From: Bacteroidales bacterium | Lineage (GTDB): Bacteria > Bacteroidota > Bacteroidia > Bacteroidales > JAAYJT01 | Direction of reading: 5' to 3' | DNA: 64,000 nt | NCBI GenBank assembly: GCA_012522795.1 | Contig: JAAYJT010000011.1 | Coordinates: 17,285-81,284, forward strand | In this document: piece after piece, positions 1 to 64,000 of the stretch | Position numbering within the stretch: position 1 is the first letter of the stretch | Layout: every line of letters starts with the position of its first letter | Notes under the pieces: model-generated | Database searches by the model: none | What the model was told of the DNA's origin: nothing | Seen by the model: the letters and a program-made list of their open reading frames with translations, nothing else | Program-made: the position numbers and the translations under genes

Positions 1-1197
<1,197 letters not shown>

Positions 1198-1269
1198 TCC
1201 TTAATAAAAACAGTTAGGTCTGTACTTGTTGTATTTTCTTTCTTGATATGTCATATGATATTGAAAATT

Positions 1270-1379
<110 letters not shown>

Positions 1380-1390
1380 CTATACAAAGA

Positions 1391-1416
1391 CCCCGTCAAT
1401 TTTGGCGGGGTTTTTT
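1391..1416 (+). terminator. Intrinsic terminator of the rRNA operon
   Basis: CCCCGTC (1391-1397) pairs with GGCGGGG (1404-1410) around a 6-nt AT-rich loop and is followed by six T (1411-1416). It lies 12 nt after the 5S gene. The following gene converges from the other strand and may also use the hairpin, but its U-tract in that direction is weak. Confidence 0.9.
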
Positions 1417-1450
1417 GTTTGTAGATAATCGTATTGTTATTGCACTGAAT

Positions 1451-3268
1451 TTATAATCCAAGAAAATACTGCTGATAAATATTGAAAAATGAAAATGCTT
1501 TGATGCTGGTTGAATCATTTATACAAGCTTGTATGGGCGTTCGGCTGACATGATCCCATATGAATACATCGTCAGATGTTAGAAAACCAAAACCATCATT
1601 GAAAGCATAATAAGTGAAAGGATTAGAAGAGGAAGCAATTAAATCCTGCGAAAACCTGAATTCTTCGGTTTCAAGGTTCAACCTGGCAAGCAGAGTTTTA
1701 GCCAGGTCAGTCTGAGAACCAGTACGATCAATAATCCCTTTAGTTTTTAGTGCGCCACCAAGCCAAAGCATAGGAACGGCAAATTTTAGTGGTTCGTAAT
1801 AGGGTGTATTGTCTGGCAGGCGGTGTCCGTGATCAGCAAGAATAATGAACAATGTGTTGTCGTATATGGGTTTCGTTCTGACTTTCTGAAAAAAATCAGC
1901 AAGACAGAAGTCGGTATAAGCAATACTACTTAGGAATCTTTCATTTTTAGTATTTCCGGGAAATCTTGGCTCGCAAGGGATATCAAAAGGTTCATGACTA
2001 CTGAGAGTAAAAATTACCCGAAAAAATGGACTGGATGTTGTATCGAGATCAGTACTGAGGCGCTCAAATACATATTCATCATGCACTCCCCATTTTGATT
2101 TTTTTAGCGATCCTGGAAAATCATTCTGAGAAATAATATTCTGGAATCCGGATTGGTATAAATATGCTCTGATATTTGAAAAATCTATATCTCCTCCATA
2201 ATAGAATGTTGAATGATAACCGTCTGCTCTCAGGTGTCTGGTAATTGAAGGAAGTTTTGATACTTTCGAAACGCTTTTTATAACAGACTGTGAGGATTGG
2301 GCAGGAAATCCGCTAAGGATAGCAATTAGCCCTTTGTTGCTTCTATCGCCTGAGGCATAAAATTGGGTAAAAAGTAATCCTTCTTCTGCTAAGCTATTCA
2401 AACCAGGAGTGATATCATTTAAGCCTCCAAGAGGTTCAACAACTTTAGAGGTAAAGCCCTCAAGTATGATCATTACAATATTTGGGCGTGAATTGTTAAG
2501 CACATTAATGGCATCACCATTTTCAGCCATAATATTTTCAAAAACCTGTTTAGCTGTTTCATCCTGAATATATTCAGGATATTTTCTATTCATACTTTCT
2601 GATTTAAGCACGCTGTGCAAAAAATTCCATCCTACGTTTAGTGCAGCATGGTTGTAAAAAACCTGATGACTGAAATATACTTTTCCAGGATTCATGGAAG
2701 CCAGACCAAAACCACCGCGGATAGGGATTATATTGGTTGCAGCAATCAGAAGAAACAGAAGAACATTAAGCCAATGTGTTTTTTTCGGTTTGATCTTATG
2801 TACAAAAATATTAAAACAATAATACGAACTAGCAAAAATTATCAGCACTCCTGAAATGAAAAACACTAACTGTTTGGTTTCCAGTGATGCCATTGCTTCT
2901 CGGGGCGACATCAGGAAAAAAAGGGGAGTAGCATCAATCCTGAATTGCCAATGACGATAAAGCTCCATATCGGCAAGTATGATGACTGAAAACCCCAATA
3001 ATATAAAAGCACTGTAGGTTTTTATGATCAGCCCTGTGATTTTACCGGAGAAGAAAAATATTCCGGTAGTCAATGATGCAAGCATCACCAGATATCCAGT
3101 CATTGAAGCATCCATTTTAATGCCAGAATAAAAGATATTAATCCAGTCTTTAATCGGAATGGAGAAAGACTTTTCGTGATGATAAAGCAAAAAGAGTAAT
3201 CGGGCAAGAATGAAAAAGACCATCCAGAATATGGTGTAGCGTAATAAATATATAAGCCTGGTCTTCAC
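1451..3268 (-). CDS. LTA synthase-like membrane sulfatase-fold phosphotransferase
   Basis: A 605-residue protein with about five N-terminal membrane segments (roughly residues 4-29, 55-75, 80-100, 130-152 and 160-180) and a C-terminal alkaline-phosphatase/sulfatase-fold domain from about residue 260. Visible metal-site motifs are IILEGF, SSHEPF and ADHGH. This is the layout of lipoteichoic-acid-synthase-like enzymes, which in Gram-negative bacteria transfer phosphoglycerol or related head groups to envelope glycans on the periplasmic side. The nucleophile segment reads SGDRSNKG, with Ser where most relatives have Thr. It converges on the rRNA operon and lies 46 nt downstream of the TamL-like gene on the same strand. 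The real substrate cannot be told from sequence. Confidence 0.85.
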   Translation of the reverse strand: MKTRLIYLLRYTIFWMVFFILARLLFLLYHHEKSFSIPIKDWINIFYSGIKMDASMTGYLVMLASLTTGIFFFSGKITGLIIKTYSAFILLGFSVIILADMELYRHWQFRIDATPLFFLMSPREAMASLETKQLVFFISGVLIIFASSYYCFNIFVHKIKPKKTHWLNVLLFLLIAATNIIPIRGGFGLASMNPGKVYFSHQVFYNHAALNVGWNFLHSVLKSESMNRKYPEYIQDETAKQVFENIMAENGDAINVLNNSRPNIVMIILEGFTSKVVEPLGGLNDITPGLNSLAEEGLLFTQFYASGDRSNKGLIAILSGFPAQSSQSVIKSVSKVSKLPSITRHLRADGYHSTFYYGGDIDFSNIRAYLYQSGFQNIISQNDFPGSLKKSKWGVHDEYVFERLSTDLDTTSSPFFRVIFTLSSHEPFDIPCEPRFPGNTKNERFLSSIAYTDFCLADFFQKVRTKPIYDNTLFIILADHGHRLPDNTPYYEPLKFAVPMLWLGGALKTKGIIDRTGSQTDLAKTLLARLNLETEEFRFSQDLIASSSNPFTYYAFNDGFGFLTSDDVFIWDHVSRTPIQACINDSTSIKAFSFFNIYQQYFLGL

Positions 3269-3314
3269 GAAAAACTTGTATTAGCTAGAAAAATACTATC
3301 ATAAGCTGATTAGA

Positions 3315-5633
3315 TCAGAAAGGATATCCTATACCCAAATTCCATACAATATCCCGTATCTGGAATTTTGACAGATCAACCCAGCGATCAAACTTTTGTT
3401 TTGCAGGATCTTTAACCTTTATGGCACCATCAATACGGAAAATAAAGAAACTAAAATCAAATCTCAAACCAAATCCTGAGCTAACCGCAATTTGTTCATT
3501 GAAGTTTGATATCTCAAATTTCCCACCAGGGAAGTCAATATTTTCATTTAACAACCAGATATTTCCAATATCGGCAAACATTGCTCCATGTAAAAAACTG
3601 TACATATGAAATCTGTATTCAATATTGCTTTCAAGCCAAAGCTCACCCATTTTGTCAAAAACATTTTCAGGATCGCTAAATGAGCCCGGACCTAATGATC
3701 GAATCTCCCATCCCCGATTGCCATTGGCGCCACCGGCATAGAAACCTTTTTCAACAGGAAGTACATCTGAGTTCCCAAATGGAACCCCAACCCCACCCGC
3801 AAACCTGAAGACCAGATTACTTTTGGGGTTTAGAAATTTATAATATCTAAAATCGGTTTCAAGCCTGACAAATTGTGTGTATCTTACTCCAAGTGTGGTA
3901 TAATATCCTTCTTCAGTTTTTGCTGTATTGAATAATTTATCTGTTAGACGAAAAATATTTCCACTTTCTTCGATATTGGTTCTTACAAAAATAAAATCCC
4001 GATTTTTACGAATTGGCTGATTATTGAAAATAAAAATATACCGCGAAAGAGGAACAAGATGATTTGTGTACTGATATTTAAGCCTGGGGTCTTTAAGTGT
4101 TTGCAGCCATTCAGTAAATCTATCCGAACGATCTATTCTGACCAGGTTCAGTTCTGCCGGAATAAATGTATGGCTGATTGTTGCTGATTCGCGCCATTCG
4201 TAACCGAACGAAGCATTCATGATATAGCGTGTGTAATCAGGACGGTGCTGAAAATTAAGACCGGTAGCCATTGTAGTTCCCGGCATTGCATAATGAGCAA
4301 AACGTTGTTGCTTGACCGGAAGTAATAATCTGGGCAGGCTAAGTCTTAACTCGACCCCTGTCTCAATAGTATTGAACCCGAGGAAAAAAGGAGTTGCTTC
4401 TCCAAGTGAACGCTGCATTTCAAGTCCGTTTTTTATTTTCACTGAAAGAACTTCGCTGCCGCGGAAAAGATTACGATTACCATAGCTGATATTTGCACCC
4501 ATTCCAAGAAATCCACCAGTATTTGTACCTTCTGCTTCTATAGTGAAAATTTTTACCGGGTTACGTCCAATATCAATAAAGCAATTTAACATACCACAAC
4601 CTTCTTCCTGAAACTCCATTATAGGTTCGAAACTCATATTTACAAACCTGACAATTGGGAGATTGGAAATACGGTTGTATGTGAGATTGGCATTATCGAG
4701 TCCGTAAAAACTACCACCACGCAAAAACATGACCCTATCAATAGTTGGAGGTGTCAGACGTAATTTTTCCTTAAATAAAAAATTATGTTTATAATGATTG
4801 TTAGGATCTTTGCTGTCCTGAAGAATTGTCAGAGTATCAAAAGTTATGTGTCTGTCAGGTATAAATCTGAAATCTGTATTGATGTAAGTATCGTTTATCT
4901 TATAACGCAAATGTCGTTTTTCAACATTTTTATTGGTTTCTTTGTCGCGTTGCCATGGTTGCTGAAATTCCACAATCACATCCATTTGATTGCTTTGCAG
5001 ATTGCTGTCAACTTTAAAAAGGATGTAATCGTTGTTGAAGAAATAATAACCCTGGTCTCGTAAAAAATTGGTAATTCTGTGACGTTCATCATCAAACAGG
5101 TAGGCATCGTAATTACTTCCTGGTCTTATCTTTGAATTTGCACTGTCGCTCAAAACATAGCCGGCTAATTGTTCATCTTTGATTGAATATGAAATGTTCC
5201 GGAGCGTGTATGATAAACCTGAACTTATTGAATAAACTACTTTGGCAGTTCTTTTAGTGGTATGGATGCAGCTGTCAACTTCAGCATGGAAATATCCTTT
5301 GGCAGCCATATACAATTCCATCTCCCTCATTGAATTACCAACCATGCTCCGGTCAAGGATAACAGGCTTTTTACCCAATGTTTCCTTGACCCATTTAGGT
5401 TTGAACCGTTCGTAAAAAAATGTATTTAATCTGACAAGTCCCAGAAATTTTTGGTTAGGTTGTTGATGTATGAAGCCTTCCAGTTCTTCAATCGAGATGG
5501 ATTTATTGTCAGTTTTAATTCTGTTCCGATCAAGTAATAATCCTTCGCGCTGAACTTTTTTTGGCGAAACGCAGGATGTTACAATTGAAAACAGGAGAAC
5601 AAAAATAAAAATTACCGATGGTTTAAGTTTCAT
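3315..5633 (-). CDS. tamL: BamA/TamA-family outer membrane lipoprotein (TamL-like)
   Basis: A 772-residue outer-membrane protein. The N-terminus is a lipoprotein signal with lipobox ending FSIVTSC, followed by POTRA-like segments (about residues 25-230) and a C-terminal 16-strand-type Omp85 barrel with the GxRGW-like segment GANGNRGW and a final strand ending in an aromatic (GYPF). A lipidated TamA variant, TamL, is a known Bacteroidota family that acts with TamB in outer-membrane protein or lipid transport. No tamB gene is adjacent here, so the partner would be encoded elsewhere. A -7-like box (TACTTTTG on this strand, 5654-5661) lies 20 nt before the start codon. The main alternative is a general BamA-like surface antigen. 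Confidence 0.85.
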   Translation of the reverse strand: MKLKPSVIFIFVLLFSIVTSCVSPKKVQREGLLLDRNRIKTDNKSISIEELEGFIHQQPNQKFLGLVRLNTFFYERFKPKWVKETLGKKPVILDRSMVGNSMREMELYMAAKGYFHAEVDSCIHTTKRTAKVVYSISSGLSYTLRNISYSIKDEQLAGYVLSDSANSKIRPGSNYDAYLFDDERHRITNFLRDQGYYFFNNDYILFKVDSNLQSNQMDVIVEFQQPWQRDKETNKNVEKRHLRYKINDTYINTDFRFIPDRHITFDTLTILQDSKDPNNHYKHNFLFKEKLRLTPPTIDRVMFLRGGSFYGLDNANLTYNRISNLPIVRFVNMSFEPIMEFQEEGCGMLNCFIDIGRNPVKIFTIEAEGTNTGGFLGMGANISYGNRNLFRGSEVLSVKIKNGLEMQRSLGEATPFFLGFNTIETGVELRLSLPRLLLPVKQQRFAHYAMPGTTMATGLNFQHRPDYTRYIMNASFGYEWRESATISHTFIPAELNLVRIDRSDRFTEWLQTLKDPRLKYQYTNHLVPLSRYIFIFNNQPIRKNRDFIFVRTNIEESGNIFRLTDKLFNTAKTEEGYYTTLGVRYTQFVRLETDFRYYKFLNPKSNLVFRFAGGVGVPFGNSDVLPVEKGFYAGGANGNRGWEIRSLGPGSFSDPENVFDKMGELWLESNIEYRFHMYSFLHGAMFADIGNIWLLNENIDFPGGKFEISNFNEQIAVSSGFGLRFDFSFFIFRIDGAIKVKDPAKQKFDRWVDLSKFQIRDIVWNLGIGYPF

Positions 5634-6001
5634 AATTATATTTCATTCTGCAGCAAAAGTATACAAAATCGTATTTAATATGAATGTTATCTGTAAATGA
5701 CTTAATACAGTTATGAATATTTTTAGTTTATTATTAAAGTTAGTTTCGGGTTACCTTTACAGTTTTGAGCTTATGATAAATTATTTATCTGTAATTGTCT
5801 GAGTTGTTTAACATTGCTGGTATGACCCGTAAACTTAATGTATGCCAATATTTTTAATATGTTTGCATTTTGTTCAATCCCTATATATTTATTGATTACA
5901 AACGCTAAAGCCTGATTCTATTGAGTTTTTTGCAAAAAAGAAAGAAATTTTCACTACTAACCCTGGTAAACGATATTCATTTGTAATTTAGCCTACGAGA
6001 T
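5634..6001. other. Divergent intergenic region
   Basis: This 368-nt AT-rich spacer separates two divergent genes. On the minus strand a TACTTTTG box (5654-5661) fits the -7 element of Bacteroidota promoters for the TamL-like gene, although no clear -33 TTTG lies at the right distance. On the plus strand only degenerate matches occur before the gene at 6002. No RNA gene, repeat or terminator is seen. Confidence 0.5.
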
Positions 6002-6793
6002 ATGAAAAACATCAGTGAAATTAAAAATATTGTGATCCTTGGTGCCGGAAGTGTAGCAACACATTTGTCGCATGCACTGAATTTGAATGATTACCGGATT
6101 GTACAGATATACAGTCGTACCAGTGATTCAGCGGAGGTGTTGGCAATGAAAACCAATTCGGAGTATATAACTGATATTGACCTTCTTAATAAAGATGCTG
6201 ATTTATATATTGTTGCATTAAAGGATTCAGTTGTAGAATCTTTACTCATCAAGATTAGGGTAAACGGAATTGTTGTTCATACTTCAGGAACATTGCCGAT
6301 GGAAGTGCTTAAAAAAATGTCGAAACGTTATGGTGTGTTTTATCCATTGCAGACATTTTCAAAATCAAGACCTATAAAATTTGATCATATTCCCATGTGT
6401 CTTGAAGCTTCTGATGAACAAACGCTTGAAGCCATACGGGGAGTTGCCGTTAAACTTTCAGATAAGATTTATGATATCAGTTCTGAATTACGGCGGTATA
6501 TTCATCTTGCTGCGGTATTTTCATGCAACTTTTCAAATTTTATGTACGTAGCCGCCTCCGATATTCTGAAAAAACATGAAATAAGCTTTGATATACTGAT
6601 TCCTTTAATGAGAGAATTTTTTGATAAAGTTACTTTTATGGAACCCTGGGAGGCTCAAACTGGACCAGCTGTCAGGGAGGATCATGCAGTGATTGACAGG
6701 CATATGCTGCTGCTTGATGAATTTCCTGATTTTAAGGAAATATATACAGCGATCACAAAAGAGATAATAAAACGAAAGCGTAATCAAAACTAA
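6002..6793 (+). CDS. Rossmann-fold DUF2520 domain protein
   Basis: A 263-residue protein. The N-terminus has the dinucleotide-binding motif GAGSVATHL (about residues 15-23), and the remainder matches the DUF2520 type of C-terminal helical domain found in F420/NADP-dependent-oxidoreductase-like proteins. The reaction is unknown. The kdsC-like gene follows after 9 nt on the same strand, so the two are probably cotranscribed. In many Bacteroidota this pair is close to ubiA-like and maf genes; here those two lie about 20 kb away on the other strand. Confidence 0.8.
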   Translation: MKNISEIKNIVILGAGSVATHLSHALNLNDYRIVQIYSRTSDSAEVLAMKTNSEYITDIDLLNKDADLYIVALKDSVVESLLIKIRVNGIVVHTSGTLPMEVLKKMSKRYGVFYPLQTFSKSRPIKFDHIPMCLEASDEQTLEAIRGVAVKLSDKIYDISSELRRYIHLAAVFSCNFSNFMYVAASDILKKHEISFDILIPLMREFFDKVTFMEPWEAQTGPAVREDHAVIDRHMLLLDEFPDFKEIYTAITKEIIKRKRNQN

Positions 6794-6802
6794 ATCTGAC
6801 TT

Positions 6803-7324
6803 ATGAGTAACTACAAAGAACTGCTACGAGACGTTGATACATTTATTCTAGATTATGACGGAGTGCTTACTGATGGCAATGTGATCTTGATGAGCGATGG
6901 CGATGCACTCAGAACTGCCAATGTTAAAGATGGTTATGCCTTGCAGTTGGCTGTTAAAAATGGGTACCGGGTTGCAATAATATCGGGAGGTTATTCTGAA
7001 TCAATGTTGCACCGGTTCAAAGCTTTGAAAATAAAGAATGTTTTTCTGGGAGTAGACAAGAAAATTGAAGTTTTGCAGAAATTCATGCAGGATAATAATC
7101 TTGAACCTCGACAAGTTCTGTACATGGGAGATGATATACCTGATTACGAAGCTATGTTACTGGTAGGAGTGCCTACATGCCCGGCTGATGCTTCGGAAGA
7201 GATCAAGGCTATTTCAAAATACATAAGTCATCGTAGCGGAGGCAAGGGTTGTGTAAGAGATATTATTGAGCAGGTGATGAAGATACAGGGTAAATGGATG
7301 AATGATCTTTCATTTCATTGGTAA
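6803..7324 (+). CDS. kdsC: KdsC-type HAD phosphatase (Kdo-8-phosphate phosphatase)
   Basis: A 173-residue C0-type HAD phosphatase, the normal length for KdsC. Motif I is LDYDGVLTDG (nucleophile Asp17, acid/base Asp19), motif II is IISGG, and motif IV is YMGDDIPD. KdsC removes phosphate from 3-deoxy-D-manno-octulosonate 8-phosphate in the cytoplasm, a step in Kdo supply for lipopolysaccharide. LpxB and an O-antigen ligase elsewhere in the window fit this pathway. Related sialic-acid (NeuNAc-9-P) phosphatases look similar, so the exact substrate is inferred. Confidence 0.85.
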   Translation: MSNYKELLRDVDTFILDYDGVLTDGNVILMSDGDALRTANVKDGYALQLAVKNGYRVAIISGGYSESMLHRFKALKIKNVFLGVDKKIEVLQKFMQDNNLEPRQVLYMGDDIPDYEAMLLVGVPTCPADASEEIKAISKYISHRSGGKGCVRDIIEQVMKIQGKWMNDLSFHW

Positions 7325-7391
7325 ACTGTAAAAATAACAGATTCGTCTTTTTGATTGTTCTGTAATTTTCAGGGACTTTAATATTTAAATT

Positions 7392-8519
7392 ATGCAAAAA
7401 GTTATTGTTCTTGGCGGCGGACTGGTTGGCGGTCCCATAGCTCTTGATTTGACTGGCGATTTCAAGGTAACAGTTGCTGATGTTAATAATGCTGCTTTGG
7501 GAAAATTAAGTAAGAAAGCAAATATTGAAATTAAACTAACTGACCTGAGAAATCAGAATGAGCTTAGGGAATTATTGAGTGATACTGACTTCGCAATAAA
7601 TGCTGTTCCGGGATTTATGGGGTTTAGAACACTGGAAGCATGTATAATGGCAGGAGTCGATACAATTGATATTGCTTTTATGCCTGAAAATGTGATGGAG
7701 CTTGACGAAATAGCCCGCAAAAACAATGTGTGTGTGATCAGCGATATGGGCGTAGCCCCCGGGATGAGTAATTTATTGGCAGGTTATGCCGGTACAATGC
7801 TGGATGATTACCAGAAACTTGAAATTTATGTAGGCGGCTTACCTAAAGTTCGCATTTGGCCATGGGAATATAAAGCTGTTTTTTCACCGGTTGATGTTAT
7901 TGAAGAATATACACGCCCGGCACGTTTGGTTCGGGATGGAAAGATAGTTGTCAAACCTGCATTGTCAGAACCAGAGCTTATTGATATTCCGGTAATTGGC
8001 ACTTTGGAGGCTTTTAACAGCGATGGACTCCGATCACTGATCAATACCCTTGATGTTCCGGATATGGTTGAAAAAACACTTCGCTATCGTGGACATTCAG
8101 AGCTTATGCGTGTGCTGAGCCATGCCGGGTTCTTCAGCACTCAGGAAATTAAAACAGGTAATTCATTTGTAACTCCGCTTGATTTTACTTCTGAAATTCT
8201 TTTCAGGCAGTGGAAACTTAATGAGTTTGAAGAAGATTTAACAGTAATGAAAGTGATAGCCCGGGGATTGAAATCAGGAAAAGAAACTGAAATTAGCTGG
8301 GATTTATATGATGAATATAGCCATAGCACCGGCATACACAGTATGGCGAGGACTACAGGTTATGCTGCTACATCAGCACTCAGGTTGGTAGCATCTCAGA
8401 AATTCAGACAGACAGGCGTACATGTTCCTGAGTTCATTGGACGCCTGCCTGAATGTGTTGAATTTATGCTTAAGGAGCAAGAAAAAAGGGGAGTAGTTTA
8501 TAAAAGATCCGTAGTCTGA
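7392..8519 (+). CDS. Saccharopine dehydrogenase family protein
   Basis: A 375-residue protein that begins with a Rossmann motif GGGLVGGPIA (about residues 8-17) and continues through the GAPGxxN-like region (MGVAPGMSNLLAG, about residue 120) typical of the saccharopine dehydrogenase family. Members include lysine-forming or lysine-degrading saccharopine reductases and carboxynorspermidine dehydrogenases, so the substrate is not decided. It ends in UGA, followed by a convergent GH20 gene 36 nt away. UGA as a true stop here contrasts with the recoded gene at the end of the window. Confidence 0.8.
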   Translation: MQKVIVLGGGLVGGPIALDLTGDFKVTVADVNNAALGKLSKKANIEIKLTDLRNQNELRELLSDTDFAINAVPGFMGFRTLEACIMAGVDTIDIAFMPENVMELDEIARKNNVCVISDMGVAPGMSNLLAGYAGTMLDDYQKLEIYVGGLPKVRIWPWEYKAVFSPVDVIEEYTRPARLVRDGKIVVKPALSEPELIDIPVIGTLEAFNSDGLRSLINTLDVPDMVEKTLRYRGHSELMRVLSHAGFFSTQEIKTGNSFVTPLDFTSEILFRQWKLNEFEEDLTVMKVIARGLKSGKETEISWDLYDEYSHSTGIHSMARTTGYAATSALRLVASQKFRQTGVHVPEFIGRLPECVEFMLKEQEKRGVVYKRSVV

Positions 8520-8555
8520 TATTTTCTTTCATTTTAAGAACCCTGTTTCCCTTTT

Positions 8556-10895
8556 TTATTTAACTGTTATTTCACTTACAAAAACCCATGATGGCTGACC
8601 TTCGCCTGCATGACCCGGAGGGCAAACTCCCTGATTAGTCATGTGTACACGTACAAACCGAACTTTTCGTGCTTTGTGTTTTGCACTGAATATTTGTAAA
8701 AGTTTTCCCATATCATGTATTGAAGTAGTATTCACGATTTCATGGATTTTTGTAAAAGTTTTTCCATCTTGCGAGATCTCAAAAATTACTTTTTCAGGAT
8801 AAAATATCCATGAAGCATTATTTTGCAAAGCATCTACTTCAATTAGCTTAATATCAGTGGGTTCAGGAAGTTCGATCGTAGCTATTACATCATTGCCAAG
8901 AAAACCTAACCAGTTGCCATCATTAAATTCCTTACCACCACGTATGCCATTCACAAGGGTGTATTTACCCTGACCACTGTATTGAGGGCTGTTGGCATAC
9001 TTGAAAGTTATATCTCCAGCAAAGGATTTGTTAATCTCAAAATTACGGTTTAGCAATCTTTCCTGTCTTTCGCCTTCACTATAAACAGCGGCTTTTAATC
9101 TTGTGGTTTTATTAATTTCAATAGGTCCTTTATACACTGGCGAGCCTATTTTAGGATTACTTCCATCAAGGGTATATCTTATCAAAGGATTATTTACATC
9201 AGTTTTAAGCGTCAGTTTCATACTTCGGTTGTGTTCATTTACTTCAGGATAAACTGTTATCTGATAAGCACTTCTGGAATAATTAATTCCGAGTTTATCA
9301 TACCGCTGATACTGAGTTGTCATACGTTTTAAAAAATCATCCCAGTTGCGCGCTTCTTTTTCTGACCATAGTACTTCTGCCAAAGCGGCAAGACGCGGAA
9401 ATGATTTGTTTTCAACATCCTGAGGGGTGTGCATTAACTCAGCCCAGTGGTTAGCCTGAGCACCTAAGACAAATTTTGCTTCTTCGGCAGTAAGTTCTGC
9501 TGGCACAGGTTCGTAATGATAAACTTTTGAAAGAGTAGTAAATCCACCAATGGCAAGTGATTCAGGAGATGGGTCTCCCTGCGGATGGTCAAAATAACAA
9601 TGGCTTCCTGGAGTCATGATAACAGTATGACCGTGTTTTGCTGCTTCAATTCCTCCGCTTTCACCACGCCACGACATTACTGTTGCGTTAGGAGCAAGCC
9701 CGCCTTCAAGGATTTCGTCCCACCCAATAATTCTGCGTCCATGAGCATTCAGGAATTTTTCAATCCTTTTGATAAAATAACTCTGAAGTGCATCTTCATC
9801 TGCAAGTTTTTCATTTTTTATCCGTGCCTGACATTTGGGACAGGTACGCCAGTTGGCTTTATCAGCTTCATCACCGCCAATATGGATATATGTTGACGGG
9901 AAAAGACCCATAACTTCTGTAAGAACATCCTCAAGGAAAATAAAAGTGCTATCGTTGCCGGCACAATAAATATGGGTAATAGGCCATACTCCTCCTGCTG
10001 GTATTCCTACATCTTCGCTAGTACATGAAAATTGCGGATAAGATGCCAATGCCGACATGACATGTGCCGGCATTTCGATTTCAGGAATAATGGTAATATG
10101 TCGTTCTTCAGCATATTTAACAACAGCCTTTACTTCTTCCTGAGTGTAAAATCCGCCATAAGTTGCATTGGTTCTGTCGTTAGTCAAAGGCCGATCTTCC
10201 CAGTCACGGTGTTCAAGGTCAACCCGCCATGCGCCAATTTCAGTAAGTCTGGGATATTTTTTAATTTCAAGCCTCCATCCCTGGTCATCAACAAGATGCC
10301 AGTGAAAAACATTTAATTTATGCATTGCGAGTCTGTCCAGAGTCTTATATATGAACTCAAGAGGCATAAAATGTCTGGAAACATCGAGGTGCATGCCGCG
10401 ATAGGGAAATCGTGGGTAATCCATAATCTGGCAGGCAGGTAGCAAGCTTTGTTCCTGTTCATCAAACATCTGTGAAATGGTTTGAATACCATAGAATAAT
10501 CCTGCATTTGTATTGGCTGACAGGAATATTATTTTTTGATCAATCTCAATTTTGTATCCTTCATTTCCGAGTGCCTTATCATTTGGATTGGTTAATTGCA
10601 TCACAAATCCCGCAGGTTTCTGAATATATGTTTGTTTCGCGGTACGGAGCTTAAACCCGAGCTTGCTTTCCCAAAGATCAGCCGCCATTTGTGCTGTATT
10701 TTTCAGATCATCAATATGATAATAAATCACTGTTTCAGGTGAAAATCTGAAATATCCTTCCTGCATGTTTACCTGAACCGGTTTGGGAATTAATGATATC
10801 TTGTGTGCATAAATGCTTAACGAAGCCATTGATAAAAAGGCTATTACAAATCCTTTTGTGAGAAGCCTGAAAATATGAATATTGTTTATCTTCAT
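8556..10895 (-). CDS. Secreted GH20 beta-N-acetylhexosaminidase
   Basis: A 779-residue enzyme with a signal peptide (about residues 1-30). A GH20b N-terminal domain is followed by the GH20 barrel. The catalytic pair is Asp342-Glu343 in HIGGDEADKANW, and HWHLVDDQGWR (about residues 198-208) is the usual substrate-site strand. After the barrel come a chitobiase C-terminal-like segment (about 560-620) and an F5/8-type (discoidin-like) C-terminal domain. It removes terminal GlcNAc or GalNAc from glycans in the periplasm or at the surface. The next upstream gene on the same strand is a GH29 fucosidase, so the two probably act together on host-type or chitinous glycans. Confidence 0.92.
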   Translation of the reverse strand: MKINNIHIFRLLTKGFVIAFLSMASLSIYAHKISLIPKPVQVNMQEGYFRFSPETVIYYHIDDLKNTAQMAADLWESKLGFKLRTAKQTYIQKPAGFVMQLTNPNDKALGNEGYKIEIDQKIIFLSANTNAGLFYGIQTISQMFDEQEQSLLPACQIMDYPRFPYRGMHLDVSRHFMPLEFIYKTLDRLAMHKLNVFHWHLVDDQGWRLEIKKYPRLTEIGAWRVDLEHRDWEDRPLTNDRTNATYGGFYTQEEVKAVVKYAEERHITIIPEIEMPAHVMSALASYPQFSCTSEDVGIPAGGVWPITHIYCAGNDSTFIFLEDVLTEVMGLFPSTYIHIGGDEADKANWRTCPKCQARIKNEKLADEDALQSYFIKRIEKFLNAHGRRIIGWDEILEGGLAPNATVMSWRGESGGIEAAKHGHTVIMTPGSHCYFDHPQGDPSPESLAIGGFTTLSKVYHYEPVPAELTAEEAKFVLGAQANHWAELMHTPQDVENKSFPRLAALAEVLWSEKEARNWDDFLKRMTTQYQRYDKLGINYSRSAYQITVYPEVNEHNRSMKLTLKTDVNNPLIRYTLDGSNPKIGSPVYKGPIEINKTTRLKAAVYSEGERQERLLNRNFEINKSFAGDITFKYANSPQYSGQGKYTLVNGIRGGKEFNDGNWLGFLGNDVIATIELPEPTDIKLIEVDALQNNASWIFYPEKVIFEISQDGKTFTKIHEIVNTTSIHDMGKLLQIFSAKHKARKVRFVRVHMTNQGVCPPGHAGEGQPSWVFVSEITVK

Positions 10896-11009
10896 TTTAT
10901 AAATTGGTTTTGCATTTAATACTTTCTGATTTTATCTTGCTTTAATGATTTCTCACGTGGATGTCTTATTGAAAAACTTTGGTTTATTATTTTCTGAATC
11001 TTTTAATTC

Positions 11010-12914
11010 TTACTTTTTCATGTATCCCTCAATTTTGAATGTCCAGGCATCGTGACCCGGCAATTCATTACACCTTACTACAGCGGTATTGATTATAAGT
11101 TTCCCGTTTTCGTAGCTCCATGGTAACTCACCCTGGCGACCAAGCAGACTGATCTTTGTTCCTGGTTTGGGTTTAACAATAGATAGTTCAAGGATTTCGT
11201 CAGGCCATTCAAAGCTTATAACGTAAAGGTTATCATTGTTTTGAGTGTAAGCAAGGTATTGACGCATGGATTTATAGGTTGCATTCAGTCCGTTGCCTTT
11301 TAATTTGTCCATGTCAGTGAACAGGTTTTTTTGTGGCACTATCTCTTTTGCCTGCGATTTACTTTCCCAGTATAATGCTATGGATGCACTTAGTACGGTC
11401 TCATAGAATTCAATTATGACTTGATATTTTTTATTCTTTTGAAGTGTAATTTTTCCTGTTACACCCTGTGATGCTTTTTCGCGCATGGCTTCTGATTCAC
11501 TTCCTGATTCTGATTTGTTCCAGTTATCCAGAATAAGTACATCGTTGATAAACAGGCGCATTCCATCATCGGCATCACTGGAGAATGTGTATTCTTCTGA
11601 AAAATCCGGTTGAATAAATCCGGTCCATAAAGCTGTAAAATTATCTTCAGTAATTGGATATCCGGGAGAGTTTCTGACCCAGTTAAAATTTATTTCAGGG
11701 TCAATACGCTGCAAGGTAACTTCTTTTTCCTCGCCGCTTCTTATCCATGCTTTTGAACCATAAATTGCTTCTTCGTTTATATTTATCCATTCTCCAAGGT
11801 TTTCAATTCTTTCCTGTTGCAACAGGGGAATTTTGCCATCGGCAGCCGGACCAACATTGATGGTAAGCCCTCCTCCATGTGCAACGGTTCTGACAAACAA
11901 ATGTATCAGTTCACGCGAAGTCATATATGCTGATAATTTTTCATTGCGGTTCAAACCAAAAGAACGACCCAGACCACGCACTTCAGCCCAGGGACGATCT
12001 GTAATGAAGCCGCCGGCACTGTATTCAGGGGTTTTATAACCGATATCGCTGCCTTCTCCCCAGCGATCGTTGGTAATAGCATCGCTGCCAATAAGGTTGT
12101 AATACCAGGATATTAATTCTCTGGCATGCCAATCCTCGGCTGAATTAAACCACTCTCCATCAGCAAAAATGAGATCGGGGCGATAGGCTTCAACAAATTC
12201 TTTAAACTGCGGGATCATATACTGCTCCACATATTTGTAAATTGAATCATGTGGGTCAGTGTACCAAAAATGCAGAGGATTGTTCCATTCAGGCAACGAA
12301 TAATACAAGCCAAGGCGTATACCTCTTTTCTTAACAGCTTCAGCTACTTCCCCAACTATATCACGCTGTGGACCTACATCCACACTGTTCCAACCGGGAG
12401 CATACTTGCTTGGCCAAAGGCAAAATCCATCATGGTGTTTGGTGGTGAGTATTATATATTTTGCCCCGGCTTTCTTAAAAATGTCAGCCCATTCATCAGG
12501 ATCGAACAATTCAGCTTTCCATAGAGGTGCAAAGTCTTCATACTCAAAATCTTCGCCATAGTTTTTTTTCATGAAATCAATACGAGCCTGAGTTCCGGCC
12601 TGTAATCCGCGAAGATACCATTCAGCATAAGATTCAGCACCACCGTATGAAGGAACTGAATAAATCCCCCAGTGAATGAATATACCTAGTTTGGCATCGC
12701 TGAACCATTGTGGATATGGTCTGTTGCGTAGAGCTTCCCATGAGTCATCAACAGGTCTTTCCTGTGCCTTTAATGTAAGGAAGGCAGCTGTCTGAAATAC
12801 CAGAAATAAAAACAATATTTTAAGTTTCAGAGTGCTTTTTATAATGCGTTTGCCTGTTATGGAAGGTATAGCATCAGGCGGGTTTGAAGAATAGTTAGTT
12901 ATAGTTCTGATCAT
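11010..12914 (-). CDS. Secreted GH29 alpha-L-fucosidase with PA14 domain
   Basis: A 634-residue enzyme. The GH29 barrel (about residues 55-390) shows KLGIFIHWG, TTKHHDGFCLW and the nucleophile Asp252 in LIFADGEW. A PA14-like module (about 425-530, containing FSSDADDGMRLFI) follows and may bind carbohydrate. The first ATG gives a long leader before the hydrophobic signal (about residues 31-50, cleavage after LKA); no better start is seen. A TACCTTTG box (minus strand, 12940-12947) lies 25 nt before this start. It releases alpha-linked fucose and lies upstream of the GH20 gene, 114 nt apart, likely one locus. Confidence 0.9.
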   Translation of the reverse strand: MIRTITNYSSNPPDAIPSITGKRIIKSTLKLKILFLFLVFQTAAFLTLKAQERPVDDSWEALRNRPYPQWFSDAKLGIFIHWGIYSVPSYGGAESYAEWYLRGLQAGTQARIDFMKKNYGEDFEYEDFAPLWKAELFDPDEWADIFKKAGAKYIILTTKHHDGFCLWPSKYAPGWNSVDVGPQRDIVGEVAEAVKKRGIRLGLYYSLPEWNNPLHFWYTDPHDSIYKYVEQYMIPQFKEFVEAYRPDLIFADGEWFNSAEDWHARELISWYYNLIGSDAITNDRWGEGSDIGYKTPEYSAGGFITDRPWAEVRGLGRSFGLNRNEKLSAYMTSRELIHLFVRTVAHGGGLTINVGPAADGKIPLLQQERIENLGEWININEEAIYGSKAWIRSGEEKEVTLQRIDPEINFNWVRNSPGYPITEDNFTALWTGFIQPDFSEEYTFSSDADDGMRLFINDVLILDNWNKSESGSESEAMREKASQGVTGKITLQKNKKYQVIIEFYETVLSASIALYWESKSQAKEIVPQKNLFTDMDKLKGNGLNATYKSMRQYLAYTQNNDNLYVISFEWPDEILELSIVKPKPGTKISLLGRQGELPWSYENGKLIINTAVVRCNELPGHDAWTFKIEGYMKK

Positions 12915-13054
12915 AATTTATTAGATTTATTTTCAGGCACAAAGGTAGCCAGATTATAATTAATAATTTCTCTGAGTGTTAAATAATTAGCTGTTGCAAA
13001 ACCCAATAATTTCAGATAATTAGACTGAACAGATTAAATACTTATTTTTGCCAT

Positions 13055-13921
13055 ATGAAAAATACTGAATCTCAAAATATCACTGAATTTTTTCGGAATA
13101 TCCGGTTAAAGCTTGAGGAAGCATACGACAGCAGGGAAGCAAGATCCCTTGCACTGGTTTTAATGGAATATATTGCCGGCATTGATATGAAGGAAATGAT
13201 TGTTGAACCGGATGCATATCTGGATGAGGTTGAAAAAGAACGAATTATGTCGGCAGTTGAAAGATTATTAAAGCATGAACCAGTACAATATATTATAGGG
13301 TTGGCTTATTTTGCAGGAAATGAATTTAAGGTAACGCCTGATGTTTTAATTCCCCGTCCTGAGACTGAAGAATTAGTGCGTTGGATCCTTGAAGACCATG
13401 CTGGTTCTGACAATCTGAGTATTGCTGATGTTGGTACCGGAAGCGGATGTATAGCTGTTTCACTTTCATTAAGGATGTCGGATGCAGAAATTGATGGATT
13501 GGATATTTCGAAGGCAGCATTGGAGCTTGCTGCTAAAAACAATGAAGAACTGGGTGGACGAGTGAAGTTTTTTAAACTTGACATTATTGATGAAACTACA
13601 TGGGTTCAAAAAATTTATGATGTTATTGTAAGTAATCCTCCGTATATTCCTGAACAACATAAAAAAAGTCTTTCTGCCAATGTTGCAGGCTATGAACCGG
13701 AGTCAGCCCTATTTGTCCCCGGCGATGATGCATTACTGTTTTATCGCGCTTTATCAGGATTTGCAAAAACACATCTGAGCTCATCCGGAAGTGTCTATGT
13801 GGAAGTGCATGAAGAGCTTGCTGCTGAAGTTGTAGAGTTGTTTAAAAGCCAGGGATTCAGCCAGGTAATCTTTCACAGCGATATAAACGATAAGCCTCGA
13901 ATGGTCAAGGCTGTTTTATAG
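13055..13921 (+). CDS. prmC: Peptide chain release factor glutamine methyltransferase
   Basis: A 288-residue protein with the N-terminal helical domain and class I methyltransferase domain of PrmC/HemK. The SAM site is DVGTGSGC (125-132) and the catalytic motif is NPPY (194-197) followed by IPE. It methylates the GGQ glutamine of RF1 and RF2, which promotes termination. A TATTTTTG box (13043-13050) ends only four bases before the ATG, which suggests a very short or absent leader if it is used. It stands alone between divergent and convergent neighbours. Confidence 0.95.
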   Translation: MKNTESQNITEFFRNIRLKLEEAYDSREARSLALVLMEYIAGIDMKEMIVEPDAYLDEVEKERIMSAVERLLKHEPVQYIIGLAYFAGNEFKVTPDVLIPRPETEELVRWILEDHAGSDNLSIADVGTGSGCIAVSLSLRMSDAEIDGLDISKAALELAAKNNEELGGRVKFFKLDIIDETTWVQKIYDVIVSNPPYIPEQHKKSLSANVAGYEPESALFVPGDDALLFYRALSGFAKTHLSSSGSVYVEVHEELAAEVVELFKSQGFSQVIFHSDINDKPRMVKAVL

Positions 13922-13964
13922 TTTTTTATCTAAAAATATTTACTAAACACAGGTGTTCTGTAGC

Positions 13965-15992
13965 TTATTTTTGTTTTTCGAACACTAAAACTGTGCGGTT
14001 AACATTGTATATCTTTATATAAGTTACTTCAGTTTCCGGATCGGTATAAGAAAAGTGTTTAATGTTTTCGTCAATACGTCCGTGCCCCCCAAATTCAGGA
14101 TTATCAGAATTAAAAATTATCTGATAAGTTCCGGGTTCAGGAACCATGAATTCATAATCAGGGATTGAATTGTTTATATGAAAATTGAAAACAAAGACCA
14201 GCCCACCTTTTTCAAACACCAGAGTTTTATTGTCCTCATCCAAAATAAGTTGGCTTCCATATCCGGCATGCAGCAGGTTGTATTCCTTAACCAGATCAAG
14301 CATCTTTTTATCAAAATACAGAAGATATTTATATTTCAGATTTGGATCATCTGCCAGCGACCATTGCCTGCGAGCATACCAGTAACTCCAGTTATTACCA
14401 GCGCGTGGAAAATCAACCCATTCAGGATGTCCGAACTCGTTGCCTATGAAATTCATATATGCCTGACCACCAAGAACAATTGTAACAAACCTTATCATTT
14501 TATGCAATGCAATTCCTCTGTCAATGACGGGATTATTATCATTGACCTGCATGTGATAATACATTTCCTTGTCCATAAGCCAGAACGCAATTGTTTTATC
14601 GCCAACCAAAGCCTGATCATGCGATTCGCAATAGGAAACCGTATTAACATCAGGTTTACGGTTATTCAGCACATTCCATATATCGTTAACGCTCCAGTCT
14701 TCATCACGTTTGGTTTTCAGAGTTTCAACCCAGAAATCAGGAATTCCCATACCCAGTCGGTAATTAAAGCCAATTCCACCTTCAGGTATAGGTTGTGTAA
14801 GTCCCGGCATACCAGTAACATCTTCGGCAATTGTAATTGCATCGGGTTTGATGGTATGAATGAGGTCATTGGCAAGTTGCAAGTATGTAACAGCATCAAA
14901 CTCAACACCATCAGTAAAGTATTTCCACTGGTCGAATGAGCCTATATTACCATGATGAAAATACATCATTGAGCCAACGCCGTCAAACCGGAATCCATCA
15001 AAATGGAATTCTTCAATCCAGAATTTCAGATTACTGAGAAGAAATCGTAACACTTCAGTTTTTCCGTAATCAAAAAGTTTTGAATCCCATTGAGGATGAT
15101 TCCCCCGTTCACCACCATGACTATATTGAAAATCGGTACCATCGAAAGCATTAATTCCTTCAAGAAAATTTTTAACAGTATGACTATGCACCAGATCCAT
15201 TATCACTGCTAACCCCATTTTATGAGCCGTTTTAATCAGATTTTTTAGATCTTCGGGTGTGCCAAAACGCGAGGATGGAGCAAAGAAATTAGAAACATGA
15301 TATCCAAACGAGCCATAATACGGATGTTCCATGACTGCCATAAGCTGAATGGCTGTATATCCTGCGGCTTTTATCCGTGGAAGAATGTTTTTAGTGAATT
15401 CATTCCATGTTCCGATTGCAGTTTTTTCCTGAGCCATACCCGGATGGCATTCGTAAATAAGCAGGTTTTTAATTTTTGACAATGGCGAAGTATCACCTTT
15501 CCAGCTAAACTTGTCTTCAAGCCATAATTGACCTGAAAAATTGCTTGAACCTTCATCCTGTATTACTCTGCGGATATATGCCGGGATACGCTCGTAACGT
15601 CCGTTTGCACCATCAACCAGGACTTTTACCCTGCCTTTATGTACGAATTTTGTTTTGTAAATAGCTTCTGAAAGGAAGAGCTCCCAGACTCCAAATTCAT
15701 TCTTTTTCATAGGGTGAGACTGGTAGTCCCAATCGTTAAAATCGCCGATAAAATGCAGGGCAAAGGCTCCGGGAGCCCATTCGCGGTAAGTCCATCCCTT
15801 GCGTTCAGGGTCGTAATTAATACCAAAATAATTATATGCATCAGCAAACCGGACAAGGCTGCCAAAATCGTTTTCAATTTGTTTAATACGCTGACGGTAG
15901 CGCTCCAGGCGCATCCAGACACCCTCGGCTATGGGTTCGAGCCAGGGGTCTTTTTCAACCAATACAGGAATGGTGAAATGTTTTTCTCTCAT
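13965..15992 (-). CDS. glgB: 1,4-alpha-glucan branching enzyme
   Basis: A 675-residue GH13 enzyme with an N-terminal CBM48 (about residues 65-155) and catalytic barrel. The nucleophile is Asp337 in FRFDGVG, the acid/base is Glu390 in TIAEDVTG, and the third Asp lies in CESHDQALVG. It has the eukaryote-like GH13_8 arrangement rather than that of E. coli GlgB. It makes alpha-1,6 branches in cytoplasmic glycogen. No other glycogen gene is adjacent. The last base pairs converge with prmC after 43 nt. Confidence 0.94.
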   Translation of the reverse strand: MREKHFTIPVLVEKDPWLEPIAEGVWMRLERYRQRIKQIENDFGSLVRFADAYNYFGINYDPERKGWTYREWAPGAFALHFIGDFNDWDYQSHPMKKNEFGVWELFLSEAIYKTKFVHKGRVKVLVDGANGRYERIPAYIRRVIQDEGSSNFSGQLWLEDKFSWKGDTSPLSKIKNLLIYECHPGMAQEKTAIGTWNEFTKNILPRIKAAGYTAIQLMAVMEHPYYGSFGYHVSNFFAPSSRFGTPEDLKNLIKTAHKMGLAVIMDLVHSHTVKNFLEGINAFDGTDFQYSHGGERGNHPQWDSKLFDYGKTEVLRFLLSNLKFWIEEFHFDGFRFDGVGSMMYFHHGNIGSFDQWKYFTDGVEFDAVTYLQLANDLIHTIKPDAITIAEDVTGMPGLTQPIPEGGIGFNYRLGMGIPDFWVETLKTKRDEDWSVNDIWNVLNNRKPDVNTVSYCESHDQALVGDKTIAFWLMDKEMYYHMQVNDNNPVIDRGIALHKMIRFVTIVLGGQAYMNFIGNEFGHPEWVDFPRAGNNWSYWYARRQWSLADDPNLKYKYLLYFDKKMLDLVKEYNLLHAGYGSQLILDEDNKTLVFEKGGLVFVFNFHINNSIPDYEFMVPEPGTYQIIFNSDNPEFGGHGRIDENIKHFSYTDPETEVTYIKIYNVNRTVLVFEKQK

Positions 15993-16114
15993 GTTTCAAG
16001 TGATTTTATATTTGGCAAATCTAAAGAAAATGATGGAATACTGATATGGTAAAATAAAATTTTGGAGCTGGACAGGCTAAAACTGAATTTGTGTAACAAA
16101 ACATGAACCTGGCA

Positions 16115-17221
16115 TCAATTCAGGTATCTGAACATAAGCTGTGCAACTCTGGCTGACGCACCCGTACCTCCAAGCCTGGTTTCCAATTCCTGATAATTGT
16201 CTTTTATCTTTTGAATTAGTTCCTGATTAGTGAGGATCTGATCAAGTTCAAATTTTAAATTACTGATGTTTAGTTGTTGTTGTATGAGTTCTTTAACAAC
16301 CGGGCGATACATTATGAGATTAACAAGTGATACATATTTTACATGCACAAGCCTTTTTGCTATCTCGAACGAGATCCGGTTCCCTTTGTAACAAACCACC
16401 TGCACCACCTTGAACAAAGCAGTTTCGAGGGTAGCAGTACCGGAGGTCACAAGAGCGGCAGTGGCAATATTAAGTAAGGGATAAGTTTGATTGAAAACCA
16501 GATCAACATCATATCCTTTTATGATATCTTTATAAAGCGATTCGGGCAACGAACCATAACCGGCAACAACGAATTTGTAATTAGGAAAGAAAGGAATTAT
16601 TTTAACCATTACCGAAAGCATTTTTATTACTTCCTGTTTGCGGCTGCCGGGTAATATAGCAATAACAGGCTTTCTGGCGTATTTTTCTTGTAATGATGAA
16701 TCAGTTTGCTGCTTGAATGAGGAGATTTCATCAAGCAGGGGATGCCCTTGAAATTCAACATCAACTCCGTAGCGCTGATAGAATTCTTTTTCGAAAGGTA
16801 GTATGACAAACATACGATCCACCCATTTTTTGATCTGCGAAATGCGTGATCGTTTCCATGCCCATAACTGAGGTGAGATATAATAGAATACCCTGATTCT
16901 GATTTTTTTTACATATTTTGCAATTCGCAGATTAAAGCCCGGATAATCAATGAGTATCACTACGTCGGGGTTGAACTCCTTTATGTCTTTTTTGCATTTA
17001 TCCAGAAGTTTACTGATGGTTCGGATATTGGCCAAAACTTCAACAAAACCCATATATGCCATATGCCTGTTGTGAACTACCAGCTCAGCGCCTTGTTCTT
17101 GCATTCTGTCGCCACCCCAGGCCCTGAAAACAGCATTACTATCTGTTTTTTTAAGCTCACGTATCAGGTTTGATCCATGCAGGTCGCCTGATGCTTCACC
17201 GGCTATCAGATAATACTTCAT
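16115..17221 (-). CDS. lpxB: Lipid-A-disaccharide synthase
   Basis: A 368-residue GT19 enzyme. The N-terminus IAGEASGDLHGSNL (about residues 6-19) and the MGFVEVL motif (about 57-63) are diagnostic, and the C-terminal half carries LPGSRKQE and the donor-site TSGTATLE. LpxB joins UDP-2,3-diacylglucosamine to lipid X at the inner membrane to give lipid A disaccharide. Downstream of surE and a small membrane-protein gene on the same strand, with gaps of 24 and 49 nt, it is likely part of one operon. Confidence 0.95.
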   Translation of the reverse strand: MKYYLIAGEASGDLHGSNLIRELKKTDSNAVFRAWGGDRMQEQGAELVVHNRHMAYMGFVEVLANIRTISKLLDKCKKDIKEFNPDVVILIDYPGFNLRIAKYVKKIRIRVFYYISPQLWAWKRSRISQIKKWVDRMFVILPFEKEFYQRYGVDVEFQGHPLLDEISSFKQQTDSSLQEKYARKPVIAILPGSRKQEVIKMLSVMVKIIPFFPNYKFVVAGYGSLPESLYKDIIKGYDVDLVFNQTYPLLNIATAALVTSGTATLETALFKVVQVVCYKGNRISFEIAKRLVHVKYVSLVNLIMYRPVVKELIQQQLNISNLKFELDQILTNQELIQKIKDNYQELETRLGGTGASARVAQLMFRYLN

Positions 17222-17270
17222 AAACAGGGATATTGGGTTTTAATATAGGTTTGAAAATAGAGATATGGTT

Positions 17271-17561
17271 TTAATGGATGAAAATAAAATATAAAATTGT
17301 CAGAACAAACATTGTGGCAAGTATTCCACGACCGGTTTTGTCGAATTTTAAACCTGCCATGTAGGTTCGGAAGGGAAAAAGGTTAACAAAAATACTTATT
17401 ACGACCAGTACCTGTTGTCGTAAAAATTTATTGCTGAACGCTTCGGGAAAAATTACTGACAGCAAATGCAAAATTGCGTACGTAACCAGGCTAAGTGTAA
17501 GGGCAATTAATACCCCAAAAGCAAAATTGTCCTTTCTGAAAAAAAGCTTTATCCGTTCCAT
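17271..17561 (-). CDS. Small three-helix membrane protein between surE and lpxB
   Basis: A 96-residue protein with three predicted membrane segments (about residues 14-36, 48-63 and 78-95) and a basic N-terminus (ERIKLFFRKDN). I do not recognise a named family. It sits 24 nt after surE and 49 nt before lpxB on the same strand, so it is almost certainly cotranscribed with them. The position hints at an envelope role, but nothing in the sequence gives a function. Confidence 0.7.
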   Translation of the reverse strand: MERIKLFFRKDNFAFGVLIALTLSLVTYAILHLLSVIFPEAFSNKFLRQQVLVVISIFVNLFPFRTYMAGLKFDKTGRGILATMFVLTILYFIFIH

Positions 17562-17585
17562 GGTCAGATTTTATTAATTTAAAGA

Positions 17586-18368
17586 TCAGGATTCATGGCT
17601 GAAATCCCATTCAGCCAGCTTGTCTATTGCATGATGGGCGGTAAGGTCAATATGAATGGGTACAACAGCAATGTAATTGTTATTCAAAGCCCATGTGTCG
17701 GTGTCCTCGTTATTATCAGAACCAACAAAATGACCTGCAAGCCAGTAATAATCGCGTTTATGGGGATCAATGCGCCTGTCAAAGTTTTCAATCCAGTTGC
17801 CCTTGCCTTGCCTCACAATTTTTACACCTTTTATTTCTGAAGGTTTAACATATGGAATATTGACATTCAGACAGGTATAAGGAGGCAAGCCGTTTTTCAA
17901 TACATTTCGGGTAATAGTTTCAATATGTTTTTCGAACCCATCAAAATTAGCATTCAATGAGTAATTATCAAGTGAAAAGCCGATTGCAGGAATGTTCTCC
18001 ATAGCTGCATCCATGGCAGCAGCCATAGTGCCGGAGTAAAGAACGTTAACTGAAGCATTGTTCCCATGGTTAATTCCCGAAACCACCAAATCGGGTTTTC
18101 GTCCAAGTACTACTTTAATTCCCATTTTTACACAGTCAACTGATGTACCGGTACAAGAGAATTCAAGATGACGGTTTTCGTTTTGGATCTGATGGAGCAT
18201 AAGCGGAAAAGCCACAGTTACGGCATGACTCATTCCCGATTGAGGTTTGTCAGGTGCTACAACGGTAACATCTCCGATACGGTGCATGATATCAATTAGT
18301 TTGCGAATACCCGGTGCTGTTATGCCATCATCGTTGGTTATAAGAATAGTAGGACGGTTTTTAGTCAT
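17586..18368 (-). CDS. surE: 5'/3'-nucleotidase SurE
   Basis: SurE-family phosphatase of 260 residues. The metal-binding start ILITNDDG and the motifs VVAPDKPQSGMSHAVT and SGINHGNN are clear. It dephosphorylates nucleoside monophosphates in the cytoplasm. The frame stays open to 18428, but the extra 20 residues are low-complexity (N/H-rich) and unlike the family, so the ATG at 18368 directly before TKNRPTILI is preferred. It is the first gene of the surE - small membrane protein - lpxB run. Confidence 0.93.
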   Translation of the reverse strand: MTKNRPTILITNDDGITAPGIRKLIDIMHRIGDVTVVAPDKPQSGMSHAVTVAFPLMLHQIQNENRHLEFSCTGTSVDCVKMGIKVVLGRKPDLVVSGINHGNNASVNVLYSGTMAAAMDAAMENIPAIGFSLDNYSLNANFDGFEKHIETITRNVLKNGLPPYTCLNVNIPYVKPSEIKGVKIVRQGKGNWIENFDRRIDPHKRDYYWLAGHFVGSDNNEDTDTWALNNNYIAVVPIHIDLTAHHAIDKLAEWDFSHES

Positions 18369-18529
18369 GTGATAATGATTTTTATTATGATTTGTTCTCA
18401 ATAATGAATGATTCGTATCAAACTGCAAAAATACGTAAAATACAGGTAAATGAGCATTTTGTTGTTTTGTTACTATGTGGTTTTGTAGTAAGGCATGTTA
18501 AAGGCTGAAAATATATTAACTATGGCTGA

Positions 18530-18558
18530 TTGATTTAATAATAATTGTTTTAAGTTTG
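18530..18558 (+). promoter_or_regulatory. Bacteroidota-type promoter of the acyl-CoA synthetase gene
   Basis: TTG (18530-18532) and TAAGTTTG (18551-18558) are 18 nt apart, close to the TTTG / TAnnTTTG consensus of Bacteroidota primary sigma factor promoters. The TTG at 18556 inside the -7 box could be mistaken for a start codon; its role in a promoter supports the ATG at 18586 as the true start. Confidence 0.55.
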
Positions 18559-18585
18559 CTGCCAGAGAACAAAACACCTGAATTA

Positions 18586-20496
18586 ATGAAAACAATTCCT
18601 TCATTTTTTGAGCACTACTCAGAGCGTTATAAAAATAACGTAATGATGTGGGAAAAAACAGACGGCTCCTACAACGGGCTTACTTACAATGAGATGCGCA
18701 AACTCGTTTACCGGTTTGCCGGCGGATTGCTAAGCATGAAAATCAATGCCGGCGATCGTGTAGCATTGCTGTCAGAAGGCAGAAATTACTGGGCTATGAG
18801 CGAACTCGGCGTACTTTATTGCAAAGCCATTTGCGTTCCGTTATCAGTAAAACTCGATGAAATTTCGGAAGTGAAATTCCGGTTGACACATTCGGGGTGT
18901 CGTATGGTTATAATATCGGGACAACAGCGGGCGAAAATGTCTGAAATGCTAAAAAAGCTTGAAGATATTGAGAAAATAATACTTCTTGATCCTGTAGCAG
19001 ACATGACTGAAAAGGAAATTTACGTTGAAGATGTACTTAAGCTGGGCGATGAGTGGCTTAAAAATAATCCTGATAAGCTTGAAGGAATCTGGAAATCAGT
19101 TAAGGAGAATGATCTGGCTAATATCAGCTATACTTCGGGTACTACTGCCGACCCCAAAGGTATAATGCTGACTCATAGAAATTATACTGCCAACGTTGAG
19201 CAGGCCGACACTCTGATGCAAATACCTGAACATTACCGTACCTTGCTCATTTTGCCATGGGATCATTCGTTTGGTCACACCGCCGGTATTTATAGCTTTA
19301 TTAAAAACGGAGCCAGCTTTGCATCGCTGAAATTAGGCAAAACAGCTATGGAGAGCCTGAAAAATATTCCTTTGAACATAAAAGAGATACAGCCTGACTT
19401 GCTTCTGAGTGTACCGGTTCTGGCAAAGAATTTCAGAAACAATATTGAGAAAAATATAAAGGATAAGGGCAAATTGCTCAATGGTTTATTCCGGTTCGCA
19501 CTTAAAATTGCTTATATCTATAATCAGGAAGGTCATAATAAGGGAGCAGGGTTCAGAATATTGTTAAAACCTGTTTACTGGTTGTTTGATAAGATTATCT
19601 TTAAGAAAATTCGTGATGGTTTTGGAGGAAAGCTCAAATTTTTCATTGGTGGTGGAGCTTTGCTCGATATAGAGTTACAAAGGTTCTTTTATGCTATCGG
19701 AATGCCAATGCTGCAGGGTTATGGTTTATCAGAATCTTCACCTATCATTTCTGCCAATGCTTTGCACAGGCATAAGCTGGGTTCTTCAGGCTTTTTGGTT
19801 CAGAACCTTGAACTCAAGATATGTGACGACGATGGAAATTCATTGCCTGTAGGTGAGAAAGGTGAGATAGTTGTAAAAGGTGAGAATATCATGGCAGGTT
19901 ATTGGAAAAACGAAAAAGCCACAGAACAGGCATTGCGTGATGGATGGCTTTATACCGGCGATCTGGGTTATATGGACAAGGACGGATTCCTTTATGTGCT
20001 GGGTAGGTTTAAGAGCCTGCTGATAGGTAATGATGGCGAGAAATTCAGCCCTGAGGGAATAGAGGAAAGTTTGATGAACCATTCTTTATATATCGAGCAG
20101 CTTATGTTGCATAATAATCAGAACCCTTACACTGTAGCACTGATCTATCCGCGTAAGGATGCATTGCGTAACTGGTTGAAACATAAACAACTGGATGTTA
20201 ATAGTGAAGAGGGTCGCATAGCTATGATCAAGGCAATTAACTATGATTTAAATCAGTATCGTAAAGGAGGGAAAAACCAGGGTGAATTTCCTGAGCGCTG
20301 GCTGCCAGCTGGATTTGCCATTCTCAACGAAGGATTTACTGCTGAAAATCAATTGCTGAACAGCACCATGAAAGTGATACGGGGGCGTGTGACCGAACGT
20401 TATAAAAACCTGCTTGATATGCTCTACACCCCTGAGGGCAAAAATATAATGAACGAACATAACAAAGCTGTACTAAAACAGATGTTTGAGAAATAA
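18586..20496 (+). CDS. AMP-forming long-chain acyl-CoA synthetase
   Basis: A 636-residue ANL-superfamily enzyme from the ATG at 18586. The P-loop is SYTSGTTADPKG, the adenylate-binding motif QGYGLSES, and the hinge region DGWLYTGDLGYMDKDGFLYVLGR. It activates fatty acids, or other carboxylic acids, to acyl-CoA via acyl-AMP at the membrane. The frame can be extended to a TTG at 18556, but that codon overlaps a promoter -7 box. It ends the conserved block before the accessory island. Confidence 0.9.
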   Translation: MKTIPSFFEHYSERYKNNVMMWEKTDGSYNGLTYNEMRKLVYRFAGGLLSMKINAGDRVALLSEGRNYWAMSELGVLYCKAICVPLSVKLDEISEVKFRLTHSGCRMVIISGQQRAKMSEMLKKLEDIEKIILLDPVADMTEKEIYVEDVLKLGDEWLKNNPDKLEGIWKSVKENDLANISYTSGTTADPKGIMLTHRNYTANVEQADTLMQIPEHYRTLLILPWDHSFGHTAGIYSFIKNGASFASLKLGKTAMESLKNIPLNIKEIQPDLLLSVPVLAKNFRNNIEKNIKDKGKLLNGLFRFALKIAYIYNQEGHNKGAGFRILLKPVYWLFDKIIFKKIRDGFGGKLKFFIGGGALLDIELQRFFYAIGMPMLQGYGLSESSPIISANALHRHKLGSSGFLVQNLELKICDDDGNSLPVGEKGEIVVKGENIMAGYWKNEKATEQALRDGWLYTGDLGYMDKDGFLYVLGRFKSLLIGNDGEKFSPEGIEESLMNHSLYIEQLMLHNNQNPYTVALIYPRKDALRNWLKHKQLDVNSEEGRIAMIKAINYDLNQYRKGGKNQGEFPERWLPAGFAILNEGFTAENQLLNSTMKVIRGRVTERYKNLLDMLYTPEGKNIMNEHNKAVLKQMFEK

Positions 20497-20562
20497 GCTT
20501 TGATCCCGGAAAATACCGATTGGCAAAATATAACAGACCAATTTTAACTATCGGCATTGACG

Positions 20563-20640
20563 ATTGTAAAATTCACAAAACAGCCTGGGCTGTTTTGTAA
20601 GTACAATTAAGAGTCCCCTCCGAAAAGTCGGAAGGGACTC
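20563..20640. repeat. Two adjacent hairpins at the left edge of the accessory island
   Basis: ACAAAACAGCC (20575-20585) and GGCTGTTTTGT (20588-20598) form a near-perfect palindrome, extended by flanking ATTGTA (20563-20568) and TACAAT (20602-20607). A second hairpin pairs GAGTCCC (20611-20617) with GGGACTC (20634-20640), with an inner TCCGA/TCGGA stem. Neither is followed by a good T-tract. They may end the acyl-CoA synthetase transcript or mark the boundary of inserted DNA. No matching element is seen at the right edge near 27.1 kb. Confidence 0.6.
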
Positions 20641-20693
20641 AAGGAATAAACTGAAAATCCACAATAAAGTACGCATTATAAACTTAAATTATC

Positions 20694-21242
20694 ATGGATA
20701 CAAAAACATCAAAAACTCTTTCAATTATCGCGGCAAGTGTAATTTTGATTGCTTCTTTTATGCCTTGGACCAAATCAATTTTTGATACTAGCTCTTCATT
20801 TTGGAGGTTGTTGTTATTTAGCATAAAACATATAAATAGTCTTGGTGATTTAATCTCTATTATCATAATTGCTATTCCTATCTGCTCAGGGTTAATTATT
20901 ATTATTAATATAAAAACGTTAAATAATAGTAATGATAAAACAAAAACTTTAAAAATGCTTTCAATTATAGTTTTTGTTTTAGAAATAATTACAATGGTTT
21001 ATTACCAAACTAGAAATCCACTTTCGATATTATTTAGCATTATCAATAAACCTGGAATTGGTTTTTATCTTGCACTTATTGGGAATGTTTATTTTTTAAT
21101 TGACTTACTCTTAATCAAAACAGACACCCTAAGAAAATTTACCCCTCCAACGCAAAATAAAATCTTCTGCTCAAATTGTGGCAAGCAATATTATGAAGAT
21201 AGTGACGGGCAATTTTGTGAAGAATGTGGCGAAAAACTTTAA
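20694..21242 (+). CDS. Membrane protein with C-terminal zinc ribbon
   Basis: A 182-residue protein with about four hydrophobic segments (roughly residues 8-26, 50-72, 88-104 and 124-142) and a C-terminal zinc ribbon with Cys159, Cys162, Cys175 and Cys178 (CSNCG...CEECGEKL). I do not recognise a named family. It opens the AT-rich island and shares the zinc-ribbon plus membrane theme with two other proteins here. It may organise a membrane complex, but no activity can be assigned. A short frame follows 10 nt after the stop. Confidence 0.65.
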   Translation: MDTKTSKTLSIIAASVILIASFMPWTKSIFDTSSSFWRLLLFSIKHINSLGDLISIIIIAIPICSGLIIIINIKTLNNSNDKTKTLKMLSIIVFVLEIITMVYYQTRNPLSILFSIINKPGIGFYLALIGNVYFLIDLLLIKTDTLRKFTPPTQNKIFCSNCGKQYYEDSDGQFCEECGEKL

Positions 21243-21252
21243 ATTATTTGAA

Positions 21253-21561
21253 GTGAACGACAATCAAAAATTCGAAACAGCAGTGACTATGATTGGTGCT
21301 ACCTTGTTAATAAAATCACAATTAGCAAATTTTTATTCGACAGATTGTGAAACCATGACCAATCCATTTGGTAATACAGGTTTTTCACTTCCTGTAACAA
21401 AATACAACGATGCTCTTAATAATGGATTACTCTATTTGGGATTAGTATTGGCTGTAATAGGAAGCTTTATTAACACTGATGATACAAAAAGCAACTCAGC
21501 CACAGCCTTCAAACACATAAAAGAGCAAATTCTGCTTAGAGTGCAGGGAAATACAAACTGA
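21253..21561 (+). CDS. Small hypothetical membrane protein, start uncertain
   Basis: This short frame encodes about 102 residues from a GTG at 21253, 10 nt after the preceding stop; an internal ATG lies at 21289. It has two hydrophobic stretches (AVTMIGATLLI and LLYLGLVLAVIGSFI). The frame extends back to 21178, but that part overlaps the zinc ribbon of the previous gene. It is not recognisable by family. It may be a real small membrane protein or a remnant. I rate it as possible only. Confidence 0.4.
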   Translation: MNDNQKFETAVTMIGATLLIKSQLANFYSTDCETMTNPFGNTGFSLPVTKYNDALNNGLLYLGLVLAVIGSFINTDDTKSNSATAFKHIKEQILLRVQGNTN

Positions 21562-21620
21562 TAATAGTTGGTTCTATTGAGAATAATGTGGTAAAAAACT
21601 TTTACATTTAATTAATTATT

Positions 21621-23543
21621 ATGAAAACCTGTAAAGAATGTGGAATAGAGTATGATGACTACAAGAAGTTCTGCAAAAAATGCGGAAGCGCTCTTACCGA
21701 AAAGAAAAAGATTGAAACAATGGAGACAGTCAAGAAATTGGTTTTTGAAGAACGACTCAAAGCCGACCCTTTGAATTTAGAAATTCTGAAAGAATTTTCT
21801 CTTTTTCTATTAGAAAACAGGATGTTTATTGACACCATTAATATTTCGTTGAGAATACTGGCTATTGATGAGAATGATCTGATAACCAAAAAAACACTGA
21901 CTAAAGCTTATTTAATGTTAAATGAGTATGAGAAAGCAATTGAAAGTGCAGAACAACTAGTGTCTGAAAAGCCTGATGACACTGAACTATTGAAAATACT
22001 TATTAATGAATTGTATGCGCACGGCAAATATGAGAAAGCAATTTTGTATTGTGACAAGTTATTGGCTCTCGAGCCACTTAATAACAAAATCCTGCATACG
22101 AAAGCTCTATCCTTGCTACTATCAGCTCAAATTGTCGAAGCATCACATATTTTTGCCAAACTTAAAAAAGAAGGATTTAAGGATTTGCAAACCCTCATTT
22201 ATGCAGGTATTAATTGCATTTTAAGTAATGAGTTTGAAGCTGCCATTGAAATTTTTAATCCGGTATTATCCGATAAAGAATCGTCAAATTCTGATATGGA
22301 CATTAACCGTGGCTTTTTATTTATGGCTTTTTGTCTAAGCCAATTTGAAAACACATTGGTAGAAGTTGATGAGTGGTTGTCAAAAATTGATTTTCAGATT
22401 TTACAGAAAAATCGTCATCCCTTGGATGTTCAAACTTATTTAAAATTAACAACATCAGTTTTTGAATTAACATTTGCTAGAAAAAAACTAGTTTTAAGTC
22501 GTTATAAGATTGAGAATTTTATACATAAGTATCTTGATAGCAAAAGCAGTTATCTTGCTTTTTATTCAAAGGATTTGCAGGCTGAATTGTGGTATAAGAT
22601 ATCATTAATACAAGCTGAGATGAGATTATTTGATGAAGCAAAGCAATTACTGAATAAATCTATAGCTTTAATGCCCTTAAAAACTGAGTACAGCAAAACA
22701 ATTACAGAAGTCAGTCAATTACACGAAGATAAAAAAAGGTTAAGAAAAAAGGAAACAATCATTATATTGAGTATAGTGACTGCTCTGCTTTTAATAGTTT
22801 ATGCCTCTGTTTATTTTATTAAGCGTCAAAAAGAAAATAAAGCTTGGAAGGTTGCTACCGCTGAAAGAACACTGGAACAATACAAGTCTTACATCGAAAA
22901 GTATCCTAAAGGAAAATACACCGATGAGGCAAGAAATAAATTAGTGGTATCTGACAACAGAGATGGCAAAACATATAAGATTGATAAAATAGGGCAACGA
23001 TGGTGGATGACAGAAAACCTAAACGTTGCCCATTTTCGCAACGGCGACCCTATACCGCATATAAAAACAGATGAAGAATGGATATTAGCTGGAAAACAAG
23101 GACAAGCCGCATGGTGCTATTACGATAATGACCCTGCAAACGGGGAAATCTACGGCAAGCTCTACAACTGGTACGCTGTTAATGACTCCAGAGGTTTAGC
23201 ACCAGTGGGCTACCATATTCCAAGTGATGCAGAGTGGTTAGAATTAATTGATAATCTTGGTATCAATGCCGGAGGAAAATTAAAAGAAATCGGCACGAAA
23301 CACTGGAATAGCCCAAACACTGGTGCAACTAACGAAACCGGCTTTTTGGCGTTTCCGGGTGGTTACCGTGGTAGCGATGGCTATTTTTATTACATTGGAA
23401 GCAACGGTTACTGGTGGAGTTCTACTGGGTTCTCTTCAGAGAATGCCTGGTACTGGGATGTGGGCTTCGATCACGAAGACGTATATTACAGCAACTACGG
23501 CTTAAAGACGGACGGCAATAGCGTAAGGTGCTTTAGGGATTAA
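21621..23543 (+). CDS. Zinc ribbon - TPR - transmembrane - FISUMP domain protein
   Basis: A 640-residue modular protein. Residues 4-21 form a zinc ribbon (Cys4, Cys7, Cys18, Cys21), followed by TPR-like helices (about 30-370), one membrane segment (about 378-400) and a C-terminal FISUMP domain (Fibrobacter succinogenes major paralogous domain, about 447-640). The latter shows its Trp/Tyr-rich pattern (RWWMTENL, GYHIPSDAEW, YWWSSTG and the end SVRCFRD). The topology implied is a cytoplasmic zinc-ribbon/TPR part and an exported C-type-lectin-like part. The DNA of the FISUMP part is visibly richer in G and C than the TPR part, suggesting domain joining. The function is unknown; binding of an external ligand is an inference. 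Confidence 0.8.
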   Translation: MKTCKECGIEYDDYKKFCKKCGSALTEKKKIETMETVKKLVFEERLKADPLNLEILKEFSLFLLENRMFIDTINISLRILAIDENDLITKKTLTKAYLMLNEYEKAIESAEQLVSEKPDDTELLKILINELYAHGKYEKAILYCDKLLALEPLNNKILHTKALSLLLSAQIVEASHIFAKLKKEGFKDLQTLIYAGINCILSNEFEAAIEIFNPVLSDKESSNSDMDINRGFLFMAFCLSQFENTLVEVDEWLSKIDFQILQKNRHPLDVQTYLKLTTSVFELTFARKKLVLSRYKIENFIHKYLDSKSSYLAFYSKDLQAELWYKISLIQAEMRLFDEAKQLLNKSIALMPLKTEYSKTITEVSQLHEDKKRLRKKETIIILSIVTALLLIVYASVYFIKRQKENKAWKVATAERTLEQYKSYIEKYPKGKYTDEARNKLVVSDNRDGKTYKIDKIGQRWWMTENLNVAHFRNGDPIPHIKTDEEWILAGKQGQAAWCYYDNDPANGEIYGKLYNWYAVNDSRGLAPVGYHIPSDAEWLELIDNLGINAGGKLKEIGTKHWNSPNTGATNETGFLAFPGGYRGSDGYFYYIGSNGYWWSSTGFSSENAWYWDVGFDHEDVYYSNYGLKTDGNSVRCFRD

Positions 23544-23852
23544 ATTATTTGGTTATTTGAGAGATTTGATTATTTAAGGGGGATGCAAGGGATTAGGCTT
23601 CTGTCGAAAAAAATGAAAAAACAAATCCTCATTCGATTATTTGTAGATTTCAATATATTTGCAATGTAAAGAATTTGTGGCAGGACAATCATACATTTTC
23701 ACACATTTAATAGAAAGGTCAGTTGACTATTCACAAAGCCCGATTGAACGTTTGGTAAATAAAATTAAAAAAATAAATTAAAAAGATAAAATCGACAAAA
23801 ACTGATAACTTTGTGCGAGTATTTACTAGCCATCAAACGTATTATAAAGACA
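23544..23852 (+). other. Intergenic region with promoter-like -7 boxes
   Basis: A 309-nt AT-rich spacer. It holds a TATATTTG box (23654-23661) and a TAACTTTG box (23806-23813). The second lies 39 nt before the ATG of the GIY-YIG gene and probably contributes to its promoter; no well-spaced -33 element is evident for either. No RNA gene or mobile element is seen. Confidence 0.45.
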
Positions 23853-24794
23853 ATGACAACAGAAGAAGTAATCAAATTGTTAAGAGAACGAGAAACTGAT
23901 TTCCTAAAAACAAAGACATTTTCACAATTACCTGGCATTTATGCATTTTTCTTTATTGGAAGTGAGTTTCCTGTTTTTTGTGAATCAGTTACTAAACATC
24001 AAATCATTTACATTGGAAAAACTGAATCCAGTCAAGAAGCAAGAGATGCTAAAACACATTTTACAACCGGCAAGACTGGTAGTTCGACAGTTAGAAAATC
24101 AATAGGTTCACTTTTATGCTCCATTAAAAATCTGAATCCAATACCCAGAAACAATACTGATTACGAGGAAGGACGATTCAGTCATTTCAAGTTTGACGAA
24201 TCAAGCGAAGAATTTATTACAGACTGGATGAAAAATAATTTGGCTCTATCGTTTTATGAATTTCCAAAGTCAAAAAAAGAAATTGAAGATTTAGAGACTG
24301 AAATTATTAATCAATTGGTCCCAATCCTAAATATTTCTAAGAATCCAAAAAATCCCTTTAAAGACGTTCTTCAACAATTAAGAAAGAATTGTGCTTTAAT
24401 TGCAGCAAAAGAGTTTTTAAAAAATGAAACCATTATAAAAAATAATATTTATAAATCACAAAAATCATTTACTATGAGCACAACAGGAAAGTATATAGAT
24501 TTATGGACCAAAAGACGGGAACAGATAAAAAAGATGCTAAAAGTTTCACAAACAAAACAATCTTTACAATTATCTTCAGAAGAATTTAAACGTGTTGGGA
24601 ATCGACAAAGCTATGCATTCAATCTGGAATTTTTAAATGGGACTGTCAGCAACAATATTGGAGGATCAGCAGTCGCAAGAGATTTGGCAAAAGTCCTTGA
24701 AAACTCAGCTGAAATTCGTGAAATCTTAAAAGTTGGTCATTTTAAAATTAATATGGATAGACAATTTTGTTTATGGATAGAGAAGAAATTTTAA
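23853..24794 (+). CDS. GIY-YIG nuclease-like protein 1
   Basis: A 313-residue protein with a GIY-YIG domain in its N-terminal half: GIY at 28-30, YIG at 53-55 in IIYIGKTE, and a candidate metal-binding Glu150 with the closing Asn160 in LETEIINQLVPILN. The C-terminal half (about 165-313) has no recognised domain. The frame stays open upstream to a TTG at 23811, but this overlaps a TAACTTTG promoter box, so the ATG at 23853 is chosen. GIY-YIG domains cut DNA in repair, homing and defence systems. Its position next to a second GIY-YIG protein in an accessory island is notable. Confidence 0.75.
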   Translation: MTTEEVIKLLRERETDFLKTKTFSQLPGIYAFFFIGSEFPVFCESVTKHQIIYIGKTESSQEARDAKTHFTTGKTGSSTVRKSIGSLLCSIKNLNPIPRNNTDYEEGRFSHFKFDESSEEFITDWMKNNLALSFYEFPKSKKEIEDLETEIINQLVPILNISKNPKNPFKDVLQQLRKNCALIAAKEFLKNETIIKNNIYKSQKSFTMSTTGKYIDLWTKRREQIKKMLKVSQTKQSLQLSSEEFKRVGNRQSYAFNLEFLNGTVSNNIGGSAVARDLAKVLENSAEIREILKVGHFKINMDRQFCLWIEKKF

Positions 24795-24939
24795 ATAATC
24801 AGATTAACTACGGATTTGCTTAATTCTGGGCTATACTTTAATATTTGCTGTAAATCATTTTTTTAACATTTAATAATATATAATGAGTAAAATCACTGAT
24901 TCATTTATAATTCATATAAAAAATATAAACTAGTATAAT

Positions 24940-25278
24940 ATGAAAAATAAGAATGATGAGAATAATGCAAATTCTGCAATAGGAGAAGGCATGGCTATAG
25001 GATGTCTTTCCGGTACTATTACTTCTGTGCTATGTATTATTGTCGGCATATTATTAAGTTCTACTGTGATTGGAATACTTATAGGAGGTCCTTTAATAAT
25101 ATATGGTTTATTTGGTCCATTTTATGGAATGTATCGAGGATTAGGCGCACTCAAAGGCATCTGTCCCTATTGTGGTTATGAAATTTCCAGCCCATATGCT
25201 GTAAAATCAATGAAGTGTCCTATCTGCAAAAATCGAGTTATTATTAAAGATAATAAATTTATTAAAATCAATAAATAA
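24940..25278 (+). CDS. Small membrane protein with zinc ribbon
   Basis: A 112-residue protein with a Gly-rich hydrophobic region (about residues 19-66, probably two membrane segments) and a C-terminal zinc ribbon (Cys75, Cys78, Cys93, Cys96). The family is not recognised. It is followed after 7 nt by a lipoprotein gene, so the two are very likely cotranscribed. It is the third zinc-ribbon membrane protein in this island. Confidence 0.65.
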   Translation: MKNKNDENNANSAIGEGMAIGCLSGTITSVLCIIVGILLSSTVIGILIGGPLIIYGLFGPFYGMYRGLGALKGICPYCGYEISSPYAVKSMKCPICKNRVIIKDNKFIKINK

Positions 25279-25285
25279 TAATACT

Positions 25286-25975
25286 ATGAGAATCATTCTT
25301 ATTCTTATTGCTATCGTCGTATCATTGATTAGTTGTGGAGATTCAAAAAAAGAAGAAGCATTATATAATCAAATTAATGAGCTTGAATTGAAACTTGATT
25401 ATTATAGAAATGGTGTTGAAAGAATATATACCAATATTAATAATTGTATAGATCAAGAACAAACTGAACAAGCCAAGGAATTAATTCATGAGTTAGAAGA
25501 GAATTTTTCATACTGTAATATATTTCATAAAATTGATAGTATAAAAAATATTATTAGACTTATTGAGTTAAGAAACTTTGAAGCCCATCCTATAAGAGCA
25601 GAAAAGGAAGAAATAAAAGTAGAAGAAAAAACAAGAATTGATGAAGAAGAGCAGAAAACGTTTGCAAAAAGTCTTTTTTTAAAAGTATATGCTCAGGCTT
25701 ACTCAGATGGTTATTTGTCTTGTAATATATTCCTTGCTGATTTAAAAGGAAATACATATTCCATGATTGGTGGGGAGCTGGATTATAAAGTATATGACAT
25801 AACTGGCTCAATTATTAAAACTTATGCGAATAGCAATATCACAACTGTAGGTGATGCAATTTACATAGATATTCCTTTGGGTATTAGTGCATTAAGTAGA
25901 GCAAGGTTTGTGGAATTTGAGTATATAAATTACAAAGGCGAAACATTTAAATCTAGTAAGACGGCTATTGAATAA
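25286..25975 (+). CDS. Predicted coiled-coil lipoprotein
   Basis: A 229-residue protein with a lipoprotein signal (residues 1-17, lipobox SLISC) followed by a charged helical region rich in Glu and Lys (about residues 22-130, partly coiled coil) and a C-terminal beta-rich segment (about 130-229). No family is recognised. It is 7 nt downstream of the small zinc-ribbon membrane protein, and the pair probably forms one operon with a cell-envelope location. Confidence 0.65.
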   Translation: MRIILILIAIVVSLISCGDSKKEEALYNQINELELKLDYYRNGVERIYTNINNCIDQEQTEQAKELIHELEENFSYCNIFHKIDSIKNIIRLIELRNFEAHPIRAEKEEIKVEEKTRIDEEEQKTFAKSLFLKVYAQAYSDGYLSCNIFLADLKGNTYSMIGGELDYKVYDITGSIIKTYANSNITTVGDAIYIDIPLGISALSRARFVEFEYINYKGETFKSSKTAIE

Positions 25976-25992
25976 TATTTAATCGTTAGGAC

Positions 25993-26010
25993 TTTTGCAA
26001 TCTTGCAAAA
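25993..26010. repeat. Perfect short palindrome after the lipoprotein gene
   Basis: TTTTGCAA (25993-26000) and TTGCAAAA (26003-26010) form a perfect inverted repeat with a 2-nt centre, 17 nt after the lipoprotein stop. No T-tract follows, so it is not a classic terminator. It could be a protein-binding site or a recombination remnant. The rest of 25976-26190 shows nothing recognisable. Confidence 0.5.
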
Positions 26011-26190
26011 TACGTTGGATAACAGCAAGGCTATATGCAATAAAGGTTCCAATAGTAAATCAAGCACTTTGTCCTGCTCAAACTTCTGCACGGATGGAAA
26101 AGTTAGTAGCACACTATCCCTTATTGCTTTTACTCTCAACCATTATGTAAAACTCGGCTACTACAGTTTTAAATCTATAAAACACAAATA

Positions 26191-26847
26191 ATGCCAACGA
26201 AAATAGTAGAGATATTTAATCACTTTGGACTTACCATTCATGGCCAGGTTAAATGGAACGAAGAAATTAATTCAAACAAGTATGGCGTTTATGTTGTCGC
26301 ATTGACAAATGACATAAATAAATTAATAACCTTAGATAAAGCTAATTTCAACGACAATGCAATTAATAATTGGATTGAGTTAATTAAAACTAGTGGTAAG
26401 GCACTGTTAGTTGACGGAGAACTTGCTACAACAGATTTAATAAAGAAGCGACTTTCGCAATTTTGGTTTTCTGACGAAACAATTTTATATATTGGAAAAG
26501 CTGGACCGACAATGAGTCGAACACTAAAAGCACGAGTAAAAGAATTTTATAAAACAAAATTGGGTTGTGACAAAAAACATGCAGGCGGTCATTGGCTTAA
26601 TACTTTGCAAAACCTTTCTTCCTTAAATATTTTTTACTCTGAAACAAATCCTGACATTGAGGAAAATATGATAAAATATTTTTGTGAGCATGTTTCTGAT
26701 GAATCAAAATCAAAATTATTTGACACCATAAATTGTTTCCCATTTGCAAACAAAGAAATAAATAAAAGCACTCGTAAGAAACATGGCTTATCAAACCAAA
26801 CGATAAATTGTGGTAGTAACTGGAAGAAGTTGTATATTAGGGACTAA
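26191..26847 (+). CDS. GIY-YIG nuclease-like protein 2
   Basis: A 218-residue protein. GVY (32-34) and YIG (100-102, in ILYIGKAG) are the two halves of a GIY-YIG core separated by an unusually long insert of about 65 residues. Arg115 in LKARV and a Glu in DIEENMI could complete the active site, and HAGGHW (130-135) is a distinctive conserved-looking motif. This subtype is known as a stand-alone hypothetical GIY-YIG protein; its substrate is unknown. It ends the accessory island before the maf gene on the opposite strand. Confidence 0.7.
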   Translation: MPTKIVEIFNHFGLTIHGQVKWNEEINSNKYGVYVVALTNDINKLITLDKANFNDNAINNWIELIKTSGKALLVDGELATTDLIKKRLSQFWFSDETILYIGKAGPTMSRTLKARVKEFYKTKLGCDKKHAGGHWLNTLQNLSSLNIFYSETNPDIEENMIKYFCEHVSDESKSKLFDTINCFPFANKEINKSTRKKHGLSNQTINCGSNWKKLYIRD

Positions 26848-27133
26848 GCTGCACACCATTACGGTGATGCTGCTACTTACAATTGGCTTCGGTTTTTTGG
26901 GAAAGAACAATGAGAGAATAAAATTATACCGATTGGGAAATTATAACAGAAGAATTATCGATCCGCTCAATTGTTCTGAATTTTTTAACCACCGGCATAA
27001 TATACAAAGCAGTTTGGACTATTTTGTAAATACAAATCGTATAATAAGCGAAGTTTCAGAATTGAATAAGTGACTTAATATTGATTTGCAATAGTTTTCA
27101 CAATAAGCATTTTGTATTGTTCAATATATCAGG

Positions 27134-27730
27134 TCAGATAATTTCACAGAACTTCAATAATTCTTTATAAACCCTCTGAATTGGCAATCCCATCACGTTT
27201 TGATATGAACCGATAATTTTCCCTATACTGGCATATCCTATCCATTCCTGAATAGCGTAGGCTCCTGCTTTATCGAAAGGCTTAAAGTGGCTAACATAAT
27301 ATTCAATTTCATCATCGTGCAGTGAATTGAAAAATACTTCAGTACACTCGTGGAATATATGTGATTTCCGGGCTGAGCGAAGGCAAACTCCTGTAATTAC
27401 ATCATGCTTCTTTCCTGAAAGTGTTTTTAAAGTTTGGCGTGCTTCTTCCGCATCTTTTGGTTTACCGATATTTTTTCCATCAATCCAGACTATTGTATCA
27501 GCTGTGATAAGAATAGTTTTATCATCAGTGAATATATCATCAAATGCCTGTGATTTGCGTTCGCACAAAAAAACTGCAATTTTCTCTTTTTGTAGGTGCG
27601 GCGGATAGTCTTCCCCGATATTTCTGGCTATAACCTCAAAGTTTAACCCCAGTTTACGAAGAAGAAGCTGACGGCGCGGAGAATTTGATCCAAGAATAAT
27701 ACGGAAAGAATTGAGTTTTTGGATTAACAT
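27134..27730 (-). CDS. maf: Maf-family nucleoside triphosphate pyrophosphatase
   Basis: A 198-residue Maf protein, starting with the diagnostic IILGSNSPRRQLLL and containing ITADTIV and GKPKDAEEA. Family members hydrolyse dTTP, UTP or modified nucleotides and so limit their incorporation. The ubiA-like gene lies 77 nt upstream on the same strand; the two are typically neighbours in Bacteroidota. Just 3' of maf is the accessory island. Confidence 0.93.
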   Translation of the reverse strand: MLIQKLNSFRIILGSNSPRRQLLLRKLGLNFEVIARNIGEDYPPHLQKEKIAVFLCERKSQAFDDIFTDDKTILITADTIVWIDGKNIGKPKDAEEARQTLKTLSGKKHDVITGVCLRSARKSHIFHECTEVFFNSLHDDEIEYYVSHFKPFDKAGAYAIQEWIGYASIGKIIGSYQNVMGLPIQRVYKELLKFCEII

Positions 27731-27807
27731 ATGTGTTTGAATATCAGTGGTGTGAATATGTGTTTGATGTTTTAGGGGTTATTGTTCTAACCAGAGTTGC
27801 GATATAT

Positions 27808-28842
27808 TTACTGCAAAAATATGATTTCCAGTTTAAAAAGCTGAATTCCAAGCAGTCCTGCCACCATAACTATTTTTGCAATGTTTCCGGCGAACCTGAA
27901 ATCTTTGGTGGTTTTTGAATGTAAGGTCAAAGTCAGCAAATAGACAAATAACGCCTGAACTGTTATCAGATAATAAAAAAACAAGATTCTGAAATCATGC
28001 GTAAACATTAAATATTGGGCAAATGCCAGTACTATGATTGAAAAAACTATCAAGGTAAAAATGATGTTTTTTGTGACTTTAATCCCCAGCGTCAAAGGCA
28101 GAGTTTGACAGCCAGCGGCACTGTCGCCGTCAATATCTTCAATGTCCTTGATCATCTCCCGGATCAATGTTACGACAAATGCAAAAATGGCATAGAACCA
28201 GACTGATACATTAATAATAGTATTGATTGATTTTGCTGATATCAGAAATTCAGGATTCTGAGCTTTTGTCATAAAAAAGTTAAACAGCCATACCAACAAT
28301 ACCGGCATTGCCGAAAGTAATGAAACCACAAGATTGCCTATCAATACCATACGTTTATACTGCATTGAATACATCCATAGTAATCCTGCAGTTACAGGAA
28401 AAATAAACCCAAGGCTCAGAGCTGAGACTCTGTGAGCAACATGAAAACCGGCTGCTACCCCTATTATATTTAAAATCCAGTATAAATATAAACCCTGCTT
28501 TTTGCTGATAAACCTGCCGATTATAACACGCTCAGGCTTATTGATAATATCAATTTCAACATCAAAATAATCGTTTATGATGTATCCTGCAGCAGCAATC
28601 AGAATGGTAGAAATTAATAGAATGCCAAAATTTATCCCTGACATGGAAATGAATGGGATTCCGGCTATTTCAGCAAAAGGTATGATGAGAAAATACTGGA
28701 GTAATACCTGTGTCAGAATTATAATAAGCAGGTTATGCCAGCGAACAAGACGAAATATCGCTCCAAACAGTCTGATATTATCTTTTTCACCGGTAATATT
28801 TGCTTTTATTGTTCTGCGCACTTTATCAGATTTATTTCTCAA
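27808..28842 (-). CDS. UbiA-family prenyltransferase
   Basis: A 344-residue integral membrane protein with about eight to nine helices and the two Asp-rich prenyl-diphosphate sites: NDYFDVEID and KDIEDIDGD. Similar Bacteroidota proteins are annotated as geranylgeranylglycerol-phosphate geranylgeranyltransferase; they could equally join a prenyl chain to a quinone or other acceptor. The first about 20 residues are charged and lie in the cytoplasm. It lies directly between the EamA gene and maf on the same strand. Confidence 0.85.
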   Translation of the reverse strand: MRNKSDKVRRTIKANITGEKDNIRLFGAIFRLVRWHNLLIIILTQVLLQYFLIIPFAEIAGIPFISMSGINFGILLISTILIAAAGYIINDYFDVEIDIINKPERVIIGRFISKKQGLYLYWILNIIGVAAGFHVAHRVSALSLGFIFPVTAGLLWMYSMQYKRMVLIGNLVVSLLSAMPVLLVWLFNFFMTKAQNPEFLISAKSINTIINVSVWFYAIFAFVVTLIREMIKDIEDIDGDSAAGCQTLPLTLGIKVTKNIIFTLIVFSIIVLAFAQYLMFTHDFRILFFYYLITVQALFVYLLTLTLHSKTTKDFRFAGNIAKIVMVAGLLGIQLFKLEIIFLQ

Positions 28843-28869
28843 TTGAATTGATTTTTAATGTATTGTGTT

Positions 28870-29805
28870 TCAGAGGTCTTTCTTTCTGTTTACAGTTATG
28901 AACCTGTAAATCCCAGTTACACCTGAGTTACGGTTATATTGCGAAAGTACAACTCCAAAAAGAACCAGGGCAATGCCGATTATTTTACGGGTGTCAAAGT
29001 GTTCTTTAAACAGTATATAAGAAGCAATGGCTGTAAAAACAGGAATGAGATTTGAGAAAATATTCGTTTTGCTGATACCAAGGTGTTTTGTTGTAACTGT
29101 GTAAAAGATAAAAGCAAGAGATGATGCAAAAAAAGCCAGCAGAACCAGCGATACAATTAACCTTTGATCAGGAACTACTGTGATGAAAGTTTTGAAATCG
29201 AAAATCAGGAATAAAGGCAAAAAATATAATGCTCCTATGAAATTTTGTGTAGCAATTATGGTGAAAGCCGAATAGTGCGTTGTCAACCGTTTTAATACTA
29301 CCGAATAGCTTACCGCCGAAGCAATTGCAAATATTAGATAAGCAATGCCGGCGGGCGAAGCTGCCATACTCAGGTCGGGTTTGATAAGCATAAGCAGAAT
29401 ACCGGCAAACGAAACGAACATTCCCATAATATTCATCCTGTTCAGTCTTTCATTTAATATCAGTATGCCTGCTATAGGTGTAAAAAGTGGGATCGTGGCT
29501 ATTATTACAGCGCTTATTGTTGGTGAAGTCAGTTTAAGTCCGAAATTCTCACCCAGAAAATAAAAGAATGGATTGAGCAATGATGAGAGCAGGAATAATT
29601 TATAATGCTCCCGGCGGATCTTGTCTTTTTTGATAAATAATTTTGCAATGACCCATAGTATAAATGATGATAATAGCAGACGCAGGAATATGGTTGCAAT
29701 GGGGTCATAATATTCAAATACAATAGTTGACCAAATGAAGGACATGCCCCAGAAAACCATTGATAGCACAGCCAGCAGATAAACGTAAACAGGTGTTTTA
29801 TGCAT
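28870..29805 (-). CDS. EamA/DMT-family transporter
   Basis: A 311-residue protein with ten predicted membrane helices in two EamA repeats, the drug/metabolite transporter layout. The frame stays open up to 29967, but that extension crosses a TACCTTTG promoter box and overlaps the divergent GT9 gene. The ATG at 29805 (MHKTPVYVYLL) starts directly before the first helix and is preferred. It exports small metabolites or amino acids; the substrate is not predictable. The ubiA gene follows 27 nt downstream. Confidence 0.85.
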   Translation of the reverse strand: MHKTPVYVYLLAVLSMVFWGMSFIWSTIVFEYYDPIATIFLRLLLSSFILWVIAKLFIKKDKIRREHYKLFLLSSLLNPFFYFLGENFGLKLTSPTISAVIIATIPLFTPIAGILILNERLNRMNIMGMFVSFAGILLMLIKPDLSMAASPAGIAYLIFAIASAVSYSVVLKRLTTHYSAFTIIATQNFIGALYFLPLFLIFDFKTFITVVPDQRLIVSLVLLAFFASSLAFIFYTVTTKHLGISKTNIFSNLIPVFTAIASYILFKEHFDTRKIIGIALVLFGVVLSQYNRNSGVTGIYRFITVNRKKDL

Positions 29806-29822
29806 AGTTTTCAGAATTGGCG

Positions 29823-29830
29823 CAAAGGTA
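29823..29830 (-). promoter_or_regulatory. -7 element for the EamA gene
   Basis: TACCTTTG on the minus strand matches the Bacteroidota TAnnTTTG -7 consensus and lies 17 nt before the chosen start codon at 29805. A -33 TTTG is not obvious at the usual 19-21 nt, so the assignment rests on the -7 box and its position. It also argues against the longer reading frame. Confidence 0.5.
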
Positions 29831-29898
29831 GGGATTTCATTAAAAGGTAAAAGCAGGGAGTCTGTGTATTCTGCTTTTAAGATTTTGAATTTATCAGT

Positions 29899-30945
29899 AT
29901 GGATAGAAATGTTAATTTTGCATGTCATCAAATAAGCTATAAGTTCGAAAAGATACTTGTCATACAAACAGCTTCAATCGGCGATGTAATCCTTGCAACG
30001 CCTGTTATTGAACAGTTGCATCTTCGTTTTCCGGAAGCACGTATTGATTTTTTACTTAAAAAAGGCACTCACAGCCTTTTTGATGGTCATCCTTTTCTGA
30101 ATGAGGTTATTGTATGGGATAAGAGTAAAAATAAATATCTGAGCTTTTTCAGGATACTCAAAAAGATAAGGCAGCGTCGGTATAATCTGATTATCAATAT
30201 TCATCGGTTTTTTACCAGCGGTTTGACAGTGTTCTTATCAAAAGCAGAAACTACTGTAGGGTTTGATAAAAATCCGTTTTCATGGTTTTATACTTATAAA
30301 GTAAAGCATGAAATAGGTTCAAAAGAAAATTTTATGCATGAAACCATGCGTAATCTTCTACTGATACGCGAACTTGCAGGACAAGGACAAATGAGACCCA
30401 GGTTATACCCCACTGAAAGTGATTATGAAGCTGTGAGATCATACGGCGGTACTGAATTTATCACCATTTCCCCGGCTTCAATCTGGTTTACCAAGCAATT
30501 TCCAAAGGATCAGTGGGTTAAGTTTATTAAAGCTGTTGATTGCAATTACAGTATTTATCTGATTGGCGGCAAGGATGACAGACAATTATGTGATGAGATC
30601 ATTAATGAATCAGGGAAAACCAGAATCCAGAACCTGGCCGGAAAGCTAACTTTTCTCCAGTCACTTGCATTGATGAAAGATGCAGCTATGAATTATGTGA
30701 ATGATTCAGCACCTATGCATCTGGCTTCAGCTATAAATGCTCCGGTTACAGTGGTTTTCTGTTCCACGGTTCCGTATTTTGGTTTCGGACCTTTATCAGA
30801 AAGGTCATTTATAGTTGAAACCGGGGAGAATCTTGCATGTCGTCCTTGTGGGCTTCATGGAAGAAAGGCGTGTCCGGAAAAACATTTTAAATGTGCTTTG
30901 ACTATTGATACTGAGCAACTTATACAAACTTTAAAAGCTAAATAA
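29899..30945 (+). CDS. Glycosyltransferase family 9 (heptosyltransferase-like)
   Basis: A 348-residue GT9 protein. The N-terminal motif KILVIQTASIGDVILATPV is typical, and the donor-site region lies near LAGKLTFLQSLALMKDA and NDSAPMHLASA. GT9 enzymes add heptose or related sugars to the LPS inner core at the cytoplasmic face of the inner membrane. It is divergent from the EamA gene and followed after 15 nt by a Sua5-type gene. The four Cys in the C-terminal region (CRPCG...CPEKHFKC) could bind a metal. Confidence 0.87.
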   Translation: MDRNVNFACHQISYKFEKILVIQTASIGDVILATPVIEQLHLRFPEARIDFLLKKGTHSLFDGHPFLNEVIVWDKSKNKYLSFFRILKKIRQRRYNLIINIHRFFTSGLTVFLSKAETTVGFDKNPFSWFYTYKVKHEIGSKENFMHETMRNLLLIRELAGQGQMRPRLYPTESDYEAVRSYGGTEFITISPASIWFTKQFPKDQWVKFIKAVDCNYSIYLIGGKDDRQLCDEIINESGKTRIQNLAGKLTFLQSLALMKDAAMNYVNDSAPMHLASAINAPVTVVFCSTVPYFGFGPLSERSFIVETGENLACRPCGLHGRKACPEKHFKCALTIDTEQLIQTLKAK

Positions 30946-30960
30946 ACAATCAAAACATCT

Positions 30961-31551
30961 ATGGGAACCAGATCATTACCACAAAATTTTCAACAGGAAG
31001 CTCAGCGGGCATTTGAAGTATTGAGTAATGGTGGGGTAATCCTTTACCCCACTGATACCATTTGGGGAATAGGTTGCGATGCCACGAATTTTGCTGCGGT
31101 TCAGAAAGTGTATAAAATTAAAAAACGAGTAGAAAGTAAAAGCATGATCATATTGCTTGATAATGTTGAGAAGCTTTCTACCTATGTGAAGAATATACCT
31201 GAAACAACTGCTGACCTGATTAAATCGGTTGACACGCCTCTGACCGTAATTTATTCAAATGCACAAAGACTGGCAAGTAATGTCATTGCAATGGATAATA
31301 CGGTGGCAATCAGAATTGTAAAAGAACCATTTTGTAAAGCATTGATAGGTTTATTAGGGAAACCTATAGTTTCGACCAGTGCCAATGTAAGTAATGAACC
31401 AATAGCAATCACTTTTAAAGAAATCTCGGGTGAAATTATCAATAATGTTGATTATGTGGTAGATCTGTATAAGGATAGGGTCAGACAGATAAAACCTTCA
31501 ACAATAATAAGATTGTATGAAAATGGGGAGTATGTGGTTGTAAGGAGATGA
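30961..31551 (+). CDS. tsaC: L-threonylcarbamoyladenylate synthase (Sua5/YrdC family)
   Basis: A 196-residue YrdC-domain protein with GGVILYPTDTIWGIGCDA (about residues 23-40), KKRVESKSMIILL, and STSANVSNEP near residue 140. It makes threonylcarbamoyl-AMP from threonine, bicarbonate and ATP for the t6A modification of tRNAs. It lacks the extra C-terminal Sua5 domain, so it is the short form. It ends in UGA. It follows the GT9 gene by 15 nt. Confidence 0.9.
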   Translation: MGTRSLPQNFQQEAQRAFEVLSNGGVILYPTDTIWGIGCDATNFAAVQKVYKIKKRVESKSMIILLDNVEKLSTYVKNIPETTADLIKSVDTPLTVIYSNAQRLASNVIAMDNTVAIRIVKEPFCKALIGLLGKPIVSTSANVSNEPIAITFKEISGEIINNVDYVVDLYKDRVRQIKPSTIIRLYENGEYVVVRR

Positions 31552-31990
31552 ATCTGTAATTTATCTGTGATATAAACAGTCAGCTTTTAAATCCATATAA
31601 ACCTAAGTAAAATTAATAACTCTGGCCCATTGAATGACAATAAGGTAGAGCATCGGATAATTCATGAGATTTCGTGATTGATATTACATTCCTTAAAATC
31701 AAATCTTTATGAGATTCTTGCTTGGGTGTACTTTTAAGGTAAATGGATTTTTGTCATGTTAAGTTCGCGGCACAGGTTTTGATGGTTATTTTTCATAAAA
31801 ATAATAAAATCTGCTATGGTTGCGTTTAATGAATCGGTATTAATGTCGGATTCTTAGGAATATTAAGATTTGACGCCTGTTTATAAGATTAATTTTAATT
31901 TTGCCACGATTTAAATTCTCTTTAATGAATTAGCTATAAAATTTTAAAAATTAAACTCACAAATTCTAATCACTAAACTTTTGTTTTATT
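31552..31990 (+). other. Long intergenic region with promoter-like elements
   Basis: A 439-nt AT-rich spacer. TTTG (31869-31872) and TAATTTTG (31896-31903) resemble -33 and -7 boxes, but are separated by 23 nt rather than 19-21, about 90 nt before the lipoprotein gene. No RNA gene, repeat or small ORF of note is seen in the first 300 nt. Confidence 0.4.
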
Positions 31991-32851
31991 ATGAGAAAAT
32001 TAAATGTAATTTTATTTCTTGCTCTTTTGGTTGGAGCTATTTCAATCACCGGTTGTCAGGATGATGACCCGATTATCGGAAAACCCACAATTGATTTCAA
32101 AGGCGGAGCTGGATATGCCCATGACGATGTTACTTTGAAAACATATGAGAAATTGCTTGTAGGTTTTAATGCTGCTTATGATGATGATACTGATAATTTT
32201 TTAACCAGATTCACCTTAAAGATAGGTGATGAAGTATTAGTTGACTCAATATTTAACGCCGAAACTTTTTCAGCTGATTATTTAATCAGTTTTGACGCAG
32301 TTGGTGAAACCACTCTTACCGGTAAAATTACTGATGCAGGTGGCTTTACTGATCAGGTTTCATTTAATATAACTATTGAAGAAGGTGGTGTGAAAGTTAG
32401 AAAAACTGAGGAGTTTGTCCTTGGAAGTGTAAACGATCTGGAAGCCGGAAGTTTCTATTCTGCAGTAGAAAATGTTATTTATGATAGGGATAATGTGAGT
32501 GAAAATACTGATAAAGTTGATTTTATTTTCTTTAAAGGAGCTACAAATCAGAATACCCTTGCTGCACCTGATGATCCTGATGTAGTAACAGTATTTCCAA
32601 GTATCAACAATTGGACAGTACACAATAAAACCCGTTTTGAGCCTACAGAAATGACAGCACAGGAATTTGATGCTTTGGAAGATTACCATATTTTCCCTGA
32701 ATTTACCGAGACTACTTCAAAAGCCAATCATTTGGAAAATGGTGATGTAGTTTATTTTAAAACAGATTCCGGTAAACAGGGATATGTTAAGGTTGTTGAC
32801 CTTTTTACCCGTGGCGATGTTGCTAAGCTGCAGGTAATTATCGAAGAATAA
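31991..32851 (+). CDS. Predicted surface lipoprotein
   Basis: A 286-residue protein with a lipoprotein signal (about residues 1-22, lipobox ending SITGC). The acidic residues directly after the Cys (CQDDD) fit the surface-export signal described for Bacteroidota lipoproteins, so a cell-surface location is likely. The body is predicted beta-rich with an Ig-like fold in the first half (about 35-130). No named family is recognised. It is monocistronic, with its own long leader and strong terminator. Confidence 0.7.
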   Translation: MRKLNVILFLALLVGAISITGCQDDDPIIGKPTIDFKGGAGYAHDDVTLKTYEKLLVGFNAAYDDDTDNFLTRFTLKIGDEVLVDSIFNAETFSADYLISFDAVGETTLTGKITDAGGFTDQVSFNITIEEGGVKVRKTEEFVLGSVNDLEAGSFYSAVENVIYDRDNVSENTDKVDFIFFKGATNQNTLAAPDDPDVVTVFPSINNWTVHNKTRFEPTEMTAQEFDALEDYHIFPEFTETTSKANHLENGDVVYFKTDSGKQGYVKVVDLFTRGDVAKLQVIIEE

Positions 32852-32876
32852 GCATTGAATTATCAATGTATTATTG

Positions 32877-32908
32877 ACCGCTTTCAGCAAATTCTGGAAG
32901 CGGTTTTT
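32877..32908 (+). terminator. Intrinsic terminator after the surface lipoprotein gene
   Basis: ACCGCTTTCAG (32877-32887) pairs with CTGGAAGCGGT (32894-32904) through eleven pairs with one G-U, around a 6-nt loop, and runs into a T-tract. It lies 25 nt after the lipoprotein stop. Confidence 0.85.
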
Positions 32909-32977
32909 CTATTTCTTAAAGTTCATATCATTTGATTGTATTGGTTTATATTTGCATTTATTAAATTTCATACAACT

Positions 32978-33463
32978 ATGAAAAGATTATTTGTTATTCG
33001 GCATGCAAGATCTTCAGGGAAAGTTGCCGGTGTACATGATCATGAACGTCCTTTAATACCGGCCGGAAATGCTCAGATAAAAGAATTAGGTAGTAAGTTG
33101 TTAAGCTTAAGTGTGAAGCCCGATATTATATTATGCAGTACAGCTCTTCGTGCACGCCAAACAGCTCAGTTGCTGGTTGAAAGCCTTGATATACCGGCTA
33201 ATATTATAGAAACAGATTCAGAGTTGTACTTGATTGATAGTAGCGAATTAAAATTCAAAATCGCACAATTGCGTGATAATATTCATACTGTGTTTGTAAT
33301 TGGACATAATCCTGCAATGACTAATTTTGTAAATTATTTCTTAAATCCAAGGATTGATGATCTGCCAGCAGCAGGTTTAATAGGAATTGAGCTTGATGCC
33401 GAAGATTGGGAACAGTATACTAAGGTCAGGCACACCGTTATTTTAAAATGTTTCCCGTTTTAA
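32978..33463 (+). CDS. SixA-like histidine phosphatase
   Basis: A 161-residue histidine phosphatase. The catalytic motif VIRHARSS places the phospho-accepting His at residue 9; the second His is in IGHNPAM. Small members of this family resemble SixA, which dephosphorylates His-phosphotransfer domains. The reading frame extends upstream to 32936, but that extension crosses a TATATTTG promoter-like box (32947-32954), so the ATG at 32978 is taken. Confidence 0.85.
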   Translation: MKRLFVIRHARSSGKVAGVHDHERPLIPAGNAQIKELGSKLLSLSVKPDIILCSTALRARQTAQLLVESLDIPANIIETDSELYLIDSSELKFKIAQLRDNIHTVFVIGHNPAMTNFVNYFLNPRIDDLPAAGLIGIELDAEDWEQYTKVRHTVILKCFPF

Positions 33464-33564
33464 ATAGGGATTTAATCTTTATAAAGCTTTAAATAGTTTA
33501 AAAGCAGAGGTTCACAGGAATCTTATACAAGTATTTATGTATTAAAGACGGAGGAGATATTTTT

Positions 33565-33858
33565 TTATTCATTGTGCTCTTCTTTTAATTCATGAGCCTC
33601 AGATAAACTTTTAACGTGTCTGCTAAATCTGATATATACATAGATGCCAATTCCCAGAAAAACAAAAGAACCCGGGATAAGAATCATTCCAAGCCAATGA
33701 AGAAATTCTCCGGCAGGAAGAAATTTTATCAGTGATACACCGCTCGCCAACAACATAAAAGAAGTACGGACGTAGGCAAGAAGAGTTCTTTGGTTAGCCA
33801 TATGCGTCCGATCGGCAGCCCAGTAATCCTTAGTTGGGGTAATATTTGTTTTTGCCAT
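33565..33858 (-). CDS. DUF202 small membrane protein
   Basis: A 97-residue protein of the YidH/DUF202 family, with the typical start ADRTHMANQRTLLAYVRTS (about residues 15-33) and two membrane segments after it (about 33-50 and 56-75). Family members are small membrane proteins of unknown role; the N-terminal part resembles the DUF202 region of vacuolar transporter chaperones. It lies 40 nt downstream of the GIN-domain gene. Confidence 0.85.
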   Translation of the reverse strand: MAKTNITPTKDYWAADRTHMANQRTLLAYVRTSFMLLASGVSLIKFLPAGEFLHWLGMILIPGSFVFLGIGIYVYIRFSRHVKSLSEAHELKEEHNE

Positions 33859-33898
33859 AAAAATTGTCTTAAAATATTATCGCTTTACTAATTAAAAT

Positions 33899-34618
33899 TT
33901 ATTCTATCCTTTTTACCTTTCCGGCACCCGAAATATTACTGTGAACCTTGGGGTTGCCTGCATAACGGATATTTCCTGCCCCTGAAATACTTGCATCAAG
34001 CTCATTTATTACATTGACTTTTGCTGAGCCGGCTCCGCTGATCTCTATATCTATATTATTTACAATTAATTCTTCAGCAAATAGTTTTGAAGCTCCGGAA
34101 AGTTTAATGACGGCTTTATCAATATTACCTTTCATAGAACCCTTGCCTGCTCCACTCACCTTTAATTCTAGTTTATCTCCATAAAGCTCTATATTCAGAT
34201 TGGCTGCTCCGCTCACTTCGATTGAAAGATCATCAATGTCAAGGGGTGTCTCTCCTGTAATTTTAACAGCTCCGCTGGCTTCTATATTATTTAGTACTTT
34301 AATGGTAATATATGCTTTTAAAGTAGTGCTTTTTAAATTATAACCTATTGTCTCAAGATATAGAGTACCACCACTGACATGGCTTTTAATATATTTCATA
34401 AGGTTGTCGTCAGCTTCTATCATAAGGCTTTCGTTATCGCCCTGACTTAAGAATATTTTAAAAGAGCCTGAAATATCAATGGCTTTGAAAGAATTAACAT
34501 TGCGGCTTTCTTTCACTACTTTGCCGCTTCCTATTATTATTTCATCGCAGCTGCTAAATAGAATCAGGCTGCCGATAATCAGAAATAAATGGATAAATAA
34601 CTGATGTTTTGTTTTCAT
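33899..34618 (-). CDS. Head GIN domain (DUF2807) lipoprotein
   Basis: A 239-residue lipoprotein (signal ending LFSSC at residue 24) with a right-handed beta-helix DUF2807 domain. The repeated motif (I/V)SGA(G/A/S) occurs about seven times (for example VSGAANL, VSGAGKG, LSGASKL, ISGAGSA, ISGAGNI). Such proteins are common in Bacteroidota; they are probably adhesin-like or structural, but no activity is known. Here it is cotranscribed, perhaps, with the DUF202 protein. Confidence 0.88.
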   Translation of the reverse strand: MKTKHQLFIHLFLIIGSLILFSSCDEIIIGSGKVVKESRNVNSFKAIDISGSFKIFLSQGDNESLMIEADDNLMKYIKSHVSGGTLYLETIGYNLKSTTLKAYITIKVLNNIEASGAVKITGETPLDIDDLSIEVSGAANLNIELYGDKLELKVSGAGKGSMKGNIDKAVIKLSGASKLFAEELIVNNIDIEISGAGSAKVNVINELDASISGAGNIRYAGNPKVHSNISGAGKVKRIE

Positions 34619-34701
34619 GATAACCGAATTAAAAGTAATATTTAAATATTATGACGCAACATACAGGACAAAAGTTACAAGTGCTTATAATAGTTTGATC
34701 C

Positions 34702-35610
34702 TCAGTTAAATTGCATTTTTATAAGTTCCATGATCTCGTTTGTTTCATCCGGATGGAACCATTTATATTCAACATCTTTTTTAAACCATGTGAGCTGCCT
34801 CTTAGCATAGCGCCGGGTATTGGTTTTGATGTCTTCAATTGCTTGTGACAGTGAAATTTTTCCGTCAAGATATTCAAAAATTTCTTTGTAACCTACTGTT
34901 TTTAATGCGTTAAAATGACGGTAGGGGATAAGGCTTTTTACTTCATCTACCATGCCATCGGCAATCATTTTATCGGTTCTCAGGGCAATTCTGTCAAATA
35001 GCTCTTTGCGCTCGCGATTCAAAACAAGTTTAAGTATCCTGAAAGGTCTTTCCTGTGGTTTCCCTTTTCTAAGCTGTGAGAAAGTTTTTCCTGTTATAAT
35101 ACATACCTCTATTGCTCTTAACAAACGATTGGGATTGTTTATGTCAACCTTGCTAAAATACTCGGGATCAAGCTTTTTTACCTGCTCCTGCAAATATTCT
35201 AAACCATATTTTTTATATTCCTGCTGTAATTTCATACGAAGTTCAGGATCGCGGTCCGGTAATTCGTCGAAACCGCGACAAACAGCATCAATATAAAGCC
35301 CGCTGCCACCAGTCATAATGGCAAATTGCTTTTGTTGAAACAGGTTCTCAAGACATGCAAGAGCATCAGCTTCAAAGCGGAAAACATCATAGGGTTCGGT
35401 AACAGAAAGAAATCGGATAAAATGATGAGGTACTAAAGCTAATTCTTCTTCTGTAGGGGCAGCAGTACCAATTTGCATTTCCTTATAAAACTGACGGGAA
35501 TCGCATGAAATGATCTCAGTTTCAAGCTGCTTTGCCAGCTGTGTTGAAATAGTTGTTTTGCCAACGGCCGTAGCTCCGGTAATTACAATAAGTAATTTTG
35601 GTTTAGTCAA
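34702..35610 (-). CDS. miaA: tRNA dimethylallyltransferase
   Basis: A 302-residue MiaA with P-loop GATAVGKTT (about residues 12-20), the DSRQFYKEMQIGTAAPT motif, and GGSGLYIDAVCRG. It adds a dimethylallyl group from DMAPP to A37 of tRNAs reading U-starting codons. Another isoprenoid-pathway gene, ispG, occurs at 57-59 kb. The PRiA4-like and cca genes lie directly upstream on the same strand. Confidence 0.95.
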   Translation of the reverse strand: MTKPKLLIVITGATAVGKTTISTQLAKQLETEIISCDSRQFYKEMQIGTAAPTEEELALVPHHFIRFLSVTEPYDVFRFEADALACLENLFQQKQFAIMTGGSGLYIDAVCRGFDELPDRDPELRMKLQQEYKKYGLEYLQEQVKKLDPEYFSKVDINNPNRLLRAIEVCIITGKTFSQLRKGKPQERPFRILKLVLNRERKELFDRIALRTDKMIADGMVDEVKSLIPYRHFNALKTVGYKEIFEYLDGKISLSQAIEDIKTNTRRYAKRQLTWFKKDVEYKWFHPDETNEIMELIKMQFN

Positions 35611-35700
35611 AAGAAAGATTTGATATGTTTAAGATGTTTATATTAATCAGGGATATGGTAGATAAGAAGATGTTCCGGATCAAATCTTTCAGCTTTTTTA

Positions 35701-36273
35701 TTATTCAGGTTCATTTATCGAATCAAGATCTTCGTTTTCTACTTCAAATGAATCATGCAGAATATCATCTTCTGATGTAAGGAGGTCTTCTTTAAGATCA
35801 TCAATAACAAAACTCCTGCGTGCAGGTGTTTTGACAAAATTACCAACCGAGCGAACTACCAGCGGATATGTTTTACCTTCTTCGCTTTTAATGATCTTTA
35901 TCAGTTCAATATAAAAAACAAAAGGATTCAGAAAATCGTATTCATAAATAAGACGTTGGTGTGGATCGTCAATAGCATCCTTTATTTTTACATCCTTCAT
36001 GACAGAAACCGGAATATGGGTTTTCATGTCTTTTGAATCCTCATCATCAGTATCTTCAATTTCATCATGATGCATATCAATTAGGGTTAGCTCCTTTAGT
36101 CTGATCCATCTGCTGTCGCAAATATAAAATGAGGCTAATTCATCATTTTTCAGATTGAACATGTCAATGAAGGCCTGATGAAAGTCCTGAAAGGTCTGAT
36201 TGGTAAGGATATCAATATCTCTTACAAAATTATCCTGATCTTCATTTAAGATTCTGAAACGATAAGCGTGCAT
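35701..36273 (-). CDS. PRiA4-ORF3-like (IS1096 TnpR passenger type) protein
   Basis: A 190-residue protein whose N-terminus (YRFRILNEDQDNFVRDID, then FQDFHQAFIDMFNLKNDE) fits the plasmid pRiA4b ORF-3-like fold, also annotated as IS1096-element passenger TnpR-like. The C-terminus is acidic. In Bacteroidota it is normally a chromosomal gene near cca and miaA rather than part of a transposon. The function is unknown; it lies 37 nt after cca on the same strand. Confidence 0.75.
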   Translation of the reverse strand: MHAYRFRILNEDQDNFVRDIDILTNQTFQDFHQAFIDMFNLKNDELASFYICDSRWIRLKELTLIDMHHDEIEDTDDEDSKDMKTHIPVSVMKDVKIKDAIDDPHQRLIYEYDFLNPFVFYIELIKIIKSEEGKTYPLVVRSVGNFVKTPARRSFVIDDLKEDLLTSEDDILHDSFEVENEDLDSINEPE

Positions 36274-36310
36274 GGTTATTAAAGGTTTAAAACGACCGCA
36301 AAGATAAATA

Positions 36311-37735
36311 TTATTTTATCGGTTTGAACCCTAATTTTTCACCTTCTTTTATCATCATTTCAAAAGCCTCTTCAAAGTTATTGCAAATAACCCCATCAAG
36401 TATGGCTTCACGGATTGCAGTTTTAATAATTCCTATTTCTCTGCATGGGGGCAAACCAAAAGTATCCATTATAATCTCTCCCGAAATCGGAGGCTGCCAA
36501 TTCCTTATTTTATCAGCTTCTTCCACTGATTTTAATTTCTGGCGTACTAATGCAAAATTGTTTAAAAAGCGCCTTACCTTATTGGGATTTTTTGAGGTGA
36601 TATCGGCTTCACTAAGTAGCATGAGGTCATCAATATCGTCTCCAGCTTCAAAAAGTAAACGTCTGACTGCTGAATCAGTAACCTGTTCTTCAGTCAGGGC
36701 AATTGGTCTTAGGTGCATTAAAACCATTTTCTGAACATACTTCATTTTTTCATTCAACGGAAGCCGTAGTTTTTTGAATATCCCCGGTATCATTTTACTA
36801 CCTACATAGTCGTGCCCATGAAATGTCCAGCCATTTTCATGTGTGAACCGTTTGGTGGCTGGTTTACCTATGTCGTGAAGAAGAGCGGCCCAGCGCAGCC
36901 ATAGATTATCACTTTTTTTAGCCAGATTGTCCAGAACCTGAAGAGTGTGGTAAAAATTGTCCTTATGCCCGATACCTTCCATAAATTCAGCACCTTTCAG
37001 GGCGAGCAACTGTGGTAGTATCAGTTCGAGCAGGCCACTGCTTTCAAGAAGTTTGAACCCTTTTGAAGGTGTTTTTGCAAGAATGATCTTATTAAGCTCT
37101 TCAGTTACTCTTTCACCTGATACTATCTCAATGCGATTACGATTTTTTATTATTGATGTCCAGGTATTTTGTTCGATTTCAAAATCAAGCTGGGTAGCAA
37201 ATCTTATTCCCCTTAGCATGCGTAAAGGATCATCGGAAAAGGTTGTGTCAGGATTTAGAGGGGTGCGGAGAGTTTTATTTTCAATATCATCAATTCCGCT
37301 AAAAGGGTCAATCAGATTGCCATAATCATCTGTCTGAAGACTGAGTGCCAGAGCATTGATAGTAAAATCCCTTCGGTTCTGATCGTCTTGTAGAGTGCCA
37401 GGCTCTACATCGGGTTTGCGTGAAGTAAATTTATATGACTCTTTACGTGCACCTACAAATTCAATATTATATTGCTGATATTGCAGCATGGCAGTTTTAA
37501 AGTTTCTGAACACAGTGACTTTTACTCCCGGACCAATTTTTTTTGCTACTTTTTGTGCTAATTCAATTTCGTTCCCGATTGTAACAATATCAATATCGGT
37601 ACAAGGACGCTGCATTATGAGATCACGAACAAATCCACCAATAACATACGCAGGATTACCAATTTCTGTTGCAGCTCCGGTAATTATTTCAAAAATCGGA
37701 TGAGTTAAATCTTCAGCGTAATTATTTTTATTCAT
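36311..37735 (-). CDS. cca: CCA tRNA nucleotidyltransferase with HD domain
   Basis: A 474-residue protein from the ATG at 37735. The nucleotidyltransferase head has GGFVRDLIMQRPCTDIDIV and the RRDFTINALAL motif; the C-terminal half has an HD phosphohydrolase domain (LLHDIGKPATKRF). It adds or repairs the 3' CCA of tRNAs. An upstream ATG at 37753 exists, but a TACTTTTG promoter-like box (minus strand, 37740-37747) lies between the two, which favours the shorter form. Confidence 0.93.
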   Translation of the reverse strand: MNKNNYAEDLTHPIFEIITGAATEIGNPAYVIGGFVRDLIMQRPCTDIDIVTIGNEIELAQKVAKKIGPGVKVTVFRNFKTAMLQYQQYNIEFVGARKESYKFTSRKPDVEPGTLQDDQNRRDFTINALALSLQTDDYGNLIDPFSGIDDIENKTLRTPLNPDTTFSDDPLRMLRGIRFATQLDFEIEQNTWTSIIKNRNRIEIVSGERVTEELNKIILAKTPSKGFKLLESSGLLELILPQLLALKGAEFMEGIGHKDNFYHTLQVLDNLAKKSDNLWLRWAALLHDIGKPATKRFTHENGWTFHGHDYVGSKMIPGIFKKLRLPLNEKMKYVQKMVLMHLRPIALTEEQVTDSAVRRLLFEAGDDIDDLMLLSEADITSKNPNKVRRFLNNFALVRQKLKSVEEADKIRNWQPPISGEIIMDTFGLPPCREIGIIKTAIREAILDGVICNNFEEAFEMMIKEGEKLGFKPIK

Positions 37736-37913
37736 GCGGCAAAAGTAAGTCAAAAATTGTTTTATCTGTTTCGTCCGAACCGAATGTTCTATATTCTTCC
37801 AATCGGAAAAGAGTAATAATTCATCTGGTTTTCACCAGTTTATGCCAGAATTTATTTTATATGTTTATTATCAGACCAAATTGTTCAGATAAACAAAGAA
37901 ATGATACACCGAA

Positions 37914-39419
37914 TTATTTAACCACTCTGAATATTTTATTCCAGCGTATCTTACCATCAAACAAGGTTTTGTTTTGATCTAACGAAAGCCATACGAACAC
38001 AGCCTTGCCAACTATATGGTCGTTTGGTACAAAGCCCCAGAACCTTGAATCGGCTGAATTATGACGGTTATCGCCCATAAGCCAGTAATAGTCAAGTTTA
38101 ATGGTATATGTATCAGTTTCCTGGCCATTAATAAAGATCCGATTATTTTTGACTTCCAGGGTGTTATGTTCATATGCCGCTATGATCCTGTCGTACAGAC
38201 AAAGATTATCAGTGGTGAGCTTTATTTTATCACCAGCTTTGGGAATATATAAAGGGCCGAAACTATCTAGATTCCATAAATATTTTTCGTTGAACGGGAA
38301 TATAAAATTCTGATGATGACCTTCAGGATAAACAATGTTTTTTACTTCCAGCACTTCACTGTTAGTTTCTAATTCTTTAGCTGCTGCCTGAGTAAGCGTA
38401 AGATGATACTCACCGGGAGCTGACATCATTACATCTTCGGTTATGTCGAGTTTGTTGAGTAGGCGGTTGCTCAGTCTTGCGCCATTGGTTCTTACATAAT
38501 ATTTTGATTGAGCCAAAGGTGGTAGCTCCTGTTTTTTACTATTTATGAACACTTCCTGATTGATTATTTGTAATGTATCGCCGGGAATTGCAATACAGCG
38601 CTTGATGTAATTTTCCCGCTTGTCAACCGGACGTGCAACTATATCGCCAAAAGTCATTTTATCATTCCAGACCCTTTGTCGTCCGTAATCTCTGATAAGT
38701 GCGTAATAACTCTGGTTCTGAACCTTTAATGCAACAGTGTCGCCATCGGGATAGTTAAAAACCACAGCATCTCCATGTTTTACTTTCGATAATCCCGGGA
38801 AACGATAATATGGCAGCTTTATCCATTCAAGATACGATTTTCTGGTTTTGGAAAGAGGCATTGTATGATGCACAAAAGGAAATGCAATAGGCGTATTTGG
38901 TGTTTTAGGACCATAACTTATCTTCGAAACAAAAAGAAAATCGCCTACCAGCAATGATTTTTCCATTGATGATGTTGGTATGGTATAGGCTTCAAACCAA
39001 AACATGCGAATAATAGTGGCGGCAATAACGGCAAACAGAAGTGCATCAACCCATTCGCGTAGCGCTGATTTCTTGTATACTGGTAATTTTGAAGGGTGTA
39101 CGTAGATTTTATCTTTCATTCCCAGCCAGGGCAGCACAACAACCGGTAATATCACTGCTGCCGCCTGCTGATGTATGCCACGCATATTGTACGATTTTAG
39201 CAGCTCAACTATCATAAGCATGACCATAAAAGCATTTATGAATGGTATGAGCAGAAAAATATACCACCACATAGGCTTATCAATAATTTTGAGCCAGTAG
39301 TAATAATTCAGGAAAGGAATTACAGAATAATATCCTTTGTAACCGGCTTTTTCAAAAGTGTTCCAAAGAAGAACAGGGAAAAAGGTAAAAGCTAAGATCA
39401 GGATTATAAGTGTGTTCAT
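37914..39419 (-). CDS. lepB: Signal peptidase I with N-terminal membrane extension
   Basis: A 501-residue type I signal peptidase, longer than usual. It has about three N-terminal membrane segments (residues 1-20, 48-72 and 86-100), then the catalytic domain. The nucleophile is Ser151 in PTSSMEKSL and the general base Lys273 in YIKRCIAIPGD; MGDNRHNSADSR is the closing motif. An insert of about 140 residues separates the two halves, as in other Bacteroidota LepBs. It cleaves signal peptides of exported proteins. dapB lies 29 nt upstream on the same strand. Confidence 0.94.
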   Translation of the reverse strand: MNTLIILILAFTFFPVLLWNTFEKAGYKGYYSVIPFLNYYYWLKIIDKPMWWYIFLLIPFINAFMVMLMIVELLKSYNMRGIHQQAAAVILPVVVLPWLGMKDKIYVHPSKLPVYKKSALREWVDALLFAVIAATIIRMFWFEAYTIPTSSMEKSLLVGDFLFVSKISYGPKTPNTPIAFPFVHHTMPLSKTRKSYLEWIKLPYYRFPGLSKVKHGDAVVFNYPDGDTVALKVQNQSYYALIRDYGRQRVWNDKMTFGDIVARPVDKRENYIKRCIAIPGDTLQIINQEVFINSKKQELPPLAQSKYYVRTNGARLSNRLLNKLDITEDVMMSAPGEYHLTLTQAAAKELETNSEVLEVKNIVYPEGHHQNFIFPFNEKYLWNLDSFGPLYIPKAGDKIKLTTDNLCLYDRIIAAYEHNTLEVKNNRIFINGQETDTYTIKLDYYWLMGDNRHNSADSRFWGFVPNDHIVGKAVFVWLSLDQNKTLFDGKIRWNKIFRVVK

Positions 39420-39448
39420 ATCAGTAATATTTTAATCGTATGGTAATG

Positions 39449-40177
39449 TTAATTTTTATCATTGATCTCTAAAAGGTCTTTCATGCTGAATATTCCTTTT
39501 TTGCCAATAAGCCACTCGCCTGCCATAATCGCACCCATTGCAAATCCTCTCCGGCTTTTTGCGCTGTGGGTGATCTCAATTTTATCAAACGACGATTCAT
39601 AAACAACAGTATGTATTCCGGGAATGTTGCCTTCGCGAATTGATGTTATTCCAATCTGCTCCGGATCAGGATTTTCAGCTTTCGACCAGGTTTTTTTATG
39701 TTCAGTCTCCTCAACTATATCATCGGCAAGCCGGATGGCAGTGCCGCTGGGAGAATCGGCTTTCATGCTGTGGTGCGCTTCTTCAATTGATATTTCATAT
39801 CCCGAAAATGGTTTCATCAATCGTGCCAGCTTTTTATTAATCTCAAAGAAAATATTAACGCCTATACTGAAATTAGGAGCATAAAAAAATGACTGTCCTT
39901 CTAAAATACAAACTTGTCTGACTTCTTCGTATTGAGCCAGCCATCCTGTAGTACCGCAAACAACCGGCAGATTCACCTCAAAACATTTTAAAATATTGGT
40001 TACTGCATTTTGCGGAATACTGAATTCAAAGGCAACATCAGCATTAGTTAGATTCTTGCCTTGCAATTCCCAATCATTGGGATTATCAATTATTGCAACT
40101 ATCTGATGTTTCTTTTCGCGGGCAACTATCTCAACTTCTTTGCCCATTTTGCCATATCCAATGATCGCTATATTCAT
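39449..40177 (-). CDS. dapB: 4-hydroxy-tetrahydrodipicolinate reductase
   Basis: A 242-residue DapB: IGYGKMGKEVE at the N-terminus binds the cofactor, VVCGTTGW is the cofactor/substrate region, and EAHHSMKADSPSGTA carries the catalytic His and Lys. It reduces HTPA in diaminopimelate and lysine synthesis. It is placed between a DUF5683 gene and lepB within the conserved parA-parB-DUF5683-dapB-lepB run of Bacteroidota. Confidence 0.95.
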   Translation of the reverse strand: MNIAIIGYGKMGKEVEIVAREKKHQIVAIIDNPNDWELQGKNLTNADVAFEFSIPQNAVTNILKCFEVNLPVVCGTTGWLAQYEEVRQVCILEGQSFFYAPNFSIGVNIFFEINKKLARLMKPFSGYEISIEEAHHSMKADSPSGTAIRLADDIVEETEHKKTWSKAENPDPEQIGITSIREGNIPGIHTVVYESSFDKIEITHSAKSRRGFAMGAIMAGEWLIGKKGIFSMKDLLEINDKN

Positions 40178-40226
40178 ATTTTGTAGAATTTTTCTTTCAA
40201 ATTATTACAATTAATTAGTCAGTAAA

Positions 40227-40886
40227 TCAAAATTTAAAAGTAAAGCCCAAACCTGTAACATGCCTGTTGGCTATGGGATCGCGGAGCATAATAGGTTCAA
40301 TGTTCAGACTTAAATTATCGCTGACATCATAATTAAATAAATGAGCGTCAACTGCTGCATCAATAATATTGAGAATATAAAAAGCACCGCCAACAATATA
40401 GCCTATCTCCAGATTGCGCCGGTAGTGATTTTTGCCAAGCATTAACTGTTGCTGTGAATAACGATGTACGTATTCATTATTTATCGGAATTGTATCCTTG
40501 TTTGCCACATATTGGTAGGCTTCAAGAAATTTACGGTATTCCAGGGTGTTTGCCCGGGTTATATAATAAATGGTTCCAAAACCGGCATAAATGATCGGTA
40601 TTTTCCAGTATTTTTTATTGTAAGCCTGACCAAGTCCGGGCAAAACTGCTGAATATATTGAAGCCTTTTTTGGAGAATGATACTCTTTATCTATGGTTGT
40701 TTCTATTGCTGTCTGGGCTTGTAAAGGAGTTGTGATGCCTGCGGTTATCAGTACAAGTATCAGTATCTTCAATAATGTCTTGGATTTGCACAGAAAATAA
40801 CAGGAATAAGTCTTCCTGATCTTTAATCCCGTAAAACCAGATGCCGGTATTATTTCATGCATCTTCAGGGACAGGTTCTGGCACAT
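40227..40886 (-). CDS. DUF5683 domain protein
   Basis: A 219-residue exported protein. A hydrophobic signal lies at about residues 37-58 (cleavage after LQA), with KASIYSAVLPGLGQAYNKKYWKIP as the DUF5683 hallmark, followed by hydrophobic segments. The reading frame begins with about 30 weakly conserved residues; a shorter start is possible but no ATG lies between residue 9 and the signal. The function is unknown. It is 12 nt downstream of parB, a conserved position. Confidence 0.82.
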   Translation of the reverse strand: MCQNLSLKMHEIIPASGFTGLKIRKTYSCYFLCKSKTLLKILILVLITAGITTPLQAQTAIETTIDKEYHSPKKASIYSAVLPGLGQAYNKKYWKIPIIYAGFGTIYYITRANTLEYRKFLEAYQYVANKDTIPINNEYVHRYSQQQLMLGKNHYRRNLEIGYIVGGAFYILNIIDAAVDAHLFNYDVSDNLSLNIEPIMLRDPIANRHVTGLGFTFKF

Positions 40887-40898
40887 AAATCAGATAGA

Positions 40899-41786
40899 TT
40901 ATTTGTTGAGTAATCCGGCTATTCGTTCTAATTCCTGCTCGTCATTAAATTCAATAACGATCTGACCTTTACCCTTATTATTCATTTTTATCTTAACAGG
41001 TGTGCTAAGTCTCTGTAAAAGAGTGTTTTTAAGAATTATTAACTTTTCAGGCTGAACCTGTTTTGATGGTTTTACCGGATTTGATGTTTTATCCGATAGT
41101 TTTCTTACAATTTCTTCAACCTGCCGTACTGATAACCCTTCGGCAAGAATTTTATTAAGAATGTCAATCTGTATTTGTGGTTCGCTGACATTTATCATTG
41201 CCCGTGCATGCCCCATGCTTATCTTATTGTCGCGCAATGCAATCTGTATTTCTACAGGAAGTTTCAGCAAGCGAATATGGTTTGCAACATTGCTGCGGCT
41301 TTTACCGACCCTATCACTAAGTTGTTCCTGGGTAAGTTTACACTCTTCAATCAGGCGCTGAAAACTTATTGCAACTGCCAATGGGTTCAGGTCCTGACGC
41401 TGGATATTTTCTACCAGTGCCAGTTCAAGCATTTGTTGATCGTTTGCTACCCTGATATATGCCGGAACTTTTTCAAGACCCGCCATAATGGCGGCGCGAA
41501 GCCTACGTTCTCCGGTAATGAGCTGATAGCGGTCGTAGCCAAGTTTTCTTACTGTTACCGGCTGTATAATCCCCTGTTCGGCAATACTGTCAGCAAGTTC
41601 TTTCAAAGCTTCTTCTTCAAATATGTCGCGAGGCTGAAATGGATTGGCATCAATACGTTCAATATTAATTTCGGCAATAGCACCGGCTACAAAATCGCCA
41701 GATATATCTTTTGATGTTATATCAGTTTCAGGACTTGAAAGTATGGCGCTTAATCCACGCCCAAGGACACGTTTTTTAGAATTCAT
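40899..41786 (-). CDS. parB: Chromosome partitioning protein ParB
   Basis: A 295-residue ParB/Spo0J. Visible parts are the start MNSKKRVLGRGLSAILSS, the CTP-binding ParB/Srx region (DANPFQPR and TGERRLRAA), the HTH region (LTQEQLSDRVGKSRSNVAN), and a C-terminal dimer domain. It loads at parS sites and spreads as a sliding clamp. The ATG at 41786 is chosen because it starts just before the conserved motif and overlaps parA by 11 nt; a longer version to 41813 would overlap more. No parS-like site is noticed here. Confidence 0.93.
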   Translation of the reverse strand: MNSKKRVLGRGLSAILSSPETDITSKDISGDFVAGAIAEINIERIDANPFQPRDIFEEEALKELADSIAEQGIIQPVTVRKLGYDRYQLITGERRLRAAIMAGLEKVPAYIRVANDQQMLELALVENIQRQDLNPLAVAISFQRLIEECKLTQEQLSDRVGKSRSNVANHIRLLKLPVEIQIALRDNKISMGHARAMINVSEPQIQIDILNKILAEGLSVRQVEEIVRKLSDKTSNPVKPSKQVQPEKLIILKNTLLQRLSTPVKIKMNNKGKGQIVIEFNDEQELERIAGLLNK

Positions 41787-42591
41787 CTTCGATATGGATT
41801 TTTTTATCGGCATTCTTTATCATTGTGAGATCATTCTTCTGAAGTATCTCTCTTGCCAGATTAAGGTAATTGATGGCACCGGTACTGTTTACATCGTGCA
41901 TCATTATGGATTCTCCAAAACTTGGTGCTTCGCTCAAACGTACATTTCGGTTTATGATAGTGTTAAAAACCATTTGCTGGAAATGTGCTTTTACTTCTTC
42001 GACCACCTGGTTTGAAAGACGTAAACGTGAGTCGTACATGGTAAGCAATATGCCTTCAATATCAAGCGAAGGGTTTAGCCTCGATTGTACAATCTTAATT
42101 GTATTAAGCAGTTTACCTAATCCTTCAAGAGCAAAATACTCACACTGAACAGGAATGATCACTGAATCGGCTGCTGCTAAAGCGTTAACTGTTATTAAAC
42201 CTAATGAAGGACCACAGTCAATTATAATGAAATCGTAATCTTCACGAAGGTTAGCAGTCAACTTTTTCATCATTTTCTCGCGGTTCGTAAGATTAATCAT
42301 TTCAATTTCAGCACCTACCAGATCAATATGTGCAGGTAACAGATCAAGATTGGGCGTCTTGGTATTTAAAATTATATTTTTAGGGTCAACCTCATCAATA
42401 ATACATTCGTAAATACTGGTTTTGATGTTTTTTGGATCAAACCCCACTCCTGAAGTTGAGTTAGCCTGAGGATCAGCATCGATAAGCAGGGTTTTATATT
42501 CAAGTATTGCAAAACCTGCACCGAGGTTAATGGCTGTTGTAGTTTTACCTACACCCCCTTTTTGATTGGCTATGGTGATTACTTTTCCCAT
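41776..42591 (-). CDS. parA: Chromosome partitioning ATPase ParA/Soj
   Basis: A 271-residue ParA with the deviant Walker A motif KGGVGKTT (residues 11-18), DADPQANST and IIIDCGPSLG. It uses ATP-dependent DNA binding to move ParB-bound origin regions. A TATTTTTG box on this strand (42667-42674) lies 75 nt upstream. Together with parB it starts the conserved cluster running to lepB, which in Bacteroidota is often close to the origin. Confidence 0.94.
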   Translation of the reverse strand: MGKVITIANQKGGVGKTTTAINLGAGFAILEYKTLLIDADPQANSTSGVGFDPKNIKTSIYECIIDEVDPKNIILNTKTPNLDLLPAHIDLVGAEIEMINLTNREKMMKKLTANLREDYDFIIIDCGPSLGLITVNALAAADSVIIPVQCEYFALEGLGKLLNTIKIVQSRLNPSLDIEGILLTMYDSRLRLSNQVVEEVKAHFQQMVFNTIINRNVRLSEAPSFGESIMMHDVNSTGAINYLNLAREILQKNDLTMIKNADKKIHIEDEF

Positions 42592-42780
42592 CTTTACAGC
42601 AGGTTTTTTTTATATGAAATGCTAACAATTGAATTCCGTCATGCTTTTTTCAGAAAAGCTTAGCGACAAAAATACAATAATAATATGAGCCTTGGAAAAA
42701 GGTTCTGCTTTTGTTAATAAGTTTTTGGGTTGTAGAACATTCAAATGCCTACTGCGAAAGGATACTGATGAAGAATGAAA

Positions 42781-43140
42781 TCATTCTTCATCTTTTCCTA
42801 TATCTTCGAAGTTAATTTCAGATTTATTATCCTTATGATGACCTTCTGCATCTTTAGTAACCTCCGGTGCTTTGCCTGTTTCAATAAACTCAATTACCCC
42901 CTGTAGTCCATCACTGAACTTGCGAAAGTCCTCCTTGTAAAGAAAAATCTTATGTTTTTCATAATAAAACTTACCCTGTTCATTACTGAACCGCCTTTTG
43001 CTTTCGGTTATAGTAAGATACTTTTCTTCGTTACGGGTTTCTTTAACATCAAAGAAATAAGTTCTTTTGCCGGCGCGAATTGCCAATGAAAATACTTCGT
43101 CTCTTCTTTCGCTACGTTCATTTGCTTCCTTCTCTTCCAT
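42781..43140 (-). CDS. PUR-domain (DUF3276) nucleic-acid-binding protein
   Basis: A 119-residue protein of the bacterial PUR-alpha-like (DUF3276) family, with the single PUR repeat RDEVFSLAIRAGKRTYFFDVKET (residues about 13-35) and YLTITESKRRF, and an acidic tail. PUR proteins bind DNA and RNA; in Bacteroidota they are small stand-alone proteins whose target is not known here. A TACTTTTG box lies about 40 nt upstream (43180-43187). Confidence 0.85.
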   Translation of the reverse strand: MEEKEANERSERRDEVFSLAIRAGKRTYFFDVKETRNEEKYLTITESKRRFSNEQGKFYYEKHKIFLYKEDFRKFSDGLQGVIEFIETGKAPEVTKDAEGHHKDNKSEINFEDIGKDEE

Positions 43141-43504
43141 TTTTCAACAATTTAGTTAACAAAAATCAAGTCTAAGCCGCAAAAGTAAAAATATTATTGG
43201 TTTATCATCTTCTTTAATACGTATTTATTGAATAAAAAATATTAAAATTTGGTAGTAATTCTAATATGCTGTCTTTTTTCGGAGCAATATATCAGACTGT
43301 TATAATGATCGTTATCAGATATGAAATTTAGCTTTCGTTATTGGAATTAAACGCGAGTAAGTAAAATTGACCGGTATGGATTTAGTTGGTATACAACACT
43401 AATGTAGTATATTTGCAAATCTTTTTTGATTTAAACAGGTTGATTGTTTGATATTGGTTTGTTTTTTGATAATAAGAATAGGAATATAATTAATCGTGCA
43501 GATT
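43141..43504. other. Divergent intergenic region with two promoters
   Basis: A 364-nt spacer between divergent genes. On the minus strand a TACTTTTG box (43180-43187) serves the PUR gene. On the plus strand a well-spaced promoter lies at 43385-43415. The central part, about 43,200-43,380, shows no other structure. Confidence 0.5.
43385..43415 (+). promoter_or_regulatory. Bacteroidota-type promoter of the DUF4783-yihY operon
   Basis: GTTG (43385-43388) and TATATTTG (43408-43415) are separated by 19 nt, matching the TTTG-19-TAnnTTTG consensus closely. Transcription would start near 43,422, giving an 80-nt leader for the DUF4783 gene. Confidence 0.7.
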
Positions 43505-43909
43505 ATGAATTTCAGCAGCCTCCTTACAATATTTTTGGTTTCTTTCTTGTTTTCCGTACCTGTGATTACTGCTCAGGACGAAGATTACGGGGCTAAGATC
43601 TCCAATCTTATAAACAAATCGAACACAAAAGAATTAGCCCAATATTTTAATTCTACAATTCAGTTAGTCCTTCCGGGTGATGAAGGTCGGTACAGTCGTG
43701 TTCAGGCTGAATTTATCATCAAGGATTTTTTCAGCAATTATCCTCCTAAATCGTTTAATATCAATCATCAGGGTTCATCCACTGATGGTTCGAAATATTA
43801 TATAGGAGATTATAAATCGGGCAAAAAAACTTTCAGGACTTATTTCCTTGTAAAAAAGATAAACGATCAAAAACTTATACATCAGCTTCGTTTTGAGGAA
43901 GATAAATAA
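43505..43909 (+). CDS. DUF4783 exported protein
   Basis: A 134-residue protein with a signal peptide (about residues 1-23, ending VITA) followed by a compact NTF2-like DUF4783 domain. The frame extends to a GTG at 43496, but the ATG at 43505 gives a normal signal. The role is unknown. It precedes yihY by 26 nt on the same strand. Confidence 0.82.
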   Translation: MNFSSLLTIFLVSFLFSVPVITAQDEDYGAKISNLINKSNTKELAQYFNSTIQLVLPGDEGRYSRVQAEFIIKDFFSNYPPKSFNINHQGSSTDGSKYYIGDYKSGKKTFRTYFLVKKINDQKLIHQLRFEEDK

Positions 43910-43935
43910 GAAAACCTTTTCACATAATTATTGTC

Positions 43936-44907
43936 ATGAATTATTTTGTGCGGCTGTACAATAAATTTCTTGATAGTCCGCAAAGACGTTTATTAATTCG
44001 CTATCTGCGTAAAATAGTCATTCCGGGTTTTGATGGTATGCCATTTTATGATGTGATGAAGTTTTTTATTACAGGTGCTATTAAGGGCTCGGTACCAACA
44101 AGGGCATCTTCGGTATCGTTCAGCTTTTTTATGGCGCTGTTTCCGGCTATTCTTGTTTTGTTTACTCTTATCCCCTATGTTCCTATAGCGGGTTTTCAGG
44201 ATTCGTTAATTGAACTGATGAAAGAACTGATTCCTCAGCAAATATTTGGTACTGTGGAGGGTACATTGCTTGATATTGTGAATCGTCCGCGTGGTGGTCT
44301 ACTTTCAGTAGGATTCCTGCTCACACTTTATTTCTCTACCAATGGCGTGAACAGTATAATTGAAGCTTTTAACCAGACCTATCATACCATTGAAACCAGA
44401 TCATTTTTAAGGCAACAACTGGTTTCTCTGATGCTTTTGTTCATTCTGTCAACTATTTTAATCCTTGCCATTGCGTTTATCACCATAGGCCCTATATTTA
44501 TAAACTGGCTGGATGCCAAAGGTTTCCTGAAAGGACGATTTACATACGAGATAATAATGGCTACAAAATGGCTGATTATTATTCTCATGTTTTTAATGAT
44601 GTATTCATTCCTTTATTATATGGCGCCGGCACGAAAAAAAGATTTTCGGTTTATTTCGGCAGGTTCTACTTTTTCCTCTTTAAGTACTATCCTTACCAGT
44701 ATTGGCTTTAACTACTATGTAAATAATTTTAACCGCTACAATACTTTATATGGTTCAATAGGTACTCTACTTGTTTTTTTGCTTTGGATATATTTTAATT
44801 CAATTATCTTACTAATTGGTTTTGAGTTAAATGCAAGCATTTCACAGGTGAAGCGTGTAAGGAATTCCAATAATGGTGATAATAATGGTGTAAGCCCGAA
44901 ACCATAG
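43936..44907 (+). CDS. YihY/BrkB-family inner membrane protein
   Basis: A 323-residue protein with six or so membrane helices and the family features RASSVSFSFFMALFPAIL (about residues 55-72) and GSIGTLLVFLLWIYFNS near the end. YihY/BrkB proteins (once misannotated as RNase BN) are envelope proteins of unsettled function. It lies in a run with DUF4783 and gpsA, with gaps of 26 and 52 nt. Confidence 0.88.
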   Translation: MNYFVRLYNKFLDSPQRRLLIRYLRKIVIPGFDGMPFYDVMKFFITGAIKGSVPTRASSVSFSFFMALFPAILVLFTLIPYVPIAGFQDSLIELMKELIPQQIFGTVEGTLLDIVNRPRGGLLSVGFLLTLYFSTNGVNSIIEAFNQTYHTIETRSFLRQQLVSLMLLFILSTILILAIAFITIGPIFINWLDAKGFLKGRFTYEIIMATKWLIIILMFLMMYSFLYYMAPARKKDFRFISAGSTFSSLSTILTSIGFNYYVNNFNRYNTLYGSIGTLLVFLLWIYFNSIILLIGFELNASISQVKRVRNSNNGDNNGVSPKP

Positions 44908-44959
44908 TCAATTGTATTGTGTAATTTCGCAACCTTTTTTAACCCCCTTATTTTATATT

Positions 44960-45937
44960 ATGAAGCAAGGCAAAATAATCATAGCTGGTGCCGGCTCTAT
45001 TGGCACAGCCCTTGGCAATGTATTTGCAGTCCGCCCTGATCTTGATATTAGCCTATTGTCAATTGAACCTGATGTGGTTAAGTCTATTAATAATAATGGT
45101 GTTAACAGCCGATATTTCCCGGGTATTAAACTGCATCCCAGACTTAAAGCCATTGAAGAGAAAGCAGAAGTATCGGAGGCACAAGCTATTTTCTTTGCTG
45201 TGCCTTCAGTTGCTGTTATAGAGGTAGCCGACGACCTTAAAGACTACCTGCATCCTGATGCTTTACTTGTTAATCTGGCAAAAGGCTATGGAAATGGTTC
45301 AAAAACAGTTGCAGAGATTCTTAATTCATCATTCTTAAATCCTGTAGCCAGTTTTAAAGGACCGGCATTTGCCCGTGAACTGTTAAATAATTCTCCGACC
45401 GGTTTTACTGTAGGAAGTAGTGATGATGATACCTTTGATTTTTTTAAGGATATAGCGCCGGGCACAACCATTCACCTTGATTTTTCGAGCGACCTGCGTG
45501 GGGTGGAGCTTATAAGTATTTTAAAGAATATTTATGCCATTGCAATGGGTATAGTCGATGCCCATTTCGATTCGTCTAATCTTCGTTTTATGGTGCTTAC
45601 AAGAGCATTCAACGAAATACGGCTCTTAATGAAAATCCTTGGCGGACAGGAAGAGACCATGTATCGTTATTGTGGGATAGGTGATTTCGGACTAACGGCT
45701 CTTAACGATCTGAGCCGGAACAGAACATTGGGGTTGTTGATAGGTAAAGGGTTCTTTACTGAATCAATTTCAGATAAAGTGGTTCTGGAAGGTAAAATGG
45801 CAATACGTATTATTGGCAAAGAAATTACTGATAAAAATGAAAGCCTTGATAAAGTTCCGATATTCAAGGAGTTGCTTAAAATATTCTCAGAACCTTATAA
45901 TCTTACCCTATTTGTTAATAATATCCTTAAAGATTGA
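44960..45937 (+). CDS. gpsA: Glycerol-3-phosphate dehydrogenase (NAD(P)+)
   Basis: A 325-residue GpsA, taken from the ATG at 44960 (MKQGKIIIAGAGSIGTALGN); the longer frame from 44912 adds an unlikely leader. The dinucleotide site AGAGSIG, the substrate region LAKGYGNGS and FKGPAFARE, and the catalytic Lys in SILKNIYAIAMGI match the family. It reduces dihydroxyacetone phosphate to sn-glycerol-3-phosphate for phospholipid synthesis. Confidence 0.92.
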   Translation: MKQGKIIIAGAGSIGTALGNVFAVRPDLDISLLSIEPDVVKSINNNGVNSRYFPGIKLHPRLKAIEEKAEVSEAQAIFFAVPSVAVIEVADDLKDYLHPDALLVNLAKGYGNGSKTVAEILNSSFLNPVASFKGPAFARELLNNSPTGFTVGSSDDDTFDFFKDIAPGTTIHLDFSSDLRGVELISILKNIYAIAMGIVDAHFDSSNLRFMVLTRAFNEIRLLMKILGGQEETMYRYCGIGDFGLTALNDLSRNRTLGLLIGKGFFTESISDKVVLEGKMAIRIIGKEITDKNESLDKVPIFKELLKIFSEPYNLTLFVNNILKD

Positions 45938-45943
45938 TTTTTA

Positions 45944-47440
45944 TCATTTCTTGTGAACCAGGAAGCTCCTGACTTTTATCAGGTAATTTATAATTAGCTG
46001 GTTAGCTTCTTCCGAAATCTTAAAATAATAAACCAGAACTATAAAAATTGTACCAGTTAAAATACTGCGTATAAGAACATCTACATATACATTCATAATC
46101 TGTTTTACTGAAGCTGATATTAGCATTACAGCGAGAATAATGAAAGGAAGCCATAACTGCCTATGATGGAATGGCTGTATCCCGAAATGTATTTTTATGA
46201 AGATGATACGGAGTATATTGAAAATTATAAGGCATATCATACTTGCTAAAGCAGCGCCAATCATACCTAAAAGGGGTATGAAAATATAATTTGTGATTAT
46301 AGCCAGAATCAGCAATCCAATGGTAAAGAAAAGATCGTATCTGTATTTGTTTGAGGTAAGGAGGATAATCCCGTTAATCCCTGATGCCATGTCAAAAAGC
46401 CTGCCTATGCCAAGAAAGAGAAAAACATATTTGCCGGTAGCATAATCAGCGGGCATAAAATAAAACAGAGAATCAATATTCACCCAGATCAGTAAAAACA
46501 AGGCACCGCCAATAACCAGATTGCTTCCGGTAGTGCTTGTGTATAGATCTTCCATTTCGTTTAAAGCACGTTTTTTCCAGTAGTTTGCCACTACAGGCGT
46601 GGTAACTTTTATGATTGACCGGTAAGGGATCAGTAAAATACTGGTAACAAAGATCATTGTAGTGTATATACCGGCTGAATTTAAATCAATCATCTGTGCT
46701 ACCATCAGTGAATCAATACTTAACAGTATAAGATAGCTGAAGTTGTTAAGTACGGTATATAATCCGTAAACCATTACAATCCTGATCAATCGCCGCCATA
46801 ATGGTGAGAACGATAATTTGAACTGCATCTGACCAATCAACCATGTGTACAGAATGATTAGAACTGTAGGTAAGCAGTTGGCTATGACATAAACAGCTAC
46901 AAATTGCCGAAAATCAATCCATCCGAGAGCATAAACCGAGATGGAAATTGTTACAAACAGTCTTAATCCAATTTCGTAAAGAAATGAAGAGACAATGTTT
47001 TTATACAGGCTCCGCAGATAAGAGTCAAATATCTGATAATAAAGGGTTGCAAGCGCCAGCGGGAAAATATAGAACGAATATTCAACAAGAAGGGGGCTGC
47101 TTTCAGAATAAAAATGCTGAAATGGCTTTTTTAATAAAAGAGCAATAAGGGTGCTTAAAATAAAACCTGCAAAAGCAATTGCTGAAATTCCAAACAGAAA
47201 ACCGTGATGATGTTTCTCACGGTCATTAAAAAAAGGGAAAAACTTATAAATAATATTGGGCGAACCAAGAGAAGCAAACTGAACATAAATAGCGGCAATG
47301 GTTATCAGCAGATTAGAAAGCCCTACCTGATCGGTTTCAAGGAAATTGGTGAACAGAAATATCTTGTTCACGTATCCTATTATAGCACCAACGTAGGCTA
47401 TTATGGTGATTATTAAACTGTCGCGTTTTATAAAACTCAT
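45944..47440 (-). CDS. Wzx-like polysaccharide flippase
   Basis: A 498-residue protein with about fourteen membrane segments of the MOP/polysaccharide-transporter type. The start MSFIKRDSLIITIIAYVGAIIGYVN is typical of Bacteroidota oligosaccharide flippases. It probably moves undecaprenyl-linked glycan units across the inner membrane, in line with the O-antigen ligase gene at 54 kb. The exact substrate is not predictable. Confidence 0.82.
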   Translation of the reverse strand: MSFIKRDSLIITIIAYVGAIIGYVNKIFLFTNFLETDQVGLSNLLITIAAIYVQFASLGSPNIIYKFFPFFNDREKHHHGFLFGISAIAFAGFILSTLIALLLKKPFQHFYSESSPLLVEYSFYIFPLALATLYYQIFDSYLRSLYKNIVSSFLYEIGLRLFVTISISVYALGWIDFRQFVAVYVIANCLPTVLIILYTWLIGQMQFKLSFSPLWRRLIRIVMVYGLYTVLNNFSYLILLSIDSLMVAQMIDLNSAGIYTTMIFVTSILLIPYRSIIKVTTPVVANYWKKRALNEMEDLYTSTTGSNLVIGGALFLLIWVNIDSLFYFMPADYATGKYVFLFLGIGRLFDMASGINGIILLTSNKYRYDLFFTIGLLILAIITNYIFIPLLGMIGAALASMICLIIFNILRIIFIKIHFGIQPFHHRQLWLPFIILAVMLISASVKQIMNVYVDVLIRSILTGTIFIVLVYYFKISEEANQLIINYLIKVRSFLVHKK

Positions 47441-47628
47441 TTGCTGAAAATAAAGGGCAAAGATATTAAAAGGCTATGGGATTTACGAGCTTGGCAACAG
47501 GTGTTTTAAACATTGTTCTGTTCAAAATACTGAGTTTCTGGCAGGCACTTATTCTGCAATCAGAATAATCATTGCAAAGGATTTTCACGTTTTATGCGTT
47601 GTAAAGGTATCACTGTATTGATAAGGGG

Positions 47629-48921
47629 TTAATAATTGTATTTTTTATTCCACAGTATCTGTAATCTTTTCCTTAGCTCTTCTTCACGGGCATTATGCTG
47701 AGGATCGTAAAATTTCATCCCTTCAAGTCTTTCGGGCAAATACTCCTGAGGATAAAAATTCATGTCGTAATCGTGCGAATATTTATAACCCTTACCGTAG
47801 CCAATTTCTTCCATAAGTTGCGTGGGCGCATTACGCAAATGCAGCGGAACAGCCAGATCGCCTGATCTTTCAGCTGCTTTTATAGCTTTGTTTATAGCCA
47901 TATACGAAGCATTGCTTTTGGGTGAACATGCAAGATAAATGGCAGTTTGCGACAGTATGAGACGACACTCAGGGTACCCAGTTGAATGAACAGCCTGATA
48001 ACAATTGTTTGCAAGCAGAAGGGCATTGGGGTTTGCATTACCTATATCTTCCGAAGCAAGGATAAGCATGCGCCGGGCAATAAACAAAGGATCTTCGCCG
48101 GCTATTATCATACGGGCAAGCCAATACACCGCTGCATTGGGGTCAGAACCACGTATTGATTTAATGAAAGCTGATATAACATCGTAATGCATCTCACCAC
48201 CTTTGTCGTAAATAGCAAGGTTTTGCTGAATGACAAACTGAACCTTTTGATTATTGATGATAATATTGCCTGCATCTTTGGGTTCTGACGCAACAATAAG
48301 GTCAATAGCATTTAAAAGTTTTCGGGCATCGCCACCCGAAATTCTTAGCAGCGCTTCATTTTCTTTGATTTCAATAACCTTTCCGGTGGTAATTCTTAAA
48401 TGTTCAATGGCAAGTGTTGTCAGCTTCATCAGATTAGCCTTGTTCAGAGATTTAAGAATATAAACCTGACATCGTGATATAAGCGGGGAAATGACTTCGA
48501 AAGACGGATTTTCGGTGGTGGCTCCTATAAGTGTTATAATTCCTTTTTCTACAGCTCCTAATAATGAATCCTGCTGCGATTTGCTGAAACGATGGATCTC
48601 ATCAATAAATAAAATAGCATTTCCATGATTTTCTTTAGCTGTGGAAATAACTTCCCTTATTTCTTTTACCCCCGAATTTATCGCACTAAGTGAGAAAAAT
48701 GGTTTATTCAGTTGTTTTGAAATAATAAAAGCCAGAGTTGTTTTACCAACTCCGGGTGGACCCCACAGTATCATTGAAGGAATAGTGCCTGAATCAATAG
48801 CTTTGCGGAGTATGGCTCCTGAGCCAACAAGATGCTCCTGACCTATAAATCCGTCCAGCGAATCAGGCCTTAGTTGCTCGGCAAGCGGAATGGTAGCTAC
48901 GTTTTTCATATTGCCTGCCAA
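47629..48921 (-). CDS. rarA: Replication-associated recombination protein A
   Basis: A 430-residue AAA+ ATPase of the RarA/MgsA family: [12 protein letters not shown], Walker [16 protein letters not shown], Walker [16 protein letters not shown] and TTENPSFEV, followed by the C-terminal tetramerisation region with [16 protein letters not shown]. It acts at stalled replication forks. The reading frame offers ATG at 48921 and 48909; both are possible. Confidence 0.94.
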
Positions 48922-49013
48922 ATTACTACTTTTTATGAAAGTTGTAACAGCAGTGTTGAAAAAGAATGTTTCTTTTCAAAGTTGATTATCTTCGCAAATA
49001 AAAATTAAAACCT

Positions 49014-51833
49014 ATGATAACAAGGAATTCTCGTCTGATAGTTTTTTTGATATTCTCATTGATAATAAAAAACGCTTTAACCCAGGTAGTTACAACCATA
49101 CCGGAATTCCCCACTGCTGACCAGGATTCGGTTATTGTGATCTTTGATGCCACCAAAGGCGATGGCGGCCTGGCTAATGTACCACCTCCGATTTATGCTC
49201 ACACTGGTGTGATTACTAATATGAGCACCAGTCCTGCCGACTGGAAATATGTAATTGCCGACTGGTCAACCAATACTGACAAAGCCCTGATGACGCCACT
49301 CGGCAACAATCTGTATCAGCTTGTATTAAAGCCAACTGTCCGTGGATTTTACAATGTTCCGGAAAATGAGACCATACTCAGGATTGCATTCGTATTCAGG
49401 AATTCTGATGGTTCAAGAACAGGGCGTGAAAGCGATGGAAGCGATATTTTCTATGATATATACCCTCCGGGTTTAAATGTGAGTATACAGTCGCCTGTAA
49501 ACGGAGCGATTTATGAGCAGGGGCAAACGGTGGATATACAAGCTGTTTCAAATATGGCTGACAGTATGTTCCTTTATGTGAATTCGGAACTTGTGAACCT
49601 GGAAACCGGAAATAATATCAGTTACGGTTTCATTACTTCTACTCCCGGGACTCAGTGGATAAAAGTGATTGCAAAAAATGAAGATGATGCTGTTGCTGAT
49701 TCGGTTTATTGCTTTGTAAGAGGAGAAGTGCCGGTGGCGCCGCTTCCTGCCGGAGTTGTTAATGGTATTAATTATATGGATGAAAATACAGTAACCCTTG
49801 TACTGCACGATCCTCCTGCCTTAAAACAATATGCTTTTGTGATTGGTGATTTCAATAATTGGATGGTTCATGACGATTTTTATATGAACCGTACTCCTGA
49901 CGGGCAACATTTCTGGCTCATGATCAGTGATTTGCAACCAGGGCAGGAATATATCTATCAGTACTATATTAATGGAGAATTGCGGCTGGCAGATCCATAT
50001 TGCGAAAAAGTAAGTGATCCGTGGAACGATAAATGGATATCCGGTTATATTTACCCCGATCTGATCCCTTACCCGACAGGAAAAACCACAGGTATTGCCT
50101 CGGTTTTGCAGACAGGGCAAAGTCCTTACGATTGGGAAGTTCAACAGTTTACACCGCCACCAAAGGATAATCTGATCATTTACGAACTCCATATTCGTGA
50201 TTTTCTGGCTGCCCGCGATGTAAAGGTTCTTACTGACACACTTGATTATCTTCAGAACCTGGGTGTGAACGCTATTGAATTAATGCCCATTAACGAGTTT
50301 GAAGGAAATGATTCATGGGGTTATAATCCTTCGTTTTATTTTGCAACTGATAAGGCTTACGGCAGAAAACAGGATTATCAGAAATTCATTGATGAATGTC
50401 ATAAGCGTGGCATTGCAGTAATTCTTGATATGGTTTTTAATCATTCTTACGGACAATCGCCGCTTGTTCAGATGTACTTCAACCCTTATGCCGGTCAGTA
50501 TGGTCAGCCTTCGGCAAGCAATCCCTGGTATAACCAGATTTGTCCTCATGAGCCCTGGTGCTGGGGTTACGATTTTAACCACCTTAGTGTTCATACACAG
50601 AATTTTATTGATCGTGCTAATGCTTTCTGGCTTACCGAGTTTAAAGCCGATGGTTTCAGATTCGATTTTACAAAAGGTTTTACAAATGTGCAGACCGGCG
50701 GACAGGGCTGGAATTATGATGCTGTGAGAATAAGTATTTTAAAGCGTATGGCTGATAAAATCCGGGAAGTCAATCCTGATGCATACATTATTCTGGAACA
50801 TTTCACTGATAATGCTGAGGAAAAGGAACTTGCAGAATACGGAATGATGATATGGGGAAATATGCATGGTTCGTACCGCGATGCGATAAGGGGCACAAAT
50901 CCGTATTCAAATTTCAACAGGGTTTCTTATAAAGCCAGGAACTGGAGTGTTCCGAATTTAATAGGTTATATGGAAAGTCATGATGAAGAGCGTCAGATGT
51001 ACGAAAATCTGCAAAACGGCAACAAAAACAATCCTGAGCATAATATACGAACTCTGTCAGTAGCACTTAAGCGCATGGAGCTTGCGGCTATGTTCTTTTA
51101 CCCGGTACCAGGACCCAAAATGTTATGGCAGTTTGGTGAATTGGGCTATGATGTTAGTATAAACTATAACGGCAGGGTTGGGGTTAAGCCCGTGAAATGG
51201 GAATATTACAGCGATTATCGCAGAAAATACCTCTATGACCTTAGCTCAGAGCTTATCCGACTTAAAAAAGAGGAGCCGGCATTCAGTACTACCGATTTTG
51301 TATTGAATTTTTCAGGTTCAGGAAAAAGTATTCAGTTAAATCATGAAACCATGAATGTGGTTGTTGTAGGTAATTTCTCGGTGCAACCCAATGAAGTTAC
51401 TCCCGGATTTCAACATACCGGATGGTGGTATGATCATTTTAAAGGAGATTCAATAAATGTTTCTGACATAAATATGAGCATTTCTATGGGACCCGGCGAA
51501 TACTGCATGTTTGCCGATAAACTCCTTGCAACTCCTCAGATAGGAACAGGCATATCTGAACCAGGGAAACCTGGTAACATTCCTCAGATGCAGGTGCTTT
51601 TTGAAAGAGAGAATGGTAATTATCACATTCTGGTGGAAAAGAATTCACCCGGGGTTATGACCATTCACTTACTTGATCTGTCGGGAAGAGTTATTAAACT
51701 AATTGCAGATGGTGAATTTGGAACAGGTGCTCATGAATTTAAGCTTCGTGCTGACGGTATAATTCCGGGTGTTTATATTATCCAAATAAATTCAGCAGAG
51801 GGTTCACAAAGCAGAAAAGTGTTGATTTACTGA
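49014..51833 (+). CDS. Secreted GH13 alpha-amylase with T9SS sorting tail
   Basis: A 939-residue multi-domain enzyme. A signal peptide (about residues 1-23) is followed by N-terminal Ig-like/starch-binding modules (about 35-240), a CBM48/E-set module (about 255-340, GDFNNWMVHDD) and a GH13 barrel with the nucleophile Asp551 (FRFDFTKGF), acid/base Glu595 (IILEHF) and Asp657 (ESHDEE). The last ~75 residues have the type IX secretion sorting pattern (LLDLSGRVIK, then GIIPGVYIIQINSAEG, ending KVLIY). It degrades extracellular starch or glycogen at the cell surface. Confidence 0.92.
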   Translation: MITRNSRLIVFLIFSLIIKNALTQVVTTIPEFPTADQDSVIVIFDATKGDGGLANVPPPIYAHTGVITNMSTSPADWKYVIADWSTNTDKALMTPLGNNLYQLVLKPTVRGFYNVPENETILRIAFVFRNSDGSRTGRESDGSDIFYDIYPPGLNVSIQSPVNGAIYEQGQTVDIQAVSNMADSMFLYVNSELVNLETGNNISYGFITSTPGTQWIKVIAKNEDDAVADSVYCFVRGEVPVAPLPAGVVNGINYMDENTVTLVLHDPPALKQYAFVIGDFNNWMVHDDFYMNRTPDGQHFWLMISDLQPGQEYIYQYYINGELRLADPYCEKVSDPWNDKWISGYIYPDLIPYPTGKTTGIASVLQTGQSPYDWEVQQFTPPPKDNLIIYELHIRDFLAARDVKVLTDTLDYLQNLGVNAIELMPINEFEGNDSWGYNPSFYFATDKAYGRKQDYQKFIDECHKRGIAVILDMVFNHSYGQSPLVQMYFNPYAGQYGQPSASNPWYNQICPHEPWCWGYDFNHLSVHTQNFIDRANAFWLTEFKADGFRFDFTKGFTNVQTGGQGWNYDAVRISILKRMADKIREVNPDAYIILEHFTDNAEEKELAEYGMMIWGNMHGSYRDAIRGTNPYSNFNRVSYKARNWSVPNLIGYMESHDEERQMYENLQNGNKNNPEHNIRTLSVALKRMELAAMFFYPVPGPKMLWQFGELGYDVSINYNGRVGVKPVKWEYYSDYRRKYLYDLSSELIRLKKEEPAFSTTDFVLNFSGSGKSIQLNHETMNVVVVGNFSVQPNEVTPGFQHTGWWYDHFKGDSINVSDINMSISMGPGEYCMFADKLLATPQIGTGISEPGKPGNIPQMQVLFERENGNYHILVEKNSPGVMTIHLLDLSGRVIKLIADGEFGTGAHEFKLRADGIIPGVYIIQINSAEGSQSRKVLIY

Positions 51834-51912
51834 TTTGCTTCAGCGTCAGTCGCTTACTTACCTGCCGAGACCAATATAAAAGCTCAGTGAGTCTCTGAAT
51901 TATCTATAAAGC

Positions 51913-52755
51913 CTACATTGAAAGAATAAGTTCCAGGGTGAGTACGGCATCAAGTATATTTATTATACCGTCTCCGTTTACATCGGCGAAATCAAAACAG
52001 AATGGCTGTGGGTTTGCCCCCAGAATATTGTTGACAATAATGACAACATCCAGAACATTTATAAATTCATCGCAGTTTGCATCACCTTTCGAAGTACTTT
52101 TATAGCACCTGTTGTAATTTTCGCTGTGATAAACAAGTTCATCGTTCTGGAAAAAACATGAAAGATGACTTCCATCAGGTACATCATGGGTCTGTAATCT
52201 GGTAATTGAAGGAAACAATGGACCATGAATACTTCCGATACCTTCTATCCATATTTCAATTAAGCCCATATTTGAAGTAACAATAGTATCAAATATAATC
52301 CTGCGACGATATTCATTGTTTATCATAATGCTGTCAACAGTATTCACGACCATGGGATGAATATTAGTACAGCTCCATCTGTAGAAAGTAGCCGTGTCGC
52401 CAGGCTGAATATTGAAATTATAGAGAGTGTCTTCACGGGGCTGATTAGGACGAAGCAGCATCACCACATTATTTTCTTCCCTTATATATCCACGTAATGT
52501 ATTGCCCGGTGAATCAGGTATGAACACAGGGCTTTCAGTTGAATACAACTGCCCGTAGGTGTATCCGTACATTGGCTTTTCGCCATGATACTGGTACTGA
52601 AATGTAGCATATCCATATCCAAAATTTGGGAACGAACCGGTAGGGAATTCTATAATTTCATGCCAGTTTGCATCGTTAGCGGGAAATGGAAAGTTTGACT
52701 GTGCTGAAGTGGTAAGAAAGATAAATAAAGTAAGGAAAGTAAGAACTGTTTTCAT
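51913..52755 (-). CDS. Secreted protein with dockerin-like Ca-binding tail
   Basis: A 280-residue exported protein with a signal peptide (about 1-18, ending TTSAQ). The C-terminus carries two EF-hand-like dockerin repeats: GDANCDEFINVLDVVIIVNNIL and, after a short linker, ADVNGDGIINILDAVLTLELIL (about residues 224-280), each with the DxNxDxxINxxD type loop. The N-terminal domain (about 20-215) is not recognised. Dockerins bind cohesins in cellulosomes; in Bacteroidota they also occur as surface-protein tails. No cohesin is visible in this window. Confidence 0.75.
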   Translation of the reverse strand: MKTVLTFLTLFIFLTTSAQSNFPFPANDANWHEIIEFPTGSFPNFGYGYATFQYQYHGEKPMYGYTYGQLYSTESPVFIPDSPGNTLRGYIREENNVVMLLRPNQPREDTLYNFNIQPGDTATFYRWSCTNIHPMVVNTVDSIMINNEYRRRIIFDTIVTSNMGLIEIWIEGIGSIHGPLFPSITRLQTHDVPDGSHLSCFFQNDELVYHSENYNRCYKSTSKGDANCDEFINVLDVVIIVNNILGANPQPFCFDFADVNGDGIINILDAVLTLELILSM

Positions 52756-52904
52756 TCTTGCGTGATTTTTGGATTAATTTTGCAAAATATCTCGAAGTAT
52801 AAAATCGTAAACAAAATAACTTCAAATTGGTTCAAAACATTAGGCCCGGGTAAATATATAATATCCGTTCGATATTTTTTTAAACTACTATCAACTTTGA
52901 CTAT

Positions 52905-54236
52905 TTGAAACAACTTCCATCATACAGACAAATCTGGCGGATTTCTTACCCATTAATACTCAGCCTTTTAGCTCAGAATGTTATAAATGTGACTGATACT
53001 GCATTTATGGGCAGGGTGGGCGAAGTAGAGCTTGGGGCTGCTGCCATTGCCGGCATTTTTTATATTGTGCTCTACATGCTTGGTTTTGGTTTTAGTATAG
53101 GTTCTCAGATTCTTATGGCAAGGCGTAATGGTGAGGGAAAATTGAAAGATATTGGGAATATTATGGATCATAGTATATATGTCATGCTAATAATTGGCAT
53201 TTTCCTGTTCATCACTTTACGACTTTTCTCCGCCGATGTGCTCCGCCCGTTTATTGCTTCAGACGATATATTCAATGCTTCGGTTATCTATCTGCAATAC
53301 AGAATATATGGGATATTTTTTGCTTTCTTCAATGTGCTGTCAAGGGCTTTCTTTGTTGCAGTAACTAAAACCAGAATGCTTACCGTAAGCAGTATCATAA
53401 TGGCAAGCGTAAATGTGTTTCTTGATTATGTTTTGATATTCGGACATTGGGGCTTTCCTGAAATGGGAATTGGAGGTGCAGCTTTAGCATCAGCTATTGC
53501 TGAAGGAAGTTCGGCTTTGTTCTTCCTGATCTATTTTCTTACCACGAACGACAGATTTAAGTATAAATTATTCCGGTTCCCGGAGATAAACTTCTCAACA
53601 GTCAGGCAAATATTTGATATCTCATTATTTGTAATGCTACAGCATTTTTTCTCTTTAGCCGTATGGTTTGTGTTTTTCATGATAATTGAAAAAATGGGTG
53701 AGCGTTCGCTCGCAATTGCTAATATCATCCGTAGTCTTTATATGGTGCTTATGATGCCTGTCTGGGCGTTCAGCTCAACAACAAATACTCTGGTAAGCAA
53801 TATAATAGGGGAGGGGTTCAGCGAAATGGTCATTCCTATCATCCGTAAGGTTACCAGAATAACGCTGTTCAGTGTGTTTCTTATGTTAGTACCACTGTTG
53901 ATAATGCCCGGATTGTTTATTAGGGTTTATACTCCTGATGCTTCACTTATAGCTGACAGTATTCCTTCGGTATTTGTGATCCTGGGTGCGACAGCTATTT
54001 TTGCCCTCATACAAAATATGTTTAGCGGTATTTCAGGAACCGGTAATACCCGCGATGCTTTGCTTATCGAGAGTTTAACATTGGTGGGATATCTGGTCGT
54101 TGCTTGGCTGATTGGTATAAAACTTCAGCAGCCAATTACTTTTGTCTGGTTTTGTGAATATTTCTACTATATAGCGTTAGGCATTATTTCGTATTATTAT
54201 ATGAAGTCCAGAAGATGGGAACTCAAAGTTATTTAA
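52905..54236 (+). CDS. MATE-family efflux transporter
   Basis: A 443-residue MATE transporter with twelve membrane helices in two halves. The start is TTG at 52905: no ATG or GTG lies upstream before an in-frame stop (TAA at 52881), and the resulting MKQLPSYRQIWRISYPLIL matches the usual start of Bacteroidota homologues. The family exports cationic drugs or metabolites using Na+ or H+. The motif NVTDTAFMGRVG near residue 28 is characteristic. Confidence 0.88.
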   Translation: MKQLPSYRQIWRISYPLILSLLAQNVINVTDTAFMGRVGEVELGAAAIAGIFYIVLYMLGFGFSIGSQILMARRNGEGKLKDIGNIMDHSIYVMLIIGIFLFITLRLFSADVLRPFIASDDIFNASVIYLQYRIYGIFFAFFNVLSRAFFVAVTKTRMLTVSSIIMASVNVFLDYVLIFGHWGFPEMGIGGAALASAIAEGSSALFFLIYFLTTNDRFKYKLFRFPEINFSTVRQIFDISLFVMLQHFFSLAVWFVFFMIIEKMGERSLAIANIIRSLYMVLMMPVWAFSSTTNTLVSNIIGEGFSEMVIPIIRKVTRITLFSVFLMLVPLLIMPGLFIRVYTPDASLIADSIPSVFVILGATAIFALIQNMFSGISGTGNTRDALLIESLTLVGYLVVAWLIGIKLQQPITFVWFCEYFYYIALGIISYYYMKSRRWELKVI

Positions 54237-54366
54237 AGGTTCGGGAAAGTATAAAAGCCTAATTTTTAAATGATTATGCTGATATTGCTTTTTAATAAAA
54301 CAAACAGGAAGCCGGAGTAAATCAGAAAAGGAATATTTTTGCTTTTGCAACTAACTGGTAACTATT

Positions 54367-56037
54367 ATGACTGAAGTCAATTCGCAGAATAAAGTCAGAA
54401 CATTCAATACACAGTATTTCATGATTGGATCTATGGCTTTGCTAATGGTTTCATTAACCTTGTCGCCATATTTCATGAGCGTTGCACAATTCATGATGGT
54501 GTTCTTCTGGTTGTGCGACATTGTGAATACAAGCTTTGATGTTCAGAATAAAAAAACGACTTCAGGGATTCTGAAAAATGTTTTTGCTTTCATTGGTTCC
54601 TGTCTGGTTCGGATGTATAAAAACCTGATAATCAAAATAAAACAATTCGTATCAAATAAACCGGCTCTAATATTCACATCGGCATATTTCATGCATATTG
54701 TAGGAATGTTATGGACCAACGATTTTCTTAACGGATTGGGTGACCTTCGAATAAAATTACCTTTACTTATTCTGCCGCTGATTATCAGCACAATGACCCC
54801 TTTGAATAAAAAACAATTCCATTTTCTTTTAATAATATATATCAGTGCGATATTTGTAAATACCCTTATAAGCACCTGGGTGTTGTTTAAGACCAATGTT
54901 GTTGATACAAGAGATATTTCGCTGTTTATATCCCATATACGTTTCAGCCTGAATATATGCCTTGCTGTTTTCATCCTGATTTATTTTGTTTTCAAAACCG
55001 GAACCCTGTTCAATATTCCCAAAACAGTTTTAATTCTTCTTATTGCCTGGTTCGTTATTTTTCTGTTTATGCTTAAATCTTTAAGCGGGATTGTTGTTTT
55101 TATCGTTGTTGCTTTTATTCTTACTATTGTTAAGATACGTGAGATCAAGCAAATACGGATTAAGCATGTATTGTTTTCTATTGTTCTTGCAATCCCCTTA
55201 CTGATAATTGCCTACGTTTTTTCAGTTGTGAAAAACTATACTACTCCTGAACCTTTGCTTGCTGATACTCTTAGCACTTATACCGAAATGGGAAATCCGT
55301 ATCAACATGATACTATAAACCTTGGAATTGAAAACGGACGCTATATTGGCTTGTATGTTAGCTGGGATGAACTTGAAGAAGCATGGAATAAGGTAAGTGA
55401 AATTGATTTTAATGGTTTGGACAAAAGAGGTAACAAAATCGCATACACCCTCATACGCTATCTTAATTCAAAGGATCTGAGGAAAGATGCTTCGGGCGTC
55501 AGGCAGCTTTCCGAAAAGGATATTACAAATGTTGAAAATGGTGTTGCCAACATAATTTATCTAAACCGCTTAAATATAAAAAGCAAAATATTTGATGCAG
55601 TAATGGGGTATCAGAGATTAAAACTGCATGATGATCCAAATTCGAATACTTTCACTCAAAGGATTGAACACTGGAGAGCTTCAATACATGTTATCAGGCA
55701 GCATCCTTTGTTTGGAGTGGGTACAGGCGATGTTGACTATGCCATAAGAAATGCCTATGATGAATTAAATTCAAATCTTGAAAGCAGGTGGAGGATGAAC
55801 CCTCATAATCAGTATTTTACAATAGCTATTGGATTTGGATTGATAGGACTTGCATGGTATATTATCGCTTTGGTCCTGCCGGTATTTATGTTAGTAAAAC
55901 AAAATAATTATTTCCTATGGATTCTTATTGCTATTGTGGGGATTTCAATGTTTTTCGACGATACTTTAAATACTCAGGCAGGAATTACATTTTTTACCTG
56001 TTTCTATTTTTGTTTTGCTTATTTCAATGATTATTAA
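54367..56037 (+). CDS. O-antigen ligase/Wzy-like membrane protein
   Basis: A 556-residue protein with about twelve membrane segments. The large periplasmic loop (about residues 300-490) includes HPLFGVGTGDVDYAIRNAYDE and PHNQYFTIAIGFGLIGLAWY, typical of the Wzy_C/O-antigen ligase family. Family members join O-antigen to lipid A core or polymerise O-units. A TATTTTTG -7 box (54334-54341) is 25 nt upstream. It fits with lpxB, kdsC and the flippase gene. Confidence 0.82.
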   Translation: MTEVNSQNKVRTFNTQYFMIGSMALLMVSLTLSPYFMSVAQFMMVFFWLCDIVNTSFDVQNKKTTSGILKNVFAFIGSCLVRMYKNLIIKIKQFVSNKPALIFTSAYFMHIVGMLWTNDFLNGLGDLRIKLPLLILPLIISTMTPLNKKQFHFLLIIYISAIFVNTLISTWVLFKTNVVDTRDISLFISHIRFSLNICLAVFILIYFVFKTGTLFNIPKTVLILLIAWFVIFLFMLKSLSGIVVFIVVAFILTIVKIREIKQIRIKHVLFSIVLAIPLLIIAYVFSVVKNYTTPEPLLADTLSTYTEMGNPYQHDTINLGIENGRYIGLYVSWDELEEAWNKVSEIDFNGLDKRGNKIAYTLIRYLNSKDLRKDASGVRQLSEKDITNVENGVANIIYLNRLNIKSKIFDAVMGYQRLKLHDDPNSNTFTQRIEHWRASIHVIRQHPLFGVGTGDVDYAIRNAYDELNSNLESRWRMNPHNQYFTIAIGFGLIGLAWYIIALVLPVFMLVKQNNYFLWILIAIVGISMFFDDTLNTQAGITFFTCFYFCFAYFNDY

Positions 56038-56094
56038 GGATCTGCCAAACCGCTAATACACAGCATGTTATATGAAATTAACAAAATGTGATTA

Positions 56095-56124
56095 TTGCCG
56101 ATAAAATATTTAAGTGTATTTTTG
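56095..56124 (+). promoter_or_regulatory. Bacteroidota-type promoter of the lipid kinase gene
   Basis: TTG (56095-56097) and TATTTTTG (56117-56124) are separated by 19 nt, the standard arrangement. Transcription would start near 56,131, giving a leader of about 70 nt. Confidence 0.65.
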
Positions 56125-56202
56125 TGATCCTTACTGGGATTTAAAGAAAAACTAATAGCTGATTAATAAACAGTGCCTTTTGGTATTGTGTAATACTCAA
56201 CT

Positions 56203-57186
56203 ATGTCAAGCGAAAATCAAAATATTGAGTGGTTTGTAATTGTGAACCCTAATGCCGGCAGGCGCAAAGGTGAGAAAGACTGGCCTGAAATAGCCAGACT
56301 TTTTGTAGAGGCAAATATACGCTATAAAAGCATGTTCACTCAACATCGAATCCATGCTATACGAATGGCAAGAAAATATGTTGAAATGGGCTACCAGAAT
56401 ATTATAGTAGTTGGTGGCGATGGCACTATGAATGAGGTAGTCAATGGTATTTTTACCCAATCCAAAAGACCTTCCAATAATATTACAGTTGGTCTTATCC
56501 CGGTAGGAACTGGCAACGATTGGTGCCGGATGTTTGGAATACCATATGATTACAAAAGTGCTATTGATGTGATAACCGGAGGCAAAACATTTTTGCAGGA
56601 TGTAGGCTGGGTTAAATTCCAGCAGGAAGGAATGGAAAAAAACCGCTATTTTGTGAATATGGCAGGTATGGGTTATGATGCTTTAGTAGCTGAAAAAACA
56701 AATAAGCAAAAAGATCAGGGAAAAGGTGGTACATTGTCCTATATGTTAAATATTTTTTCGAGCTTGTTTTCTTTTAAAGAAACCATGATTGAGATATCAG
56801 TTGATGGTGAAGATGTTCTGAAAGCTCCTGTATTTACTATGAATGTTGGTATTTGTAAATTCAATGGCGGAGGTATGATGCAGCTTCCGAATGCAATACC
56901 CGATGATGGTATCCTTGATATGACAGTTATTAAAAAACTTAGTCGCTTCAAAGTAGTAAGCTCAGTCGCAAAATTATATGATGGCTCGTTCACGCGCATG
57001 CCTCAGGTAAAAACATTCAAAGGAAAATCAATTGTAATAAATTCAAAACCTGAGGTCTATATGGAGGCTGATGGTGAGTCGTTAGGGCATAGCCCTTTTA
57101 AATTTGGTATTGTACCCAAAAGCCTTAAAGTAATTATTGGAAAGGAAATGCAGGTTACGGATACTTCCACTGATTCTCAGCCTTAA
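56203..57186 (+). CDS. Diacylglycerol kinase-family lipid kinase
   Basis: A 327-residue YegS/DgkB-type lipid kinase. The N-terminus has VNPNAGRRKG, followed by GGDGTMNEVVNG and PVGTGNDWCR, the ATP-binding and metal motifs of the DAGK catalytic domain. It phosphorylates a lipid alcohol such as diacylglycerol or a sphingoid base at the membrane; sphingolipids are plausible in this phylum, but the substrate is not fixed. The 3' end overlaps ispG on the other strand by 32 nt. Confidence 0.87.
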   Translation: MSSENQNIEWFVIVNPNAGRRKGEKDWPEIARLFVEANIRYKSMFTQHRIHAIRMARKYVEMGYQNIIVVGGDGTMNEVVNGIFTQSKRPSNNITVGLIPVGTGNDWCRMFGIPYDYKSAIDVITGGKTFLQDVGWVKFQQEGMEKNRYFVNMAGMGYDALVAEKTNKQKDQGKGGTLSYMLNIFSSLFSFKETMIEISVDGEDVLKAPVFTMNVGICKFNGGGMMQLPNAIPDDGILDMTVIKKLSRFKVVSSVAKLYDGSFTRMPQVKTFKGKSIVINSKPEVYMEADGESLGHSPFKFGIVPKSLKVIIGKEMQVTDTSTDSQP

Positions 57187-58915
57187 GTAGGTCAATAAGC
57201 TCATTGACTGCATCTTGTTCAGCAATATTTTTTTTCATCAGTGTTTGCCCTTTGTACAGGGCAACGCGCCCGTTTCCTTGTCCTACATAGCCATAATCAG
57301 CATCAGCCATTTCGCCCGGACCATTAACAATACAGCCCATTACCGCAATTTTTAATCCTTTCAGATGCGAAGTAGCCTGTTTTACTTTTTCAAGTGCAGT
57401 TTCAAGATCATACTGCGTTCTGCCACATCCCGGACATGCTATATATTCATTTTGTGTAATACGGCTACGAGTAGCCTGCAATACTCCAAATGCAATTCTG
57501 GCTAATGTTTGTTTGTCAATTTTATCATTTCTTAGATAGATACCATCACATAAACCATCATTTAACAACGGAGCTAATCTTATGGCTGAACGAATGGCAA
57601 ATCGATAAATATCGTTATCATCTTCAGTAAAAGACAATAATACAGGCAGCCTAAAATTGTATTTATCAATAAAATTAATTATTTCACGGGCCTTATGTAT
57701 TGATGACAAATTACTTAGCTCAAAAACCGGAATGATCTTACTTGTTTTAATTTCTGGAATTTTAAGGAAATCCATTATCGTAGAGGATAAAGGATCGAGT
57801 AGTAAATAGTTGATTCCCTGATATTTGAAGTCGTAGTTTAAATCTGTTGTGATTTTTCCTTCATTTCCTTCCGTAATAAGATCTTCGTTAATAGTGTGGA
57901 CATCTGAATCTCCCCAAACTACAACTGGTACCTTGCCTCCCCCAATGTTGTTGACAGCTTTGCTGTGGCGGCGCTGGTAATCAATCAGCGAAGCGTCAGT
58001 AAAAACATTTGAGTTATTTACTATTACACCGTTATCGGTTTTTGATTCTTCGAAAAATGATATTATTTCCCTGGCAACCGGGATTTCATTTTCGGGAGCT
58101 TCAGTAAGCGAAACTCTGATGGTGTTGCCAATACTATCGGCAAGTAAAGTTCCTATACCTGCAGCCGATTTAATTCGTCCTTCAAGCCCATTTCCTGCCT
58201 CAGTAACACCAAGATGTATTGGACACTGCATCTGTTCTGCGAACATTTTTTGAATCAGAAGTCGTGTAGCTGCTACCATTACCCTTACATTACTTGATTT
58301 CATTGAGAGTACAAGCTGGTGAAATTCTGCATTATGACACATCCTCACAAATTCCATTGCCGATTCGGCCATGCCTGCAGGCGTATCACCGTAACGCTGC
58401 ATTATCCTCCCCGACAATGACCCGTGATTTACCCCAATACGTATGGCGGTGCCGTGTTTACGACAAATATCAAGCAAAGGTTTAAGTCGTTCGGAAATCC
58501 TAAGTAATTCCATATTGTTTTCATCATCAGAATATTGGAGCTTTACCTGACGTTTGTCAACGAAATTTCCGGGATTTATCCTTACTTTTTCTACCAGTCC
58601 GGCAGCAATTTCAGCAACTGAAGGACTAAAATGTACATCGGCTATCAGTGGGATATTGATACCGGCATCACGAAGTTCTTTTTTTATATTAGCAAGGTTC
58701 TCAGCTTCTTTATGGTTACGGGCAGTTATTCTGATTAGAGCACAACCGGCTTCAGACAGCCTTTTGCATTGCTCTGCAGTAGCCTGAGTGTCGGATGTTG
58801 AGGTATTGGTCATTGACTGAACACTTACAGGTTCGCTACCTCCAATAACTACATTCCCGATCTTTACCGGTCGGGGGTTCCATATAAGTGATGAATTTTG
58901 ATCAAATGAATTCAT
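57155..58915 (-). CDS. ispG: 4-hydroxy-3-methylbut-2-enyl diphosphate synthase (long form)
   Basis: A 586-residue IspG/GcpE, much longer than the ~370-residue E. coli enzyme because of a central insert, as in Bacteroidota, Chlamydiae and plants. N-terminal features are PVSVQSMTNTSTSDTQAT and RINPGN; C-terminal features are the [4Fe-4S] Cys in CPGCGRTQYDL and GCIVNGPGEMADADYGYVG. It converts MEcPP to HMBPP in the MEP isoprenoid pathway. Confidence 0.95.
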   Translation of the reverse strand: MNSFDQNSSLIWNPRPVKIGNVVIGGSEPVSVQSMTNTSTSDTQATAEQCKRLSEAGCALIRITARNHKEAENLANIKKELRDAGINIPLIADVHFSPSVAEIAAGLVEKVRINPGNFVDKRQVKLQYSDDENNMELLRISERLKPLLDICRKHGTAIRIGVNHGSLSGRIMQRYGDTPAGMAESAMEFVRMCHNAEFHQLVLSMKSSNVRVMVAATRLLIQKMFAEQMQCPIHLGVTEAGNGLEGRIKSAAGIGTLLADSIGNTIRVSLTEAPENEIPVAREIISFFEESKTDNGVIVNNSNVFTDASLIDYQRRHSKAVNNIGGGKVPVVVWGDSDVHTINEDLITEGNEGKITTDLNYDFKYQGINYLLLDPLSSTIMDFLKIPEIKTSKIIPVFELSNLSSIHKAREIINFIDKYNFRLPVLLSFTEDDNDIYRFAIRSAIRLAPLLNDGLCDGIYLRNDKIDKQTLARIAFGVLQATRSRITQNEYIACPGCGRTQYDLETALEKVKQATSHLKGLKIAVMGCIVNGPGEMADADYGYVGQGNGRVALYKGQTLMKKNIAEQDAVNELIDLLKAENQWKYP

Positions 58916-58956
58916 TTTTAGTGTTCTGAATTTTTCAGCAAAAATAAATCAACTGC

Positions 58957-60657
58957 TTATAACTGCGATAGAAATTCAACAAGTCCGGTGTCGGAATTTG
59001 TAAGATTCAATTTGCGCCTGAGGCGGGTACGGGCAACTTCAATACTTCTGATTGATTGTCCGGTAATTGATGCAATTTCCTTGGTGCTCATATTAAGACG
59101 TAGAAAAGCACAAAGCCTGCGGTCGTTTGGCGTAAGATCAGGATTTATAAGGTTGAGTTTATCGTAATATTCATTATGAACCTGCTGAAACCTTACTTCA
59201 AACTCATTCCATACAGCAGTGTTCTGGGTTTTCTTTAAACCGGACACAAAACCAAGAATAAGATGCTGATCTTCTTTACGCAGTGTTTTACCAAAATCCT
59301 GTAATTTTTGCACGACCTCATTTACAAGTTCATTTCTTTGGATCTGATGCATTACATTGGTAGTCAGTTCTTTGTTTCGTATTTCCAGTTCCTGCCCAAG
59401 GGTGGTTTTTTCGAGTTCAAGATTTTTTGATACCAGTTGTGCATTCTTTTTTTCTAGTTTTAGCCTTTTCATCCGACCCCAGAGCAAGAAATACAGAAGG
59501 GTCAGGATTACCACACTAAGGAACAATACGAGACCAATAATAAAATATCTTAGCTCCTTGCGCTTCTGATTAGCCTGCCTTATCAGGTCCTGCTGTTCAA
59601 ACTGCGCTGTAAGCTCAATGCGGGTAAGTTCTTTCAGAGCCTCATCCTTGCTCATGATATCATTTAATTCCTTTAGAAGAATATGATACTTCAAAGCCGA
59701 GTCGCTTTGATTCAGAAGCTGATAATTATTAAAAATATCGTTACATATCTCGGCTTTAAGTGAATTATTTCCAATCTCCTTGGCAATTGAAAATGCTTTG
59801 TTTAGATATTTCCTGGCTTCTTGATTATTGTTTAGAATTGTATGATATCGGGCTATCATTTTATACGATGAAGCTTCGCCGGCACGATCTTTATTCTTTA
59901 ATCTTATCTTCAATGCTTCTTCCATTGGCGATAGAGCTTTTGTGGTCTTATTCATATCCAATAAAACCGAACTTAGATTATTGAACAGCATTGCAAAAAT
60001 TTCACTTTCTTCATAGGTTCTTTCTGCAAGTTCAATCCCTTTGTTGTAGTATTCAATGGCTTTGTTTACATCTTTCTCGCGCTGATAGATAATTCCGAGA
60101 TTATTGTAAATGTGTATTGATTCTTTATCGAACGATTTTGAAGGGTCTGCTGATTCAGCCTGACGGAAGGATTCAAGAGCGCTAAGAAAGTATTTTTCCG
60201 CCTGTTCAAACTGATTAAGCTTTATATTTATAGCCCCAAGATTTATCTGTGCGAACGCAATAGGGATTACATTTTCAAACTTATGCTGCAGCTCTATATA
60301 TTTCTCAAAATAGCTCACTGCAATAGGAAATAAACCTTGCGAAAACGAAACATTGCCCAAATTGAACAAAGCATAGGCAACAGACTTCTTATTTCCTGTT
60401 TTTTCAGCAATTTCAAGGGCTCGCTGCGAATATTGCAATGAAAGTGATAGATCGCTTTTTTCGTGTATCCTTGATATTGAAACAAGTAGATTGACTTTCG
60501 AAGTGTCGTGCCTTGTGGTTTCGAGCAGATAATACAGTGAATCCAGTCTGCTTTGATTGTTTGCTACTGAGTACGAACAAATCAAAATCAGAATTGAAAT
60601 AATAATGAATGTTTTATTTGAAATTCTTTTCAACAATAGCGTTCCTGATTTAAGCAA
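58957..60657 (-). CDS. TPR - membrane - HTH (LuxR-like) regulator
   Basis: A 566-residue protein. A signal/anchor (about 10-32) is followed by a long TPR array (about 35-330), a membrane segment (about 365-388), a coiled coil (about 390-450) and a C-terminal helix-turn-helix (about 510-560; LNMSTKEIASITGQSIRSIEVARTRLRRKL). This periplasmic-TPR / cytoplasmic-HTH layout is common in Bacteroidota and is thought to sense envelope or sugar signals. The direct target is not known. It lies next to the repeat array. Confidence 0.82.
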   Translation of the reverse strand: MLKSGTLLLKRISNKTFIIISILILICSYSVANNQSRLDSLYYLLETTRHDTSKVNLLVSISRIHEKSDLSLSLQYSQRALEIAEKTGNKKSVAYALFNLGNVSFSQGLFPIAVSYFEKYIELQHKFENVIPIAFAQINLGAINIKLNQFEQAEKYFLSALESFRQAESADPSKSFDKESIHIYNNLGIIYQREKDVNKAIEYYNKGIELAERTYEESEIFAMLFNNLSSVLLDMNKTTKALSPMEEALKIRLKNKDRAGEASSYKMIARYHTILNNNQEARKYLNKAFSIAKEIGNNSLKAEICNDIFNNYQLLNQSDSALKYHILLKELNDIMSKDEALKELTRIELTAQFEQQDLIRQANQKRKELRYFIIGLVLFLSVVILTLLYFLLWGRMKRLKLEKKNAQLVSKNLELEKTTLGQELEIRNKELTTNVMHQIQRNELVNEVVQKLQDFGKTLRKEDQHLILGFVSGLKKTQNTAVWNEFEVRFQQVHNEYYDKLNLINPDLTPNDRRLCAFLRLNMSTKEIASITGQSIRSIEVARTRLRRKLNLTNSDTGLVEFLSQL

Positions 60658-60754
60658 AAATACAAAAAGTTTATGCTGTTTGAATTATAATCAGGGTAAT
60701 GTAGAGGAGGACAATATTAAAGCCCGGGAATTCTATTCATAATGCTATGATTAT

Positions 60755-61190
60755 TAATTGCCGCCGGCTTTAGCCGGTGGTAAAAAAGGGGTGATAACAC
60801 AATATTGGCTTAAGCCAAACCGGTTTAAAAATGTAATTAAATTCTAACATCCAATAGATTTGGGCTAAAGCCCATAGGATGAGGGGATTTATTTAAGGAA
60901 CGGGCTGAAGCCCGTTCCTATTCATTTATTATCAAACCCCGTAAGTGTCTACGACCATACGGGATTTGGGAATGGAATTGGCTAAATTTTCTATAAATAT
61001 TCCGCCCCTACGGGGCTTAGAGATTGAATTTTTATGATTTTCTACCAATATATAGCCCCTACAGGGCTATTAATCCCGGGCGATGAGGCTCTCGAAACGC
61101 CGGATTATTTCATCCCGTAAGTCCCTACGGGATTTAGGGGTGGAATTGTTCTTTTTTCTACAAACATATCACCCTTTCAGGGTTTGTAAA
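60755..61190. repeat. Array of interspersed palindromic repeats
   Basis: Four hairpins with the core GGCT(N)AAGCC lie at about 60757-60921, including CGGGCTGAAGCCCG. Three copies of a TTTTCTA(N)AA(N)AT element followed by CCCCTACGGGG-like palindromes lie at about 60988-61017, 61039-61070 and 61155-61183, and two copies of CCCGTAAG...CTACGGGATTT lie near 60938 and 61114. These look like the small non-coding repeats often scattered between genes in Bacteroidota genomes. No transposase is nearby. The segment just after, 61,200-61,438, holds the apparent junction with different-looking DNA; it carries no convincing gene. Confidence 0.75.
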
Positions 61191-61381
61191 TGGCTAAGCT
61201 ATAGCTGTTTTATACAAAAAAATTCATCCCGCTATTACTACGAGACTAGTATTCTTCACAATCACCCATTGAAACAAACAACAAAACCCCCCTATCCAAA
61301 TCAAAAATCTTTCTCTTCCCCACATAATACATACTATTTTTAGAAAAAGACTAGTACAAATGGACTTTATGGTAGTTTTTT

Positions 61382-61409
61382 TTGACTTTTGGGTAAAAAA
61401 CTCTATACT
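61382..61409 (+). promoter_or_regulatory. Sigma70-type promoter of the UGA-recoded gene
   Basis: TTGACT (61382-61387) and TATACT (61404-61409) are separated by 16 nt, a close match to the -35/-10 consensus TTGACA / TATAAT. This differs from the TTTG / TAnnTTTG promoters seen elsewhere in the window. Transcription would start near 61,416. Confidence 0.6.
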
Positions 61410-61438
61410 CAAAGAGAAATGACTTTTTATTTTTTTCA

Positions 61439-62461
61439 ATGTATGTAATGACAGATCCAATCAACCCTGCTGAGCCAGTAGCAGCTGGGCCAGTAGCAGC
61501 TGGGCCAGTAGCAGCTGAGCCCATAGCAGCCGAGACAGTAGCAGCAGCACCAGTAGCAGCTGAGCAGAGCAAACAGATTGCCCTCGATGATGTGCCTGAG
61601 AGTAATATCGAAATGGCAGCTACAGTGTCAGATTCTTTCTTGGATAAAGGATTATCCAAAGTCAAAGGAATGTTCAATTTCAAAAACAAGACATCCGATA
61701 CCACAAAATCTGAATCTGAAAGCAATTTTTTCAATAAACTCGTCTCTGGGACCAAGAATCTCCTCTCTCATGCTGAGACTTTTACCGATACTGCCTACCA
61801 AAAGACCAAAGAGATTTCCCAAAAGGTAGCCCAAATGCCTGGCAAAATAGCAACTACCGCATCCGAAACCGTCCAAAAATGAGTAGCACTTGGTACTCAA
61901 ATGAGCGACAAGATCGTAGAAAAGGGCCAGCAAATCGGGACACAACTCGAAGGCACCAGCGATAAAATCAAAGATTGACTCAAAAAATGAGTAGACAGCA
62001 CCCTTTCCAGTGCAGAAAAACTTGGTAGTGGAGTCAGTGATGGTGCCAAAAGCATGCTCAAAGATCCCCTTGGAGGGGGCAAAAAGATCATCAGCACTGT
62101 AGGAAATACCGCCAAAGATCTCTGAACTGAAGCAGTTCAAGGAAGCAAAGAACTAGGTAGCGAAGCGATCAAAGAAGTCAGCAATATCGGCACTCAAGTC
62201 AAAGAAGAAGTACAAAATCTGGGGACAGATAATGGAACTGAGGAAGGAATCCTAGGATCCATCAAAGCAGGAGGATCAGAATTGCTCCAAAAAGGCAAAA
62301 AAATCGGCAGCAAAATCGTTGATGAGAGCAAAAACATCGTCCAGAATCCTGTAGAAAAATTAGACACCCTGCTCGACAAAGATGCCAAACAAGTTCCTAC
62401 AGTTGATCCTGAGGATCCCAATAAACAGACACTAGAACAGCTTGAAAATCCTGAAAAATAA
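61439..62461 (+). CDS. Repetitive amphipathic protein with four in-frame UGA (read as glycine)
   Basis: A 340-codon frame ending in TAA. UGA occurs in frame at codons 148 (61880), 180 (61976), 184 (61988) and 229 (62123); no TAA or TAG interrupts. With UGA read as Gly, each side continues the same composition and repeat pattern: K-x148-VAL-G-TQM, K-G163-QQI-G-TQL, D-x180-LKK-x184-VDS and K-G286-KKI-G-SKI share a GxxxG motif, and AKDL-x229-TEAVQ matches SKEL-G240-SEAIK. The N-terminus has PVAAG repeats (codons 13-42); the rest is a Lys/Ser/Gly amphipathic helix-type protein resembling LEA-like or apolipoprotein-like repeats. No known domain is seen. In the standard code it would be cut at codon 147. 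An alternative start is ATG 61448. Confidence 0.82.
61475..61564 (+). repeat. Six tandem 15-bp units encoding PVAAG-type repeats
   Basis: Six units of 15 bp, with a base like CCAGTAGCAGCTGGG, encode P/T-V/I-A-A-G/E/A. The first two are identical at the nucleotide level and the rest diverge by a few bases. They form an Ala/Pro-rich linker at the start of the recoded protein and could vary in copy number by slippage. Confidence 0.85.
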
Positions 62462-62488
62462 TTTTTTTCCACATATCTTCATCCAAAG

Positions 62489-62516
62489 ATCCTCCTTTCG
62501 ATAGGAGGATTTTTTT
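62489..62516 (+). terminator. Intrinsic terminator of the recoded gene
   Basis: ATCCTCCT (62489-62496) pairs with AGGAGGAT (62503-62510) around a 6-nt loop, followed by six T (62511-62516). It lies 27 nt after the TAA stop at 62,461, which supports the longer, UGA-recoded frame as the real gene end rather than the first UGA at 61,880. Confidence 0.85.
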
Positions 62517-62592
62517 ATGTGCTCTTTGTAGTTTCCGCTATCCCCACCCGGGGGTATGATAACAAATCCACCCCCCTTCCCCCCTCCTACGC

Positions 62593-62818
62593 CTCGCAGA
62601 ACTGCGAGAGGTTACCTGCCTCGTACAAGCTACGAGGTCAACTCCGTAGTAAATGCCGAGCTAGGGAGGGAGAAGTTTTTAGCACCAGCCCTCCTTGGAA
62701 GGAGGGGGAGGGGAGGTTCTAAATGCAATCACTCAAAAAACCCCCTCTACTCCCCCTTCATAAGGGGGACTGACTCTCAACATTCCCCATCCCCACCCGG
62801 GTGCTAAGCACCCGGGTG
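62593..62818. repeat. Cluster of five perfect hairpins
   Basis: Within the spacer 62,517-62,850 lie CTCGCAG/CTGCGAG (62593-62608), CCTCGTA/TACGAGG (62619-62637), CCTCCTT/AAGGAGG (62690-62705), CCCCCTT/AAGGGGG (62752-62769) and CACCCGGGTGCT/AGCACCCGGGTG (62794-62818). They are GC-rich in a window that is otherwise AT-rich. No coding capacity is convincing here. They may be REP-like intergenic elements of the foreign genome. Confidence 0.75.
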
Positions 62819-62830
62819 TGAAACTCTCAA

Positions 62831-62871
62831 AAAAAATAACAAAAAAGAAAGGCCACTATATAATAGTGGCC
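62831..62871 (-). terminator. Intrinsic terminator of the last gene
   Basis: GGCCACTAT (62851-62859) pairs with ATAGTGGCC (62863-62871) around a 3-nt loop. On the minus strand it is followed by a T-rich tract (62,850 down to about 62,831). It lies directly after the stop codons of the gene ending at 62,878. Confidence 0.85.
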
Positions 62872-62877
62872 CATCTA

Positions 62878-64000
62878 TCAATCCATCTTTATCATTTTTA
62901 TCATCCTTATCGAAGGATGATTTTTTGGAACTTTTCTTCCTAGAAGATCTTCAATCTCAACATATAGAGATCTTTGGGAAGAAAAGGGAGATATTTCTTT
63001 CACTACTATGAGGGATGGTGTGGAGAGTACTCCACACCCTACAGCCGTAGCTCGTACTAAAGATTTTCCTGGACGGAAAGCAGTCACGAGACCGCTCTGA
63101 TCTACGATAGCGACTTCAGGATCACTACTGCTCCAGAGCAAGTCCGGGTTAGTAGCATTGTTAGGAAGTACCGTTGCAGTGAGCTGCAACTGCTCTCCCT
63201 TTGTCAAGGTGGCTGTGGGTGGAGAAAGAATAATCTCCTCTATCCCAACCACGTCCAGCTTGAAAGTTAGGTAAATCTCGTTATTTTCCCACATTTCTAG
63301 CTCAATGCTAAGGTAGATAGTATCCACCACCTCTCCATTCAGCCACCATGCCTCGAGGACATAGTTGACATCCGGAGTAGCGGTAAAGTCCACTACCGTA
63401 CCCTCCTCCAGCATCGCTGGAGAAGTGATCGCTTCTCCATCCACCAAGGCGCTAAGGATACCGCCATCTCCTGCGGAGAAGGTCAGCTGATATTCTACTA
63501 GGACAGATCTATGGTCGATCACTGTATAGTATTCAATAGAATTGTTGTACTGTGGACCATTACTGGTACCATCGTCAAACATTACCACAAGCGTGAACTG
63601 ATCACCATATTGACTGCTAGGAAGCGCTGCACTAAGCAATTCTTCCAAAAAACAAGTCTTTTTTTTTGCGAATAATGTGGTATTGGTACCATCCGGATTT
63701 TTCTTTTTCCACCAAACACTTTGGTTAACCCACTCCGGCACGCCGATCAGCTCGCTTTCAGCGAGGTAGAAGCCCTCCTCGCTGAGCGTACCGCTCAGGT
63801 CTGAGCCCTCCTCGACCACAAGGATCGTCTCAGCCGGCAGGTCAGCGCCATCCCATTGGGTGACGCCGAAGTAGTTGACATCTGCAGAAACATAATAATC
63901 CTTTCCTTCGGCAGTATAATAATAAGACAACATTCCTGCACCCCATACCTCAATCATATTACCTGGATGAAGTGTAGCAGGATCCGTACCTCCAATTCCA
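62878..64000 (-). CDS. Partial surface protein with Big_2-like domain, 5' end outside window
   Basis: The frame is open to the window edge, so the N-terminus is missing; 374 codons are visible. It includes an aromatic-rich N-terminal part (YYYTAEGKDYYVSAD, VWWKKKNPDGT), a divergent InlB-B-repeat-like segment (about residues 170-235 of the visible part, ending DVNYVLEAWWLNGE), and a Big_2-like Ig domain (about 245-325, with LTKGEQLQLTATVLP and WSSSDPEVAIVDQSGLVTA). Such domains are found in secreted adhesins. The frame ends with UGA directly followed by UAG (62875-62877). If UGA is Gly here too, the protein ends one residue later at UAG. No UGA occurs within the visible frame, so the code is not tested by this gene. 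Confidence 0.75.
   Translation of the reverse strand, partial: GIGGTDPATLHPGNMIEVWGAGMLSYYYTAEGKDYYVSADVNYFGVTQWDGADLPAETILVVEEGSDLSGTLSEEGFYLAESELIGVPEWVNQSVWWKKKNPDGTNTTLFAKKKTCFLEELLSAALPSSQYGDQFTLVVMFDDGTSNGPQYNNSIEYYTVIDHRSVLVEYQLTFSAGDGGILSALVDGEAITSPAMLEEGTVVDFTATPDVNYVLEAWWLNGEVVDTIYLSIELEMWENNEIYLTFKLDVVGIEEIILSPPTATLTKGEQLQLTATVLPNNATNPDLLWSSSDPEVAIVDQSGLVTAFRPGKSLVRATAVGCGVLSTPSLIVVKEISPFSSQRSLYVEIEDLLGRKVPKNHPSIRMIKMIKMD

Follow-up and report, generated by a model that had tools for sequence, protein, structure and literature searches.

A gene with four in-frame UGA codons, probably read in genetic code 25, at the end of a Bacteroidota-like contig

Genetic code 25, in which UGA is read as glycine, has been described in the Absconditabacteria and Gracilibacteria (PMC8629427). 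For a BD1-5 bacterium, 97 peptides were reported to be unique to a translation with UGA as glycine, versus three unique to a translation with UGA as tryptophan (PMC4032931). The Codetta paper describes Chloroflexi assemblies contaminated by contigs of UGA-recoding Absconditabacteria (PMC8629427), and chimeric scaffolds, devoid of paired-read support, have been characterized as rare but real, a rarity that counts against misjoining as an explanation (PMC7111523). Phages common to code-25 and standard-code bacteria are described as mostly avoiding UGA (PMC10746230).

The window considered here is a stretch of 64,000 nucleotides (positions 17,285 to 81,284 of contig JAAYJT010000011.1, assembly GCA_012522795.1), which carries a frame with four internal UGA codons close to its right end (Table 1). 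The genome to which the window belongs is referred to as G000 and its contig as C63; P0001 is the protein of the UGA gene, P0002 and P0003 are database homologues of P0001, and P0004 is the protein of the gene lying to the right. Code 25 has been known since 2013, and no novelty is claimed for it here. The UGA gene most likely comes from a bacterium of the Absconditabacteria/Gracilibacteria type and was probably misassembled onto the end of a Bacteroidota-like contig.

Table 1. Features at the right end of the window (window coordinates)
Feature	Coordinates	Strand	Basis
IspG/GcpE, long form (among the last host genes)	57155-58915	-	Pfam GcpE, 415.7 bits
TPR protein (among the last host genes)	58957-60657	-	Pfam TPR families
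Host intergenic repeat family, final host-like stretch	60717..61231	.	G000 matches, local alignment of host loci
UGA gene, foreign, UGA likely glycine	61448..62461	+	four TGA, homologue alignment, amphipathic 11-residue repeats
Intrinsic-terminator-like hairpin and T run	62485..62520	+	folding energy versus shuffles
Surface-protein gene, 3' part, with Ig-like (Big_2) and InlB-type repeats	62878..63999	-	Big_2, 56.9 bits; open at the contig end

The UGA frame and the residue inserted at UGA

The original prediction described a 340-codon gene beginning at position 61439, with UGA at codons 148, 180, 184 and 229, and all four codons were confirmed as TGA (positions 61880, 61976, 61988 and 62123). 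The frame is also, as had been stated, free of TAA and TAG upstream of the TAA at 62459-62461. Over codons 149-340, after the first TGA, such freedom arose in only five of 20000 base shuffles, and the other two forward frames contain 10 and 14 stops over the same codons. The frame thus stands as described, whereas its start probably does not: the homologues of P0001 begin with MTD or MTE, which makes the ATG at 61448 the likelier start, and the gene is therefore probably 337 codons long (340 if counted from 61439). The codon numbers used here are counted from 61439, and fall by three if the start is at 61448. UGA accounts for four of the 32 glycine codons of the gene. The terminator had been placed beyond the TAA rather than after the first UGA, and a strong hairpin followed by a T run was found there, at about 62485-62515 (-18.5 kcal/mol, z -4.97, with none of 200 shuffles as stable); the hairpin site is absent from the list returned by a consensus terminator scan. 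A sigma-70-like box upstream (61382-61409, 10/12) was given no weight, six such sites having been found versus 5.5 expected.

A search with P0001 of a database of 5.77 billion proteins yielded a single homologue at E <= 0.001, P0002 (42% identity, 98% coverage), and with the alignment of two sequences as the query, two homologues were recovered among the 7996 candidates scored, which were those sharing most words. P0002 has glycine at all four UGA sites of P0001. P0003, which has 188 residues and stops short of codon 229, has glycine, serine and glycine at codons 148, 180 and 184, the serine at codon 180 counting against the favored explanation. Across the seven comparable cells there are, thus, six glycines and one serine, and neither homologue has tryptophan, cysteine or a stop at a UGA site, the outcomes that the original prediction had named as contrary to its reading. 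If alignment columns are taken as independent, the probability of glycine at all four sites in P0002 is 1.1e-4 (35 glycines in 327 aligned positions). P0002 has glycine at 18 of the 28 sites at which P0001 has a GGN glycine codon, and in this alignment the UGA sites match homologue glycines at least as well as genuine glycine codons do. A reading of UGA as glycine in this gene family is well supported by these comparisons (4/4 sites in P0002, 2/3 covered sites in P0003), which draw on two homologous sequences.

The homologues may themselves bear traces of the same code. Tryptophan is absent from P0001 and P0003, and present four times in P0002. These four residues align with glycine three times in P0003 and once in P0001; two of them align with serine and glutamate in P0001, which counts against the interpretation that follows, and one sits in a gapped stretch. 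Because tryptophan in P0002 lies opposite glycine in its relatives, this protein is probably a translation, with UGA as tryptophan, of a code-25 contig whose source likely reads glycine. P0003 ends directly before a residue that is glycine in both P0001 and P0002, and its end may reflect a UGA at that position. Two scans of genome_contigs returned no homologue of the UGA gene, whether from a named member of the Absconditabacteria or Gracilibacteria or from any other source, and viral_contigs gave none with P0001, P0002 or A2 as the query; both negatives count against the favored explanation. A phage origin was considered and rejected, as P0002 has no match among phage or plasmid records and viral_contigs gave none either; its single weak PHROG match, to a tail tape-measure family (E 0.0064), can reflect the composition of a long helical protein. 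Relative to the libraries searched, the family is new, and it may be confined to code-25 bacteria.

The identification of the missing residue from internal repeats was borne out by the periodicity of the protein. In both P0001 and P0002, the power of hydrophobicity at a period of 11/3 residues exceeds that of 1000 of 1000 shuffles, and the strongest lag of self-identity is 11; eight of the 28 glycines in the repeat part of P0001 share one register of 11, codon 229 included. P0001, thus, looks like an amphipathic-helix protein built of 11-residue repeats. Late embryogenesis abundant (LEA) proteins are of this amphipathic, 11-residue-repeat type, and P0001 resembles them and the apolipoproteins in its helical period of 11/3, its richness in lysine and glutamate, and its glycines in register. 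It differs from the apolipoproteins in its Pfam score, which is far under the cut-off (PF01442, 21.2 bits versus 90), and membership of that family is not claimed; Apolipoprotein, suprabasin and Senescence were the Pfam matches obtained, all sub-threshold. Structure prediction from a three-sequence alignment gave long helices in a poor model (mean pLDDT 38.8). The likeliest role would be that of a cytosolic amphipathic-helix protein coating membrane or lipid surfaces, or of a LEA-like protectant.

The host genome and the end of its contig

The loss of RF2 and the tRNA with anticodon UCA expected under code 25 are not found in G000. This genome has prfB (on contig C94, 492.1 bits versus a cut-off of 370), a second match in the release-factor search being RF1-like, and none of its 39 tRNA matches has the anticodon UCA (150 of the 243 first-look candidates were scored, and ARAGORN read all 39 places). 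Among 43 chosen genes of the window, the stops are TAA in 28, TGA in 12 and TAG in three; a table-11 gene list ends at TGA by construction, and more telling is the lack of any in-frame TGA in window genes of 779, 675, 646 and 640 residues. The release factor, the tRNA set and these long genes, open under table 11, rule out recoding of the genome as a whole and refute code 25 for the parent; the host being standard-code, the UGA gene is out of place in it. The T9SS tail domain was matched 83 times in G000, with 79 of these matches over the cut-off; of the 14 genomes used as controls, Bacteroides ihuae alone gave a match, and this was under the cut-off. These tails, together with TamL (684 bits) and the long form of IspG, suggest that G000 is Bacteroidota-like. 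The assembly is rated as 97% complete and 0.79% contaminated. The same contig carries, at L003 13629-17284, a complete 16S gene together with tRNA-Ile, tRNA-Ala and the first part of a 23S gene.

The right end of the window is the end of the contig (81284 of 81284). To the left of the UGA gene, IspG, a diacylglycerol-kinase-like gene, a Wzy-like gene and the gene at 52905 occur in the same order in G002, a genome of the same genus; no copy of the TPR gene turned up in the 14 kb of G002 used for this comparison. Local alignment with host loci shows that host similarity ends at about 61231, inside an intergenic repeat. This repeat occurs in at least 19 places in G000, itself included (14 of 39 candidates scored), and among the matches from these scored candidates, eight of 11 other contigs have a copy within 110 bases of a contig end (C55, C7, C40, C42, C32, C12, C35 and C72), the inner copies being on C28, C25 and C31. 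The repeat family is diverged and rich in short palindromes, GGGCTGAAGCCC being one example. Beyond the repeat, 61240-62880 has no other match in G000 (35/35 candidates scored). The stretch 60658-64000 has no match in the same-genus genomes G001 (8/8 candidates scored) and G002 (14/23 scored), and matches just one of 20 relatives, G008, with one match in the repeat and one of 30 bases in an A-rich stretch (about 62817-62846). No RNA family was found across 60600-64000. The intergenic stretch 62540-62830 is GC-rich (GC 0.52 over 62540-62878), with palindromic motifs of the CCCACCCGGG type.

Composition changes along this stretch. GC climbs from 0.36 over 60001-61000 to 0.413, 0.442 and 0.484 over the last three kilobases. 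Codon-usage likelihood is 0.004 for the UGA gene and -0.074 for the gene to its right, and all 43 of the 43 host genes are higher (lowest 0.049). When codon usage was compared with that of host IspG, the observed difference was reached in none of 1000 permutations for either of these two genes, versus 387 and 127 of 1000 for the host controls, the TPR and Wzy genes. The tetranucleotide distance of 61240-62540 (0.508) counts against a foreign origin, being raised relative to the host mean (0.269, sd 0.047) yet under the host maximum (0.537), and it is therefore not decisive.

The gene to the right has no TGA in 373 codons, its 30 glycines all being encoded by GGN, and its codon usage differs from that of the UGA gene (4/1000 permutations). 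A search found 30 proteins, one of them the window's own; P0016, one of these homologues, bears a T9SS tail domain, and the ends of other homologues resemble such tails by eye only. Tryptophan residues of the homologues align in P0004 mostly with tryptophan, otherwise with alanine, asparagine, phenylalanine, glutamate or gaps, and never with glycine. This gene looks standard-code, with codon usage that is again different, and it probably comes from a third source. In the order, 393 genomes were scanned for relatives and 162 of them, G000 included, have a match; the best match outside G000 is at the level of a domain (35% over residues 186-334), and no relative was found in G001, G002 or viral_contigs. 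The gene ends with TGA-TAG. A hairpin lies on the + strand at 62900-62921, inside the end of the gene. Its close homologues have an unusual terminus in common, SIRMIKMIKMD, which is encoded by a hairpin that a T run follows on the opposite strand.

Origin of the terminal stretch and comparison with known systems

Misjoining is favored because of the position at the contig end, the repeat at the join, the foreign codon usage and the absence of any other match in G000. The putative join would lie after 61231, where the host repeat ends, and a second, to the surface-protein gene of other origin, would lie between 62520 and 62950, or there would be none. In the source cell, RF2 would be absent, the four UGAs would be decoded by a glycine tRNA whose anticodon is UCA, and the product would be a protein of 337 residues with amphipathic helical repeats of 11 residues, likely to bind membrane or lipid surfaces or to be LEA-like; in a Bacteroidota cell, the frame would end at the first UGA. 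If the right-hand gene belongs to another genome, two joins are needed within 2.8 kb, which counts against this account. A single join, with all of 61232-64000 coming from a code-25 bacterium that had lately acquired the Ig-like gene from the Bacteroidota, would spare one assembly error, and the TGA-TAG end of the surface gene also closes under code 25. This version is nevertheless doubtful, given the 373 TGA-free codons and 30 GGN glycines of that gene, the divergent codon usage of the two foreign genes, the tryptophans of homologues mostly opposite tryptophan and never opposite glycine in P0004, and the T9SS tail of P0016.

True horizontal transfer, by which a Bacteroidota chromosome would carry a code-25 gene with foreign codons inside an intergenic repeat array, the gene being dead or yielding a fragment of 144 residues, is improbable. 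The contig is unbroken across the junction, and contact is plausible, as code-25 bacteria are described as host-dependent; but the foreign DNA reaches the contig end without ever reverting to host DNA, it is unmatched in G001 and G002 as far as candidates were scored, the genes listed from the join onward include no integrase or other mobility gene, and the frame is intact, with no UAA or UAG. Integrity also makes a standard-code pseudogene, with four TGA mutations or sequencing errors, highly improbable: the host does read UGA as a stop, but all four premature stops are TGA, all fall at glycine sites of P0002, and the 340 codons have neither TAA, TAG nor frameshift, with an intact terminator. 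Scarcely credible is a reading of UGA as tryptophan (code 4) or selenocysteine; the database version of P0002 was apparently translated with UGA as tryptophan, but tryptophan and cysteine are absent from the seven comparable homologue cells.

Misassembly being the probable origin and the code a known one, the locus is likely a stray piece of that code and not a new code. A code-25 gene can, thus, be recognized in raw sequence through its internal repeats, and code-25 DNA can hide in a contig of a genome with a high completeness and low contamination rating. Public protein sets probably include code-25 proteins translated with UGA as tryptophan, P0002 being an example. If horizontal transfer were real, the locus would capture a gene in the course of crossing from one genetic code to another, its foreign codons still in place.

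The gene resembles those of the Absconditabacteria (SR1) and Gracilibacteria (BD1-5) in having in-frame UGA at glycine positions and UAA as its stop; unlike them, it sits on a contig whose genome uses the standard code, and is known here from the gene alone. As in the Chloroflexi contamination described by the Codetta paper (PMC8629427), code-25 genes occur within a standard-code assembly; in that description whole contigs were concerned, whereas here the foreign DNA lies inside a host contig.
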